Source: an uncultured Rhodospirillales bacterium
GTDB lineage: Bacteria; Pseudomonadota; Alphaproteobacteria; Reyranellales; Reyranellaceae
Direction: 5' to 3'
Assembly (NCBI GenBank): GCA_945957125.1
Contig: CAMFJT010000001.1
Location: 20,940 to 84,939 of the forward strand
DNA length: 64,000 nucleotides
Shown here: positions 1 through 64,000 of the stretch, piece after piece
Layout of the letters: the number at the start of each line of letters is the position of its first letter
Position numbering within the stretch: the first letter of the stretch is position 1
Translations under genes and position numbers: made by a program
Notes under the pieces: generated by a model
Seen by the model: the letters and a program-made list of their open reading frames with translations, nothing else
The model's database searches: none
Told to the model about the DNA's origin: nothing

Positions 1-36
1 TGACCTCTTGGAGAGCGTTAGGGGATATGCAGGGCG

Positions 37-495
37 TTACGGCGTGGCGACGACGTTGCCCTTGTAGTCGACGGCGAGTTGCACGGTTTTGCCTTCCTGC
101 ATCGCACTGCCGCGCCAGATCCCATCCCCGTCCTTCTTGAGGTCGGCAACATTGGTCAGGCCATGGGCGATCGCCCGGTCCTTGGCCTGGCCCTCGGTGA
201 AGCTGTTGGCGCCCTTCAGCGGCGCGCCCTCGTCGTTCTTGCGCGCGGTGTAGACGTCGGACTTGCACGCCTCGACGAACGTCGCCTGATCGAGCTTGCC
301 GTCGGCCGTCAGCTTCCTGTCGTGGACGCGCATCGCGGCGGAATAGCGAGCGGCTTCTGCATCGGTAAGCACGCCATCCTTGTTGACGTCGGCCTTCGCC
401 CACATCGCCTGGCACTCGGCTTCCGTGGCCGCGTAAGCCGGTAGCGCGCCGCACGCGGCGATCACCGCTGCGATCAGAACTGTTTTCCTCACCAT
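37..495 (-). CDS. Secreted EF-hand domain protein
   Basis: Signal peptide-like N-terminus; EF-hand loop 'ADVNKDGVLTDAEA'; RBS-like GGGAGGA upstream. Confidence 0.75.
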   Translation of the reverse strand: MVRKTVLIAAVIAACGALPAYAATEAECQAMWAKADVNKDGVLTDAEAARYSAAMRVHDRKLTADGKLDQATFVEACKSDVYTARKNDEGAPLKGANSFTEGQAKDRAIAHGLTNVADLKKDGDGIWRGSAMQEGKTVQLAVDYKGNVVATP

Positions 496-507
496 ATTCC
501 TCCCAGT

Positions 508-557
508 TGAAGTAGCACCTGTTCAAAGCTCGTGAAGTAGCACCTGTTCAAAGCTCG
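508..557. repeat. Perfect 25-bp tandem duplication (tgaagtagcacctgttcaaagctcg x2)
   Basis: Direct reading: 508-532 and 533-557 are identical. Confidence 0.95.
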
Positions 558-796
558 ACGATGCAACGTCCGCGATGAAGGGCTGGTTGCCGTTGGGAGG
601 GCGTGGGACGACGGTTTCGCCGATCCGCGTCGGCGTGAAGACGGCGCAGGCGCCGCGCAGTGCTTGCGCGTGCGCGATCCGAGGGATCGAGCCGAATCCG
701 ATCTCGCGATGGGAACGGCGTGACGGCGCCTGTGGTTCGTTGCGCCGAATGCCGCGGGAAAGCAGGCGGCTTACGCGGCAGATTTCTCGCTCGCCG

Positions 797-1615
797 CTAG
801 TTCTCGAACTCCACGAACAGCGGCCAGTGATCGGATGCCGGGTTGCCGCGCTCGATCCAGGCCCGCCGTACCGTCGGCGCGAGGTCGGGGGTCACGAATA
901 CATGATCGATGCGTCCCTTGTTCGGGGCGCTCTCGCTGTCCGCATCGGAATTGCCGGCGGCGCGCCAGGCGTCGACCAGCCCGGCCGCGACGAAGCGCGG
1001 ATATTCCGGTCCGTCCGACCGGTGATTGAAATCGCCCGCCACGATCGCGCCGGCCGGCACGTCGAACGCCGGATCCTGGAAGAAGAACTTCTCGTCCGGC
1101 GTGCCGTCCCAGGTCGCGCCGGCCTGCGCCGCGCCATGGATGGCGGCGGTTAAGGCGTCGACCTGGGGCAGCCGCTGCGCGGTGCCGATGTAGCTCAGAT
1201 GCGTGCAATAGACGCGCAGCGGTCCCGACGGTACTGCGATGGCGGCCTCGATGAACCCACGCTGCAGGTCGTAGCCGCTCTCGATCCGGGTCTTGGGCAG
1301 CATGACGCCGCGCGACCACAGGATCGGCCAGCGCGAGACGATCGTATTGCCGAAGCCGCGGCGGCGATTGGTGATGCGACCCTCGGCATCGACGCTGCTG
1401 GCGTCGGCTTCCATCGGACCGTGGAAGCGATAGTAGCGATTGAGCCGCCGGGCGATCTCCGCCGCCTGGTCGACGTAGCCGTTCTGGGGCCAGCCGCGCA
1501 CCACCTCCTGCAGGCAGGCGATATCGGCGTCCGCCAGCGTGTCGGCGATCCGCGCCACGTCATGTCGGCCGTCGAGCCCGACGCCGTAGTGGATGTTGTA
1601 GGTGGAAAAGATCAT
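797..1615 (-). CDS. Endonuclease/exonuclease/phosphatase family protein
   Basis: 'STYNIHYGVG', 'CLQEV', 'GDFNHRSDGPEY', 'IDHVFV..SDHWPLFVE' motifs of the EEP fold. Confidence 0.85.
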   Translation of the reverse strand: MIFSTYNIHYGVGLDGRHDVARIADTLADADIACLQEVVRGWPQNGYVDQAAEIARRLNRYYRFHGPMEADASSVDAEGRITNRRRGFGNTIVSRWPILWSRGVMLPKTRIESGYDLQRGFIEAAIAVPSGPLRVYCTHLSYIGTAQRLPQVDALTAAIHGAAQAGATWDGTPDEKFFFQDPAFDVPAGAIVAGDFNHRSDGPEYPRFVAAGLVDAWRAAGNSDADSESAPNKGRIDHVFVTPDLAPTVRRAWIERGNPASDHWPLFVEFEN

Positions 1616-1678
1616 CCGGGGTCCAGGCCTGTCGTGGTGTGTCGCCGGATATTCGACCGATCCGGCAGGCGGCGGGCG

Positions 1679-3406
1679 TCATGGTTGCTTGTCGATCGTT
1701 GCCGTTTCACGACTGAGCAGTGTCCAGCTCGGCGTTTCCCGGCGATCCGGATAGTGATCGGCCAGGTAAGTGGAATAGGCGGAAGAGGCGCGCATCGTCC
1801 AGGCCGGGTCGGTCGAGAATTTCGGGATGAGAACGTAGGAGGCATCGGCGAACAGCGTTGCCGCCGGTCGGATCGGCCTGTCCGTTCCGGACCAGAGATT
1901 GTTGCCGCGCGGCGGCCTGATGCCGAGCATGAACGGAAGCGGATTGACCTGATCGAGAACGACGATGCTGCCCGCCGGGTATTGCCTGTCGCGCAGCAGG
2001 TCGGCCGCTTCCAGCAATGTTCCGACATACTCGAAGGCCGACAGCTCGAGATGGGGGCCTGCCTTCCGCGCCCTGCTGAGCAGTCGCGGATCCGGCGGAC
2101 CGCGTGAGATCGCGTCGAGGAGTCCGGCCTCCTCCGTCGGAACGGCCAGCCCCCGCAACTGCGTCCGGTCGACCACCGTCAATCCCTGACTGCTTCGGGC
2201 GCTGGCGCAGTAAAGCACGAGGCTTGCCAGCGATGTCGCGACGGCAAAGAGTGGGAAGACAAGAATGCTCGCCATCAGCGGAAGCCGGGGATCCGGCCGC
2301 GCGCGCACCGGTTGCGATCGAAGATGGTCGTAGATCACGAAAGCCACCACGACGCCGAGCGCCAGGCCGTCCGGCTCGGCATTCTGGGAGAGCACGACGA
2401 GTCCGACCCCGACGATGAAGAGGATCGTGGCCGGCAAGCGCAAGGGGGCCTCGCCGCGATACCAGAGCAGCGCTGCAACGACGAGCGCCGCGATGTACGG
2501 GGCGTGCTGCATGGCTCCCGGCAGGAACGTCCAAAGGGCAATCCTCGGGGTGCGGACGCCGCCTGCCGCGATCGCATTCCAGAGGTCGGCGAGATAGGCA
2601 TGGTTCCAGGGCGCCAGTGCACCGGCGACGATCAGCGCGCCGACCGCCAGCCACGCGCGCCACAGCCGGCGGACGTGAGTGCAGACCAGGAGGCCAAGCG
2701 CGAGGGCGGCCAGGCCCGCCAGGAAGTAAGTCACCTTCAGGTAGAACATCGCCACGATCAGCGCGGCCGAAACTGCGACGTCGAGCCCGTCGCCGGCGCG
2801 GCCATTGCGCGGTGGCACGAACAGGATGAGCGTCAGTACGGCGAGCGCGCTCCAGCCGTAGCGATTGTACGACATGGCGAAGGAGAAGGCGCTCAGGTTG
2901 TCGCCGACCGTCGCCGGCATCAGGGCGAGAAGCACGGTGAACGTGACGAACACGGCGGCAGGCGCCAGCGGCAGCCGGCGCCAGGCGGCCCAGCACGCCA
3001 CGACGAACAGCAGCGCCGCCACGGCCGCCACGCTCGCGAGAAAGGCATATGGCGTCACGCCGAACAGAGCGAACCCGGCAAGGGGCAGAAGGAAGTTCAG
3101 GGCAGCGAGAGGTTCGTGGAAGTCGACATGGGCGATGTCCCCGTAATGCAGATGCCAGGCGCCCGAGAAGATGAAAAGCAGATCCCACGTCATTGCCCTC
3201 GACATGAGCCGACCGGGCGAAAGCAGCAGCCACATGCCCGCCGCCGCCGGCAAACCGGCAAGCACGACGAGCATGCCGGGCTGCGCGTCTGCGACGAGGA
3301 GAGACCGAACCAGCCCCGCGCCCCGGCCTTCACCGGGCAACTGCGGCGGATGGGTGGCGGAGGCGACCCGCGGCGGGCCCCAAAAGAGGCCTATGAGCCC
3401 GGGCAA
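1679..3406 (-). CDS. Multi-pass membrane protein, hypothetical (possible GT-C/PMT-like); true start may be downstream
   Basis: Long ORF with many hydrophobic segments and a C-terminal soluble domain. Confidence 0.6.
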   Translation of the reverse strand: MPGLIGLFWGPPRVASATHPPQLPGEGRGAGLVRSLLVADAQPGMLVVLAGLPAAAGMWLLLSPGRLMSRAMTWDLLFIFSGAWHLHYGDIAHVDFHEPLAALNFLLPLAGFALFGVTPYAFLASVAAVAALLFVVACWAAWRRLPLAPAAVFVTFTVLLALMPATVGDNLSAFSFAMSYNRYGWSALAVLTLILFVPPRNGRAGDGLDVAVSAALIVAMFYLKVTYFLAGLAALALGLLVCTHVRRLWRAWLAVGALIVAGALAPWNHAYLADLWNAIAAGGVRTPRIALWTFLPGAMQHAPYIAALVVAALLWYRGEAPLRLPATILFIVGVGLVVLSQNAEPDGLALGVVVAFVIYDHLRSQPVRARPDPRLPLMASILVFPLFAVATSLASLVLYCASARSSQGLTVVDRTQLRGLAVPTEEAGLLDAISRGPPDPRLLSRARKAGPHLELSAFEYVGTLLEAADLLRDRQYPAGSIVVLDQVNPLPFMLGIRPPRGNNLWSGTDRPIRPAATLFADASYVLIPKFSTDPAWTMRASSAYSTYLADHYPDRRETPSWTLLSRETATIDKQP

Positions 3407-3519
3407 GCCGTCGACCGCTCCCGGAACGCGATCTCGGCGCGCCCCCTTTCATCGGTCATCGTCAGAGTCCACCCATCCGCGACGCGGGCGCGCATGCCAA
3501 TGCCGTTTGCTTCGTGTTC

Positions 3520-4806
3520 CTATTTGCCGTTCGTCATTTCCGCGAGACCGGATCCTGCCGGCGCGCTTCGATGCCGCCCGCCGCCGAACCGCAACATCAA
3601 CCGCGCGAGCGGCATCGAGATTGCGGTGCTCACCACGGCCATCAGGACCAGCGCCGCGAACACGTTCGTGGAGATGATATGGGCATCGAGAAGGATCGTC
3701 AGGACGACGATCTCCATCAGCCCCTTGGTCTGCAGCAGGGCGCCGAGGCCGAGGGCCAGCGGCCATCGTTCGCCGACGAGCCGGGCGGCGATCGCCGTGC
3801 CGCCGGTTATGCCCACGAGGGAAGCGAGCGTCGCCACGCCGAACACCTCGACAAAAGACGAGGAGGTCGGGTCGATGAACGTGCGCAGTCCGGTGATGGT
3901 GAAGAAGAACGGCATGAGCAATGCCAAAGTCGGGGCCTGGAGCCGATCCAGGATCGGCTTGCGCAGATGCTCGGGCATGATCGCGCCGGCGACGAAGGCG
4001 CCCAGGATGCTGCTCAGCCCCATTGCCTCCACGGAAAGAGACGAGGCGATCGTGAAGACCACGACCAGCACCAGGGCGCGCTCCCTGACCTCTCCGTCGA
4101 GCAGGCGCGCCGTGACCATCCTGGCCAGGTGCGGCCGAACGATCCTGATCATCGCGAACAGGTAGATCGGGATCAGAAGCAGGCGGGCGAAAGTGCCGAA
4201 CTCCGTCGTGGCCTGGGCGGCCACCGTCGTGAGCAGGAGAGCCAGCAGCACGTAGAGCGTCACGTCCTTGATGCCGGCGATGGCCAGAGCAAGATCGCCG
4301 AGGCGGCTGCCGAGGAGGTTCATCTCGCGCAGGATCTCGCCCAGCACGGGGAGCGCGGTGACCGCCGCGCAGATGCCGATCGCCACGGCGAACGGAACGG
4401 GGCCGACGCCCATGACGAGCTCCTCGGGATGCCGGGCGAGGATCCACAAGCCGCCGAGGAAACCCAGGCCGATCGGCACGAGGATGTTCACCACGGCCAC
4501 CACCGACGTGATCCGCCCGCTGTGCCGAAGAACCCCGACGTCGAAATGCAGCCCCGTGATGAGGCCGAAAATGATCACCGCGACCGACCCGATGCCGGTC
4601 AGGGGCGCCAACGCCGCCGGGTTGAAGAACATGTGGTAGAGATCCGGAGCAACCCTACCGAACAGAGACGGGCCGAGAACGATGCCGACCACGATCTGGA
4701 TCACGACGAGGGGCAGATAGCCCTTCAGTCCCGAACAGCGCAGCGCCGCCACGGGGAGCGCCACGAGAACGAGCGCCTGGACGAGGAATATCAAAGTAGG
4801 GGTCAT
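3520..4806 (-). CDS. Cation:proton antiporter (CPA2-like)
   Basis: About 12 TM segments; 'GLSSILGAFVAGAIMPE' typical of Na+/H+ exchangers. Confidence 0.8.
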   Translation of the reverse strand: MTPTLIFLVQALVLVALPVAALRCSGLKGYLPLVVIQIVVGIVLGPSLFGRVAPDLYHMFFNPAALAPLTGIGSVAVIIFGLITGLHFDVGVLRHSGRITSVVAVVNILVPIGLGFLGGLWILARHPEELVMGVGPVPFAVAIGICAAVTALPVLGEILREMNLLGSRLGDLALAIAGIKDVTLYVLLALLLTTVAAQATTEFGTFARLLLIPIYLFAMIRIVRPHLARMVTARLLDGEVRERALVLVVVFTIASSLSVEAMGLSSILGAFVAGAIMPEHLRKPILDRLQAPTLALLMPFFFTITGLRTFIDPTSSSFVEVFGVATLASLVGITGGTAIAARLVGERWPLALGLGALLQTKGLMEIVVLTILLDAHIISTNVFAALVLMAVVSTAISMPLARLMLRFGGGRHRSAPAGSGLAEMTNGK

Positions 4807-5076
4807 GAGCCTTTACCGCCAATGGAGCGGAGGAAGAATAGGTTAGCTCGAAGCACGAAATATGCCGCACCGACCGTACGGTGGTGCACGAACGAAAAGA
4901 GCATTCCGCAGAGGCGCCGATTGACCGATCAAATGGCCCGCGGCACCTTACATTATCCTTACCCTGTCGTGGCCGATCCATGGCCGCGAGGCACGGCATT
5001 AAAACATCTTTGGTCCCGATCATATTGCTATATTCTAGAGTGCTTTAATTTTGCGACTTGACAAGAGGTTGCCGAC

Positions 5077-5631
5077 ATGAGGGTGATCGAGACTGAACTT
5101 TCTGACGTAAAAGTGATCTCACCCAACCGAATTGGCGACGATAGGGGTTGGTTCGAAGAAATATATCGCCGAGATATTCTTGCCGACGCGGGTATTGGGG
5201 ATGTTTTCATACAGGATAATATGTCCTTTTCGATTTCCCGCGGCACCGTCCGCGGGTTGCATTTTCAGATACCGCCGTCGGCGCAAGCCAAGCTGGTTCG
5301 CGTTCTCGTCGGCAGCGTGCTGGACGTCGCGGTCGATTTGCGATCGTCGTCGCCGACTTACGGCAGGCACGTCGCTGTCGAAATCGACGCGAAACTTGGA
5401 CGACTGGTCTATATTCCATCGGGCTTCGCCCATGGTTTCTGCACCCTCGAGCCCGACACCCTGGTTTGCTACAAGGTCAGCGCGCTCTATGATGCAAAGT
5501 GCGATCGCAGCCTGGCCTGGAACGATCCTGCCCTCGGCATCGACTGGCCCGTCGGTCCCGGCGAGGCGATCCTGTCCGCCAAGGACCGAGCAGCCCCGGC
5601 GCTGGCCGGGATCGGCCGGGCGTTCGGCTAG
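5077..5631 (+). CDS. rfbC: dTDP-4-dehydrorhamnose 3,5-epimerase
   Basis: 'FIQDNMSFSISRGTVRGLHFQ', 'YIPSGFAHGFCTL' signatures. Confidence 0.93.
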   Translation: MRVIETELSDVKVISPNRIGDDRGWFEEIYRRDILADAGIGDVFIQDNMSFSISRGTVRGLHFQIPPSAQAKLVRVLVGSVLDVAVDLRSSSPTYGRHVAVEIDAKLGRLVYIPSGFAHGFCTLEPDTLVCYKVSALYDAKCDRSLAWNDPALGIDWPVGPGEAILSAKDRAAPALAGIGRAFG

Positions 5632-5649
5632 GATGCCCTCGGTGGATCG

Positions 5650-6579
5650 ATGCGGAATGGGCCGGTGACGGGCCGCGCGGCTGTCCTGATCCTGGGAGCG
5701 ACGGGCCAGGTCGGCATGGAGCTGACGCGGCTGGCGTGGCCGGCACAGCTCGATATCCACGCGCCAGGGCGGGCCGAGCTCGATCTTGCGGACGAGGCGG
5801 CCGTCGATCGGATCGTCGCGTCCCGTCCCTGGGCCTGCGTCATCAACACGGCGGCCTACACGGCCGTCGACAATGCCGAGACGGATGTCGGCACCGCCTG
5901 GCGCATCAACGCGCTCGCGCCGGCCGTGCTGGCCGCGTCGACCGGCAGATCGCAGACGCCGATCATCCACGTATCGACGGACTACGTCTTCGACGGCCGG
6001 TCTGAAACGCCCTATCGGCCCGACGACGCGATGCGGCCGCGCAGCGTCTATGGCGCGAGCAAGGCGGCGGGCGAATATGCGGTCTGCACCGCCAATCCGC
6101 GCCACGTCATCGTGCGCACGGCGTGGGTGTTCAGTCCCCATCGCTCGAATTTCGTCAAGACGATGCTGCGTCTGGCCGCCGAGCGCGACGTGCTGCGCGT
6201 GGTCGACGATCAGACCGGGTGTCCGACGTCCGCCGCCGACCTCGCGGCCGCATTGATGGCCATCTGCCGGCGTCTGATCGACGATCCGAGCGGCCCCTGG
6301 GGCACCTATCACTTCGCCAACGACGGTGAAACGACGTGGTGCGGCCTGGCCCGCGCGATCATGGCGGGGGCGCGAAGGCGGGGCGTCCGCGACGTGCCGG
6401 TCGAGGCCATCGCGACGGCGGATTTCGTCACCAAGGCGGTCAGGCCGGCGAATTCGGCCCTGGCGACGGATGCCTTGACGCGCGACTACGCCATTCGGCC
6501 CCGTCCCTGGCAGCACGCGCTCGAGGATGTCCTCGACGTGCTGCTGTGTTCTCCAAAGATCTGCGGTGAGGCGAAATGA
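5650..6579 (+). CDS. rfbD: dTDP-4-dehydrorhamnose reductase
   Basis: 'LGATGQVGMEL', 'STDYVFDG', 'YGASKAAGE'. Confidence 0.93.
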   Translation: MRNGPVTGRAAVLILGATGQVGMELTRLAWPAQLDIHAPGRAELDLADEAAVDRIVASRPWACVINTAAYTAVDNAETDVGTAWRINALAPAVLAASTGRSQTPIIHVSTDYVFDGRSETPYRPDDAMRPRSVYGASKAAGEYAVCTANPRHVIVRTAWVFSPHRSNFVKTMLRLAAERDVLRVVDDQTGCPTSAADLAAALMAICRRLIDDPSGPWGTYHFANDGETTWCGLARAIMAGARRRGVRDVPVEAIATADFVTKAVRPANSALATDALTRDYAIRPRPWQHALEDVLDVLLCSPKICGEAK

Positions 6580-7445
6580 AGGGCATCGTCCTGGCGGGAG
6601 GGTCGGGCACGCGCCTGCACCCGGCGACGCTGGCCATCAACAAGCAGTTGCTGCCGATCTACGACAAGCCGATGATCTATTATCCGATATCGACGCTGAT
6701 GCTTGCCGATATCCGGGATATCCTCATCATCTCCTCGCCCGAGCATATCGACAACTACCGCTTCCTGCTCGGAACCGGCGAGCAGTTCGGCGTGACCTTC
6801 AGCTATACGATCCAGCCCAAGCCGCAAGGCTTGGCGCAGGCTTTCCTGTTGGGCAGGGAATTCATCGGCGGGGATCCCGTCGCCCTCATCCTGGGAGACA
6901 ACCTCTTCTTCGGTGCCGGGCTGCAGGATCTCCTGACGCGTGCGCGGCGGCGCGAGAGCGGTGCGACGGTGGTCGCCTATCACGTCGACCGGCCCGAGCA
7001 GTACGGCGTGATCACGATCGACGAGCACGGCCGGCCGATGCGCATCGTCGAGAAGCCGGCGGCGCCCGAATCGCGCTGGGCGGTCACCGGCCTGTATTTC
7101 TACGACAATCGGGTCGTCGACATCGCGAGCCGCGTGAAGCCCTCGGCGCGGGGAGAGCTCGAGATCACCGACGTGAACAATGCCTACCTGGAGAGCGGCG
7201 AGCTGAATGTCGAGTTGATGTCGCGCGGCTTCGCGTGGCTCGATACGGGTACGCACGACGATCTCCTGGATGCCGCGGAGTTCGTGCGCGTGATCCAGCG
7301 GCGCCAGGGCGTCCAGATCGCCTGCCTCGAGGAGATCGCCTACCAGAAGGGCTATATCGATCGCGAGAGCCTGGCCGCCCGCGGCCGCGCTTTCGCGAAG
7401 ACCGCCTATGGGCAGCATCTGCTGTCGCTGCTGACGCAGAGCTGA
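6576..7445 (+). CDS. rfbA: Glucose-1-phosphate thymidylyltransferase
   Basis: 'MKGIVLAGGSGTRLHPATLAINKQLLPIYDKPMIYYP', overlaps rfbD stop. Confidence 0.96.
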   Translation: MKGIVLAGGSGTRLHPATLAINKQLLPIYDKPMIYYPISTLMLADIRDILIISSPEHIDNYRFLLGTGEQFGVTFSYTIQPKPQGLAQAFLLGREFIGGDPVALILGDNLFFGAGLQDLLTRARRRESGATVVAYHVDRPEQYGVITIDEHGRPMRIVEKPAAPESRWAVTGLYFYDNRVVDIASRVKPSARGELEITDVNNAYLESGELNVELMSRGFAWLDTGTHDDLLDAAEFVRVIQRRQGVQIACLEEIAYQKGYIDRESLAARGRAFAKTAYGQHLLSLLTQS

Positions 7446-7448
7446 CCG

Positions 7449-8993
7449 TTACGTCGCGGGGGCGGCGGCGGCCGGAAGCGATCGGGTGTCGGCGGAGGCT
7501 TCCGGGATTTGCGTCATCCGCGGAAGATTGAGGGTGATCCCGGCATAGATCCAGAGCAGGAACAGCGTCGAATGCTCCTGGAACGGATCCATCAGGCCGC
7601 TCACCGCGACGCTGACGAAGGCAAGGAAGAGCGCCGAGGCGATCCACCTTATCTCGGGGTCCGGAGAGCCGCGCGACTGCCGCCACGCCAGGAGCGCGAT
7701 CCGCACGAAGAAGCCGAAGAACACCAGCGCGCCCGGAATGCCGATCTCCGACGTGAGGGCGAGGTACATGTTGTGGGTCGGTTCCAGGTAGAACTGGGTG
7801 TTCGAATCGCGCTTGTCGTAGGTGATGTTGACGTATCGCGGCTTCTCGGCCGTGCCGTTGTTCAGCCCCACCCCGAGGATCGGATTGTCGAGGATCATCC
7901 GCAGCGCCGCCTCGTATTGATAGAAGCGTACCGAGGCCGAATCGCTGCGAACCGTGAACTGATCGTAGATCTTGGGGCTGATGGCGGCCAGCCCGGCGAA
8001 GCCCGCCATGAGGATCAGCACGATCTCGGCGCGCTTGAGCATGCGGTCCCGGACCATGATCGCGAAGGCCAGCAGGCACTGGACGGCGACGAGGATGAAG
8101 TACACGCGGGTGAAGGTGAACAGCAGGCCGACCAGGCCGAAGCCGGTCAGGACGGCGAACAGCAGCGGCCTCGGATACATGACGTTTCGCGCGGAGAGCA
8201 GCAGGGCGAACGGAATGACCATCATGCACAGCCGCGTCGTCGACCCCGGCGAGGCCAGCGTGCCGTATCCCCGCACCGCCGATCCTTCCGTGGTGCGATC
8301 CACCTCCAGGTACTTCTGCATGTCGGCCAGGTTCTGGGTGACCGCGCCCGGGGTCAGCGGCGAGATGTAGCCGGTGGTGAAGCGGACCAGGGTCATCCCT
8401 GCCTGGGTCACCAGGATCGCGACTCCCACCAGGATGAGCACGCGCACGGCATCCTTGGTGTCCAGGCAGTTCACGGCAAAGAGAAAGGCGATGACGTACT
8501 TGACCTCCTGCGAAAGCTGGACGAAGCCCAGATAGGGCGAGCTCGCGCCGACGGTCGAGAGCAGCGCGATGCCGAGATAGGCGAGGGGCAGCCAGAAGAT
8601 CGACGGGATGCGCAGGGCCTTCTTGTGGAACAGCAGGTCGTTCATCCAGATCGCGAGGAGGACGAGCAGCAGCAGGTCGGACAGGGTGACCTGGAAGGTG
8701 AAAGCCCAGATGGTGTAGTTGATCTTCAGCGCGTCGACGACCGCGAGACCGTCGTTCAGGTTCTTGGCGATCTCGAACTGCGTCGACAGCAGGAAAAGGG
8801 CAAACCAGTAGAGCCGGAAGTTCTTGATGACGAAGGCCGGCAGGACCAAGAGCAGCGCGAGCGGCAGCGCCGCCACGTAGGCCGGCTTCGTCACGTACAG
8901 GCCGAACGCGACCACCGTGCCGATCCCCGCGCCCGCGCACAGCAGGAACAGGGAATTGCGCAACAGCAGCGCACGCGGGGCGGCCGTCATCAA
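7449..8993 (-). CDS. O-antigen ligase/polymerase (Wzy-like) membrane protein
   Basis: About 12 TM segments; 'ILGVGLNNG...PTHNMYLALTSEIGIPG' typical of Wzy_C/O-antigen ligase family. Confidence 0.85.
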   Translation of the reverse strand: MMTAAPRALLLRNSLFLLCAGAGIGTVVAFGLYVTKPAYVAALPLALLLVLPAFVIKNFRLYWFALFLLSTQFEIAKNLNDGLAVVDALKINYTIWAFTFQVTLSDLLLLVLLAIWMNDLLFHKKALRIPSIFWLPLAYLGIALLSTVGASSPYLGFVQLSQEVKYVIAFLFAVNCLDTKDAVRVLILVGVAILVTQAGMTLVRFTTGYISPLTPGAVTQNLADMQKYLEVDRTTEGSAVRGYGTLASPGSTTRLCMMVIPFALLLSARNVMYPRPLLFAVLTGFGLVGLLFTFTRVYFILVAVQCLLAFAIMVRDRMLKRAEIVLILMAGFAGLAAISPKIYDQFTVRSDSASVRFYQYEAALRMILDNPILGVGLNNGTAEKPRYVNITYDKRDSNTQFYLEPTHNMYLALTSEIGIPGALVFFGFFVRIALLAWRQSRGSPDPEIRWIASALFLAFVSVAVSGLMDPFQEHSTLFLLWIYAGITLNLPRMTQIPEASADTRSLPAAAAPAT

Positions 8994-9850
8994 CCGGAGA
9001 TCGCCCTGCCGTCGTTCACGACATGGATCGACCGATTGAGCACGATTCCGAGCATCCTGGTGGACCGCAGGTAGCCCAGCGCCTGGCGCACGTCGGCGAC
9101 GCGGGTTTCGCCTTCCTCGACCACGAGCAGGGAGCAGTCGACCAGCGGTGCGAACGCCACCGCGTCGTCGCTCGACAGGATCGACGGCAGGTCGAAGAGA
9201 ATGATCTCGTGCGGGTAGCGAAGCTTCAGCTCCTCGACGAACCGCGCCATTCGGGGCGAGGAAAGCAGCTCCGAGGACGAGGAGACCGGCGCACCGGCGG
9301 CAATGGCGGTCAGCCCCTCGACATCCGTCTCCATCTCGATCTCCGGGATCGGAACGTCGCGCAGGAGAAAATCCGCGACGCCCTTTCCTGGCGCGAAGCC
9401 CATGAGCTTGTGAAACGAGGGATTGACGAGGTCGAGTTCGACCAGCAGCACCTCGTGGCTCGACGTCCGCGCAATGCGGATCGCGAGGTTCACCGTGGTG
9501 AGAGTGTTGCCCGATCGTGGCGATGGGCTCGTGATCGCGACCGTCCTCCAGTCGTTCTCACGCAAGCGCTGCACGATCTGCGTGCGGATGAAGCTGTAGG
9601 CGGCCTCGCCGTCGCCCGGTCCCTTGGCCATTGCCGCGAGGGCGGCACGAGCGGGCTCGTCCTGGGCGGATGCCGCAGGCCGGCGCCGCGTCCGGACGCC
9701 CGCGGCGGTATCCGCCGGCGTGCCGTCCAGAAGCCGATCGACCGGATATCTTGCCGTCGGCGGCTCGGAAGACCGCCCGACCCCGTCATTCGGGGTATTC
9801 GACGCGCTTCTCGCGCCCGGGCGCCTCCGAAACCACATGCTCCAAGCCAT
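8990..9850 (-). CDS. CpsD/CapB-like tyrosine-kinase-family P-loop protein (degenerate Walker A)
   Basis: 'AITSPSPRSGNTLTTVNLA', 'LLVELDLVNPSFHKLMG', 'ILFDLPSILSSDDA' align with BY-kinase/ParA motifs; 4-nt overlap with the upstream coding end of the Wzy-like gene. Confidence 0.75.
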   Translation of the reverse strand: MAWSMWFRRRPGARSASNTPNDGVGRSSEPPTARYPVDRLLDGTPADTAAGVRTRRRPAASAQDEPARAALAAMAKGPGDGEAAYSFIRTQIVQRLRENDWRTVAITSPSPRSGNTLTTVNLAIRIARTSSHEVLLVELDLVNPSFHKLMGFAPGKGVADFLLRDVPIPEIEMETDVEGLTAIAAGAPVSSSSELLSSPRMARFVEELKLRYPHEIILFDLPSILSSDDAVAFAPLVDCSLLVVEEGETRVADVRQALGYLRSTRMLGIVLNRSIHVVNDGRAISG

Positions 9851-10121
9851 CCGTCTATTCGTCCATTACCGTCGCGAAAGAAGGCAATATCGCGTCGGCA
9901 AGTGCGGCAGCGATGCGCCGGGCAGGTCGAGGAGCTGCCCCTGTCGAAGAGCTGACATTTATGAAACTTTCCAGTATCGACATATTGTCCGTGTCTCCGG
10001 GACCGGCGTCAATGGATGGCGCAGGCAAAAGCGGGCCTGTAAAGTCCGATACGGACCCTTTCCGTCGCGTCCTGCCTTTCGGGAAGCAGGACCGCAACCG
10101 TGCACACAGGACGAAAACGCC

Positions 10122-11744
10122 GTGTTCGATTGGGACGATTATCGGCCGCAGTCCCCTGAAGATGTCTTGTGGGACGTGGTCGTCGTCGGCGCAGGAATGG
10201 GCGGCGGATTTCTCGGCTGGTCGCTGGCGCAACAGGGCCTGAATGTCCTGTTCCTCGAGCGCGGCCGGCCGTTGGATCCCTCGGGCCCTCCCCGCAGGAC
10301 GACGAGGCTGCAGCGGCTGCTCGATCCCGATAGCGTCGCAGCCGATCTCGCCGCCCGCGGGGTATGGAATCGACGGATAACGGTGAATCGCGACGGCCGG
10401 ACCGCCTCGTTCTTCGCGCCCATGGGCAACGGTCCCGGCGGATCGTCGGTGGTCTACGGCGCCGTGCTCGAGCGATTCAGGCGGGAGGACTTCGCGGCAG
10501 GCGACCGCACCGTGGACCCCGACCTGCTGCCCAACGGCTGGCCGATCGAATATGACGATTTTCTTCCGTATTACCGGCGGGCAGAGGCCTTGATGGGCGT
10601 TCGGGGCACGCCCGACCCGACCGATCCCGACGACGATTCCCGGCTGCTCGAGCCGCCGCCGCTGTCGCAACGGGACAGCCATTTCTACGACGCCTTCGCG
10701 GCGGCGGGACTTTCTCCATATCGGCTGCATGTCGCCATCGCCTACAAGCCGGGCTGCGTCGAATGCCAGGGCATCGCCTGTTCGGCCGACTGCAAGGCAG
10801 GCGCCGTCGATCGGGCCTTGCGCCCGGCGCTCGTCAGTCATGGCGCGAAGCTGCTGACCGGGTTCACGGTCGACCGCCTCGGCGCGGACGGAGGCACGAT
10901 CGATCATGTGGTGGGGCGCCACGACGGGCGGGAGCTGCGGATCCGGGGACGTGTCGTGGTGCTCGCCGCGGGCGCGCTCAACACGCCGCTGATCCTCTTG
11001 CGCTCGACCGACGACCGCTGGCCGGCCGGTATCGGCAACGACGGCGGAATGGTCGGCCGCGGCCTCATGTTCCATGCCAGCGAATATTTCGCGCTCTGGC
11101 CGACCCGCGAGGTCGATGCCTCGGGGCCGGCCAAGACTCTCTCCAGCCGGGCGATGAACGTGATGGACGGACGCAAGCTCGGCAGCTTCCAGTCTGTCGG
11201 AACGCCCGTGCATCCCACGCTGGTCTCAGATTTCATGCTGGCCATTCTCGAACGACTGCTGCCGTTCAGGATCCCTCTGCTGAGGCTGGGCACGCTGGTC
11301 GCCGCAGTCTTCGGCGGCTGGCTGTTCAGGCGTGCCGCGCTGTTCGCCACCATCGTCGAGGATTTCGCTTATCGCGACAATCGGGTGGTGGTCGATCCCG
11401 ACACGCCGAGCGGCCTCAGGGTCTTCTACAACGATACGGGCGATCTCACGGCCCGAACGTCGGCATTGCGTGCAGCCATTCGTCGCCGGCTGGCGAAGCA
11501 CCGTATCCTGTTCCTGTCGAGCGGCGACTATCTCAACTACGGCCATCCGTCAGGGACGTGCCGGTTCGGCGAGTCTTCCGACACCGGCGTGCTGACGCCG
11601 GAAAACCGCGTGCACGGGGTCGACAATCTCTACGTCGTGGACGCGTCGTTCTTTCCTTCCTGCGGCGGCGTGAATCCCAGCCTCACCATCGTCGCCAACG
11701 CCCTCCGCGTCGCCGAGATCCTCGCTCGCCGCTTGCGCGCCTGA
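10122..11744 (+). CDS. GMC-family FAD-dependent oxidoreductase with Cys cluster
   Basis: GTG start; 'VVVVGAGMGGGFLGWSLAQQGLNVLFLERG', 'GGSSVVYGAV', C-terminal 'HPSGTCRFG..CGGVNPSLTIVANALRVAEIL'. Confidence 0.88.
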   Translation: MFDWDDYRPQSPEDVLWDVVVVGAGMGGGFLGWSLAQQGLNVLFLERGRPLDPSGPPRRTTRLQRLLDPDSVAADLAARGVWNRRITVNRDGRTASFFAPMGNGPGGSSVVYGAVLERFRREDFAAGDRTVDPDLLPNGWPIEYDDFLPYYRRAEALMGVRGTPDPTDPDDDSRLLEPPPLSQRDSHFYDAFAAAGLSPYRLHVAIAYKPGCVECQGIACSADCKAGAVDRALRPALVSHGAKLLTGFTVDRLGADGGTIDHVVGRHDGRELRIRGRVVVLAAGALNTPLILLRSTDDRWPAGIGNDGGMVGRGLMFHASEYFALWPTREVDASGPAKTLSSRAMNVMDGRKLGSFQSVGTPVHPTLVSDFMLAILERLLPFRIPLLRLGTLVAAVFGGWLFRRAALFATIVEDFAYRDNRVVVDPDTPSGLRVFYNDTGDLTARTSALRAAIRRRLAKHRILFLSSGDYLNYGHPSGTCRFGESSDTGVLTPENRVHGVDNLYVVDASFFPSCGGVNPSLTIVANALRVAEILARRLRA

Positions 11745-11759
11745 CCCCTGTATTGCCAC

Positions 11760-12428
11760 TCAGCCTGCGCGAACGCAGGCGGTGCCGGCCTCCGGCAGGC
11801 GTTCCGCCAAGGCTGCGGCCGACAGCGGCCATCGCCCGGCCTGGCTCTCGAGATACCGGCTCTTGCGCTGCATCGCGAGGCGGCAATCGGCAGACCCAGC
11901 CGTCTCCTCGCGCGTGCCGGTCAGGATGGCGGCATCGATCCCCTCATCGTGCCGCATGCGGTCGAGAAGCTTTCGAACCGCGTCGGCATCGGGCGCGTCG
12001 TGCGGCGCGACCAGCGCGATGAATGCGCCGGTGGCCTGTTCGACGGTCCAGCGCGCCGCCATCGGGAGATCGGCGGCCGCATCCGCCTTCACGATGCGTA
12101 TCCAGGGCCGCGTCCCGCGAAGGCGCGCGAGCAGGCGCAGCGTTTCGGGAGGCGCGCCGGGGCGATCGCAAACGCAGATCTCCCAACTGCCGTCGCCATG
12201 CGCCTCGACCATCCCCGCCACCGCGCTCATGGTCCCCGGGGCGTGCTCGACAGTATCGAGCAGGAAGCTCACTTGCCGCGGCCGGTCCTCGTAGGCCCGC
12301 CCGTCGGGCAAGGCGAGTGCCGGAAAGAGCATGCCGCGAACCTTCGACCAAGTCACCTTGACTGCGATGGCCAGTCCGAAGTTGCGGGAGACCTTGAGAA
12401 AGCGGCGGGGCAGCGAGAGGTCGTTCAA
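11760..12428 (-). CDS. Glycosyltransferase-like protein (GT2-like fragment/family)
   Basis: 'WEICVCDRPGAPPETLRLL', 'ATGAFIALVAPHDAPDADAV' GT-A-like; ATGA overlap with 12425 gene. Confidence 0.55.
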   Translation of the reverse strand: MNDLSLPRRFLKVSRNFGLAIAVKVTWSKVRGMLFPALALPDGRAYEDRPRQVSFLLDTVEHAPGTMSAVAGMVEAHGDGSWEICVCDRPGAPPETLRLLARLRGTRPWIRIVKADAAADLPMAARWTVEQATGAFIALVAPHDAPDADAVRKLLDRMRHDEGIDAAILTGTREETAGSADCRLAMQRKSRYLESQAGRWPLSAAALAERLPEAGTACVRAG

Positions 12429-13543
12429 AGCCGGCCTCCCGTCTCCGCCGGCGCGATCGCGGCAAGCCTATCCCGCATCCGCCGCCCGATCGCCGCCGCC
12501 GAATAATCCTCGAGCATGAGCGTTCGCGCCCGCGCGCCCTTCGCCGCGGCCGCGCCGGGATTGGCGACCACGTGCCGCAGCAGCTCGCGCAGGTGCTCGC
12601 GCGAGGGATCCGGCCAGATCGCGCCCCTGGCATAGGGTCCGTGGCTGCGTTCGATCTCGACCAGCCGGTAACGCAGGGGAAATCCGACCTCTTCCGTCAC
12701 GAAGTCGACCGTGCCGCCGTAGTCGGTGGCGATCGCGGGCACGCCCAGCGCCATGGCCTCGGCGACCGTCAGGCCGAAACCCTCGGTACGATGGGGCGAG
12801 ACATAGCAGTCTGCCGCACCGACGAGCCCCGCAAGCTCGAGGGTTTCCATTTGCTGGCGCAGGACCAGGCACCGCCGATTGCGTGCCTCCAGCGCAGCGA
12901 GATATGCGCCAAGCTCCGGATCCTTGTCGGCGTTGGTGACCTTGAGGACGAGCCTCACTCTTTCGTGCTCCGTGAAGGCCGCTTCGAAGGCATCGACGAG
13001 GCAATGGGGGTTCTTGCGCGCCACCATGCTGGTGGCGTCGAAGACGTAGAGAAACATGAATTCGTCGCGGGAAATCCCGAGACGTTCGCGCCATCCGGTC
13101 TGCGGCGCCGGGACTGCCGCCACGACGTGAGGCATGACGATGACGGGCTTGGCGGTCAGCGCCTGAATGGCGCGCTGGCAAAATACCGACGGAGTCCATA
13201 TTTCGTCGAAATGACTGAATTCGGCCCAGAATTCGTCACGAAAGGCGGGAAGCTCCCATACCCAAATGCCGATCTTGTATTTCGCCCTCGCGAAGCTGCG
13301 GCCATGGAAATGCAGGAAGCGATGGACGGAATCGGCATTCGTCTGAACGATTGCCACGGAATGGCGCGGCTTTTCTCCCCGCTCGAAGCGTCCGATGCTC
13401 GCCTCATGGGTGAATATCTCGTGCAGCGGGACCAGGCACACCGGAATCTCGGCGGCGCGCAGGGCCGCGAGATATCCGCGGGCGGCGGTGCCGGGGCTGA
13501 TGACGACTCCGGTCGGGCCGTAGAAATTGACGCCAGGGACCAT
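12425..13543 (-). CDS. Glycosyltransferase family 4 (GT-B); start set at MVPGVNFYG, ORF extends to 13579
   Basis: 'CYVSPHRTEGFGLTVAEAMALGVPAIATDYGG' GT1/GT4 donor-binding motif. Confidence 0.88.
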   Translation of the reverse strand: MVPGVNFYGPTGVVISPGTAARGYLAALRAAEIPVCLVPLHEIFTHEASIGRFERGEKPRHSVAIVQTNADSVHRFLHFHGRSFARAKYKIGIWVWELPAFRDEFWAEFSHFDEIWTPSVFCQRAIQALTAKPVIVMPHVVAAVPAPQTGWRERLGISRDEFMFLYVFDATSMVARKNPHCLVDAFEAAFTEHERVRLVLKVTNADKDPELGAYLAALEARNRRCLVLRQQMETLELAGLVGAADCYVSPHRTEGFGLTVAEAMALGVPAIATDYGGTVDFVTEEVGFPLRYRLVEIERSHGPYARGAIWPDPSREHLRELLRHVVANPGAAAAKGARARTLMLEDYSAAAIGRRMRDRLAAIAPAETGGRL

Positions 13544-13681
13544 TGGGCCGCGGTAGCACGGCTGGCCACTGCGCCTCAATAAGGTGCGTTCCTCGAATCG
13601 CGCGCGGCGAATCCTTGGTCGACACAGGCAAGCATGTTAGCTTCGCGATTCTCAGCTTAATTTTTTTCCGGCCGTGTTCCC

Positions 13682-14674
13682 GTGTCCGAAGACGTGACTG
13701 TGCTCATCGCGAATCTCGGCCGGCCGGAAAACCTCCGCTCCTGCCTCGCGTCCGTCCTCGGTCCCGCCCGGGGCGATGTTTCGTTGCGCGTGATCGTGGG
13801 ATTCAATTTCGAAGGCGAGGGTGAGGGGCCCCGCGTCGTGGCGCGCGAGTATCCGCAAGTGGAGCAAATCCGCGCGCCGGTCAGGATGGGATATTGCCGT
13901 GCCTACAATCAGCTGATGGCACGAGCGACCGGGCGCTATTTCCTTCTGCTCGACGACGACACGATTCTCGGCCCCCGCGCCATCGAAGGCATGGTGCGTT
14001 TCATGGACGAGCATGCCGATATCGGGCTTGCCGGATGCCGGACCATCAATCGCGACGGCAGCTATCAGAAGAGCACGGCCCGGATGTTCACGCTGGGGAC
14101 GGAGCTCGCGAATGCTTTCCGTCCGGCGGCGTTCTGGAACGACGGCATCGACGCGACCGTGACGTCCTGGCAGCCGACCGATTGGCTGAACGGCCATTTT
14201 CTCTTCGTGCGGGCCACGGTGTTCCAGCAGGTGGGGGGCTTCGACGAATTCTATTACACCGTTCAGTGCGAGCCCGACTGGTGTCTCGGCATCTGGCGGG
14301 CCGGCTGGAAAGTTGCGTATTTCCCCGGTGTCGAGGTCATCCATGTCGGCGGCGAGCACAGCGTTGCGACGGCCGTGAAAAGTGAGGCCAACATCCTCCG
14401 GCTCCATGTCAATCGGTACTATTTCATGCGCAAGCGCTACGGTTCGCTCTCCATGCACCTGCTTCGGCCCATCATGAGCGCCGGCGCGACACTGCGCCTC
14501 CTGAAATTCGCCGCCTTGTGGCTGCTCCGCCCCGAACGTCGCCCGGAGGCGGCCCCCAAGATCGCGGCGTACTGGAAGGTCGTGCTTCTGGGCGTCGCGC
14601 GCCGCCCGGACCGGCTGCCGGATTCGCTGGCGCGCGCTTACGCGAATTTCGCGTTTTTCGAGCCCAGCCATTGA
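13682..14674 (+). CDS. Glycosyltransferase family 2 (rhamnosyltransferase-like)
   Basis: 'VTVLIANLGRPENLRSCLASVL', 'YFLLLDDDT', 'GHFLFVRATVFQQVGGFDEFYY'. Confidence 0.9.
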   Translation: MSEDVTVLIANLGRPENLRSCLASVLGPARGDVSLRVIVGFNFEGEGEGPRVVAREYPQVEQIRAPVRMGYCRAYNQLMARATGRYFLLLDDDTILGPRAIEGMVRFMDEHADIGLAGCRTINRDGSYQKSTARMFTLGTELANAFRPAAFWNDGIDATVTSWQPTDWLNGHFLFVRATVFQQVGGFDEFYYTVQCEPDWCLGIWRAGWKVAYFPGVEVIHVGGEHSVATAVKSEANILRLHVNRYYFMRKRYGSLSMHLLRPIMSAGATLRLLKFAALWLLRPERRPEAAPKIAAYWKVVLLGVARRPDRLPDSLARAYANFAFFEPSH

Positions 14675-15798
14675 CGATCGGTTACGACGGCAAGTTCCTG
14701 TGGAACGGCCTGAGCTTCGGCGCCCGCTCCGGGCACGGGGTTCATGCCCGGCGGCTCCTGAAGGAGATGCTCGATTGCGCTCCGACGGAGGAGTTCCGGG
14801 TCTATGCCCTCGGCGAGGATCTGGGGCTCGACCGGCGGGACAATTGCCGGACGGTCGTGCTGCCGCGCTATGCGACGAGTTCGTTCCTGCGCAACCTGAT
14901 CGCCTATCCGATCGAGCTCACGCGCCGGCCGGTGGATGTCCTTCTCGCCTATTCGACGCTGCCCGCCTACGTTCGCTGCCGTACGGTCCTGTTGCTCGCC
15001 GACATCTTCTGGCTCGCCAATCCTGGATGGCTTCCCGCGCACATTGCCCTGCCCAGAACGCTGGCGACGCGCAGCTCGGTGCGGCGCGCCGACCGCATCG
15101 TCACGACGACGGAGTTCTCCAAGCGCGAGATCGTGCGCATCCTGGATGTCCCCGCCGAGAAGATCGTCGTGGTACCGCACGGCGTGCGGTCGGAGTTCGC
15201 GCAACGACTGTCGTCGGCGGCGATCGCGGACGTCCTTGGACGGCATGGCATTCGGGGACCGTACATCCTGTCGCTGAACGACATTCACCCGCGCAAGAAC
15301 CTGGAGGGGCTGGTCGAGGCCTTCGGCCGCTTCAAGGCGCGCACCGGACTGCCGCACCAGCTCGTCATCGCCGGCCGCACCCTGTGGCCCTATCCGGAAT
15401 TCCACCGTCGGGTTGCCGGCAGCCCGTTCGCGGAAGAGATCAAGGTGCTGGGCTACGCGCCCTCCGAGGACGTGCTTGCGCTCTATCAAGGCGCGGCCGT
15501 CTTCGTCTATCCTTCGTTCTACGAAGGATGGGGGCTGCAGGTGCATGAAGCGATGATCGCCGGCGTACCCACGGCCGTCGCCAACAACACGACCATGCCC
15601 GAGATCGCCGGCGATGCCGCCGACGCGTTCGATCCCTACGATGTCGACGACATGAGCAGGAGCATGGAGCGCATCCTCACCGACCGGTCCTTGCGCGACC
15701 GGCTCGTCGAGCGGGGGCTGCAGCGGGTCAAGCTCTATTCCTGGCGCGATGCGGCCCGCGCGACGCTGGCGGTCTGCGCCGAGCTGCGCGACGGTTGA
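14671..15798 (+). CDS. Glycosyltransferase family 1/4 (GT-B)
   Basis: TTG start overlapping previous stop; 'YILSLNDIHPRKNLEGLVEAF', 'VFVYPSFYEGWGLQVHEAMIAGVPTAVANNTTMPEIAGDAA'. Confidence 0.9.
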   Translation: MTIGYDGKFLWNGLSFGARSGHGVHARRLLKEMLDCAPTEEFRVYALGEDLGLDRRDNCRTVVLPRYATSSFLRNLIAYPIELTRRPVDVLLAYSTLPAYVRCRTVLLLADIFWLANPGWLPAHIALPRTLATRSSVRRADRIVTTTEFSKREIVRILDVPAEKIVVVPHGVRSEFAQRLSSAAIADVLGRHGIRGPYILSLNDIHPRKNLEGLVEAFGRFKARTGLPHQLVIAGRTLWPYPEFHRRVAGSPFAEEIKVLGYAPSEDVLALYQGAAVFVYPSFYEGWGLQVHEAMIAGVPTAVANNTTMPEIAGDAADAFDPYDVDDMSRSMERILTDRSLRDRLVERGLQRVKLYSWRDAARATLAVCAELRDG

Positions 15799-17516
15799 GG
15801 CGGGCCATGTCGAGAAGACTCTGGCGGCAAGCGGGACTCGCGGCGGTGCTGCTCCTCTCGAGCCTGGCTGCCCGCGACGGATGGAGCCAGGGGCAAGCGG
15901 GTGGGCGGGAGCCGCAATATCTCCTGTTCCAGCTGTTCACCGCGGGCCCGGGCTTTTCGACCGAGTCGGGCCGGCGGGCGATCTCTCAGCTTCCCGATCC
16001 CATGTTCCTCGATCGCGAGGCCAAGGCGATCCTCGACACGATCGGCCTGCGCGGCGAGCCGCTGCATCGGCTCGGCGTCACCGTCGGGCCGCTCGCTCTC
16101 GACCATACCGATGCCCAGCTCCGCACCCTCATCGAACGGACCTTCGCGATCGCGGCGAAGTACCGGATCGCGGTCGCTCTGCACATCGACGATTCCAAGT
16201 TCTGGATGAACCGCCGCGACCTGTGGAACGACCCGGCGAACGTCGAGGCGCTCGACTGGAAGGGAACGCCGAATACCGGCCAATATCTGAACTGGGGCGA
16301 GCCGTGGAAGCTGGCGCCTCAGGCCTGCTTCAACAGCCAGAAGGTCGTTGCCGAGGCGCGGCGAATCGCCGGGCAGGTCATCGGTCCGGCGATCGCCGAA
16401 CAGGTCGCGAAGTTGCGCCAGACCGGCGACGAAGGGCTGTTCGCCGGCGTCATCGTCGGCTGGGAGACGGCGATCGGGCAGGACTACGCGACGCGCCGGG
16501 ATCTCGGCTACTGCGCGCTCAGGAACCTGGGCTTCAGCGAGAAGTCGCCGCCGGCCGATCCCGACCGGGAGCTGGAGAAGGTCGTCCAGGGCTGGATCGG
16601 GGTCTGGTCGAAATCGCTGGTCGACGCGGGCCTATCGAGCAACAGGATCTATTCCCACATCACGTTCAACTCGCGGAAACGGTTCGACGAGACGCGCAAC
16701 CGCGATGGTCGCTCCTATTCCAAGAGCGTCCTGCACACGCCACCCGACGTGGCGTTCGGCACAACGCATCGGCCCGGTTTCAGCACCTACCCCGATGCCG
16801 ACATCCTCGAGGAAATCTACGCCGCTCTTGCCCGTCACGGAAATCCGCCCTGGGGCTCGGCCGAAGGCACCAACGTCGATATCCAGGGGCCGCCGCAGAT
16901 ACCGGACGAGGGAATGGAGGACTATCTCGCCCGCATGTTCAATCACGGCGCGGCGATGACCAACGTGTTCGGCTGGGGCATCGGCGCCAAGGGCAACCCC
17001 TTCCGTCAGGCGACCGAGCGGCCCGAAGCGCTCGCCGCCTATCGCAAGTTCCTGCGCGGCGAGCGGCTCGCGGAGAGGCCGCTCGAGCAGTCCTATCGCA
17101 GCGGCCGGTCGCTGATCCAGAAGCTCATGAGAGCGTTGCCCGCGAAGATCGAGAGCTATCTGCGCGCCGGCGGCGATCCCCAGGTGATCCAGCCGAAGGT
17201 CAAGCGGCTGGAGGAGAACATGAAGGAGGGGCGGCTCGACGCCGTGAAGCAGGAGCTCGATCAGATCGAAGCGACGATCGGAGCGAAGCTCGGCGAGAAG
17301 CCGCCGGCCGGGCGGGCCGAAGGCTTCGATGTCGGCGCGCTGCAGCAGAAGATGCGGGCCCTGCCGGCGAGGATCGACGGCTTCCAGCGCCGCGGGGGCA
17401 ACATGGCCCTGGTCAAGCCGCGGGTCGAAAGCATCCAGAAGCGCATCGGCGCCGGCGAGCTCGAGAAGGCGTTCGCGGAGGTCCAGGCGCTCGAGCCCAT
17501 CCTCGACGGGCCCTGA
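15795..17516 (+). CDS. Secreted protein of unknown function, glycosidase-like, with C-terminal duplicated helical module
   Basis: Signal peptide; overlaps upstream GT; 'IAVALHIDDSKFW', 'GWETAIGQDY' suggestive of a sugar-active TIM barrel; internal repeat at C-terminus. Confidence 0.6.
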   Translation: MRRAMSRRLWRQAGLAAVLLLSSLAARDGWSQGQAGGREPQYLLFQLFTAGPGFSTESGRRAISQLPDPMFLDREAKAILDTIGLRGEPLHRLGVTVGPLALDHTDAQLRTLIERTFAIAAKYRIAVALHIDDSKFWMNRRDLWNDPANVEALDWKGTPNTGQYLNWGEPWKLAPQACFNSQKVVAEARRIAGQVIGPAIAEQVAKLRQTGDEGLFAGVIVGWETAIGQDYATRRDLGYCALRNLGFSEKSPPADPDRELEKVVQGWIGVWSKSLVDAGLSSNRIYSHITFNSRKRFDETRNRDGRSYSKSVLHTPPDVAFGTTHRPGFSTYPDADILEEIYAALARHGNPPWGSAEGTNVDIQGPPQIPDEGMEDYLARMFNHGAAMTNVFGWGIGAKGNPFRQATERPEALAAYRKFLRGERLAERPLEQSYRSGRSLIQKLMRALPAKIESYLRAGGDPQVIQPKVKRLEENMKEGRLDAVKQELDQIEATIGAKLGEKPPAGRAEGFDVGALQQKMRALPARIDGFQRRGGNMALVKPRVESIQKRIGAGELEKAFAEVQALEPILDGP

Positions 17517-17665
17517 GACCGGTGACTACCAGAAGGTCGTCCGCTGGGCACGCGCCCCTCCGGTGGCGCGCGATGCGTCGCTTCTCGCAAGCCGGTCGAG
17601 ATGCTATCGTCGGCCATGATCGGCGAAAATCGGAAAAGGCGGATCGGATTCCCAGCACGATTTTA

Positions 17666-18823
17666 ATGAAACTGACCTCTCTCATTTGGTGTGGCGCATT
17701 GGTCGGCCTGGCCGGTTGCGCGGGTCTCCCCTCCGGCGGTCCGACGACTTCCGACATCAACAAGGAAGCGGTGACCAGCGGCGCCCATCGCTTCAACATC
17801 GTCGAAGTCGACAATCGCGTCGTGGACGTGGTGATGGCACGGCCTCGGGACGATCTTTCCGCGGCCTTCTCGGGGGCCGGCAAGCCGCCAAGTCCGACCA
17901 TCGGAGTGGGGGATTCGATCTCGGTGTCGATCTTCCAGTCCGGCGGCGTGGGCGCGGGCGTGCTGTCGGGCACGATGAACAGCGCGGGAACCGCCACGCA
18001 GTCCATCGTCGTGCCGGACCAGGTGGTTGCCGCGGACGGCGCGATCAGCGTGCCCTATGCCGGACGTCCGCGTGTCGCCGGCCGGACGCCGTTGCAGGTG
18101 CAGCAGGCGATCGAGCAGCTTCTCGCCGAGACGGCCCAGAAGCCGCAGGTCATCGTCACCGTCACGAAGAGCGTGTCCGACAAGGTCACGGTGGGCGGGG
18201 ATATCGTGAACGGCGCGCGCATCCCCCTTTCGTTCCGGGGCGAGCGCATCCTCGACGTCATCGCCGCGGCGGGCGGGGTGAAGACGCCCCTGTACGAGAC
18301 CTTCGTCCGCCTGTCGCGCGGGGGCACGACGGTGTCGGTCTCGATGGAGCGTCTGGTCGCCGACCCGAAGGAAAACATCTATGTCTGGCCGGACGACGTC
18401 ATCACGCTGGTCCGCATTCCGCAAACCTTCGTCGTGTTCGGTGCGACGGCGAACAATGCGCAGCTCTCGTTCAACGCCGCCGACGTCACCCTGGCACAGG
18501 CGATCGCGAAAGCCGGAGGGCTGCAGGACGTCCGTGCCGACCCCGCCGGCGTGTTCCTGTTCCGGTTCGAGCCTCAGCCGGTCGCCGCGGCCTTGGGCGT
18601 CCCGCCTTCGCCGACGGCCGACGGCCGCTCGCCGGTGCTCTACCACGTCAATCTGCAGGCCGCCGATGGCTACTTCCTGGCCGGACGCTTCCCGGTGCAG
18701 AACAACGACATCGTCTACGTCGCCAACGCCGCGTCGAACCAGCTCCAGAAGTTCCTGACCCTTCTGGGAACGGTCACGCAGCCGGTGTTCAGCGGCGTCG
18801 TGGTCGTGAAGACCATCCAGTGA
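17666..18823 (+). CDS. Polysaccharide export lipoprotein (Wza-like, SLBB domains)
   Basis: Lipobox 'LAGCAG'; 'IGVGDSISVSIFQSGG'; 'VPDQVVAADGAISVPYAGRPRVAGRTPLQVQQAIEQ'; SLBB repeats. Confidence 0.9.
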   Translation: MKLTSLIWCGALVGLAGCAGLPSGGPTTSDINKEAVTSGAHRFNIVEVDNRVVDVVMARPRDDLSAAFSGAGKPPSPTIGVGDSISVSIFQSGGVGAGVLSGTMNSAGTATQSIVVPDQVVAADGAISVPYAGRPRVAGRTPLQVQQAIEQLLAETAQKPQVIVTVTKSVSDKVTVGGDIVNGARIPLSFRGERILDVIAAAGGVKTPLYETFVRLSRGGTTVSVSMERLVADPKENIYVWPDDVITLVRIPQTFVVFGATANNAQLSFNAADVTLAQAIAKAGGLQDVRADPAGVFLFRFEPQPVAAALGVPPSPTADGRSPVLYHVNLQAADGYFLAGRFPVQNNDIVYVANAASNQLQKFLTLLGTVTQPVFSGVVVVKTIQ

Positions 18824-18842
18824 CGATCGGGCCGAAAGCGAC

Positions 18843-20285
18843 TTGAGCCGGGCCTCGACTGCCGGCAGGCCGTGGCACCAGCTTGCCTTCGTGATCGGCG
18901 AGGCCATCCTGTCCCTGATCTCGGGCGGGGTCATCTTCATCGTCATCTCGCGGATATCCGGGCCGGACCTGCTCGGCACCTATGCGCTGGCCCTCGCCTG
19001 GCTGCTCGCGTTCCAGGGGTTGAGCGGGTTCGGTATCCCAGCCTTCGTCATGCGCGAGGTCGGCGCGTACGGCCGCGCCGCCGCCGGGCAGGTCGTGCAT
19101 GCGATGGTGCTCGGCCTGTTTACCGGGCTGCTGGGGCTGGCGCTCATGGTCGGCGCGAGTCGTGTCGTGGGCTATCCGGCCGACGTCGCCGACATCATCG
19201 CCGTCGCCAGCCTGGCGTTGATCCCGTCGAGCTTCGTCACGTCGTGCCGGTCCGTCTTCCTGGCCCTGCGCACGATGCACTTCACGCTCATCGCCGTGCT
19301 GGTCGAGGTTTCCATCACCCTGTCCGCCAGCCTGTACCTCGTCCTCTCCGGAGGCGGCGCGATGGGCCTCATGGTCACGCTCGTCGTGGCCAAGACGGCG
19401 TCGGCGGCAATCAGCCTCACCCTGCTGCGTTCCCGAATCCGCCTGGACCGGCCGGCGATCAGCCGGCGCGACCTCGTCGCGACGGCGCGCACGATCTTCA
19501 CGTTCGGCATCGGCAGCATGCTCGGGATGCTGACGATGCGGATCAACACCATCATGGTGTCGATCTGGGCCGATCTCGCGGCGGTCGGCCATTTCGCGGC
19601 GGCGACCAAGATCATGGAGATCGGCCTGATCGTGCCGACCCTGTTCCTCCAGCTCCTGATGACCCGCATCGCCTACAGCTTCAATACGCTGGGGACACGC
19701 GACCCCAACCAGTTTGCCGCGTGGTACCAGGTCCTGTTCGCGCTCGTGCTCCCGACCTGCGTCGGAGGCTGGGTCTTCGCCGGGTTCATCCTCGAGACGC
19801 TGTTCGGGCCGGCGTTCGGCGATTCGGTCTGGATCCTCAGGATCCTCATGATCTACCTGGCGATCGAGGCGGCCGACGCCGCCATGAGCGTGACGCTGCA
19901 GGCCGCACACAGGCAACGCGAGGACGCCACCCGCCTGGCAGCCAATCCCCTGGTCAACATCGCCCTCAATGCAGCGCTTCTGCCGACCGTCGGAACGGTC
20001 GGTGCGGCCCTGGGGCGGGTCGGCGGCGTCGCGGCATCGGCGACGCTGCGCTCCCGCTTCATCGCCCGGACGTTCTCGCGGGTGCACTGGTTCCGTTTCG
20101 CCTTCAAGCCGGCGCTGATCAGCGTCGCGGCGGGCGCGGCATGCGGCCTGCTGCAGGGCATGGCCCATCCCGCCGTGCTGATGATCGGATATTGCGTGGC
20201 GACCGTGACCTTCCTGGTCGCCTGGTCGACGATCACGCCTGCCGCGGTGAGGGACATCATGAGGGCGCCGTCGGCGTCCGACTGA
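18843..20285 (+). CDS. Polysaccharide biosynthesis flippase (Wzx/MVF-like)
   Basis: About 14 TM segments; oligosaccharide flippase-like composition; position in EPS locus. Confidence 0.82.
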   Translation: MSRASTAGRPWHQLAFVIGEAILSLISGGVIFIVISRISGPDLLGTYALALAWLLAFQGLSGFGIPAFVMREVGAYGRAAAGQVVHAMVLGLFTGLLGLALMVGASRVVGYPADVADIIAVASLALIPSSFVTSCRSVFLALRTMHFTLIAVLVEVSITLSASLYLVLSGGGAMGLMVTLVVAKTASAAISLTLLRSRIRLDRPAISRRDLVATARTIFTFGIGSMLGMLTMRINTIMVSIWADLAAVGHFAAATKIMEIGLIVPTLFLQLLMTRIAYSFNTLGTRDPNQFAAWYQVLFALVLPTCVGGWVFAGFILETLFGPAFGDSVWILRILMIYLAIEAADAAMSVTLQAAHRQREDATRLAANPLVNIALNAALLPTVGTVGAALGRVGGVAASATLRSRFIARTFSRVHWFRFAFKPALISVAAGAACGLLQGMAHPAVLMIGYCVATVTFLVAWSTITPAAVRDIMRAPSASD

Positions 20286-20374
20286 ATTCGGCCATTCTTC
20301 CGGCCGATGCTTTGGGGTGGCAATTGGCCATCGGGTTGCCGATACTGCGAGGCTCCGCGGGAGGAGAAGCGGCG

Positions 20375-21640
20375 ATGGAATTCTACCGCATCTGGCGGAT
20401 CCTGATGGCCAGGAAAGCGCTGTTGATCGGGCTGCCGCTGATCGCTGCCCTCGTCGGCCTTGGCCTGACCTACGTCCTTCCCGAGCAATACGAATCCACG
20501 GCGCTCGTGCTGGTCCGGCCCGGGGAGGCCTTCAAGTTCAACAACAATGCGCCGGATCGGAAGGAAATCCTCGATTTCCCCCTCAGCCAGGCCGCGCCCA
20601 TCGATGCGCCGAGCAAAACCTACATCGAGGTCATCAAGAGCCGGGCGGTCGCGGAGAAGATCGTCGAGGCCCTGCGGCTGGACGTCAAGAAGCCGAAGGA
20701 TACGGAAGGCTTCTTCGGGAAATTGAAGGAAGACGTCAAGGAGTGGGCCAGGAACACGATCAGCACGATCCAGAACTACGCAAAGTACGGTCGCGACATC
20801 CAGGTCTCGGCGTTCGACCAGGCGGTCGAGAACCTCGAGACGAAGCTGATCGTCGCAGTCCGCAAGGACACCTACGCTTTCGACATCACCGCCCGCGCCA
20901 GCGATCCGAAGGAGGCAGCGGCGATCGCCAACATGGCCGCCGAGATCTTCCTCGAGCATAGCGCCGAGGCCTATCGCAGCGAATCGGCGCGCTCGCGCAC
21001 GTTCATCGAAGCGCAGCTCGCGGACAGCCGCAAGGAGCTCGAGAAGGCCAGGGCGGACCTGCTCGCCTACAAGTCCTCGGGTTCCACGTTCGAGCTCACC
21101 TCGGAATACAACGAGAAGCTCAAGGCCGTGTCCGATCTCGAGAGCACTCTCGCCAAGATCGACGGCAAGCTGGCCGGTCTGAAACATACTTTCAGCAAGG
21201 ACAGCCCGACGGTGATCGGTCAGGAGGCGGAGCGCGCCGAGCTGATGGAGCAGATCAGGCGCGGGCGGGCCCAGCTCGCCGACTTCCCGGAGAAGGAGAA
21301 GCGGCTCAATGCGCTGGTTCTGAACGAGAAGCTCGCCAAGGAGAGCTACGAATTCTTCCTGAAGCGCTACGAGGAGGCGCGGGTCAAGGAGTCCTCGGTC
21401 GCCAGCGAGATCCGTGTCGTCTCCCGGGCCGAACCCGGCCTCTATCCGGTAAAGCCGGTGAAGTACATCTACGCCGGGCTGAGCTTCCTGGTTGCCCTGG
21501 TCCTGGCGATCGGCTGGGCCCTGTTCACCGAGCCCCTCGATCCCCGGGTGCGGACGATCCACGACCTCGAGGACGAGTTCGACGTGCCGGTGCTGGGCTC
21601 CGTTCCCAAGCTCAAGCAGCTGACGAGGGCGGGGGGATGA
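20375..21640 (+). CDS. Wzz/GNVR-domain chain-length determinant (no fused kinase)
   Basis: N- and C-terminal TM, coiled coil, 'VSRAEPGLYPVKPVKYIYAGLSFLVAL'. Confidence 0.88.
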   Translation: MEFYRIWRILMARKALLIGLPLIAALVGLGLTYVLPEQYESTALVLVRPGEAFKFNNNAPDRKEILDFPLSQAAPIDAPSKTYIEVIKSRAVAEKIVEALRLDVKKPKDTEGFFGKLKEDVKEWARNTISTIQNYAKYGRDIQVSAFDQAVENLETKLIVAVRKDTYAFDITARASDPKEAAAIANMAAEIFLEHSAEAYRSESARSRTFIEAQLADSRKELEKARADLLAYKSSGSTFELTSEYNEKLKAVSDLESTLAKIDGKLAGLKHTFSKDSPTVIGQEAERAELMEQIRRGRAQLADFPEKEKRLNALVLNEKLAKESYEFFLKRYEEARVKESSVASEIRVVSRAEPGLYPVKPVKYIYAGLSFLVALVLAIGWALFTEPLDPRVRTIHDLEDEFDVPVLGSVPKLKQLTRAGG

Positions 21641-21761
21641 GATCGGGGGCGGCCGTCGAACCGCCGTTTGATCTTTCGCATGCGCACAGGTAGGCTGAAG
21701 TCATCCTGTCGAGTCCGTCGAGCCTGCGGCTTTCAGGGTCCAACCCGCTTTTATCGGTCGA

Positions 21762-22757
21762 ATGAAGAACTCGATGTCGGAAACTAAAGCCGCAGGAGAC
21801 GGTGTCGGCGCGTCCCCGATCGTGGTGTCGATCATCATCGCCACCTACAACGCGGCCGGGCTTCTTGCCGATTGCCTGCGGTCGATCTACGAGAATCCGC
21901 CGAGCGAGCCGTACGAGATCATCGTCGTCGACGATGCCTCGCGCGATCGTACCAGCGAGATGGTGCGCGAGGAATTCCCCGACGTGGTGCTCTTCACGAA
22001 CAAGGTGAACAGCCACTACGCGACATCGAACAACCTGGCCTTCAGGCACGCCCGGGGGGAATTCTTCTTCCTCCTCAACAACGACACGATCGTGTTGCCG
22101 AACGCGATCGATCGCATGGTGGCTTTCCTGCGTCAGCATCCGGAAGCCGGATCGGTCGGCAGCAAGCTGCTCAACGAGGACGGATCGATCCAGTGGTCGG
22201 TCAAGACGTTGCCCAACGTGGGTTCCGCGCTTTTCGGCGCCCGTTCCTTCCTCACGCGGATATTCCCGAACAACCGCTTCTCGCGCGAGCATCTGCAGCA
22301 TTTGAGCCACGATCTGACCAAGCCGTTCGTTGCGGGCTACGTGTCGAGCGCCTCGGTCATGATGCCGCGCGACGTCGTCATGAAGGCGGGCGATCTCGAT
22401 CGCCGTCTCTCGTATCACGTCGATGCCGATTACTGTAAGCGGATCGCCGACCTGGGATACTGCAATTACTATCTTCCTGACGCCGTCGTCATTCATTTGA
22501 ATCACAGAGGCGGCACGATGGTGCATTGGCGGCGCCGGTTTCGGTCGGTCGTCGAATTCCACCGCGGCAGCTACATCTACTACGACAAGCACATGCGGCA
22601 GACCGCATCCCTGCCGATGCGGGCGATCGTGGTCGGCGGCCTCTCGGCGCGCTTCGTCGTCTCTCTCGCGATGCAGGCCGCGCTGGAGGTCTGTGGCCTC
22701 GCAACCGCCGCCGGTCGGCAGCTCACTCGCCCGAACCCGAGGAAGCCGGCGGTCTGA
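21762..22757 (+). CDS. Glycosyltransferase family 2
   Basis: 'VSIIIATYNAAGLLADCLRSIYENPPSEPYEIIVVDDASRDRT', 'FFLLNNDTIVLPNAI'. Confidence 0.92.
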   Translation: MKNSMSETKAAGDGVGASPIVVSIIIATYNAAGLLADCLRSIYENPPSEPYEIIVVDDASRDRTSEMVREEFPDVVLFTNKVNSHYATSNNLAFRHARGEFFFLLNNDTIVLPNAIDRMVAFLRQHPEAGSVGSKLLNEDGSIQWSVKTLPNVGSALFGARSFLTRIFPNNRFSREHLQHLSHDLTKPFVAGYVSSASVMMPRDVVMKAGDLDRRLSYHVDADYCKRIADLGYCNYYLPDAVVIHLNHRGGTMVHWRRRFRSVVEFHRGSYIYYDKHMRQTASLPMRAIVVGGLSARFVVSLAMQAALEVCGLATAAGRQLTRPNPRKPAV

Positions 22758-23229
22758 CCGGCGCATCGGAGGTGCTGTCGTCGCCCGCGCCGGCCCGCCG
22801 CTTTCCGACCTCGATGGAGGGAAACCGCACCGACAGCACGATGGTGTGGCCAGTCGCTTCCCACGAATGCACCACGTCGGGCCCGAATATCACGTAGTCG
22901 CCCTGTTTCCCGAGCACCACGCTCTGCGGCGTGGCGCCGACATGCAGCTCGACCTTGAGGGTTCCCTGAATCAGGATCGATACGGTCGTGGCGTTGCCGT
23001 TGGCCCATGGCTGCGACCGCTTGTGCCCGTCGGGATGTATTCCCCATTTCAGCTCGACACCGTCCTGGTGGCGCAAGCCCTCTGCTGCCGGGACGAATTG
23101 CCCGAGGAACCAGCCGCTGTCGCGAACCTGATCGGCCGCCGCATTGCCGACATAAAATGCTGTTCTGCTATCCATGTAGTCGCCTTTGCCCAAATCCCGT
23201 AAGCTTACCGTAAGTTCGCCGCGGAACAT
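22723..23229 (-). CDS. Cupin-domain protein
   Basis: 'WGIHPDGHKRSQPW...VSILIQGTLKVELHV...YVIFGPDVVHSWEA' cupin motifs; true start may be MDSRTAFY. Confidence 0.7.
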   Translation of the reverse strand: MFRGELTVSLRDLGKGDYMDSRTAFYVGNAAADQVRDSGWFLGQFVPAAEGLRHQDGVELKWGIHPDGHKRSQPWANGNATTVSILIQGTLKVELHVGATPQSVVLGKQGDYVIFGPDVVHSWEATGHTIVLSVRFPSIEVGKRRAGAGDDSTSDAPVRPPASSGSGE

Positions 23230-23389
23230 TCGTGTGATGCAGTTGAAATGTCGCCTAAGTCTTTAATCGATATCGTCAATTCAATCTCTTTCGAAAATGT
23301 TACCGGCGTTCTCACCTTCGGCTTGATATCGATGGGATTTAAAGTATGGTCGAAGGGACTATTTGGAAGATATTTTTAGGAGTGCGGCT

Positions 23390-24679
23390 ATGTCTATTGA
23401 GGAACTGACCGCCAGGCCAGCCCAGGCAAATGATATCAATGCAGCGCTTGAACACAGTCTCACGAATGAGTGGGACGCCAAGATTGTCACTTATCCGAAC
23501 GACAAGTATCCGTTCAATGAATGGATCCTGGGCCGTATTCGCGGGATGGGTTACAAGCTCGACGACCTGAGCTACCTGCACGAGAGCGTTCCTCTGGACG
23601 AGGTGTACAAGGTCACCAAGCAGCTCTGCGCCGATACCAACCTGCCCGAGTTCCGCCGGATGCTGAACAATTTCGTGCGCGACGTCGTCGTGCCGAAGGG
23701 CAAGCTGCGCCTGCCGGTGGCGGTGCAGCGGTTCATGAACGTGCGCATCATGCTTCCGACCACGCCGGAGCTGTTCTTCCCCTATCACACCGGCCTGCTC
23801 TACGGTCACGGCATCGCATCGCGCAGCATCTGGATGCCCTTCGTCGACGTTACCGCTGACGAGGACCTCACTCGCTCGATGCAGATCATCCCGATCAAGA
23901 AGTCGCGCGAGCTTGCCAAGCAGGCGATCGACGAGCGGCTGAACATGGCGCAGATGACGAAGCTGTTTGCCCAGCACAGCCACCAGATCAAGGCTGGTCC
24001 GGGCAGCTGCTGCTTCTTCAGCCAGGAGCACATCCACGGTTCGGGACGCCCCAACACGACGGGCAAGACCCGCGTCAGCATGGACTTCCGCATCGCCGAG
24101 GGAATTTACGGCGATCTGCTCGGGCGCAAGATCCCGGCCGGTTACTTCCACATCATTCCCAATACCGAGGAGGAAGAGGAGCGGCTCTCCAAGCGCGCTC
24201 CGCGTTCGGAGGCTTACAACAACGGCAAGCCGAACATCTTCTACGTCGCCAACAACACGGCCGCGACGTACTCGGTGCCGGTCCATCTTCAGCGCTACAT
24301 GCTGAACGACTACATGACCAAGAAGGGTCTGACCTGGAACTACGAGCTGTTCGACCTCGAGGACATGCTCCACTGCCCGACCCTCATGCACCTCATCGAG
24401 GAGCGCAACGCCAACACGGTGATGTACAGCATCTTCGCCCTTCCCGAGGAGGAGGCCGAGCGCAACCGCCTGCTCGAGATCGCGGTCAAGAGGGGCAACA
24501 TCATCCACTTCGTCAACGAAGACCTCCAGCTGACGAACGCCGACGATCTGGAGACGATCAAGAACTACCTGTCGTTCTCCAAGTACGGCCATTCGCGCCT
24601 GCCGATCGGCCTGCCGATCTCGGGCCAGACCAAGGCCTACTTCGACAAGTGGGGAGCCTCCCTGGCGCAGAACAGCTGA
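23390..24679 (+). CDS. Fusion: 2OG-Fe(II) oxygenase-like domain + LIC12192-like sporadic carbohydrate cluster domain
   Basis: RBS 'taggag' before ATG 23390; 'YHTGLLYGHGIASRSIWMPFVDV' and 'HIHGSGRPNTTGKTRVSMDFR' (2OG-like); C-term 'TYSVPVHLQRYMLNDYMTKKGLTWNYELFDLEDMLHCPTLMHLIEE...VMYSIFALPEEEAERNRLLEIAVKRGNIIHFVNEDLQL' (LIC12192-like). Confidence 0.75.
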   Translation: MSIEELTARPAQANDINAALEHSLTNEWDAKIVTYPNDKYPFNEWILGRIRGMGYKLDDLSYLHESVPLDEVYKVTKQLCADTNLPEFRRMLNNFVRDVVVPKGKLRLPVAVQRFMNVRIMLPTTPELFFPYHTGLLYGHGIASRSIWMPFVDVTADEDLTRSMQIIPIKKSRELAKQAIDERLNMAQMTKLFAQHSHQIKAGPGSCCFFSQEHIHGSGRPNTTGKTRVSMDFRIAEGIYGDLLGRKIPAGYFHIIPNTEEEEERLSKRAPRSEAYNNGKPNIFYVANNTAATYSVPVHLQRYMLNDYMTKKGLTWNYELFDLEDMLHCPTLMHLIEERNANTVMYSIFALPEEEAERNRLLEIAVKRGNIIHFVNEDLQLTNADDLETIKNYLSFSKYGHSRLPIGLPISGQTKAYFDKWGASLAQNS

Positions 24680-24722
24680 GGCTGCTGCGAGCGCAGCAGT
24701 AACCGCTTCATCGGGCAGGGGC

Positions 24723-24746
24723 GTCGGGTCGCATTTTCGACCCGAC
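24723..24746. terminator. Hairpin, 9-bp perfect stem (gtcgggtcg-catttt-cgacccgac)
   Basis: Direct reading. Confidence 0.6.
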
Positions 24747-24751
24747 GGCGA

Positions 24752-24781
24752 CAGGAAGACGAGCTTCGGCTTTTCTTCCTG
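24752..24781. terminator. Long hairpin with UUCG tetraloop (caggaagacgagc-ttcg-gcttttcttcctg)
   Basis: 13-bp stem with one mismatch and one G-U pair; A-rich 5' and U-rich 3' arm. Confidence 0.7.
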
Positions 24782-24882
24782 CCTGTCGTTGCGTGAGGCA
24801 TACGGAATCAACAGCGGCGAAGTGCTGGAGAACGATTGCTCGTGTGCGCTCATCGTGACTGTCGGCGCCGGAAGCTCCTCCC

Positions 24883-25704
24883 GTGAACGCGGGAGCGACT
24901 GAAGAACAGGCGGCGAGCCGGATTTCGAGACGCGACTTACTACAGCAACATCACGGACGGGTGCACGCAGTGCCCGTCCGCGATGTCGTCGGTTCATCCG
25001 GATGGCTGGCGGAGACGTCGTATCGCATCGTCGAAGTCACGGCGGCCGCGATCGGGCTCATTGTAAGCCTGCCGATCCTGCTGGTTGCAGCGGTGCTTGT
25101 GCGCATCGACTCGCCGGGGCCGATCCTGTTCCTGCACCGGCGCCCCGCGCGCTCGGTGGTTCGCGACGGGCGCAGCCTCATCGGGCGAACGGATCTCGTC
25201 CCGCCGCCCGGCGGCTTCGAGCCGAATACCCTCTACCTGGTGCCCAGCTATTTCACCCTGATCAAATTTCGGACGATGTACGCGGATTCGCGGACACGCT
25301 TTCCCGATCTTTACCGCTACTCGTTCACCGCAACGAATTTCCACCAGCAGTTCCCCACCCCCAATCCCGATCCCCGGATCACGCGGGTGGGAAGCGTCCT
25401 GCGCAAGATGTCGATCGACGAGCTGCCGAACCTGTGGTCGGTCGTGGTCGGGGATATCCGGCTGGTTGGTCCGCGCCCGGAAGCGCCGGAAGTGCTGCAG
25501 TTCTATACGCCGCAGGAGATGTACAAGTTCGCCTGCAAGCCCGGCATCACCGGCCTGGCGCAGATCAATGGGCGCGGTCTGCTGACCTGGGGCGAGACGC
25601 TGGCCTGGGACCTGAAGTACATCGGCCAGCGAAGCGTCGCCCTGGACCTGAAGATCATCCTGCTGACGTTGTGGCGGGTGGTCACGCGGTTCGGCGCGTT
25701 CTAG
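24883..25704 (+). CDS. Undecaprenyl-phosphate sugar transferase (initiating phosphoglycosyl transferase)
   Basis: 'SPGPILFLHRR', 'LIKFRTMY', 'RKMSIDELPNLWSVVVGDIRLVGPRPE', 'KPGITGLAQINGRG'. Confidence 0.93.
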   Translation: MNAGATEEQAASRISRRDLLQQHHGRVHAVPVRDVVGSSGWLAETSYRIVEVTAAAIGLIVSLPILLVAAVLVRIDSPGPILFLHRRPARSVVRDGRSLIGRTDLVPPPGGFEPNTLYLVPSYFTLIKFRTMYADSRTRFPDLYRYSFTATNFHQQFPTPNPDPRITRVGSVLRKMSIDELPNLWSVVVGDIRLVGPRPEAPEVLQFYTPQEMYKFACKPGITGLAQINGRGLLTWGETLAWDLKYIGQRSVALDLKIILLTLWRVVTRFGAF

Positions 25705-25721
25705 GGGCTCCGGAGCGACCG

Positions 25722-26483
25722 TCACACCGGGGCGAGGCAGGCGAAATCCTCGAGCTTCTGGCGATCGAGGATCACCACCGTATCGAGCCCGACCAGCGCG
25801 ATCAGCCCCTTCGCCTTCAGCTTCGTGAACGATCGGCTCACGGTTTCGATCTTCATGCCGAGATACTCGGCGATCTGCTGGCGCGACAGCCGGAGGTTGA
25901 GTGGCGGCCGGGCGCCGAGCCTCGTGGCGTAGATGTTGCCGAGCTGGAGAAGGAAATAGGCGACCCGTTCCGTCGTATTGAGCTGGCCGATGGCGGCCAT
26001 GTTCTCCGCGGCGCGCTTGAGCTTGTTGGTCATGTCCTGGCCGAGCGCCGCGGCGAGGTCGAGATGCTGGGCGGCGTAGGCATTGAACTTCTGTCGATCG
26101 AAGGCGCAGGCCTCGACGTCGGTGACGGCATCGCCGCCGAAATTGTACGTGCCTGCGTTCTCGAGATAGCCGCAAAGATCGCCGATCGTGTGCAGGGCGA
26201 CGATCTGGCGCCGCCCGTCCTCCAGCGTGCGGTGAACGGCAACGATGCCCTTCGTCACCTTGTAGAACATGCCGATCGGGTCGCCCGCGCGGAACATGAC
26301 GTCGCCCTTCTTCCAGCGCCGCACCCCGCCCATCGTCAGGAACCGGGCCAGCCTGCCGTCGTCGAGCGGCGCGCAGATGCCGATCGTCCGTCCGGGGCAC
26401 AGCGAGCACGGCAGCTTGACGGCTGGCGGCAGGGAAGTGGTCTGCAGGGCTGTCGCCGTCGGGCGATGAGGATAGATGTTCAC
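25722..26483 (-). CDS. Crp/Fnr-family regulator, FnrN-like with CX2CX7C
   Basis: 'CSLCPGRTIGIC' plus 'GDLCGYL'; HTH 'LSRQQIAEYLGMKIETVSRSFTKLKAKGLI'; GTG start assigned, ORF runs to 26585. Confidence 0.88.
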   Translation of the reverse strand: MNIYPHRPTATALQTTSLPPAVKLPCSLCPGRTIGICAPLDDGRLARFLTMGGVRRWKKGDVMFRAGDPIGMFYKVTKGIVAVHRTLEDGRRQIVALHTIGDLCGYLENAGTYNFGGDAVTDVEACAFDRQKFNAYAAQHLDLAAALGQDMTNKLKRAAENMAAIGQLNTTERVAYFLLQLGNIYATRLGARPPLNLRLSRQQIAEYLGMKIETVSRSFTKLKAKGLIALVGLDTVVILDRQKLEDFACLAPV

Positions 26484-26526
26484 GGGCTGCTCCGGCGTGT
26501 TCGGAGAGGAAGGGGGCTGCCTGGTG

Positions 26527-27312
26527 CTAGTAGAGATCGGGGACCGTCCGTCGCTCCGCGATCGACCGGTAGTCGTCGTATGCACGGGCCTCGAGCCGGG
26601 CCGGGAGCTTCAGGGCGGCGCGATGCACGGGCTCGTAGGGGAACTGCGAGACGATGTGCGAGATCGCGTTGAGCGTCCCGCTCCGCACGTCGTCCATATG
26701 CACGATGTGCCAGGGTGCGTGGCGGGTATCGGTGTGCTCGAACACCAGATCCCGGGCGCGCGAATGATCGTACCACCGGCGATGCAGCTCGAGGCCGCGC
26801 GGCGTGACCTGCCAGCGTCGCAGGGGATCGGCCAGACACTCCGTCATGCGTCGCTCCTCCTCCTCTGGTCCGACTTCGATCCAGAGCTTCACGAGCCTCA
26901 CGCCGGCGTCGACCAGCAGCTGCTCGGCCAGGGGGCAGGCCTTGAGGAATTGCAGGTGCTGCTCGTGGGTACACAAGCCCAAGACGAAATCGACGGTTGC
27001 CGAACGGTACCAGCTTTCTCCCAGCATAGCGATCTCCCCCGCGGCCGGGAAGTATCGGGCGAAGGGCTGCATGTGGTTCTCCGTCTCGGCCGCGTTGTCC
27101 TCGGCAGAACCGCTGGTCACGCGGAAGATGCGCGGGTCGGTGCACTGGGCGAGGGTGCGGAGGAGGTGGTCTTTGTCGCCCGAGAACCGCCCCTCCAGCA
27201 CGATCACGCCGCGCTGCCGGGAGAGCACGACCCACTCCTGCAGCCGGCAAAGCTCGAGCTGCAGCCGGTGCAACTCGGCGTCGAATGGCTTCCTCTTCGG
27301 CGGGCTGGACAT
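26527..27312 (-). CDS. PPK2-family protein with degenerate catalytic motifs (putative pseudo-kinase)
   Basis: Collinear with PPK2 at 37272, but Walker A is 'GRFSGDKDH' and Walker B region 'LGESWYRS'. Confidence 0.8.
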   Translation of the reverse strand: MSSPPKRKPFDAELHRLQLELCRLQEWVVLSRQRGVIVLEGRFSGDKDHLLRTLAQCTDPRIFRVTSGSAEDNAAETENHMQPFARYFPAAGEIAMLGESWYRSATVDFVLGLCTHEQHLQFLKACPLAEQLLVDAGVRLVKLWIEVGPEEEERRMTECLADPLRRWQVTPRGLELHRRWYDHSRARDLVFEHTDTRHAPWHIVHMDDVRSGTLNAISHIVSQFPYEPVHRAALKLPARLEARAYDDYRSIAERRTVPDLY

Positions 27313-27372
27313 CGTCGGCGGCTCTGTCGATGGCGGGACGCTCAGGGTAGCGTCCAGACGGGCTGCCCTCCC

Positions 27373-27386
27373 TTGACTTTGGTCAA
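27373..27386. promoter_or_regulatory. FNR/FixK-like anaerobox TTGACtttgGTCAA
   Basis: Perfect palindromic half sites; 61 bp upstream of PPK2-like start (27312). Confidence 0.75.
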
Positions 27387-27409
27387 GCCATCGGAGCAGA
27401 GGATGCCGG

Positions 27410-28378
27410 ATGGGAGCTGGGCCGCGGATCACGAGGCGGGCTGTTCTGGCCGGCGCGGCGCTGCCCGCCGGCGCGCTCGCGCAGGGTTGGCCGGAGAAGC
27501 CCATCCGGCTCGTCCTCGCCGGGCCTCCGGGCGGCATCATCGATGTCGGCGCGCGGGCTGTCCTGGAAGCACTCTCCGCGGAGTTGCATCAGACGGTGGT
27601 GCTCGACCATCGCCCTGGCGCGGGCGGCATGATCGCCGCCCAGATTGCCTCGGGTGCCCCGCCCGACGGTTACACGCTCCTGCTGACGGTCTCGGAGATC
27701 TCGGCGATCCAGTTCCTCACGTCCGTGAAGTTCGACCTGCAGCGCGATCTCGTGCCGATCGCCACGATCGGGGAAGGCGCTGCGCTGGTCTGCGTTCCCG
27801 GCGGCATGGCGGTCGGCTCGTTGCACGAGTTGATCGCCTACGCGAGGAGCAATCGGGGAGCCGTGCGATACCTCAATCCCGGCAACGGCACGCGCCAGCA
27901 TCTCATCCCCGAACAGCTCAACCGGGCGTTCGGCACGGGCATGATCGCTGTCCCCTACCGCGGCCTTCCTCCCGGCATCGTCGACCTGCTCGAAGGACGG
28001 ATCGAGCTGGGCGTCGTCAGCACCGCGCTGGTCCTGTCCCATGTCGATGGCGGCGCGCTGCGCGCCATCGCCACCCTCGGCGAACGCCGGCTGAGCCGGT
28101 TGCCCGGGGTGCCGACGATCGGCGAGCAGGGTCTCGGCGAGATGAACGTTCGGTCGATCCTGACTCTGTTCGGCCCGCCCCGCCTCGCCCCTCCGATCGT
28201 CCAACGGCTCAACCTCGCCGTCGGCCGCGCGATCGCGAGCCCGGCCGCGCAGGCCTATCTCGCCGCCGCCGACATCCTGACCGAGACTTCCGATCCGGAA
28301 GACCTGCGCCGTCGGCTTGCCGAAGACCAGACGCGGTTCGCAGCCCTGCTCGAGTCGCTCGAGCTCAAGCCGGGATGA
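27410..28378 (+). CDS. Tripartite tricarboxylate transporter substrate-binding protein (Bug family)
   Basis: 'WPEKPIRLVLAGPPGGIIDVGARAV', 'VVLDHRPGAGGMIAAQ', 'PPDGYTLLL'. Confidence 0.88.
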   Translation: MGAGPRITRRAVLAGAALPAGALAQGWPEKPIRLVLAGPPGGIIDVGARAVLEALSAELHQTVVLDHRPGAGGMIAAQIASGAPPDGYTLLLTVSEISAIQFLTSVKFDLQRDLVPIATIGEGAALVCVPGGMAVGSLHELIAYARSNRGAVRYLNPGNGTRQHLIPEQLNRAFGTGMIAVPYRGLPPGIVDLLEGRIELGVVSTALVLSHVDGGALRAIATLGERRLSRLPGVPTIGEQGLGEMNVRSILTLFGPPRLAPPIVQRLNLAVGRAIASPAAQAYLAAADILTETSDPEDLRRRLAEDQTRFAALLESLELKPG

Positions 28379-28388
28379 CGGCGCCATG

Positions 28389-28402
28389 TTGACAAAAATC
28401 AA
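28389..28402. promoter_or_regulatory. FNR/FixK-like anaerobox TTGACaaaaATCAA
   Basis: Upstream of the DUF2254 gene. Confidence 0.75.
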
Positions 28403-28507
28403 GGACGCGTTCGAGGCGCCGGTTCTACAGACCGTCGCAACGAGGGAGGGCGAGCCGGTTCGCGGCGAAGCCCGTGGCGAGCGACGGACGACGATTGGCT
28501 GAAGCTC

Positions 28508-29827
28508 ATGGGCTGGTTGACACGGTACTCGCTGCGCTCCTCGATTCGATCGACTCTCTGGGTCGTTCCGGTGATCGCCTATCTGACGTCGTTCGTCGCC
28601 ATCCGGATCGTCAGTCACCTGGACGACTGGCTGCAATGGTCGTGGGCTTGGAAGGTCGAGCTGCCGACCGTCCAGATGGCGCTCGAGGGCTTCGTCGGAT
28701 CGACGATCTCCTTCATCGTCTTCGCGTTCAGCTCGCTCCTCGTCGCCATCCAGATCGCGAGCGCCCAGCTCACGCCGCGCATCATCGCGACCACGCTCCT
28801 GCGCGACAACACGCTGCGATGGATCGTGGCGTTGTTCGTCTTCACCCTGAGCTTCTCGCTGGGGGCGCTCGCGCGGACCCAGGAGAAGGTCCAGTACCTG
28901 CTCCTGACCGGATCGGTGCTGCTCAGCGGCGCCTCGACGGTCGCCTTCATCTACCTGATCGACTACGCGGCGCGGCTGTTGCGGCCGGTCAGCATCGTAT
29001 GGCGCCTGGGCGAGGAGGGGCTGAAGGTCATCGAGCAGGTCTATCCTTCGAAGATCAGCGGCGACCATGTCCCGTCGGCGCGGCGAGAGCCGTCGGGGAT
29101 CCCCGGCCGCACGATCGTCCATGAGGGCGTTTCGGCGATCATCCTGGCAGTCGACCTCGACGCGTTGCGGCTGGAGGCGGCGCGCACCGACGGCATGATC
29201 GAGTTCGGCCACCAGGTGGGAAATTTCGTTGCCGTCGGGGAACCGCTCTTCCATCTGCACGGGGGCGCGATCGCGGTCGACGACGCGCGCTTGCGCCGCG
29301 CGGTCGCCTTCGGGCCGGAGAGGACGATCGAGCAGGACGCCACCTTCTCCTTCCGCATCATCGTCGACATCGCGCTCAAGGCGTTGAGCAAGGCGATCAA
29401 CGATCCGACGACGGCCGTTCTCGCGATCGACCAGCTTCATCGCCTGCTGCGCGCCGTCGGCCGGCGGCATTTGCACGATGACGTCATTGCCGATTCGACG
29501 GGCATCGAGCGGGTCTACTTCGCCACGCCGGACTGGCGCGATTTCGTCGAGCTCTCGTGCCGTGAGATCAGGCTGTACGGCGCCGAAAACTACCAGGTCG
29601 CGCGGCGCCTGCGCGCCATGCTGGAAAATCTCGACCAGGTCCTCCCGGAAGCCCGTCGACCGGCGCTCCAGGAGGAGCTGGCGCTCCTCGACCTGACCCT
29701 GGAGCGCCTGGATATGCTGCCGCGCGATCTCGAGCTGGCGCGATTGCCCGACCTGCAGGGATTGGGCGCGCCGTTGCGGGCGAGGTCGAGATTCGTCGAA
29801 CCGCCGCCGGACCGTCGCGCGCAGTAG
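28508..29827 (+). CDS. DUF2254 family membrane protein
   Basis: N-terminal TM segments, 'SQLTPRII'-like 'SAQLTPRIIATTLLRDNTLRWIVALFVFT', 'KALSKAINDPTTAV'. Confidence 0.85.
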   Translation: MGWLTRYSLRSSIRSTLWVVPVIAYLTSFVAIRIVSHLDDWLQWSWAWKVELPTVQMALEGFVGSTISFIVFAFSSLLVAIQIASAQLTPRIIATTLLRDNTLRWIVALFVFTLSFSLGALARTQEKVQYLLLTGSVLLSGASTVAFIYLIDYAARLLRPVSIVWRLGEEGLKVIEQVYPSKISGDHVPSARREPSGIPGRTIVHEGVSAIILAVDLDALRLEAARTDGMIEFGHQVGNFVAVGEPLFHLHGGAIAVDDARLRRAVAFGPERTIEQDATFSFRIIVDIALKALSKAINDPTTAVLAIDQLHRLLRAVGRRHLHDDVIADSTGIERVYFATPDWRDFVELSCREIRLYGAENYQVARRLRAMLENLDQVLPEARRPALQEELALLDLTLERLDMLPRDLELARLPDLQGLGAPLRARSRFVEPPPDRRAQ

Positions 29828-29857
29828 ACGTCACGCCCGCGCCCGCAACGATGGATC

Positions 29858-30970
29858 TCACGCGATGGGGAGACGTTCGCCGCGCTCGTAGATGACGTGA
29901 GCCCGGCCGACGAGCAGCGGGTCGACCGGCCCGATGCGCTTCTCGTCCTTGTGCGCATAGGGCAGGGCGTGCAGCACGTAGCGCAGGGCGTTCAACCGCG
30001 CGCGCTTCTTGCAGTTGGACTTGATGACCGTCCACGGCGCATCGACCGTGTCGGTATAGTGGAACATCGCCTCCTTCGCCTTGGTGTAGTCCTTCCATTT
30101 GTCGAGCGAGGCGAGGTCGATCGGCGACAGCTTCCATTGCTTGAGCGGATGGGACTTGCGCTCGGTGAAGCGGCGATGCTGCTCGTCGCGGCTGACCGAG
30201 AACCAGAACTTGATGAGGCGGATGCCGCTGCGTGTCAGGTTGCGCTCGAACTCGGGCGTCTGGCGCATGAATTCCCGGTATTCGTCGTCGTTGCAGAAGC
30301 CCATGACATGCTCGACGCCGGCGCGATTGTACCAGGAGCGATCGAACAGCACGATCTCGCCGGCCGTCGGCAGGGTCTGCACGTAGCGCTGGAAATACCA
30401 CTGCCCGCGCTCGATCTCGCTCGGCTTCTCCAGGGCCACCACGCGCGCGCCGCGAGGATTGAGATTCTCCATGAAGCGCTTGATCGTGCCGCCCTTGCCC
30501 GCCGCGTCGCGTCCCTCGAACAGGATCACGACCTTCTGCTGCGTCGCCTTTACCCAGGCCTGAAGCTTCAGCAGCTCGACCTGCAGGGCGTACTTCTGGC
30601 GCTCGTAGGTCTTGCGCTGCATGAGATTGCGGTAGGGATAACCTCCGTCGCGCCAACCGTCCGCGAGCTCGTCGTCGGATGCCGCCGAGTCGTCGGACGC
30701 CGCGCCGTTGCCGGTCAAAGCCTTGCGCACGGCCTTGGCGTCGTCGGGGGAGAGGCCTTCGAGGACGGCGCGCAACACCCCTGCCAGCTCCTGCGCACGG
30801 CCGGGCAGCATACCGCCGATGATGTCGCGGATCGCCTGCTCATTCACGATCTGGGCGGCTTCCACGGCCTCTCCGGCATAGGCGCGGTCGAGTGCCGTCG
30901 CGGCGAGACGCGGTGATCCGGCCTCGGTCGAGCCCGGCCGGGTTGGAGCGACAGCAGTCTGGTCCGTCAC
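29858..30970 (-). CDS. Polyphosphate kinase 2 with N-terminal extension
   Basis: 'VVILFEGRDAAGKGGTIKRFMENLNPRGARVVALEKPSEIERGQWYFQRYVQTLPTAGEIVLFDRSWYNRAGVE'. Confidence 0.95.
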   Translation of the reverse strand: MTDQTAVAPTRPGSTEAGSPRLAATALDRAYAGEAVEAAQIVNEQAIRDIIGGMLPGRAQELAGVLRAVLEGLSPDDAKAVRKALTGNGAASDDSAASDDELADGWRDGGYPYRNLMQRKTYERQKYALQVELLKLQAWVKATQQKVVILFEGRDAAGKGGTIKRFMENLNPRGARVVALEKPSEIERGQWYFQRYVQTLPTAGEIVLFDRSWYNRAGVEHVMGFCNDDEYREFMRQTPEFERNLTRSGIRLIKFWFSVSRDEQHRRFTERKSHPLKQWKLSPIDLASLDKWKDYTKAKEAMFHYTDTVDAPWTVIKSNCKKRARLNALRYVLHALPYAHKDEKRIGPVDPLLVGRAHVIYERGERLPIA

Positions 30971-31051
30971 GGAAGTCTCCTTGGAGGCGCGGCATGCCAG
31001 GTGAGGATGGCCGTCGAGCGTATCATGAAGAATCCCTTCCGTGCATTCGCG

Positions 31052-31723
31052 CTAGTGGCTGGCAACATGCATGTGGCTCTGTACGCCGGTGACTCCCGGC
31101 ACGTCGCTGGCCACCCGGAGATAGGTCCTGAGCATGCCCTCGCTCGCGGCAAGCCCCCACAGATGGACCGTCCCCTGCGATGCGACGACGTCGGAGCGGG
31201 TGGCTTGCGACCAGCCGTGACGGCCCAGGGCGGCGATGACGGCATTGCGCAGCTGGCGATCCTCCTGTCGCGAGCCCGGTCGTTCCTGGAGGAATGCGTC
31301 GCGACCGATCGACAGCAGAGCGCGCAAAAGGTCGATGCGGCTGACGATGCCCACGACCGTGCCATCCCGCACGATGGGAATGCGCTTTATGCCCCGGCCG
31401 AGCATGAGGTCGGAAAGTTCCTGCAGCGTGCTGTCTTCCGACGCCGTGACGACATTCGGCGACATCACGCCCGTGACGCCGCGGGCATGAGCCGTCGCCA
31501 TCGCCTTCTCCGCATAGGCCGCGTCGACATGCTCGAGCGGGGCGACCGCGCCGGTGCTTCGGATCAGGTCGGCCTCGCTCACGATGCCGATCATGACGCC
31601 GTCGCCGTCGAGGACGGGCATGGCACTCACACGCATGTTCACCAGCAATCGCGCGGCTTCGAGGACCGTGGCGTCGGCGGCGATCGACAGCACCTCGGTC
31701 GACATCACATCCCTGGCGCGCAT
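31052..31723 (-). CDS. CBS-pair + BON domain protein
   Basis: 'RARDVMSTEVLSIAADATVLEAARLLVNMRVSAMPVLD', second CBS, C-term BON-like 'VVASQGTVHLWGLAASEGMLRTYLRVASDVPGVTGV'. Confidence 0.88.
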   Translation of the reverse strand: MRARDVMSTEVLSIAADATVLEAARLLVNMRVSAMPVLDGDGVMIGIVSEADLIRSTGAVAPLEHVDAAYAEKAMATAHARGVTGVMSPNVVTASEDSTLQELSDLMLGRGIKRIPIVRDGTVVGIVSRIDLLRALLSIGRDAFLQERPGSRQEDRQLRNAVIAALGRHGWSQATRSDVVASQGTVHLWGLAASEGMLRTYLRVASDVPGVTGVQSHMHVASH

Positions 31724-31770
31724 GGATTCCTCCCCTGGCCGTTGCTTGCAGCCCTGTCGAATGCATTGCG

Positions 31771-31784
31771 TTGAGATAAATCAA
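31771..31784. promoter_or_regulatory. FNR/FixK-like anaerobox TTGAGataaATCAA
   Basis: 48 bp upstream of the CBS-BON start. Confidence 0.75.
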
Positions 31785-31823
31785 TGCCGGCGGAACGCAT
31801 CCTCGGGAGCGTTCTCGGCGGCG

Positions 31824-32372
31824 TCATGTCTTGCCGATCTCGCGCAGCCGGGCGCGATCCAGGATGGCGGCCTCGTCGTTTCCGCCAACGTCGATCACGC
31901 CCCATTTCTCCAGCTTGCCGAAAGCACGGCTGACGGTTTCGATCGTCAGGCCGAGATAGCCGGCGATCTGGTTGCGGTTCATCATCGGCGACAGGGGCGT
32001 CTGGGCCACGTTTCGCTCGCGGAAGAGCGCGTCCATCTCGACGAGGAAATGCGCGACGCGTTCGGCCGACTTGAGTTGCCCGAGGACCACCGTGGCCTGC
32101 CCCGTGAGCTTCAAGGCCCGCGCCAGCGCCTCTCCGATCGCCGCGGCGAGCTCCGGATTGCGCGACGCGAAGGCGTCGACCTGACGACGGTTGAACGCGC
32201 AGGCTTCGAGGTCGGTCAAGGCCTGGCCCTCGAAGGAATATTCGCCGTCCTGCTCCAGGTAGCCGACGCAGTCGCCCGGCGCGCGCAGGGCGGTGCAGCG
32301 AGGTCGGGCGAGCCGCAGACGTCGCCTCCGGGCTTGAGAGCCGAAGCGGAACTCGAGTGCATATGAGAACAA
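31824..32372 (-). pseudogene. N-terminally truncated Crp/Fnr regulator
   Basis: Homology resumes at 'APGDCVGYLEQDGEYSFEGQALTDLEACAFNRRQVDAF' and HTH 'MNRNQIAGYLGLTIETVSRAFGKLEKWGVI'; most of the effector-domain beta-barrel and Cys N-terminus absent. Confidence 0.65.
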
Positions 32373-32445
32373 TTGGTGGGAATGCGCTGCCCCGTTCAGG
32401 TTGGCCCTGGTTCCTGGGGGTGACCGGCGCCACGGAACTCGGGGC

Positions 32446-32832
32446 TTAGAGGCGAGTGAAGCTGGCCGGGCCGCTGAAGGTCGTTCCGCGAACGTACGTT
32501 CCTTTGAGGGCGTTGCCGTCCAGCATCAGGCTATAGGTCCCGCCGAGCGCTGACTCGATCGTCAGGGAGGCCCCGGAGGCGATCCCCCGATTCGTCTTGG
32601 CAGGACCGGGATCGACCTTGTCGGCGAAGGTCGAGACGAACGACTGCAGCGCGAACTCCATCCGGCCTTCGATCTGACCATCGGGCTTGATGCCCGTGAT
32701 GACGATGCGGGCGGCGCCGATGCCGGCGACCTCGCCCTGCCATTGGCCGATCAGGCCGGAAGCCGGGCTTTGCGCGCGCGCGAGGGCCGGTAGCCCCGCC
32801 AGGCCGAGAATGATGTTCCTGCGTCCGATCAT
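32446..32832 (-). CDS. Secreted hypothetical protein (128 aa)
   Basis: Signal peptide-like N-terminus; just downstream of the RND operon. Confidence 0.55.
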   Translation of the reverse strand: MIGRRNIILGLAGLPALARAQSPASGLIGQWQGEVAGIGAARIVITGIKPDGQIEGRMEFALQSFVSTFADKVDPGPAKTNRGIASGASLTIESALGGTYSLMLDGNALKGTYVRGTTFSGPASFTRL

Positions 32833-32855
32833 CGTTCATCCCCACCGGGTTGGCG

Positions 32856-35800
32856 TCATGTCGCGGCAAGAGAAGGGGCCTGCTGATCGCTCGCCGCCCG
32901 CGCGTCCTCGCGGACCCTGAACCAGGCGACGTATAGTGCCGGCAGGAACAGCACGGTCAGCACGGTCGCGGCAACCAGGCCGCCGACCACGGCGAAGGCC
33001 ATCGGCCCCCAGAACACTTCCTCCATGATCGGGATCATGCCGAGGATGGCCGCGGCGGCCGTCAGGAGGATGGGACGCAGGCGATGCTGCGTCGCCTCGA
33101 CCACGGCGTCCCAGGAACGCCGCCCGAGCTTGCGGTAGTCCTCGATCTGCACGATCAGGATCACCGAGTTGCGAATGATCATGCCGGTCAGGGCGATGAT
33201 GCCGAGCGTCGCGACGAAGCCCATCGGGATGCCGCTCGGCAGCAGGATGGCGACGATGCCGAACAGGCCGAGCGGCGCCACGCTGATCACCAGGAAGAGC
33301 CGCTGGAAGCTCTCAAGCTGGACCATCAGCACGGTCAGCATGAGCATCACCATCAGCGGCATCACGGCGATGATCGCGGTGTTGCTCTGGGCGCTCTTCT
33401 CCACCGTGCCGCCGTCCTCGATCGACGCGCCGGGGGGCAGCGCGGCGCGCAGCCGGTCGATCTTCTCCTGCATGCGCTGGTAGACCGTCGGCGCCTGGAT
33501 GCTTCCCACCACATCGGCCTGCACGGTGATGGTCGGCAGGCGGTTGCGGCGCCAGACATATCCGTCATCGAGCGTGTACTCGATGGTCGCGACCTCGCCC
33601 AACGGCACCGTCTGACCGCCCGGAATCGGGATACGCAGCGCACGCACCGTATCGAGGCTGACCCGCTCGGTACCTTCGGCGCGGGCCAGCACGTCGACGA
33701 GATAGATCGAATCGCGGAGCTGCGTGGCGACGACGCCGTTCAGCACGGAATTGAGCGCATCCTTCAGGGCCTGGCTGCTGAGCCCGACCCGCCGGGCCTT
33801 GTCCTGGTCGACGGCGAGGCGCAACGTCTTGTTCTTCTCGGACCAGTCGAAATTGACCGTCTGGACGTCGGGCGACTCGCGCAGCAGGGCGGCGAGCTTC
33901 TCGGCGATGTCGCGCGTCTGCTCCGCCGTCTCGCTGCCCACGCGGTATTGCACCGGCCATCCCACCGGCGGCCCGAGCTCCAGCCGCTGAACGCGGCTGA
34001 CGACGTCGGGAAACTCCGCCGTCAGGGCCTTGTCGAGCCTCGCCATGACGACGTCGCGCTCCGCGAGGCCCTTTGTCACGATGACGAACTGGGCCATGAA
34101 GGCGTTGTCGAGCTGGACGTCGAGCGGCAGGTAGAAACGGATTGCGCCGCCGCCGATATAGGCCGACCACCGCACGATGTTCGGATCGTTCTCGAGCAGC
34201 TTCTGTGCCCGGTCGACCTCCTCGCGCGTGGCGTAGATCGAAGCGTTCTTGGGCAGCATCATCGTGACCAGCACTTCCGGCCGGTCCGAGGCGGGGAAGA
34301 ACTGCTTCTGCACGAACTGCGTGGCGTAGAGCGAGCCGGCGAAGATCGCCACCGTGACGACGATCGTCGTGAGCGGCCAGCGCATGCAGCCCAGCAGCGC
34401 GGCGTTGAAGCCGCGCATGCCCATGTCGCCGATCCGGCTGGACCAGCCGCCGCCGTGGGCGTGCTTCATCTCGGACGGCAGGCAGGCCACGCCGATGACC
34501 GGCGAATAGATCACCGCCACGAACCAGGAGACGACCAGCGCGATGGCCACCACCGCGAACAGCGAGAAGCAGTAGGTGCCCGTGCCGCTCTTGGCGAAGC
34601 CGATCGGCACGAAGCCCGCGATGGTGACCAGCGTTCCGGTCAGCATCGGAAAGGCTGTGTGGGTGTAGGCGTAGACGGCCGCCTTGGTCTTCTCGACGCC
34701 CTTCTCGATCTGGGAGACCATCATCTCGACCGTGATCATCGCATCGTCGACCAGCAGGCCCAGCGCGATGATCAGCGCGCCGAGGGAGATGCGCTGCAGG
34801 CTGATCCCGGCGAACTCCATCGACAGGAAGACGATCGTGAGCACCAGCGGGATGCTGGTCGCCACCACGATCCCGGCACGGAACCCGAGGCTGACGAAGC
34901 TGACGGCGAGGACGATGGCGATCGCCTCCCACAATGCCTTGGTGAAGCCGTGGATCGACTCCTCGACCACTTCCGGCTGGTCGGAGACCTGCCGCAACTC
35001 GATGCCGATCGGGAACAGCTGGATCAGCTCGTCCGCCACCCGGTGCAGGTTCTCGCCGAATTGCAGGACGTTGCCCCCGGGCCGCATCGAGATGCCGATG
35101 CCGACCGCCTGCCGTCCGTCGACCCGAAACATCTTGGCCGGCGGGTCGACATAAGTGCGCTCGACGTCGGCGATGCTCGAGAGCTTCACGAAGCGACCGT
35201 TCACGAACAGGTTCATGTCGCGCAGTGCCTGCTCGCCGGCGAGGGCGCCGGAGACCTCGACAAGGATGTTCTCCGCGCGGGTGTTGACCACGCCGGAAGG
35301 CGAAAGCGCGTTCTGGGCGGCGATGGCCTGCAGGACCTGGTCGAGCGTGAAGCCGAGCTCGGCGAGCCGCTGCGGGGAGAAATGAAGGTAGATCTTCTCC
35401 GGCTGGTCGCCGAAGATCGTTATCTTGCCGACATCGCGGACGCGCTGGAATTTCGCCCGCGCCGTCTCGGCGAAATCGCGGGCTTCGCGCAGCGTGAAGC
35501 CGTCGAACGTCAGGCCGTAGATGATGCCGAAGACATCGCCGAACTCGTCGTTGAAGGATGGCCCGTCCACGCCCTGCGGCAGGGTCTGCCGGATATCCGC
35601 GACCTTCTTGCGGACCTGGTACCAGATCTCGGGGATCGTCTTCGGATCGGTCGAATCCAGCAGGTTGACGTAGACGACAGAGACCCCGGGCTTGGTATAG
35701 CTCTTGATGTAGTCGAGCGACGGCGTCTCCTCGAGCTTCTTCTCGATCCGCTCGGTCACCTGCTGGATGGTCTCGACCGTCGTGGCGCCGGCCCAGCGGG

Positions 35801-35954
35801 TCTCCACGATCATGGTCATGATCGGGAACTGCGGGTCCTCCTCGCGGCCCAGCGCGAGATAGGAGAGCACGCCCGCCGCGAGCACGACGATCATCGAGTA
35901 GACGACCAGCACCTTGTGCCGGATCGCCCATTCCGAAAGGTTCACGCCGGTCAT
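32856..35954 (-). CDS. RND efflux transporter permease
   Basis: 'REDPQFPIMTMIVETRWAGA', 'ISLGALIIALGLLVDDAMITVEMM'. Confidence 0.95.
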   Translation of the reverse strand: MTGVNLSEWAIRHKVLVVYSMIVVLAAGVLSYLALGREEDPQFPIMTMIVETRWAGATTVETIQQVTERIEKKLEETPSLDYIKSYTKPGVSVVYVNLLDSTDPKTIPEIWYQVRKKVADIRQTLPQGVDGPSFNDEFGDVFGIIYGLTFDGFTLREARDFAETARAKFQRVRDVGKITIFGDQPEKIYLHFSPQRLAELGFTLDQVLQAIAAQNALSPSGVVNTRAENILVEVSGALAGEQALRDMNLFVNGRFVKLSSIADVERTYVDPPAKMFRVDGRQAVGIGISMRPGGNVLQFGENLHRVADELIQLFPIGIELRQVSDQPEVVEESIHGFTKALWEAIAIVLAVSFVSLGFRAGIVVATSIPLVLTIVFLSMEFAGISLQRISLGALIIALGLLVDDAMITVEMMVSQIEKGVEKTKAAVYAYTHTAFPMLTGTLVTIAGFVPIGFAKSGTGTYCFSLFAVVAIALVVSWFVAVIYSPVIGVACLPSEMKHAHGGGWSSRIGDMGMRGFNAALLGCMRWPLTTIVVTVAIFAGSLYATQFVQKQFFPASDRPEVLVTMMLPKNASIYATREEVDRAQKLLENDPNIVRWSAYIGGGAIRFYLPLDVQLDNAFMAQFVIVTKGLAERDVVMARLDKALTAEFPDVVSRVQRLELGPPVGWPVQYRVGSETAEQTRDIAEKLAALLRESPDVQTVNFDWSEKNKTLRLAVDQDKARRVGLSSQALKDALNSVLNGVVATQLRDSIYLVDVLARAEGTERVSLDTVRALRIPIPGGQTVPLGEVATIEYTLDDGYVWRRNRLPTITVQADVVGSIQAPTVYQRMQEKIDRLRAALPPGASIEDGGTVEKSAQSNTAIIAVMPLMVMLMLTVLMVQLESFQRLFLVISVAPLGLFGIVAILLPSGIPMGFVATLGIIALTGMIIRNSVILIVQIEDYRKLGRRSWDAVVEATQHRLRPILLTAAAAILGMIPIMEEVFWGPMAFAVVGGLVAATVLTVLFLPALYVAWFRVREDARAASDQQAPSLAAT

Positions 35955-37039
35955 CGCTTGAGATCGGCCGGAAGGCGAACCTTCTGCCCTTCCGCCAGGG
36001 AGTTCACGCCCGCGGTCACCACCACGTCGCCATGCTTGAGGCCTTCGGCAATGAGGACGGAGTCGGTGTCGAAGCGGAGGACCTTCACGGGACGCTTGGC
36101 GACCGTGGGCTCGCTGCCCTGCACCACCCAGACCGCCGGTGCGTTGCCGGTCTGCAGCACCGCGCCCGCCGGCAGGCGGATGACCTCCTCCGAGCTGACC
36201 TCGGGCCGGCCCAGCACGATCGCGCCCAGCCGCATCTGCTCCGGCGCATCCGGCAACGCAACGCGCACGGCGTAGGTGCGCGTGACCGGATCGGCACTGG
36301 GTGCGATCTCGCGGATCGCCCCCGTGGTGGAGACCGACGGATCGCCCTTCATCGTGACCTTCACCTTGAGGCCGACATAGGCAAGGCCGATCGAGGCGTC
36401 GGCGACGGCGAACACGGCCTCGCGTTGCGAGGGGTCGGCCACCTGGATGACCGGCTGGCCCGCGGCCACGACCTGCCCGGGGTCGGCCATGGTCGCCAGC
36501 ACGACACCGTCGCCGCCGGCCACGAGCTGCGTGTAGTTGAGCTGGTCGCGGGCGAAGGCGAGCTGCGCCTCGGCGTCGGCCAGCTCGTCGTGGGCCTGTT
36601 GCAGGCGCTTCTTCGTCTCCTCGTAGCGTTGCGGTGTTGCGTAGCCGCTGGCGAGGAGCTGCCGGTAGCGTGCCTCGAGCGGAACCGCCTGCTCGACCCC
36701 GGCCTGGGCCGCCCGAACCTGCGCCTCGGCGGACAGGACCTTGTTCTTCTGGTCCGCCGGATCGACGCGCGCCAGCACCTCGCCCTTGCGGACCGTGGCG
36801 CCGGTGTCGACGAGCCGCTCGACGAGGCGGCCGCCGACCTGGAAGCCCAGGTTGGCCGTGCGCCGGGGTTCGATGTCGCCGACCGTGTCGTTGGCCGCCG
36901 ACAGCTCGTTGGGCGACACGACGACCGCCCGGACCTGGCGCGCCTGGGCGGGCGGTTTCGAGGGCGACTTTGTGCAGGCGCCCGTCGCCAGCACGGACGC
37001 CAGGGCGATCAGCAGGAGGGTAGTGCGGGTTCCAGTCAT
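35951..37039 (-). CDS. RND efflux periplasmic adaptor (MFP) lipoprotein
   Basis: Lipobox 'LATGAC'; 'RRTANLGFQVGGRLVERLVDTGATVRKGEVLARVDP'; 4-bp overlap with permease. Confidence 0.93.
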   Translation of the reverse strand: MTGTRTTLLLIALASVLATGACTKSPSKPPAQARQVRAVVVSPNELSAANDTVGDIEPRRTANLGFQVGGRLVERLVDTGATVRKGEVLARVDPADQKNKVLSAEAQVRAAQAGVEQAVPLEARYRQLLASGYATPQRYEETKKRLQQAHDELADAEAQLAFARDQLNYTQLVAGGDGVVLATMADPGQVVAAGQPVIQVADPSQREAVFAVADASIGLAYVGLKVKVTMKGDPSVSTTGAIREIAPSADPVTRTYAVRVALPDAPEQMRLGAIVLGRPEVSSEEVIRLPAGAVLQTGNAPAVWVVQGSEPTVAKRPVKVLRFDTDSVLIAEGLKHGDVVVTAGVNSLAEGQKVRLPADLKR

Positions 37040-37094
37040 GCGGGACCGACGTTCGGGTTCGCCGACAAGCTACGTCCGAGACAGGGTGTGGGCG

Positions 37095-37108
37095 TTGACT
37101 TTAGTCAA
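37095..37108. promoter_or_regulatory. FNR/FixK-like anaerobox TTGACtttaGTCAA
   Basis: 56 bp upstream of the RND adaptor start (37039, minus strand). Confidence 0.75.
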
Positions 37109-37209
37109 CCATCGCCGCGGCGATGCGGGCGGCAGCCGAGGTCCGTGCCGGTTGCAAAAGGAATCGCGACCGCCTCCTGCAGCGCCGTCCGGGCGCGAAG
37201 CGGAGGGCG

Positions 37210-37223
37210 TTGACATAAGTCAT
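37210..37223. promoter_or_regulatory. FNR/FixK-like anaerobox TTGACataaGTCAT
   Basis: 49 bp upstream of the PPK2 start at 37272. Confidence 0.7.
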
Positions 37224-37271
37224 GGACGGTCATCCCGATCCGACCTTCCCTGTGCCCGAGGAGACACGTCC

Positions 37272-38057
37272 ATGGCCGAGAAGCTCGATCGCAAGACGTA
37301 CGAATCGGAGTTGCGCAAGCTCCAGACCGAGCTCTGCCACCTGCAAGCGTGGATCAAGGCCAAGGGCAAGCGCGCGATCATCATCCTCGAAGGGCGGGAC
37401 GCGGCCGGCAAGGGCGGCACGATCAAGGCGATTGCCGAGCGCGTCAGCCCGCGCGTCTTCCGGGTGGTCGCCTTGCCGGCGCCCACCGAACGCGACCGCT
37501 CGCAGATGTACCTCCAGCGCTACATGGAGCAGTTCCCGGCGGCGGGCGAGATCGTGATCTTCGACCGCAGCTGGTACAACCGTGCCGGCGTCGAATACGT
37601 CATGGGGTTCTGCACGCCCGAGCAGCATCAGCGGTTCCTGACGCTGTGTCCGGGGATCGAGAAGCTGATCGTCGAGGACGGCATCTACCTGCTGAAGATC
37701 TGGCTGGAGGTCGGCCAGGAGCAGCAGGAGAAGCGTTTCAAGGCGCGCATAGACGACCCGATGCGGCAGTGGAAGCTGAGTCCGATGGACGTGGAATCCT
37801 TCGGCCGGTGGTACGAATACTCCAAGGCACGCGATCTCATGTTCGAGCACACCGATACCGAGCATGCGCCTTGGTACCTGGTGAATGCCGACGACAAGCG
37901 CCGCGCCCGCCTGAACAGCATCTCCCATATCCTGTCCCGGATTCCCTACGAGCGGCTCGATCACGAGCGGGTGAAGCTGCCGTCGCGCTCGACGAAGAGG
38001 AAGTATGACGACAAGGCATCGCTTGCCGGGCGGCGGTTCGTCGACGAGCAATACTGA
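37272..38057 (+). CDS. Polyphosphate kinase 2
   Basis: 'IIILEGRDAAGKGGTIKAIAERVSPRVFRVVALPAPTERDRSQMYLQRYMEQFPAAGEIVIFDRSWYNRAGVEYVMGFC'. Confidence 0.95.
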   Translation: MAEKLDRKTYESELRKLQTELCHLQAWIKAKGKRAIIILEGRDAAGKGGTIKAIAERVSPRVFRVVALPAPTERDRSQMYLQRYMEQFPAAGEIVIFDRSWYNRAGVEYVMGFCTPEQHQRFLTLCPGIEKLIVEDGIYLLKIWLEVGQEQQEKRFKARIDDPMRQWKLSPMDVESFGRWYEYSKARDLMFEHTDTEHAPWYLVNADDKRRARLNSISHILSRIPYERLDHERVKLPSRSTKRKYDDKASLAGRRFVDEQY

Positions 38058-38087
38058 AACGCATCACGAGGAAGGCGGGAGGGCGTC

Positions 38088-38525
38088 ATGATAACGTTGC
38101 CGACGGTGAAGGACCTCAAGGCGAGAATGGCTCAGGCCGAGGGCGAGAAAGCCTCGGCCGCCGCCAAGGCGCAGGCGGCCGCGGAGGCCGAACGGCAGGC
38201 CTTCCTCGACAGGATCAGCAAGCCGTCCGGGAAGACCGACGAGGAGGTCCTGGAGAAGGCGGCGAGCATCATCGGCAATGCCGCCAGCAACGGGCTCACC
38301 TCGGTCCAGGTTTTCCGCTTTCCCAACCATCTGTGCACCGATGACGGTCGCACGATCGACCAGGGCGAGGAGGGCTGGGAGAAGACGCTGACGGGCATTC
38401 CCAAGGAGCTCTACGAATTCTGGGCGCGCCAGCTGTCGCCGCGCGGCTATCGCATCAGGTACGAGGTGATCGACCGCCCCAAGGGTATGCGCGGAGACAT
38501 CGGGGTCTTCCTCAGCTGGGATTAA
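38088..38525 (+). CDS. Hypothetical protein (145 aa)
   Basis: ORF between PPK2 and Fnr genes, same strand, short gaps. Confidence 0.65.
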   Translation: MITLPTVKDLKARMAQAEGEKASAAAKAQAAAEAERQAFLDRISKPSGKTDEEVLEKAASIIGNAASNGLTSVQVFRFPNHLCTDDGRTIDQGEEGWEKTLTGIPKELYEFWARQLSPRGYRIRYEVIDRPKGMRGDIGVFLSWD

Positions 38526-38531
38526 GGGGCG

Positions 38532-39290
38532 TTGCGAGAACAAGCGCCCCCGGCGGCGGCTGCCCGTCCCGATCCAACTCGGGGCGAAGTCGCTGTCCTG
38601 CCGTGCGTGCGCTGTTCCGCCAAGTCCTCGAATGTCTGCAAGCCGCTCGACTACGAGCGGCAGAAGGAACTCTTCGGGATCGCGAAAGTCGAGAGCTGGG
38701 CCCGCAGGCAGCGGATTTTCCGCGCCGGCGATCCGATCGAGTCGATCTTCAAGGTCACCTCCGGCATGGCCGCCCTGTCGAAGGTCCTTCCCGACGGCCG
38801 GCGGCAGGTGCTCGATTTCTTCCTGCCGGGCGATCTCTGCGGCTTCTTCGAGCTGGGCAAGGTCCAAGCCTTCGATTGCGAGGCGATCACGGAGACGACG
38901 ACCTGCTCGTTCGATCGCGACCGGCTGCAGCTCTTCTCGAAGCGTCATGCCGCCGTGGCGGAGGCGGTTCGGCATGCGACCGCCAACCGTCTCAAGCGGG
39001 CGGCATTGCACATGGCCGTGCTCGGCCAGCTCACCTCGACCGAGAGGGGCGCGAGCTTTCTGTGCTGCCTGGCCACCGCCTATGGCGAGCACGATGTCCG
39101 GACCAGCCCTCTGGCGTTGCCCATGAATCGCACGGACATCGCCGACTACCTGGGGCTGCGCCTCGAAACCGTCAGCCGCGCCTTCTCGCGGTTGAGGCAG
39201 CGGCGGTGCATCGAGCTCGAGAACGATGCCTTCGTGGTTACCGACCAGGCGGCACTGAGAGCGATGTCGAATTCACCCTATCTTGCCTGA
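38532..39290 (+). CDS. Crp/Fnr-family regulator, CX2CX7C type
   Basis: 'CVRCSAKSSNVC' + 'GDLCGFF'; HTH 'MNRTDIADYLGLRLETVSRAFSRLRQRRCI'. Confidence 0.88.
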   Translation: MREQAPPAAAARPDPTRGEVAVLPCVRCSAKSSNVCKPLDYERQKELFGIAKVESWARRQRIFRAGDPIESIFKVTSGMAALSKVLPDGRRQVLDFFLPGDLCGFFELGKVQAFDCEAITETTTCSFDRDRLQLFSKRHAAVAEAVRHATANRLKRAALHMAVLGQLTSTERGASFLCCLATAYGEHDVRTSPLALPMNRTDIADYLGLRLETVSRAFSRLRQRRCIELENDAFVVTDQAALRAMSNSPYLA

Positions 39291-40507
39291 GCCGCGTCGC
39301 CGTTGACTTGCCGCACGACCTCAAGGGTGTGGCGCGCGATCATGTGCTCCTCGTCTGTCGCGATCACCAGCACGGCGCCCCGAGCGCCCGCCGCTCCGAC
39401 GTTCTGCTCGCCCGCGGTATTGCGCGCCGGGTCGATCTCCAGCCCGAGCCAGCGGCACTGGGCCACGACTTCCGCGCGCGTCCGCGCGTCGTTCTCGCCG
39501 ATCCCGCCGGTGAAGACCAAGCCGTCGAGGCCGCCGAGGCCGGCGGCCAGCGATCCGATCTCGCGCACGATGCGGTAGACGAAGAGCTCGATGGCCTCGC
39601 GCGCTTCGGGTCGGTCCGACTGCCGTAGCGTGCGCATGTCGGAGGAGATGCCGGACACGCCGAGCAACCCTGACTGGCTGTAGATCAGCGTCTCGATCGC
39701 CTCGGCCGTCATGCCCCTCTGATCCATCAGGTACAGGATCACGCCCGGATCGAGCGCACCGCAGCGCGTGCCCATCATCAGCCCGTCGACGGCGGTGAAG
39801 CCCATCGTGCTGGCGACGCTGCGGCCGCCGTGCACCGCGCAGAGGCTGGCGCCGTTGCCGAGATGGGCGATGACCAGGCGGCGCGCGGCGAGGGCCGGCA
39901 CCGTCTCGTTCAGGCGCGAGACGATGAACTCGTAGGACAGACCGTGGAAACCGTATCGCCGGATGCCGCCCTCGGTGAACTCGCGCGGCAGGGCGAAGGA
40001 CTGGGCGAGCATGCCCTGGCTGCGGTGGAAGGCGGTATCGAAGCAGGCGACCTGGGGCAGGTGCGGAACGGCTTCGGCGATCACCCGGATCGGCGCGAGA
40101 TTGTGCGGCTGATGCAGCGGCGCCAGCGGCACCAGCTCGTCGAGCGCGGCGAGGGTGGCGGCATCGACGCGCATCGGTGCGGAGAAGTGCATGCCACCGT
40201 GAACGACACGATGGCCGACCGCGTGGACCGGCCGGTCCCCGAGCACTCTCCGGCCGGCCGCCAGGACCTCGTGCGTCGCCGCGCGATGATCGAGCTCGCC
40301 GCGCTGCCATTGGCGCTCGTCGAGCACGACCCCCTCGGCATCGACGACCTTCAGCCGGGGCGCGGCATTGATCCGCTCGATCTGCCCGCGGGCGATCGGA
40401 TCCAGCCGATCGTTCGCATCGTACAGCGCGAACTTCAGGCTGGAGGAGCCGGCATTGAGGACGGCGATGCAACCTTCCCCTGGGGCGGTGTCGTCCAGCG
40501 CGGCCAT
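39278..40507 (-). CDS. ackA: Acetate kinase
   Basis: 'VLNAGSSSLKFALYD', 'FDTAFH', 'VIAHLGNGASLCAVHGGRSVASTMGFTAVDGLMMGTRCGALDPG', 'FTGGIGEND'. Confidence 0.95.
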   Translation of the reverse strand: MAALDDTAPGEGCIAVLNAGSSSLKFALYDANDRLDPIARGQIERINAAPRLKVVDAEGVVLDERQWQRGELDHRAATHEVLAAGRRVLGDRPVHAVGHRVVHGGMHFSAPMRVDAATLAALDELVPLAPLHQPHNLAPIRVIAEAVPHLPQVACFDTAFHRSQGMLAQSFALPREFTEGGIRRYGFHGLSYEFIVSRLNETVPALAARRLVIAHLGNGASLCAVHGGRSVASTMGFTAVDGLMMGTRCGALDPGVILYLMDQRGMTAEAIETLIYSQSGLLGVSGISSDMRTLRQSDRPEAREAIELFVYRIVREIGSLAAGLGGLDGLVFTGGIGENDARTRAEVVAQCRWLGLEIDPARNTAGEQNVGAAGARGAVLVIATDEEHMIARHTLEVVRQVNGDAAQAR

Positions 40508-40508
40508 G

Positions 40509-41471
40509 TCAGGCCGGGACGGCGATGGTGGCGCGCCGCGCCGCGGCGACCAGGACGGCCACCGCGCAGGAGGCCAGGCGCGTCAGCTCGGAATCGGCCC
40601 GGCTGGTCAGGATGATCGGAACGCGCGCGCCGAGCACGATGCCGGCGGCGTCGGCTCCGGCCAGGAAGGACAGGCTCTTGGCCAGCATGTTGCCGGCCTC
40701 GAGGTCCGGCACGATGAGCACGCTCGCTCGCCCGGCGACCGGCGAGACGATCTGCTTGATGGCGGCCGCCTCGGGGCTGATCGCGTTGTCGAGCGCCAGC
40801 GGCCCGTCGAGGACGGCGCCGGTGATCTGGCCGCGATCGGCCATCTTGCACAGGGCGGCGGCCTCGATCGTCGAGGGGACCCTTGGGTTCACCGTCTCCA
40901 TCGCGCTCAGGATCGCCACCCGCACTTCCTCGATGCCCAGCGCGTGCGCCAGGTCGATCGCGTTCTGGACGATGTCGACCTTGTCCTCGAGGGTCGGCGT
41001 GATGTTCACCGCCGCGTCGCTGATGATCAGGGCCTGCGGATGGTTCGGCACGTCCATCACGAAGCAATGGCTGATGCGCCGGGCGGTGCGGATGCCCGTG
41101 TCGCGCGCGACGACGGCGCCCATCAGCTCGTCGGTATGCAGGCTGCCCTTCATCAGGGCCTCGGCGCGGCCGCTTTTGACCAGCGCTACCGCCTTTGCTG
41201 CCGCGTCGTGGCTGTGCGCGGCATCGATGCATTCGTAGGGGCCAAGGTCGAGCTTGGCCTTGGCCGCCGCGGCGCGGACCTTGGCGAGCGGCCCGACCAG
41301 GATCGGCACGATGATCCCGAGGCGTGCCGCTTCGAGGGCACTCTGCAGGGAGACTTCATCGCAGGGATGGGCGACGGCGGTGACGATGCGATTCATCCCG
41401 CGCGCCGCCAGCACCAGCCGTTCGTACTTTTCGTGCCGGATATTTCCGGAAGATGACAGGGCCACGGACAC
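40509..41471 (-). CDS. Phosphate acetyltransferase / phosphate butyryltransferase family
   Basis: 'GSLHTDELMGAVV', 'ISDAAVNITPTLEDKVDIVQNA', 'PDLEAGNMLAKSLSFLAGADAAGIVLGARVPIILTSRAD'. Confidence 0.9.
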   Translation of the reverse strand: MSVALSSSGNIRHEKYERLVLAARGMNRIVTAVAHPCDEVSLQSALEAARLGIIVPILVGPLAKVRAAAAKAKLDLGPYECIDAAHSHDAAAKAVALVKSGRAEALMKGSLHTDELMGAVVARDTGIRTARRISHCFVMDVPNHPQALIISDAAVNITPTLEDKVDIVQNAIDLAHALGIEEVRVAILSAMETVNPRVPSTIEAAALCKMADRGQITGAVLDGPLALDNAISPEAAAIKQIVSPVAGRASVLIVPDLEAGNMLAKSLSFLAGADAAGIVLGARVPIILTSRADSELTRLASCAVAVLVAAARRATIAVPA

Positions 41472-41528
41472 GGCTCTTCCCCCTTCGTGGACGCACTTTC
41501 TATCTAGGGCGGTCGCCTAGTACGGGCC

Positions 41529-41542
41529 TTGACCAAGGTCAA
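41529..41542. promoter_or_regulatory. FNR/FixK-like anaerobox TTGACcaagGTCAA, shared by divergent pta and pflB
   Basis: About 56-58 bp from both start codons. Confidence 0.78.
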
Positions 41543-41597
41543 TGCCGCGCCCGCCGCCGTGCGGTGAAGTGGCGGTCAAAGGCGTAGGGAGAGAAAC

Positions 41598-43862
41598 ATG
41601 CAGGATCTTGCCGCCGCTCCTGCCGGGCAGGGCGAGGCGCGAGCCTGGCGATCCTTCGAGCCTGGCCGCTGGGAGCGCGCGATCGACGTGCGCGACTTCA
41701 TCGTGCGCAACGCAACGCCCTATCATGGCGACGAAGCGTTCCTGACCGGTCCTTCGGCCCGCACCCTCGCCGTCTGGGACAAGCTCCAGCCCTACTTCGC
41801 CGAAGAGCGGAAGATGGGAGTCCTCGCCGTCGATGCCGCGCATCCGTCGAGCCTGCTCGCCCATCCGCCAGGCTGGATCGACCGCGACAACGAGGTGATC
41901 GTCGGTTTGCAGACCGACGCGCCGTTCAAGCGCGCGATCTTTCCGTTCGGTGGGTTGCGCATGGTCGAGGCCGGCTTGAAGGCAGCCGGCGTGACGCCCG
42001 ACGAGGCCGTGCACCAGGCCTTCACGCGCTACCGCAAGAGCCACAACGATGGCGTGTTCGACGCCTACACGCCCGAGATCATGCACTGCCGGCGGTCGGG
42101 CATCATCACCGGCCTGCCGGATGCCTATGGCCGCGGCCGCATCATCGGCGACTACCGGCGCGTGGCGCTGTATGGCGTCGACCGGCTGCTGCGGGCCAAG
42201 CGCGAGGAGCGGGCGCAGATCGACCAGATGTGGCCGACCGAGGACGTGATCCGCCTGCGCGAGGAGATGGCCGAGCAGATGCGGGCGCTGAAGGACCTGG
42301 TGGAGATGGGGCGCCGCTATGGTTGCGAAATCGAGCGGCCGGCGGAGACGGCGCGCGAGGCCGTGCAATGGACCTATCTCGGCTACCTCGGCGCCATCAA
42401 GGAAGCCAATGGCGCGGCCATGTCGATCGGTCGGATCTCGACCTTCCTCGACATCTACATCGAGCGCGACATCGCCGAGGGAGCACTGGACGAGTCCGGC
42501 GCGCAGGAGCTGATCGACCAGCTCGTGCAGAAGCTGCGCATCGTGCGCTTCCTGCGCACGCCCGAATACGATGCCCTGTTCAGCGGCGATCCGTACTGGG
42601 CGACCGAATGCATCGGCGGCATGGATCTCGACGGCCGGCCGCTGGTCACGCGCACCAGCTTCCGTATGCTCCACACGCTGACCAACCTGGGACCGGCGCC
42701 GGAGCCGAACCTGACGGTACTGTGGTCCCGCCATCTGCCGGAGGCCTTCAAGAGCTATTGCATCCGCATCAGCCGCGACACCTCGTCGATCCAGTACGAG
42801 AACGACGACCTGATGCGGCCCTATCACGGCGACGACTACGGCATCGCCTGCTGCGTCTCGGCCATGCGCCTGGGCAAGCAGATGCAGTTCTTCGGCGCCC
42901 GCGTGAACCTCGCCAAGGCGCTGCTCTACGCCATCAACGGCGGCCGCGACGAGATGAGCGGCGAGCAGGTGGCGCCGCCCACCGTGCCGGTGAGCGCCGA
43001 CGTGCTCGACTACGACGAGGTGTTCGCGAAGTTCGACGCCACAATGGAGTGGCTGGCGCGCACCTACGTGCATGCGATGAACTGCATTCACTACATGCAC
43101 GACAAGTATTTCTACGAGCGCCTCGAGATGGCGCTGCACGACCGGGACATCCTGCGCACCATGGCGTTCGGCATCGCCGGCCTGTCGGTGGCCGTCGACA
43201 GCCTGTCGGCGATCCGCCATGCCAGGGTGCACGTCATTCGCGACGACAAGGGCCAGGCGGTCGACTACAGGATCGAGGGCGACTATCCGAAATACGGCAA
43301 TGCCGACGCGCGGGTCGACGACATCGCCGTCGATCTCGTGTCGCGCTTCATGGCGAAGCTGCGCAAGCATCCGACCTATCGCGGCGCCACGCCCACGCAG
43401 TCGGTGCTGACCATCACGTCCAACGTGGTCTACGGCAAGCACACCGGCAACACGCCGGACGGCCGGCGCAAGGGCGAGCCGTTCGGCCCCGGCGCCAATC
43501 CAATGCACGGCCGCGACGCGCACGGCTGGCTGGCATCCTGCATCTCTCTGGCGCGCCTTCCCTATGCCGACGCCCAGGACGGCATCAGCTACACCGTCAG
43601 CATCGCTCCGACGCTCGCGCCGAAGGACGCCGAGGGCGGCGTCGCCAACGCGGTGAAGGCCTTCGATGCTTATTTCGGGCAAGGCGGCTTCCACATGAAC
43701 CTCAACGTGCTGTCGCTCGACACGCTGAAGGATGCGATGGAGAGCCCGGAGAAGTACCCGCAGCTCACCATCCGCGTCTCGGGCTATGCCGTGAACTTCG
43801 TCCGCCTCTCGCGCGAGCAGCAGCTCGACGTCATCAGCCGCACCTTCCACAACAAGTTCTGA
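41598..43862 (+). CDS. pflB: Formate acetyltransferase (pyruvate formate-lyase)
   Basis: '[27 protein letters not shown]'-type '[30 protein letters not shown]'; glycyl radical motif '[27 protein letters not shown]'. Confidence 0.96.
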
Positions 43863-43870
43863 GCCGAGCC

Positions 43871-44698
43871 ATGTCCGAGCCCGGAGCCCTCGAGGTCGGC
43901 AGCCGCTACGATCTTCGTGTCCGGCGTTCGCCGGACGCCCCCGAGACCGCCGGCTTCGAGGGCCAGGAAAGCCACGTCGGCTGGCTTCATTCCTACGAGA
44001 CCGGCTCGACGGTCGATGGACCCGGCATCCGGATCACGCTGTTCATGTCGGGCTGCCTGCTGCGCTGCCAGTATTGCCACAACCCGGACACCTGGCATCT
44101 CAAGGACGGCCACCGCGTGGAGCTTGCCCAGGCGATCCGCCGCCTCGGCGATTTCGCGCCGATGCTGCGCGCCATGGGCGGCGGGCTGACGATTTCCGGC
44201 GGCGAGCCGCTGGTGCAGGTCGGCTTCACGCGCGGGATGTTCGCCGCGGCCAAGCGCATGGGCCTGCATACGGCGCTCGATACCTCGGGCCTGCTGGGCG
44301 CGCGCGCCGACGATGCCTATCTCGCGAACGTCGATCTCGTGCTGCTCGACATCAAGAGCGGCGATCCCGACACCTATCGCGAGGTGACGGGCCAGGAGCT
44401 GGCGCCGACCCTGCGGTTCGCCGAACGGCTGGCCGCGATCGGCAAGCCGGTGTGGGTCCGCTATGTCCTGGTGCCCGGCCTGACGGACGCGCCGCATGAC
44501 GTCGAGAAGGTCGCGCGCTTCGTCGGGCCCATGACCAATGTCGAATGGGTCGAAGTGCTGCCGTTCCATCAGATGGGCGAGTTCAAGTGGAAGTCGCTCG
44601 GCCTCGAGTACCGGCTGGCGGACACCCATCCGCCGAGCGAGGGGCAGCTCCAGGCCGCTCTCGACATCTTCCGCCATGCCGGCTGCCGGGTGCGCTGA
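43871..44698 (+). CDS. pflA: Pyruvate formate-lyase activating enzyme (radical SAM)
   Basis: 'HSYETGSTVDGPGIRITLFMSGCLLRCQYCHNPDTW', 'GGGLTISGGEPLVQ'. Confidence 0.95.
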   Translation: MSEPGALEVGSRYDLRVRRSPDAPETAGFEGQESHVGWLHSYETGSTVDGPGIRITLFMSGCLLRCQYCHNPDTWHLKDGHRVELAQAIRRLGDFAPMLRAMGGGLTISGGEPLVQVGFTRGMFAAAKRMGLHTALDTSGLLGARADDAYLANVDLVLLDIKSGDPDTYREVTGQELAPTLRFAERLAAIGKPVWVRYVLVPGLTDAPHDVEKVARFVGPMTNVEWVEVLPFHQMGEFKWKSLGLEYRLADTHPPSEGQLQAALDIFRHAGCRVR

Positions 44699-44700
44699 CG

Positions 44701-46290
44701 ATGGCGATTCTCGCCGAGGTCCTCGCCGCGCAGCCTATCCTGGCTCTCTTCCTCGCCGTCGCCCTCGGCTATGCGGTCGGCCAGATCAACATCTTCGGCT
44801 TCTCCCTCGGCATCGGCGCGGTGCTGTTCGTCGGGCTGGCGATCGGCGCGATCGCCCCCAAAGCCCAGATCGCCGGTCCGATCGGTCTGATCGGCCTCAC
44901 GATGTTCCTCTACGGCATCGGCATCCTCTATGGCGGCCAGTTCTTCGAGGGCCTGTCGGGACCGGGCCGGAAATACAATCTCCTTGCCTTCGTCGCCGTG
45001 CTCGCGAGCCTGGTCGTCGCGCTCGCGCTCGGAAAGCTGCTGGGCATCGATATCGGCCAGACGCTCGGCGTGTTCGCAGGATCGATGACCAGCACGCCGA
45101 CCCTGCAGGCCGCCCTCGACCTGATCGGCGGCACGGCGTCGTCGATCGGCTATTCGGTCAGCTATCCGTTGGGCGTGATCGGGCCGATCCTGTGCTTCTA
45201 CCTGATGACGCGGGCGGTGCAGCCGACCTTCCCGCCGGAGCCGGCGCGGTTCCATATGGGCGAGATCACGATCGACCACCTGCCGGAGGGAGTCTCGACG
45301 GTCGGCGACCTGCGCGACCTGCTGCCGGCCGGCGTCCAGGTGTCGGGCGTGCGACAGGACCATCGCAACAGCCTGCCCGACGATTCCGTTGCGTTGCGCG
45401 CCGGCGATGGGCTTCTGATCGTCGCCGACCGGCAGGCGGCGATCGGCGAGGCGGCAGCGGTGCTCGGACGCCTCGATCCCAACCGGCTGGGCAAGGACCG
45501 TAGCGACCTCTCCTACCAGCGCTTCTTCGTCTCCAACGCGCAGCTCACCGCAACGACCCTGTCGAACCTGCCGGTGCCCGCGGACATACCGTTCCATGTC
45601 ATTCACGTGCGGCGCTACGATGTCGATCTCGTGCCGTCGCCGGACCTGATGCTGGAGGTCGGTGACCGCGTCGGCGTGCTCGTGCCGGTCGACCGGATAC
45701 GGGCGGCGCGGACGCTGTTCGGCGACACGGTGAAGGCGACCGCGGAGTTCAGCTACATCTCCGTCGGCCTCGGCATGGTGCTGGGCGTGTTGCTCGGCCT
45801 CGTGCCGATTCCCTTGCCGGGGGTCGGCACGGTGACGCTTGGAATCGGCGGCGGGCCGCTGATCGTGGCGCTGGTCGCCGGTCGCCTGCGGCGGACGGGG
45901 CCGATCGCCTGGGTCATGCCGCTGCCTGCCAACATCGTGCTGCGCAATTTCGGCCTGACGTTGTTCCTGGCCACTGTCGGCATCAATTCGGGCCAGGCCT
46001 TCCTGACCACGGTGATGCAGACCGGGCCGATCCTGCTGCTGGTCGGCGCAGCGGTGGTGTTGACCGCGATCTTCGCGATCCTGCTGGTCGGCCACGTCAT
46101 CCTGCGCCTTCCGTTCGACGACCTTCTCGGGGTCGCTTCGGGCGCCACGGGCAATCCGGCGATCGTCGTCTATGCCGCCCGCATGGCGCCCACCGAGCGT
46201 ACCAACGTCGCCTATGCGATGATCTTCCCGTCGGCGACGATCGTGAAGGTCATTGGCGTGCAGATCGCCGGTCTCGTCCTCGCGGGCTGA
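44701..46290 (+). CDS. AspT/YidE-type (aspartate-alanine antiporter family) transporter
   Basis: Duplicated TM halves flanking TrkA-C/RCK-like domains; 'YGIGILYGGQFF', 'GVFAGSMTSTPTLQAALD', 'GVASGATGNPAIVVYA'. Confidence 0.88.
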   Translation: MAILAEVLAAQPILALFLAVALGYAVGQINIFGFSLGIGAVLFVGLAIGAIAPKAQIAGPIGLIGLTMFLYGIGILYGGQFFEGLSGPGRKYNLLAFVAVLASLVVALALGKLLGIDIGQTLGVFAGSMTSTPTLQAALDLIGGTASSIGYSVSYPLGVIGPILCFYLMTRAVQPTFPPEPARFHMGEITIDHLPEGVSTVGDLRDLLPAGVQVSGVRQDHRNSLPDDSVALRAGDGLLIVADRQAAIGEAAAVLGRLDPNRLGKDRSDLSYQRFFVSNAQLTATTLSNLPVPADIPFHVIHVRRYDVDLVPSPDLMLEVGDRVGVLVPVDRIRAARTLFGDTVKATAEFSYISVGLGMVLGVLLGLVPIPLPGVGTVTLGIGGGPLIVALVAGRLRRTGPIAWVMPLPANIVLRNFGLTLFLATVGINSGQAFLTTVMQTGPILLLVGAAVVLTAIFAILLVGHVILRLPFDDLLGVASGATGNPAIVVYAARMAPTERTNVAYAMIFPSATIVKVIGVQIAGLVLAG

Positions 46291-46426
46291 AGCGATCGAA
46301 ATTGACGGTGCCGGACGGTGCCCGATGTCGATTCGGGAGCGCCTCGAACGTCGATGAGGTGACGGAGCCGCGGATTGGCCATGGCGTGACCGATCCGCTT
46401 ACCGTCGCCAACCGAAGGAGATCGAC

Positions 46427-46807
46427 ATGGCTCAATTCATGCTGCTGCTGCACCAGGTGCCCAACTACAACGCGGACCTGCCGCGCGAGAAGATGATGGA
46501 GATGACCCGGCGCTACATGGCGTGGGCCGACCAGCTCCGCCGGCAGGGCAAGATGGTCGGCGGCGAGAAGCTGACCGCGAGCGGCGGCCGCCACATCAAA
46601 GTCAGGGACGGCAAGCCGGTGGCCAGCGACGGCCCTTACGCCGAGGCCAAGGACGTGATCGGCGGTTATTTCGTGCTCCAAGCCCGGGACCTCGCCGAAG
46701 CCGAGGCGATCGCCGGGGAATGCCCGCATCTCGCGCTGGCGCCGACCAACTGGGCCGAGGTCCGCCCGATCGAGGACATGAGCCAGGCGCGCGCCGCGGC
46801 GGGCTGA
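46427..46807 (+). CDS. YciI/DGPF-domain protein
   Basis: 'GGEKLTASGGRHIKVRDGKPVASDGPYAEAKDVIGGYFVLQARDLAEAEAIA' DGPY motif. Confidence 0.88.
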   Translation: MAQFMLLLHQVPNYNADLPREKMMEMTRRYMAWADQLRRQGKMVGGEKLTASGGRHIKVRDGKPVASDGPYAEAKDVIGGYFVLQARDLAEAEAIAGECPHLALAPTNWAEVRPIEDMSQARAAAG

Positions 46808-46809
46808 GC

Positions 46810-48039
46810 ATGGAGCAATGTGTCCACCGGCTCGTCGATTCGCTGGCCCGCGATTCGGCGAGCCGGCTGGTCGCGGCGCTGGCGCGGCGGCTCGGGGCGG
46901 GCCGCATCGCCGTCGCCGAGGACGCCGTCCAGCACGCGCTGATGCAGGCGCTGTCGCTGTGGCCCTTCAAGGGTGTCCCGGAACGGCCCGAAGCGTGGCT
47001 CGCCACGGTCGCGCGCAACCGCGCGCTCGACCTGCTGCGTCGCGAAACGCGCGACCTCGCGCTCGCGGATGAGCTCGTGCCCGGCGCTTCCGCGGGCGAA
47101 GCGACCGGAGGTCGTTTCGACCGTGAGCTGAACGACGACGAGATGGCGCTGCTGTTCGCGGTCTGTCATCCCGCCCTGTCGCCCGAGCTGCGCGTGACGT
47201 TCGCTCTCAAGACGGTGTGCGGCTTGACCGTGCCGCAGATCGCCGGCGGGTTGCTGGCGGAGCCGACTGCGATCGCCCAGCGCCTGGTGCGGTCTCGCCG
47301 CCAGCTCGAGGCGGCGGGCGTGGCGATCGAGGCACCGGCGCCGGAGGCGCTGCCCGAGCGCGCCGAGTCGGTGCGAACGGCGCTCTATCTGATGTTCAAC
47401 GAGGGCTACTCCGCTTCTTCGGGCGAGGCGCTGGTGCAGCCGGAATTCTGTGTCGAGGCGGTGCGGCTCGCCCGCGCCCTGGCGGCGCATCCGACGACGG
47501 CCGGCCCGGCAAGCGATGCGCTCGCCGCGCTTCTGCTGCTGACGGCCGCGCGGCTGCCGACGCGGGTCGGACCCGACGGCGTGGCGCAATTGCTCGACGA
47601 TCAGCCGCGCGCCGAATGGGACCGTGGCCTCATCGCGCTGGGCCTTGCCCATCTCGATCGCTCGGCGCGGGGCGAGGTGCTGACGGTCTGGCATCTGCGT
47701 GCCGAGATCGCGGCGCTGCATGCCACGGCGCGCAGCGCCGGCGAGACTGACTGGCCCCGCATCGCGTCGGTCTATGCGCAGCTCGCCACGCTCGACCCCT
47801 CGCCCATGGTCGTGCTCGCGCGCCCCGTCGCGATCGCCCGTGCGGAAGGAGCCGCCGCGGGACTGGCGGCCCTGCCGGCGGTGCCTGGCAATCCCTACGC
47901 CGAGGCCGCCCGCGGTGTCTTCCTCGCCGAACTCGGGCAGGTCACGCAAGCACGGCGGCACTTCGAGGCGGCGCAGGCCTCGGCACGCACCGAGCCGGAG
48001 CGGCGGCTGATGGCACGTCACCTCGCACGCCTCGCCTGA
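46810..48039 (+). CDS. ECF-family RNA polymerase sigma factor with long C-terminal domain (DUF6596-type)
   Basis: 'RPEAWLATVARNRALDLLRRE', 'LLFAVCHPALSPELRVTFALKTVCGLTVPQIAGGLL', 'ALYLMFNEGYSASSGE'. Confidence 0.92.
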   Translation: MEQCVHRLVDSLARDSASRLVAALARRLGAGRIAVAEDAVQHALMQALSLWPFKGVPERPEAWLATVARNRALDLLRRETRDLALADELVPGASAGEATGGRFDRELNDDEMALLFAVCHPALSPELRVTFALKTVCGLTVPQIAGGLLAEPTAIAQRLVRSRRQLEAAGVAIEAPAPEALPERAESVRTALYLMFNEGYSASSGEALVQPEFCVEAVRLARALAAHPTTAGPASDALAALLLLTAARLPTRVGPDGVAQLLDDQPRAEWDRGLIALGLAHLDRSARGEVLTVWHLRAEIAALHATARSAGETDWPRIASVYAQLATLDPSPMVVLARPVAIARAEGAAAGLAALPAVPGNPYAEAARGVFLAELGQVTQARRHFEAAQASARTEPERRLMARHLARLA

Positions 48040-48066
48040 GGCCCTCCGCCCGCTCTGCGCGCGCCT

Positions 48067-49008
48067 CTACGGGCCGCTCGCTTGTGGCGTCCTGATCCTG
48101 ACCACCATCAGCCGCACCGATGCGGCCAGGATGACGGCGGCGGCCGCCCATTCGCCCGCCGAGAGCCGCGGCGGTGCGAGCCAGCCGAGATGGGCCGCGA
48201 TGGCCTCGAGGGCGATGGCGAAGAACGGCATGGCGGTGAGCGCGATGAGGTACGTCTGGACGCCGGTGTGGTTGATCGTCCAGAAGCCGAGCCACGTGCC
48301 GGGGGCGCGGAACAGCACGCCGGCCAGGGCACCCCAAAGCCAGAGCTCGATCCGGCCGAAAGCATCGCCGCCGCCCGCCCACGGCGAAGCCATGACGCCG
48401 GCCAAGCCCAGCATCGACCAGACCAGGATCAGGGCCAGCGAGGCCGCCACGAGGATCTCGCCCGTGAAGCGGCTGCGGGCGCCGAGGTCGGTCGAGCGGT
48501 TGCGCGGGTGGTAGGCGATCAGCCACGAGCCGGCGACGGCCATCGTTTCCGACAGGACGAGCCAGACGAGCCCGCGCCATGCCTCGCCCGTCAGCGCCAT
48601 CGCGAAGCCCGCGATGCCGGCGGCGAGCAGGGCGAGCCCCGCCCAGTCGCGCCGCGGCGGTGCCTGGCGGGTCAGCAGCCAGCCCGATCCTGCGCCGATC
48701 AGCACGCTGATCGTGGCGAGCAACGTGCTTTGCGTCACCGCGAGCCACAGCACTGCCGCCGCCGTCGCCCCGTTGATGGCGACGCGCAGGAAGGCATAGC
48801 CCACGGTCCACGGCGCCAGCAGCTCGGCCCAGCTGCCGGCGGCGCGGCGGCCGAGCCAGAGCAGGACCAAGCCTGCGGCGAGGAGCTGCACGAGCGTATA
48901 GGCCCAGGCATCGAGCCGCGCGCCGCTCACGACATGGCGGGTCAGCAGGAGGTAGAGCGCCCAGAGCAGCGAGTTGCCGAGGCCGAGCGCCAGCAGCGGT
49001 GCGCCCAC
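48067..49008 (-). CDS. EamA/DMT-family transporter
   Basis: 10 TM-like segments. Confidence 0.72.
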   Translation of the reverse strand: MGAPLLALGLGNSLLWALYLLLTRHVVSGARLDAWAYTLVQLLAAGLVLLWLGRRAAGSWAELLAPWTVGYAFLRVAINGATAAAVLWLAVTQSTLLATISVLIGAGSGWLLTRQAPPRRDWAGLALLAAGIAGFAMALTGEAWRGLVWLVLSETMAVAGSWLIAYHPRNRSTDLGARSRFTGEILVAASLALILVWSMLGLAGVMASPWAGGGDAFGRIELWLWGALAGVLFRAPGTWLGFWTINHTGVQTYLIALTAMPFFAIALEAIAAHLGWLAPPRLSAGEWAAAAVILAASVRLMVVRIRTPQASGP

Positions 49009-49015
49009 GGCCGCC

Positions 49016-50266
49016 TCAGGTGCGGAAGCGCAGCAGCAGGTGGTTGACGCCGTTCAGCTTCAGATAGAGGTCCTCGAACTGGGCGTAGAAATCCTCCCAG
49101 CGCGGCAGGCCGCCCTGGGCGCCCAGCGCGGTATAGATCTCGGCCACCGACCGGCGCCCGTCGATCTGCGCGATGATGCGCGGCGCGAGCGCCGGAAGCT
49201 GCGCCCGCCACGGGAAGCCGTCGAGATTGGCGACCAGCGGCGCGCCGGGCTGCAGGCCTGCCGCCAGCTTCTGGGCGTCCATCTCGCGCAGCACCGGGAT
49301 CGCCTGGGTATCCTCCGGCCGGGCCACCGTGTCGAAGCCCGCGCGCGTGGCATAGAAGACGTGGGTGCGCAGGTTGCCGGCCAGTCGCTCGGCGAAGGCG
49401 GCCCGCTCGACCAGCGGCAAGCCGCTGGCCTGGCGGGCGATCACCGGGTCGCTCATGTAGGTCGCGGGCTCGTAGCGCACCGGCTCGAGGAAGGCGACGA
49501 CCCGCAGGCCGGCATCGCCGGCCATGGTGGCGATCTCGGGCACGGTGTAGGCGCGGTCGATGCTGTGCAGCAGCAGGTCGTAGAGGCCGGCGTCGCCGGC
49601 GGTCACGTGGTCGTTGAGATAGGGGTTGCGCCGGAAGAGGTTGGTGGTCGGCAGGAAGCGGATCAGGCGCTTGGCCATGGCGATCCGGTCGGCGATCGCC
49701 ATCGACCTGGGCGCCAGCGTGCGCAGCAACTCCTGCAACGGGTAGACGCCGGTGCGGCCGTACTGGCCGTAGACCATCACCCCGATGCCGCCGTCGGGCT
49801 GCAGGACCGAGACGAGGGCCCTCATGCCGGCGGCGGGGTCGGGCAGGTGATGGAGAACGCCGGTGCAGTCGATATAGTCGAACTCTCCGATCCGCATGTT
49901 CGGCAGGTCGAGCAGCGAGCCGGTGATGAAATTGATGTTGCGCAGGCCGCGCGCCTTGGCCCGCGCCTCGCAGACCGCGCGCGAGGCGACCGACAGGTCG
50001 AGATAGACGACCTCGCCGGGGCAGCGCCGGTCGACGAGCTGCTGGGCCAGCATGATGCAGGCATCACCCGTGCCGCCGCCCGCGACCAGCGCGCGAAACG
50101 GCCGGATGAAGTTGAGCCGGCCCGAGAACAGGTAGTGGTTGACCTCGAGGATGTGGCTCGGCGTGCCGGTGATCAGCCGTAGCGCCTCCTCGCGGGGATC
50201 GCGGGGCGGATAGGGCAGCGCCTCGTACTGGGCGCGCACCTCGTCCAACGGCTGGGAAGCGGTCAT
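49016..50266 (-). CDS. Class I SAM-dependent methyltransferase
   Basis: 'FRALVAGGGTGDACIMLAQQL', 'YLDLSVASRAVCEARAKARGLRNINFITGSLLDLP', 'YIDCTGVLHHLPDPAAGM'. Confidence 0.85.
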   Translation of the reverse strand: MTASQPLDEVRAQYEALPYPPRDPREEALRLITGTPSHILEVNHYLFSGRLNFIRPFRALVAGGGTGDACIMLAQQLVDRRCPGEVVYLDLSVASRAVCEARAKARGLRNINFITGSLLDLPNMRIGEFDYIDCTGVLHHLPDPAAGMRALVSVLQPDGGIGVMVYGQYGRTGVYPLQELLRTLAPRSMAIADRIAMAKRLIRFLPTTNLFRRNPYLNDHVTAGDAGLYDLLLHSIDRAYTVPEIATMAGDAGLRVVAFLEPVRYEPATYMSDPVIARQASGLPLVERAAFAERLAGNLRTHVFYATRAGFDTVARPEDTQAIPVLREMDAQKLAAGLQPGAPLVANLDGFPWRAQLPALAPRIIAQIDGRRSVAEIYTALGAQGGLPRWEDFYAQFEDLYLKLNGVNHLLLRFRT

Positions 50267-50298
50267 GAGCCTTGGTTCATGCTACAAATTCCGCGACC

Positions 50299-50859
50299 AT
50301 GAAAGGCTATTTCGGCATCGGGGTGGAAGGCGTGAGCAAGGCCATGAATGTTGGCACCTTGTTCCGGACGGCGCATGCCTTCGACGCCTCCTTCGTTTTC
50401 ACCGTCCGCGCGCAGTACGACCGCCGCAAGGGCGGCCAGGCCGACACCTCCGACACGCCGCGGTCGGTGCCGACCTATCATTTCGCAGGCCTCGAGGATT
50501 TCCGCCTTCCGTTGGGCTGCCGGCTGGTCGGCGTCGAGATCGCCGACGATGCGATCGAGCTGCCCTCGTTCCGCCATCCGCGCCAGGCGGCCTACATCCT
50601 GGGCTCGGAGCGCGAAGGCCTGTCCGCCGATCTGCAGTCACGCTGCGACTTCGTGGTCAAGATCCCGACCCGCTTTTCCGTCAATCTCGGCGTCGCCGGG
50701 GCCCTCATCATGTACGACCGGCTGCTGACCATGGGGCGGCATGCGCCCCGCCCCGTGGCGGCCGGCGGCCCGACCGAGGCCTTGCCGCTGCCGGCATTCG
50801 GCGATCCGATCTACAAGCGCAAGCAGCGTATCCGGGCGCGGGCGCAGGGGGCGGCATGA
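50299..50859 (+). CDS. TrmH/SpoU-family RNA methyltransferase
   Basis: 'MNVGTLFRTAHAFDASFVF', 'YILGSEREGLS', 'IPTRFSVNLGVAGALIMYDRL'. Confidence 0.9.
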   Translation: MKGYFGIGVEGVSKAMNVGTLFRTAHAFDASFVFTVRAQYDRRKGGQADTSDTPRSVPTYHFAGLEDFRLPLGCRLVGVEIADDAIELPSFRHPRQAAYILGSEREGLSADLQSRCDFVVKIPTRFSVNLGVAGALIMYDRLLTMGRHAPRPVAAGGPTEALPLPAFGDPIYKRKQRIRARAQGAA

Positions 50860-51413
50860 GCACGCGGGGCGCCTGGGCCGTCGTGGCGGCGCTGATGGCG
50901 CTACAGGCGCTGGTGCTGCACCTGCTCGGCCGGGTGTGGATCTGCTCCTGCGGCACCGTCCGGCTCTGGGTCGGCGACATCCATTCGCCGGAACTGTCGC
51001 AGCAGATGTTCGACTGGTACACGCCGAGTCACGTCATCCACGGCATGATCTTCTACGGCGTGCTGCATCTGTTGCTGCCGCGGACCCCGGTCCTGACGCG
51101 GCTGGCGCTCGCGGTCGGCATCGAGGTCGCTTGGGAGATCGCCGAGAACTCGCCCTGGGTGATCGAGGCCTACCGCAAGCAGGCGCTGGCCGCCGGCTAT
51201 GTCGGCGACAGCATCCTGAACTCGCTCCTGGACACGGTGGCGATGATGACCGGCTTCGCCCTCGCCCGCCTGCTGCCGTGGCAGGCGACCGTGGCGCTGG
51301 CCCTGCTGGCCGAGGCCGTGGTCGGCTTCCTGGTCCACGACAACCTGACCCTCAACATCCTGAACTTCATCCACCGCTTCCCCGCCATCGAGGCGTGGCA
51401 AAAGCGGGTCTAG
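50856..51413 (+). CDS. DUF2585 family membrane protein
   Basis: '[44 protein letters not shown]'; ATGA overlap. Confidence 0.88.
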
Positions 51414-51447
51414 CGGCGGCGGGGGCGATGCACTATCTCAACCCTTC

Positions 51448-52605
51448 ATGTCCGTCCTGACCCCCGACCCTCTGCAGATCGTCGAGCCGTTCCGCGGCCG
51501 CAACGACACGCGCCGCAACCTGGTCGGCCTGTCGCGCGAGGCGCTGAAGGAGACGTTGGCGGAGGCCGGGCTGGAGGCATTCCGGGCCAAGCAGGTCTGG
51601 CAGTGGATCTACTGGCACGGCGTGACCGACTTCGGGCTGATGACCAACGTCGCGAAGAAGACGCGCGAGCGGCTGGCCGAGCTGTTCGTGATCGAGCGGC
51701 CGCAGATCGTCACCGAGCAGCGCTCGGTCGACGGCACGCGCAAGTGGCTGCTGCGCTTCCCCGACGGCAACGAGGCCGAGACGGTCAACATCCCCGAGGA
51801 GGATCGCGGCTCGGTCTGCATCTCGAGCCAGGTCGGCTGCACGCTGACCTGCACCTTCTGCCATACCGGCACGCAGCCCCTGGTGCGTAACCTGCTGCCG
51901 GCCGAGATCGTCGGCCAGTTCATGGTGGCGCGCGACAGCTACGGCGAATGGCCGACGCCGACCGAGACGACGCGCATGCTGTCCAACATCGTCATGATGG
52001 GCATGGGCGAGCCGCTGTACAACTTCGACAACGTCGCGGCGGCGCTGAAGATCGTGATGGACGAGCAGGGCATTGCGCTCAGCCGCCGCCGTATCACGCT
52101 CTCGACCTCGGGCGTGGTGCCGATGATCCCCAAGGTCGGCGAGGTGCTCGACGTCAATCTCGCGGTGTCGCTGCATGCGGTGAACGACGCGGTGCGCGAC
52201 ACGCTGGTGCCGATCAACCGCAAATGGCCGATCGCCGAGCTTCTCGCGGCGTGCGCGGCCTATCCCGGCGCGAAGAACAGCCGGCGCATCACCTTCGAGT
52301 ATGCGATGCTGAAGGGCGTCAACGATTCCGACGCCGACGCGCGCGAGCTGGTGCGCCTGCTCAAGCCGATCCATGCCAAGGTGAACCTGATTCCGTTCAA
52401 TCCGTGGGACGGCGCGCCGTACGAGTGCAGCTCCAACAACCGCATGCACCGCTTCGCCGAGATCGTGAACGACGGCGGCCTCAGCGCCCCCATCCGCACC
52501 CCGCGCGGCCGCGACATCCACGCCGCCTGCGGCCAGCTCAAGAGCGCCAGCGCGCGACGGAAAGGCGAGCGCGTGCGGGATGTCGAGGCGCGGGCGAACC
52601 TTTGA
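51448..52605 (+). CDS. rlmN: 23S rRNA (adenine2503-C2)-methyltransferase
   Basis: '[18 protein letters not shown]', '[24 protein letters not shown]', '[17 protein letters not shown]'. Confidence 0.95.
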
Positions 52606-52615
52606 CCGAGTTTCG

Positions 52616-52629
52616 TCTTACCGGTAAGA
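52616..52629. promoter_or_regulatory. Perfect 14-bp palindrome TCTTACCGGTAAGA (candidate TA operator)
   Basis: Direct reading; 7 bp upstream of the AbrB-like start. Confidence 0.6.
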
Positions 52630-52636
52630 TTGCAAG

Positions 52637-52900
52637 ATGAGAACCAAGCTGTCCACCAAGGGGCAAGTTATTCTGCCGAAGGCCGTTCGCGACCAATGTC
52701 ATTTGAAGGCGGGGATGGAATTCGACATCGAGCAGCGTCCTGAGGGCATTCTGCTGAAGCGCGTAGATTCCAAAAAGAAATACACGGTCGATGATCTTGT
52801 CGGCATCGTTAAATATCGCGGCCCGCGAAGGTCGATTGAAGAGATGAACGCGGCCATAGAAGCAGAGGCTCGGCGTCGATTTGCGCGCGGTCGATACTAA
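52637..52900 (+). CDS. AbrB/MazE-family antitoxin
   Basis: 'TKLSTKGQVILPKAVRDQCHLKAGMEFDIEQRPEGILLKR' SpoVT-AbrB fold. Confidence 0.9.
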   Translation: MRTKLSTKGQVILPKAVRDQCHLKAGMEFDIEQRPEGILLKRVDSKKKYTVDDLVGIVKYRGPRRSIEEMNAAIEAEARRRFARGRY

Positions 52901-53273
52901 TGTCGTCATTCGCCTGTTCGTGAATGACGATCAGGCGCAGACCGTTGCTGCGCATCGCGCCATGTCGGCCGAACCTGTATTCGTGCCGAAAAGCGTTATT
53001 CTGGAAACCGAGTGGGTCCTTCGGAGCGTATATCGGCTGTCGTCCGCGGCAATTGCTACAGCCATCGAGACGTTGTTGGACACCGCGAACATCGACGTCG
53101 AGGACTCAATCGCAGTTGGACGTGCCGTCCTTTGGTTCAGACGCGGGCTGGATTTTGCGGACGCACTTCATCTGGCATCGAGTGCCAATGTCGATGCCTT
53201 TCTTACATTTGATGGTGCGATGCGTCGCAGAGCGTCCACCCTCGGTGCGGCTCCACCAGCGATCGCGCCATAG
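52881..53273 (+). CDS. PIN-domain toxin (VapC family)
   Basis: 'MRAVDTNVVIRLFVNDD', 'LETEWVLRS', 'DFADALHLASS', 'FLTFDGAM'; overlaps antitoxin. Confidence 0.9.
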   Translation: MRAVDTNVVIRLFVNDDQAQTVAAHRAMSAEPVFVPKSVILETEWVLRSVYRLSSAAIATAIETLLDTANIDVEDSIAVGRAVLWFRRGLDFADALHLASSANVDAFLTFDGAMRRRASTLGAAPPAIAP

Positions 53274-54302
53274 CTATTTCGAGAACGCCACCACCTTCGA
53301 CAGGAAGGCGCGTTCGGTCGCGGCGGGCACGAGGCCCGTATCGGCGGCCCATTGTTCCACGCTCCCGGCGACATAATCCGCGTAGTACGGCTCGTGGAAA
53401 TAGTGGGGGAAGAGGTCGAGCAGGCCGTCCCAGGCCGGGTGATCGCCCTTCTGGATCGAATCGACGATCACGACGAGGCCATCGGGCTTCACGACGCGGG
53501 CCATTTCCCGCAGCGCGGCGGCGCGGATGTCGGGCGGCAGCTCGTGCAGCAGGAAGGACGAGACGACGAGGTCGAGGCTGGCATCGTCGAACGGCAGCGC
53601 CTCGGCGGCGCCCTCGAGCAGCTTGACCCGCGCGGTGCGGCCGATCAGGCGGCGGGCCTCGGCGAGATAGGGCGGGCTGAGATCGAGGCCGGCGAGGCGC
53701 AGTCCGGGCCACGCGCCGTGCAGGAAGGCGAGCAGCCGGCCGGTGCCGCAGCCGACATCGAGGCCGCGCAGGTCGCGCTGGCTGCGGCCGGCCATCCAGT
53801 CGGCGATCGGCTTCATCGCCCGGCGGCGCATGGCGTCGGCGGCGCCGGTGAACAGCACCTCGACCTGGGTGTCGTACAGCGCGGCCGATTCCTCGGAGAG
53901 CCAGCCGTCGCTCTGGAAATGGAAGTTCTGCCGGTAGTAGTCCGGCAGTCCGTCGCCCTGCCGGCCGGGCGGCATCTCGTCGTCGAGCAGGCCGTGGCGG
54001 CGGGCGTCGACCTGCGGCAGATCGCGGAAATAGCGCAGGCTGCGGCGTAGCAACTCGCCCGGGTCGGCACCCAGCGGCCGCGGTGCGGGAAACAGGCCGG
54101 CCTCGATATCCCGCCATTCCCGGGTGAAAAGCGCGCGCATGTCGGCGGTCAGCTCAGCCCGCGTCGGGGTCGGGCCGACGGGGAAGTCCGGCTTGGGCAT
54201 GGGCTTGAGGATCCGGCGCCCCGCCACGTAGTGGCTGGCATACCAGGCGACGCGGGCGGTCTGCCGGGCCGCGTAACCGAGACGATCCAAGGCTGAAACC
54301 AT
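53274..54302 (-). CDS. Class I SAM-dependent methyltransferase
   Basis: 'LRGLDVGCGTGRLLAFLHGAWPGLRLAGLDLSPPYLAEAR', 'LPFDDASLDLVVSSFLLHELP'. Confidence 0.9.
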   Translation of the reverse strand: MVSALDRLGYAARQTARVAWYASHYVAGRRILKPMPKPDFPVGPTPTRAELTADMRALFTREWRDIEAGLFPAPRPLGADPGELLRRSLRYFRDLPQVDARRHGLLDDEMPPGRQGDGLPDYYRQNFHFQSDGWLSEESAALYDTQVEVLFTGAADAMRRRAMKPIADWMAGRSQRDLRGLDVGCGTGRLLAFLHGAWPGLRLAGLDLSPPYLAEARRLIGRTARVKLLEGAAEALPFDDASLDLVVSSFLLHELPPDIRAAALREMARVVKPDGLVVIVDSIQKGDHPAWDGLLDLFPHYFHEPYYADYVAGSVEQWAADTGLVPAATERAFLSKVVAFSK

Positions 54303-54399
54303 CTGTTCCTCGCCATAAGTATAGCGCGCTTGCCCCTAGAAAGCCGGTGGCTATAGTCGCGCGCTTTCCAACGCCGCAATGAACGTCCGAGGGGCAGCC

Positions 54400-55656
54400 A
54401 TGAGCGTGACTTATACCGGGCCCTACAAACGGGGCGACATCAAGAAGGTCGTGCTGGCCTATTCCGGCGGCCTCGACACCTCAGTCATCCTGAAATGGCT
54501 GCAGACCGCCTATGGCTGCGAGGTGGTGACCTTCACCGCCGATCTCGGCCAGGGCGAGGAGCTGTCGCCGGCCCGCAAGAAGGCGGAGCTGCTCGGCATC
54601 AAGCCCGAGAACATCTTCATCGAGGACGTACGCGAAGAATTCGTGAAGGATTTCGTCTTCCCGATGTTCCGCGCCAACGCCCTGTACGAGGGCCAGTACC
54701 TGCTCGGCACCTCGATCGCGCGGCCCCTGATCTCGAAGCATCAGATCGATCTCGCGCTGAAGACCGGCGCCGACGCCGTCTGCCACGGCGCCACCGGAAA
54801 GGGCAACGACCAGGTCCGCTTCGAGCTGTCCTATTACGCGCTGAAGCCGGACATCAAGGTGATTGCACCGTGGCGCGAGTGGGAGCTGACCTCGCGCACC
54901 AAGCTGCTCGAGTTCGCCGAGGAGCACCAGATTCCCATCGCCAAGGACAAGCGCGGCGAGGCCCCGTTCTCGGTCGACGCCAACCTCCTGCACTCGTCCA
55001 GCGAGGGCAAGATCCTCGAAGATCCGTGGGAAGAGGCCGATGAGATGGTCTACCAGCGCACCATCTCGCCCGAGAGCGCGCCGGACAAGGCGACTTACAT
55101 CGAGATCGAGTTCGAGAAGGGCGATGCCGTCGCCATCGACGGCGTCGCGATGTCGCCCGCGACGCTGCTCACGAAACTCAACGAACTGGGCAAGGCCAAC
55201 GGCATCGGCCGCCTCGACTTGGTCGAGAACCGCTTCGTCGGCATGAAGAGCCGCGGCATCTACGAGACGCCCGGTGGCACGATCCTCTACGCCGCCCATC
55301 GCGGCATCGAATCGATCACGCTCGACCGCGGCGCCGGCCATCTCAAGGACGAGCTGATGCCGAAATACGCCGAGCTGGTCTATTACGGCTTCTGGTACTC
55401 GCCCGAGCGCGAGATGCTCCAGGCGGCGATCGACAAGAGCCAGGAGAACGTCACCGGCACGGTGCGGCTGAAGCTCTACAAGGGCAACACCACGGTGGTC
55501 GGCCGCAAGTCGCCCAAGTCGCTCTACTCCATGCAGCATGTCACGTTCGAGGACGACCAGGGCGCCTACAATCAGCGCGACGCGGAAGGCTTCATCAAGC
55601 TGAACGCGCTGCGCCTGCGGCTGCGCGGCCTGGGGCAGGGCGGCCCCACGCGCTGA
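54400..55656 (+). CDS. argG: Argininosuccinate synthase
   Basis: '[20 protein letters not shown]', '[13 protein letters not shown]', '[23 protein letters not shown]'. Confidence 0.97.
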
Positions 55657-55760
55657 TCTTCGGCCTTCCCTATATCCATAGCGTCTTCGACGTCGCGGCC
55701 TGGCTGGCCTCGGTCGCGACGTTCTGGTTCTCGAGCCGCCGGCTGCTGCCGGCGGCGGCC

Positions 55761-56363
55761 TTGCCTGCCAATCGCGTCGCCCATCCCGGCGCCTACGCCA
55801 TCGCGGCGGGATCGGGCGCGCTGTGCGGCGCGATGTTCTTCGGCACGCTCAACACCTGGCTGAGCGGCGTGCACGCGCTCGGCTTCTCCATGGTCGGCGG
55901 GCTGGCCGGCGCGATCGCCTCGATCGAGGCGTTCAAGCGCATGACCGGGGTCACCGGCTCGACCGGTATCGCCTTCGCCGCGCCGTTCGCCGCGACGGTC
56001 GCGGTCGGCCGCCTCGGCTGCTTCTTCGCCGGCCTCGACGACTATACCTACGGCACGCCGACCGGCCTGCCCTGGGGTGTCGATTTCGGCGACGGCATCC
56101 GCCGCCATCCGGTCCAGCTCTACGAGGCGCTGGCGATGGCGGGGATGTATGTGGTGCTCTTGCGCAAGCTGGCGAGCGGCGACCGCTTCTGGCGCGCCAA
56201 CGGCTTCTACCTCGTGGCCGGCTGGTACGGCCTGCAGCGCTTCGTCTGGGAGTTCTTCAAGCCCTATGCAACGCTCGTCGGCCCGTTCAACCTGTTCCAC
56301 GTGGTCTGCCTCGGCCTCGTCCTGTACGCTGCCGTCATGATCCGGAGGAACCCGGCTCGCTAG
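55761..56363 (+). CDS. Prolipoprotein diacylglyceryl transferase (Lgt)-family membrane protein; coding likely extends upstream toward 55653
   Basis: 'VGRLGCFFAGLDDYTYGTPTGLPWGVDFGDGIRRHPVQLYEAL' Lgt-like; frame stays open with a TM-like segment upstream. Confidence 0.78.
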   Translation: MPANRVAHPGAYAIAAGSGALCGAMFFGTLNTWLSGVHALGFSMVGGLAGAIASIEAFKRMTGVTGSTGIAFAAPFAATVAVGRLGCFFAGLDDYTYGTPTGLPWGVDFGDGIRRHPVQLYEALAMAGMYVVLLRKLASGDRFWRANGFYLVAGWYGLQRFVWEFFKPYATLVGPFNLFHVVCLGLVLYAAVMIRRNPAR

Positions 56364-56370
56364 GAGGCGC

Positions 56371-57786
56371 ATGTACGACGGCGTCGCGCGCAAGTCCGCG
56401 CCCTATCTCTTCATCGGCCAGACGACTTCTCTCTGCGAGACCTGCCTCGCGCTGGTGCCGGCCAAGATCGTGGAGGAGAACGGCCGCATCTATTACTCCA
56501 AGCGCTGCATCGAGCACGGGGTGATGAAGACGCTGGTGTCGGACGATCCGGTCTACTGGCGCCGCACGCTGGATTACCTGAAGCCGGGCGACCGGCCGCT
56601 GGCGCCGGGTACGCGCACCGAGCGCGGCTGCCCGTGGGATTGCGGGCTCTGTCCCGATCACGAGCAGCATAGTTGCGTGGCGATCGTGGAGATCAACGAG
56701 GCCTGCAACCTCGCCTGCCCGGTATGCTTCGCCGACTCCTCGCCGCGCCGCGCGACGCATCGCAGCCTGGCGGAGGTCGAGCGCATGTTCGACGCCCTGG
56801 TCGCCAGCGAGGGCGAGCCCGACCTGGTGCAGATCTCGGGCGGCGAGCCGACCATCCATCCGCAAATCCTCGAGATCATCGAAGCTGCCCGGCGCCGGCC
56901 GATCCGCCACATCATGCTCAACACCAACGGCATCCGCATCGCGGAGGACCCGGCCTTCGCCGATGGGCTGGCAGCCTTCAAGCCGGGCTTCGAGGTCTAC
57001 CTGCAATTCGATTCGCTCAACGACGCGGCGCTGAAGAACATCCGCGGCGCGGCGCTCTCGCGCATCCGGCGCGAGGCGCTGGCCGCGCTCGAGGCGCGCG
57101 GCATCTCGACCACGCTGGTCTGCACGGTGAAGCGCGGCGTCAACGATGCCGAGATCGGCGCCATCGTGCGCCATGCACTCAAATACAAGTGCGTGCGTGG
57201 CGTCACCTTCCAGCCGGTGCAGGATGCCGGACGCAACGACGGCTTCGATCCGTCGACCGACCGCATCGTGCTGAGCGAGATCCGCCGCCGCATCGTCGAG
57301 GAGTCCGGCATCTTCGCCGACGGCGACATGATCCCGCTGCCGTGCAATCCGGCCTCGATCTCGATCGGCTACGGCCTGCGCGACGGGGAGAAGGTCATCC
57401 CGCTGACCTCGCTGGTGCCGCGCGAGGCGCTGCTGCCCAGCATCCCCAACGCCATCTCGTTCGAGAAATATCCCGAGCTGCGCCAGCGCTTTGTCGACCT
57501 GCTCTCGCTCTCGACCGCCGACACCAACACCTCCGAGCGGCTGGGCTCTCTGCTCTGCTGCCTGCCGGACGTGCCGATGCCGCAGGGCTCGGGTTACGAG
57601 AACGTCTTTCGCATCACGATCGTGGAATTCCTCGACCGCTTCAATTTCTGCCTCGGCAACGTCAAGCGGTCGTGTGTGCACTTCGTCACGCCGGAGGGCC
57701 GGATCGTGCCGTTCGACACCTACAACACGTTTTATCGCCCCGGCGCCGCCGGAAACGCGCGGCTCGCGGCGGAACGCGGACGATGA
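56371..57786 (+). CDS. Radical SAM protein of the COG1964/Tes-like type
   Basis: 'CETCLALVPAKIVEENGRIYYSKRCIEHG', 'GCPWDCGLCPDHEQHSCVAIVEINEACNLACPVCFADSS', 'LVQISGGEPTIHPQIL', C-term 'FCLGNVKRSCVHF'. Confidence 0.85.
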   Translation: MYDGVARKSAPYLFIGQTTSLCETCLALVPAKIVEENGRIYYSKRCIEHGVMKTLVSDDPVYWRRTLDYLKPGDRPLAPGTRTERGCPWDCGLCPDHEQHSCVAIVEINEACNLACPVCFADSSPRRATHRSLAEVERMFDALVASEGEPDLVQISGGEPTIHPQILEIIEAARRRPIRHIMLNTNGIRIAEDPAFADGLAAFKPGFEVYLQFDSLNDAALKNIRGAALSRIRREALAALEARGISTTLVCTVKRGVNDAEIGAIVRHALKYKCVRGVTFQPVQDAGRNDGFDPSTDRIVLSEIRRRIVEESGIFADGDMIPLPCNPASISIGYGLRDGEKVIPLTSLVPREALLPSIPNAISFEKYPELRQRFVDLLSLSTADTNTSERLGSLLCCLPDVPMPQGSGYENVFRITIVEFLDRFNFCLGNVKRSCVHFVTPEGRIVPFDTYNTFYRPGAAGNARLAAERGR

Positions 57787-58040
57787 GCGACCCCTCGCAG
57801 CCGCCGCCGCCGCCGCCCAATCCGCTGCTTCCGCCCGAGCCGCCGAAGACCCGCGCGCTCGGCTGGTTCTTCGCCATCTCGGGCAGCGTCGTGCTGGTGC
57901 TGACCCTGGGCTGTGTGCTTGCCGTGACCGACGGCAACCTGTTCGGCGAAATGGGAGGGATAGCGATCGCCTGCGGCTCGCCGACCTTCATCCTGGGGGC
58001 GGTGTTTCTCTGGCTGGGCACGCGTCGCCTGAAGCGCTAA
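57783..58040 (+). CDS. Small membrane protein, Pro-rich N-terminus
   Basis: ATGA overlap with radical SAM gene; two TM segments. Confidence 0.65.
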   Translation: MSDPSQPPPPPPNPLLPPEPPKTRALGWFFAISGSVVLVLTLGCVLAVTDGNLFGEMGGIAIACGSPTFILGAVFLWLGTRRLKR

Positions 58041-58049
58041 GTCTGTCGC

Positions 58050-58745
58050 ATGCCGTTCGACGACGTGAGACGCTCAGGCCCGGGACGCGGCGCGCCCGAG
58101 CGGGCGATCAACCTGCCGCCCGCCCTGCTGTGGCTGATCCTGATCAATGGGGCGGTGCACCTGCTTCGCCAGGCGCTGAGCCAATCGGTCGACCACCAAG
58201 TGTTGATGCAGCTCGGCCTGGTGCCCACGAATTACACCGGCGATCCGGGTGGCCCGTGGTGGTCGTTGCTCATGGCGCCGATTACCTATCAGTTCCTGCA
58301 CGGCGGTTGGGTCCATCTCGGCGTCAACATGCTCACCTTGGCTGCCTTCGGCGCGCCGGTGGAGCGGCTGTTGGGGATTCGCCGCTTCGTGCTGTTCTAC
58401 CTATCGGCCGGCATCGTAGCTGGCTTCATCCATGTGCTCTTCAATTGGGACTCCAGCGATCCCGTGATCGGCGCGTCGGGCGCGGTGAGCGGTGTGTTCG
58501 GTGGCGTGCTGATGGCACTATGGCAGGCGGGGCGAATGCCGTCGCTGCTTCCTGTCGCCGGCATCTGGATCGCGCTCAACGTCTTCTTTGGCATCTTCGG
58601 TGGCACGCCGGGCAGCGGCGGCGAGCCAGTCGCCTGGACCGCGCATATCGGCGGTTTCGTGTACGGGTTGGTCGCGTTGCGACTGTTCGTCCCGGGAGCG
58701 CTTGCCGCGCCGTCGCAACCGCCGCCGGCGGACGGCTCGCGCTAG
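58050..58745 (+). CDS. Rhomboid-family intramembrane serine protease
   Basis: 'FLHGGWVHLGVNMLTLAAFG', 'GASGAVSGVFGG', 'VAWTAHIGGFVYG'. Confidence 0.93.
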   Translation: MPFDDVRRSGPGRGAPERAINLPPALLWLILINGAVHLLRQALSQSVDHQVLMQLGLVPTNYTGDPGGPWWSLLMAPITYQFLHGGWVHLGVNMLTLAAFGAPVERLLGIRRFVLFYLSAGIVAGFIHVLFNWDSSDPVIGASGAVSGVFGGVLMALWQAGRMPSLLPVAGIWIALNVFFGIFGGTPGSGGEPVAWTAHIGGFVYGLVALRLFVPGALAAPSQPPPADGSR

Positions 58746-58772
58746 GGAGCGACAGATGCTGCCGAGCCGCTG

Positions 58773-60137
58773 ATGCCGCTGCGCCGTTACCTCTCCGCCA
58801 GTGTGGTGGCCCTGACGCCGTCGGCCGTCGCGCTTGCCGTCCTCCATTGGACGGGGGCTCTGGCGGCGCGGCCCGCCCTCATCGCCTTCGCCTGCATCTC
58901 CGCCGTGACCGTGGTGCTGGTGCAGCACTATATCGCCTCTCTCGGCCGCTTCGCGCGCTTCGTCGGCGAGCTTTCGGGCCAGACCGAGCCCGCAATGCCG
59001 CGGCTGTCCTTCACGCCGGCCACCGAGGAGCTTGCGACGGCGGCGGCGACCCTGGCCAACGGCTGGCGGCGCCAGCGCGCGTCGATCGACAATCTCGCGG
59101 CATCCGCGCAGGCGATCGTCGACGGCCTTCCCGATCCGCTGATCGGCGTCGATCGCCAAAGGCGCATCGTGCGCACCAACCGGGCCGCAGTGGCGCTGCT
59201 CGGCGCCGTCGTCGCCGAGCGCGACCTTTCGACGGCGTTGCGTCACCCCGAGCTGCTCGCCGCCATCGATTCGCTGCTGGCGACGACGGACGGCAACTTC
59301 ACCGGTCCCGACCAGATCGCGGTCTCCCTCGTGCTGTCCGGCGCGCCGGAGCTCGATGTCATGGCCCATGCCCGTCGCCTGCCGCGCGCGGCGGCCGACG
59401 GTTCGCTGGCCCTGATCGTGCTGCACGACACGACGGCACTGCGGCGCGCCGAGCGCATGCGCGCCGACTTCGTCGCCAATGCCAGCCACGAGCTGAAGAC
59501 TCCGATTGCCGGCATCATGGGCTTCATCGAAACCTTGCGCGGCCCGGCGCGCGACGATGCCGCTGCCCGCGAGCGCTTTCTCGGCATCATGGCCGAGCAG
59601 GCCGAGCGCATGCGCCGGCTGGTCGACGACCTGCTGATGCTGTCGCGCATCGAGCAGCACGAGCACGCCCGGCCTGCTGCCGAGGTCGATGTCCGCAGCG
59701 TGCTCGAGGGCGTGCGCGACCTGCTGCAGCTCAAGGCCTCCTCCCGCAAGGTAGCGGTCGAGCTGGCGATCGCCCCTGCGCTGCCGCCGGCGGTAGGCGA
59801 CCGCGACGAGCTCATCATCGTTTTCCAGAACCTGATCGACAACGCGATCAAGTATGCCAAGCCCGCGACGACCGTGCGGATCGTCGCGCGTGCCCTCGAT
59901 CCAGGCCTGCTCGCCATCTCCGTCAGCGACGAAGGTGACGGTATCCCGGCAGCCCATCTGCCGCGCCTCACCGAGCGCTTCTACAGGGTCGACAATGCCC
60001 GTTCGCGCCAGCTCGGCGGCACCGGGCTGGGTCTGGCCATCGTCAAGCACGTGGTGAACCGCCATCGCGGGCGGCTCGAGATCCAGAGCACGCCGGGCAA
60101 GGGATCGACCTTCAGCGTGACGCTCCCCGCTGCCTGA
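58773..60137 (+). CDS. phoR: Phosphate-regulon-type sensor histidine kinase
   Basis: 'NASHELKTPIAGIMGFIETLRG', HATPase 'GTGLGLAIVKHVVNRH'; upstream of pst. Confidence 0.88.
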   Translation: MPLRRYLSASVVALTPSAVALAVLHWTGALAARPALIAFACISAVTVVLVQHYIASLGRFARFVGELSGQTEPAMPRLSFTPATEELATAAATLANGWRRQRASIDNLAASAQAIVDGLPDPLIGVDRQRRIVRTNRAAVALLGAVVAERDLSTALRHPELLAAIDSLLATTDGNFTGPDQIAVSLVLSGAPELDVMAHARRLPRAAADGSLALIVLHDTTALRRAERMRADFVANASHELKTPIAGIMGFIETLRGPARDDAAARERFLGIMAEQAERMRRLVDDLLMLSRIEQHEHARPAAEVDVRSVLEGVRDLLQLKASSRKVAVELAIAPALPPAVGDRDELIIVFQNLIDNAIKYAKPATTVRIVARALDPGLLAISVSDEGDGIPAAHLPRLTERFYRVDNARSRQLGGTGLGLAIVKHVVNRHRGRLEIQSTPGKGSTFSVTLPAA

Positions 60138-60234
60138 TCGCGCGCCTGCGACATCTCGCTCCGAAGCGGGACATGCCGGCCCGGTGCGCGGAATCCAAGG
60201 CGGGATGAGGAATTCCCCTGTTCACTCCGTGTGA

Positions 60235-60274
60235 TGTAATCAGATCGTAACATTAGTGTCACAGAAAGGTGACC
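60235..60274 (+). promoter_or_regulatory. Putative Pho box array: four 7-mers at 11-bp spacing
   Basis: TGTAATC (60235), CGTAACA (60246), TGTCACA (60257), GGTGACC (60268), all with 11-bp period. Confidence 0.65.
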
Positions 60275-60323
60275 CAGGTCTCCTAGAGCGATGCGCGTTC
60301 GATTCGAACACAGGAGAGAACCC

Positions 60324-61364
60324 GTGAGAATTTCCAGACTGGCCATCACCGCCGTCGCGCTCGTCGCGACGACATGGTCGGCCTTCGCCGCCGATATTTC
60401 CGGCGCAGGCGCCACTTTCCCCTACCCGGTCTATGCCAAGTGGGCGGACGCCTACAAGAAGGAGACCGGTATCGGCCTGAACTACCAGTCGATCGGCTCG
60501 GGCGGCGGCATCAAGCAGATCAAGGCCAAGACCGTGACGTTCGGCGCGTCCGACGCGCCGCTCCCGGGCAAGGAGCTCGACGACGCGGGGCTCGCCCAGT
60601 TCCCCATGGTCATGGGCGGCATAGTGCCGGTCGTGAACATCGACGGCGTCAAGCCCGGCGATCTGGTGCTCGACGGCCCGACGCTCGCCAGCATCTTCCT
60701 CGGCGGCATCAAGAAGTGGGACGATCCCGCCATCGCCAAGCTAAACCCCGGCCTCAAGCTGCCGTCGCAAGCGATCGCCATCGTCCATCGGTCGGACGGG
60801 TCGGGCACGACCTTCAATTTCACGCACTACCTGTCCGACGTCAGCGCCGACTGGAAGTCGAAGGTCGGTACCAACACGGCCGTGCAGTGGCCGGCGGGCA
60901 TCGGCGCCAAGGGCAACGAAGGCGTCGCCAACAACGTGGCGCAGACCAAGGGCTCGATCGGCTATGTCGAGTACGCCTACGCCAAGCAGAACAAGCTGAC
61001 CTACACCAAGATGATCAACAAGGCGGGCAAGACGGTCGCGCCGACCGCCGAGACGTTCCAGGCCGCCGCCGCCAACGCCGACTGGAACAGCCAGCCGGGC
61101 TACGGCGTGATCCTGGCGAACCAGCCGGGCGAGCAGTCCTGGCCGATGACCGCCGCGACCTGGATCCTGCTCTACAAGAAGCCCGAGAAGGCTGACGACA
61201 CCACCGCGGCGCTGAAGTTCTTCGACTGGTCGTATGCCAAGGGCGCCGACATGGCCAAGGACCTCGACTACGTGCCGATGCCGGCCAAGGTGGTGACCGA
61301 CATCGAGAAGATGTGGAGCACCGAGATCAAGGACGGCAGCGGCAAGCCGCTGTTCGCCAAATAG
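60324..61364 (+). CDS. pstS: Phosphate ABC transporter substrate-binding protein
   Basis: '[56 protein letters not shown]'. Confidence 0.96.
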
Positions 61365-61388
61365 GCGAATCAACTAGGCGAAGCGAGG

Positions 61389-61417
61389 CGCCCCCCGGCC
61401 CGCGCGGCCGGGGGGCG
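61389..61417. terminator. Very GC-rich 12-bp perfect hairpin between pstS and pstC (attenuator/processing element)
   Basis: cgccccccggcc-cgcgc-ggccggggggcg; no U tract. Confidence 0.6.
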
Positions 61418-61446
61418 GATCATCCATCGGGCGCCAGGGGGTAGAT

Positions 61447-62439
61447 GTGTCCGAAATGGCATTGAAAGACACGAGCATGGGGATCGAGCAATCGTCGTCG
61501 CGAGCCGCAGTGCTGAAGCGCCTGCGCGCAACCGACACCACGTTTCGACTGCTGACGCGGTCAGCCGCGATCGCGGTGCTGGTGCTGCTGAGCGGCACCA
61601 TCTTTTCGCTGGTCGTAGGCTCGGCGCCCGCCTTCCAGGCCTTCGGGCTCTCCTTCGTGGTCACCGAGGTCTGGAACCCGGTGACCGAGCAGTTCGGCGC
61701 CCTGGCGCCGATCTACGGCACACTGGTGACCTCCGCCATCGCCATGCTGATCGCCGTGCCGATCGGCGTGATGGTCGCCTTCTTCCTGACCGAGCTCTGC
61801 CCGAAGGCACTGCGCCGGCCGATCGCCATCGCCATCGAGCTGCTGGCCGGCATTCCCAGCATCATCTACGGCATCTGGGGCCTGTTCGTCTTCGCGCCGT
61901 TCCTGCAGAAGTACGTGCAGCCGTTCCTGATCGACGCCTTCGGCAGCATTCCGATCCTCTCGTCGATCTTCGAGGGCCCGCCGTACGGCATCGGCATGCT
62001 GACCGCCGGCTTCATCCTGGCGATCATGGTCCTGCCTTTCATCACCGCGATCTCGCGCGACGTGTTCGACTCGGTGCCGGCGGTGCTCAAGGAGGCGACC
62101 TACGGGCTCGGCTGCACGACCTGGGAGGTCTTCAAGTTCGTGATCCTGCCCTACACGCGGGTCGGCGTGATCGGCGGCGTCATGCTGGGCCTCGGCCGCG
62201 CTCTCGGCGAGACGATGGCGGTGACCTTCGTGATCGGTAACGCGCACAAGGTGTCGGCCTCGATCCTCGCGCCGGGCACCACGATCTCCGCCTCCATCGC
62301 CAACGAGTTCACCGAGGCGGTCGGCGATCTCTACACCTCGTCGCTGATCGCGCTCGGCCTCATCCTGTTCGTCATCACGCTGATCGTCCTGTCGGCCGCG
62401 CGCTACATGCTGCTGCGCCTTCAGAAGCGGGAGGGCTGA
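61447..62439 (+). CDS. pstC: Phosphate ABC transporter permease
   Basis: '[25 protein letters not shown]', '[17 protein letters not shown]', '[16 protein letters not shown]'. Confidence 0.95.
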
Positions 62440-62442
62440 TCC

Positions 62443-63294
62443 ATGCCGAGACTTTCCACCAACCCGCGCTACGCCGGCCGCCGGCGGCAGAATGCCATCG
62501 CGACCGGGCTTGCCTGGGCGGCCGCGGCCTTCGGCCTGGGCTGGCTGATCCTGATCCTCGGCGTCCTGATCTACGAAGGCATCGGCGGCTTGTCGCTGGC
62601 GGTCTTCACCGAGAACACGCCGCCGCCGGGTTCGGCCGGCGGCCTGCTCAACGCCATCATGGGCTCGATCGTGATGACCGTCCTGGCGGTCGTCATCGGC
62701 ACGCCGATCGGCATCCTGGCCGGCACCTACATGGCCGAGTACGGCCGGCACGACAAGCTCGCCTCGATCGTGCGCTTCATCAACGACATCCTGCTCAGCG
62801 CGCCGTCGGTCGTCATCGGCCTGTTCGTCTACGAGATCGTCGTGGCGCCGATGGGGCACTTCTCCGGCTATGCCGGCTCGATCGCGCTGGCGGTCATCGT
62901 CATTCCCGTCGTCGTGCGGACGACCGAGGACATGCTGCGCCTGGTGCCCGACACGCTGCGCGAGGCGGCGGCCTCGATCGGCCTGCCCCGGGCGCACATG
63001 ATCCTCCGAATCGCCTACCGGGCCGCGCGCGCGGGCATCGTCACCGGTGTCCTTCTGGCCGTCGCCCGGATCAGCGGCGAGACCGCGCCGCTGCTCTTCA
63101 CCGCGCTCAACAACCAGTTCTTCAGCCTCAACATGAATGCGCCGATGCCGAGCCTGCCGGTCGTCATCTTCCAGTTCGCGCTCTCGCCCTACGAGGAGTG
63201 GCAGAAGCTCGCCTGGACCGGCGCGCTGCTGATCACCGTCACGGTGCTGGCGCTCAGTATCCTTGCCCGTTCCCTGACCGCGAGAAAATCATGA
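62443..63294 (+). CDS. pstA: Phosphate ABC transporter permease
   Basis: '[35 protein letters not shown]', '[12 protein letters not shown]', '[14 protein letters not shown]'. Confidence 0.95.
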
Positions 63295-64000
63295 GCATGA
63301 CTTCGCAGCAAGGCGCCACGCACCAGGGCGCCACGCAACAGGGCGCCACCGTCTCCGTGCCGGTGGCGACCCACAAGAGCATCGACATGGCCGGCCTCGC
63401 GGAGAAGGTGTCGATCCGCAACCTCGAGTTCTTCTACGGCGACTCGCGCGCGCTGAAGAACATCAACCTGTCGCTCTACGCCAACAAGTCGACGGCGTTC
63501 ATCGGTCCCTCGGGCTGCGGCAAGTCCACGCTGCTGCGCATCCTGAACCGCATGTACGACCTCTATCCCGGCCAGCGCGCGACGGGCGAGGTGCTGTTCG
63601 ACGGCGAGAACCTTCTTGCCCCCGGCGTCGACATCAATCTCCTGCGCGCCCGGATCGGCATGGTGTTCCAGAAGCCGACGCCGTTCCCGATGACGATCTA
63701 CGAGAACATCGCCTTCGGCATCCGGCTCTACGAGAAGCTGCCGCGCGCCGAGGTCGACGCGCGCGTCGAGCACGCGTTGCGTCGCGCTGCGCTGTGGGAC
63801 GAGGTCAAGGACAAGCTGGGGACCAGCGGCCTCGGCCTTTCCGGCGGCCAGCAGCAGCGGCTCTGCATTGCACGCACCGTGGCGGTCAAGCCGGAGGTGA
63901 TCCTGTTCGACGAGCCGTGCTCGGCGCTCGATCCGATCTCGACCGCCAAGATCGAGGAGCTGATCGACGAGCTGAAGCAGGACTACACGATCGTGATCGT
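63291..64000 (+). CDS. pstB: Phosphate ABC transporter ATP-binding protein (partial, runs off window)
   Basis: '[19 protein letters not shown]', '[21 protein letters not shown]', '[13 protein letters not shown]', '[12 protein letters not shown]'; no stop before 64000. Confidence 0.96.
63306..63350 (+). repeat. 15-nt x3 in-frame tandem repeat encoding [15 protein letters not shown]
   Basis: Direct reading of the pstB N-terminus. Confidence 0.9.

Follow-up and report, generated by a model that had tools for sequence, protein, structure and literature searches.

A rare fusion of 2OG-Fe(II) oxygenase-type and LIC12192 domains with an altered metal site, a tentative candidate for a sugar halogenase of exopolysaccharide assembly

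The gene considered here is flanked by a divergent cupin gene and a sugar-phosphate transferase gene and closes an exopolysaccharide (EPS) locus, in a window (by which we mean the whole stretch of DNA that was analysed) of 64,000 nucleotides. The presence of flippase, Wzz, GT2 and sugar transferase genes bears out the original assignment of the region to EPS synthesis, and the divergent cupin gene that had been placed beside the fused gene is found at 22723-23229 on the minus strand. The features that concern us are as follows, with the source of each assignment in brackets.

18843..20285, plus strand: Wzx-type flippase of the EPS locus (Pfam)
21762..22757, plus strand: GT2 glycosyltransferase of the EPS locus (Pfam)
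22723..23229, minus strand: divergent cupin; homology places its start near 23175
23378..23382, plus strand: AGGAG, ribosome-binding-site-like, 5' of the ATG at 23390 (sequence reading)
23390 (ATG)..24679 (stop), plus strand: fused 2OG-Fe(II)/LIC12192 gene (P0001), 429 aa (ORF, HMMs, full-length relatives)
23474..24145, plus strand: 2OG-Fe(II) oxygenase-type double-stranded beta-helix, residues ~29-252 (TIGR04324, AlphaFold, Foldseek)
23786..23794, plus strand: H133-T134-G135, HxG replacing the iron-ligand HxD (alignments)
24035..24037, plus strand: H216, distal iron-ligand His (invariant in alignments)
24071..24091, plus strand: conserved R228 and R234, one of them the expected anchor of the 2OG carboxylate (invariant in alignments)
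24146..24235, plus strand: linker, residues ~253-282, found in the fused family only (alignments)
24236..24586, plus strand: LIC12192/SpoChoClust_1 domain, residues ~283-399, with a predicted resolvase-like fold (TIGR04323, model, Foldseek, invariants shared with split homologues)
24883..25704, plus strand: polyprenyl-phosphate sugar-1-phosphate transferase (Bac_transf), the next gene downstream (NCBIfam, Pfam)

The open reading frame from 23390 to 24679 contains no internal stop codon. A 2OG-oxygenase-like and a LIC12192-like part had been proposed for its product, and HMM searches against NCBIfam recover both: TIGR04324 (SpoChoClust_2) matches residues 56-236 (E 3.2e-17, 62.9 bits, below the curated cut-off of 150 bits) and TIGR04323 (SpoChoClust_1/LIC12192) matches residues 285-399 (E 1.8e-15, 57.0 bits, just above the curated cut-off of 55 bits). 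With this second hit the placement of the C-terminal half in the LIC12192 family stands, and the border between the domains, put beforehand at 285/286, is found close by, near residue 253-283. The other fused relatives score 61.0-64.8 bits against TIGR04324, likewise below 150, and 51.3, 59.1 and 54.4 bits against TIGR04323, the fused family as a whole being borderline at the cut-off of 55. Pfam offers no family for the fused protein at E up to 1, and a sequence search of the PDB returned no solved relative. Full-length relatives, with 73-75% identity, occur in three other records only, from Candidatus Binataceae, a Hyphomicrobiales MAG and a Beijerinckiaceae USCa_MF MAG, thus from a second phylum and from two further groups of Alphaproteobacteria. 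Because these three independent records share the full-length fusion, an assembly artefact can be rejected.

The two families had been put forward as usually the products of separate neighbouring genes, and this is indeed the usual arrangement, since in every one of the 28 genomes with canonical members the genes are adjacent and on one strand, 2OG first and LIC12192 second, with 1-38 bases from the 2OG stop to the start of LIC12192 homology. The split pair is present in four congeners (G012, G014, G020 and G033) and the fusion in none of the 36 congeners searched. With a profile of the four fused proteins, no further fused member came up in the order to which one relative (L042) belongs (348 genomes) or in the phylum of another (L041; 248 genomes), and neither the plasmid and phage collections searched nor an IMG/VR protein scan yielded a relative; a single motif match in a T4-like IMG/VR contig was taken as chance. 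The taxonomic survey thus leaves two adjacent genes as the usual form, and the fusion, which might have proved to be the standard architecture of a characterised family, as rare. Fused proteins from different phyla are as similar to each other (75% identity) as those from one class; this and their absence from congeners indicate that the fused gene has spread by horizontal transfer.

In the phylogenetic tree the four fused proteins form one fully supported clade outside the split clade, with a long stem of 3.95 changes per site; the deeper branching there is unreliable owing to long branches. Identity of the fused protein to either split half is about 22%. By these comparisons the fused family is rare, distinct, diverged and of single origin, the product of an old fusion, and the long stem and low identity lead us to reject the view that the canonical pair merged recently. 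Like the SpoChoClust_2/SpoChoClust_1 pair (TIGR04324 and TIGR04323), the fused gene combines both domains in the same order and is sporadically distributed; it differs in being one polypeptide with HxG rather than HxD, in forming a separate clade and in a 2OG half that scores far below the TIGR04324 cut-off. The original suggestion that a fusion implies joint action of the two domains on one sugar intermediate is supported as an idea, but it does not extend to the canonical pair: the fused family is diverged and of single origin, so that what holds for it is not simply transferable.

A structural model of residues 270-429 (pLDDT 74.5) was compared with known structures by Foldseek, and all 15 of the best matches are serine recombinases (best 2rsl, E 9.6e-4, TMt 0.64). 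Serine recombinases carry the catalytic motif Y-x-R-x-S, and this is absent from all 20 aligned LIC12192 members, fused and split. Seven other residues, Y285, Q301, S347, F349, P352, R358 and E377 in the numbering of the fused protein, are invariant across the same 20 sequences (alignment A4; alignment A3, in which the two domains are misaligned, was left out of the results). The predicted fold is that of the gamma-delta resolvase catalytic domain, from which the LIC12192 domain differs in having neither Y-x-R-x-S, nor a DNA-binding domain, nor detectable sequence similarity. Profiles of the domain find no PDB match and only weak, unrelated Pfam matches. On this single model the LIC12192 domain is predicted to have put a resolvase fold to a new use, its active or binding site being a different one. 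In the literature searched we found neither a publication on the LIC12192/SpoChoClust_1 family nor any structural clue to it earlier than the resolvase-like fold.

The metal site of the 2OG half is altered in the fused family. When all retrieved homologues were surveyed with a profile, the four fused proteins read H-G-H-R (motif HTG) at the positions in question, while the carboxylate ligand is kept in all 34 non-fused relatives with readable columns (H-D in 33, H-E in one); all 33 H-D relatives also keep the distal His and the Arg. H133-T134-G135 aligns without gaps on the HxD motif, as is seen from the ungapped context of the metal site (FFPYHTGLLYGHG versus LLPVHADVWDGDS), and H216, R228 and R234 are invariant in the 2OG alignments. 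The four known members make up a single clade, and the HxG change therefore counts as one evolutionary event. Three codons (GGC, GGT and GGA) are used for its Gly, pairwise dN/dS within the family is about 0.1-0.2, and among the four proteins 84% and 78% of residues are invariant in the stretches near the two His and the Arg, versus 44-56% elsewhere. Because dN/dS is low and the most invariant stretches lie at the metal site, the site, though altered, is actively maintained under purifying selection. With the carboxylate Fe ligand lost (HxG for HxD), the 2OG half probably carries out a chemistry other than that of the split enzymes.

A related 2OG protein that retains the Asp (L050; gene at 3-623 on the minus strand, at a contig end) has the metal-site context of the fused family, HTDYLYGHG within SFHTDYLYGHG (SFHTDYLYGHGLRSKTVW in L050 versus FPYHTGLLYGHGIASRSIW). 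With an overall identity of only about 22%, it does not count as a proven direct ancestor.

The AlphaFold model of the full-length protein (pLDDT 76.7, pTM 0.73) gives the CurA halogenase as its best five Foldseek matches; PhyH-type hydroxylases, with PtlH and PhyH among the matches, score almost level, and the structures superpose poorly (TMq about 0.3). The top rank of CurA is therefore rejected as proof of halogenation, and the matches support the predicted fold rather than the reaction. PhyH-type oxygenases (PtlH, SnoK/SnoN, HygX, AviO1 and EvdO1), several of which act on sugar moieties, have the fold, distal His and Arg in common with the fused protein (Foldseek; for PtlH also a profile); these enzymes differ in having the full HxD/E triad and are not known to carry a LIC12192 domain. 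With the Fe(II)/2OG halogenases (SyrB2/CurA, WelO5/DAH, BesD and AdaV) the fused protein shares HxG...H, the retained Arg and the double-stranded beta-helix; in contrast to them it has no match to the chlorinating-enzyme HMM TIGR01762 at E up to 1, and halogenation is here a prediction. A search for chlorinating-enzyme homologues for side-by-side comparison gave none above the family cut-off.

HXG/A is the recognition motif of Fe/2OG halogenases (PMC11186838), and a plant halogenase has been created by a D-to-G switch (PMC12346261). The fused protein shows this pattern, HxG/A for HxD/E with the distal His kept, and it equally shows the HXG...H site of human AspH, which is nonetheless a hydroxylase (PMC8252765). 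Since AspH shares the site and hydroxylates, the motif is not decisive; it is a lead that raises the chances of halogenation. Most probably the fused protein is catalytically active, a two-His Fe/2OG enzyme whose target is a sugar intermediate of EPS synthesis. As to the reaction, halogenation ranks as the most probable, followed by an AspH-like oxidation and, third, by a non-catalytic domain.

We accordingly favour, with confidence a little short of even, a bifunctional, two-His, halogenating enzyme that modifies a sugar during exopolysaccharide assembly. In such an enzyme the N-terminal double-stranded beta-helix would hold Fe(II) by two protein ligands only, H133 and H216, and one of the conserved arginines, R228 or R234, would anchor 2OG. 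Gly135 stands where nearly all other relatives have the Asp that serves as third ligand, so that the position left free would most likely be occupied by halide; a Cl-Fe(IV)=O species, generated as 2OG is oxidatively decarboxylated, would then remove H from a sugar carbon and give back Cl. The resolvase-like LIC12192 domain would be no recombinase and would instead take the same lipid- or nucleotide-linked sugar as its ligand or substrate, and we propose that the two domains stay adjacent or fused because both act on it. Horizontal transfer would carry the cassette, which often includes a phosphoglycosyl transferase and a cupin, from one soil bacterium to another. Halide binding, halogenation, the sugar substrate and the role of LIC12192 are what we infer here, a nucleotide- or lipid-linked sugar being suggested by the gene context. 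That the family as a whole is a carbohydrate halogenase, an additional group of Fe/2OG halogenases with a resolvase-fold partner domain of its own, chlorinating or brominating a nucleotide- or lipid-linked sugar, and that some soil bacteria make halogenated exopolysaccharides, is possible, though somewhat less likely than not; no chlorinated exopolysaccharide was found in the literature searched.

The strongest competitor, in our view unlikely though deserving serious attention, is a two-His hydroxylase or oxidase like AspH, with water in the site, that hydroxylates, oxidises or epimerises the sugar, as the split oxygenases presumably do. AspH works with HXG...H, the replacing residue being Gly there as well, and an Asp-to-Gly variant of FIH retains some activity where Asp-to-Ala does not (PMC8252765); moreover, the fused protein shares its sugar-locus setting and its LIC12192 partner with the split HxD enzymes. 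AspH, however, belongs to another family (the fused protein has no AspH-family Pfam match) and acts on protein, and the loss, in one clade under strong constraint, of a carboxylate kept in 34 of 34 scorable relatives suggests a change of reaction. Less likely again is a 2OG half that is redox-dead, serving as a sugar-binding or scaffold domain while the LIC12192 half does the chemistry; the missing canonical carboxylate and scores of both halves far below those of typical family members would fit, but both His and the Arg are invariant in the most conserved surroundings of the protein, unlike a decayed active site. A plain fusion of the canonical SpoChoClust pair, its function unchanged and HxG the result of incidental drift, has the same two families in the same order on its side and is nevertheless improbable, given that the fused family branches outside the canonical split clade on a stem of 3.95 changes per site, is about 22% identical to it and has a fixed ligand change.

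For the SpoChoClust pair HMM names exist, and we found no published function in the literature searched. The fusion assigns both halves to a common task, and from the HxG change a chloride-dependent chemistry on a sugar is predicted. Known substrates of Fe/2OG halogenases are carrier-bound compounds, alkaloids, amino acids and nucleotides, not polysaccharide sugars (PMC11186838), so that halogenation by the fused enzyme, if true, would extend this chemistry to surface polysaccharides, and sugar halogenation would be new. Should halogenation prove false, the protein would be another naturally two-His 2OG oxygenase, itself of interest since motif searches discard proteins of this sort.

Two of the neighbouring genes recur. 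Homologues of Bac_transf (66-68% identity) adjoin the fused gene in L043 and L041, so that with the window included the transferase is adjacent in three of the four loci (66-71% identity among them). A cupin homologue (65% identity) lies near the fused gene of L042, and cupin and fused gene share a contig in G000, G699 and G698, which are all three of the checkable genomes (L043 was left out, its contig being too short); in G698 some 19 kb separate the two, and the cupin is clustered with dTDP/CDP-sugar genes. The cupin is absent from seven genomes with the split pair and from all 60 relatives of the window, and this rare protein is possibly a functional partner of the fused gene.

Two unrelated loci encode a CPA2-type cation:proton antiporter in the vicinity of the fused gene (L042:9558-10850 and L043:2783-4030), and none was seen near it in the window. 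The Hyphomicrobiales MAG has its fused gene, antiporter and cupin outside an EPS locus (L042:8125-11312), next to a gene for a PEP-CTERM-type protein (6822-7967). Downstream in the window are two PPK2 polyphosphate kinase genes, at 26527-27540 and 29858-30970, both on the minus strand and about 2.3 kb apart, between which lie TctC-type receptor and DUF2254 genes.
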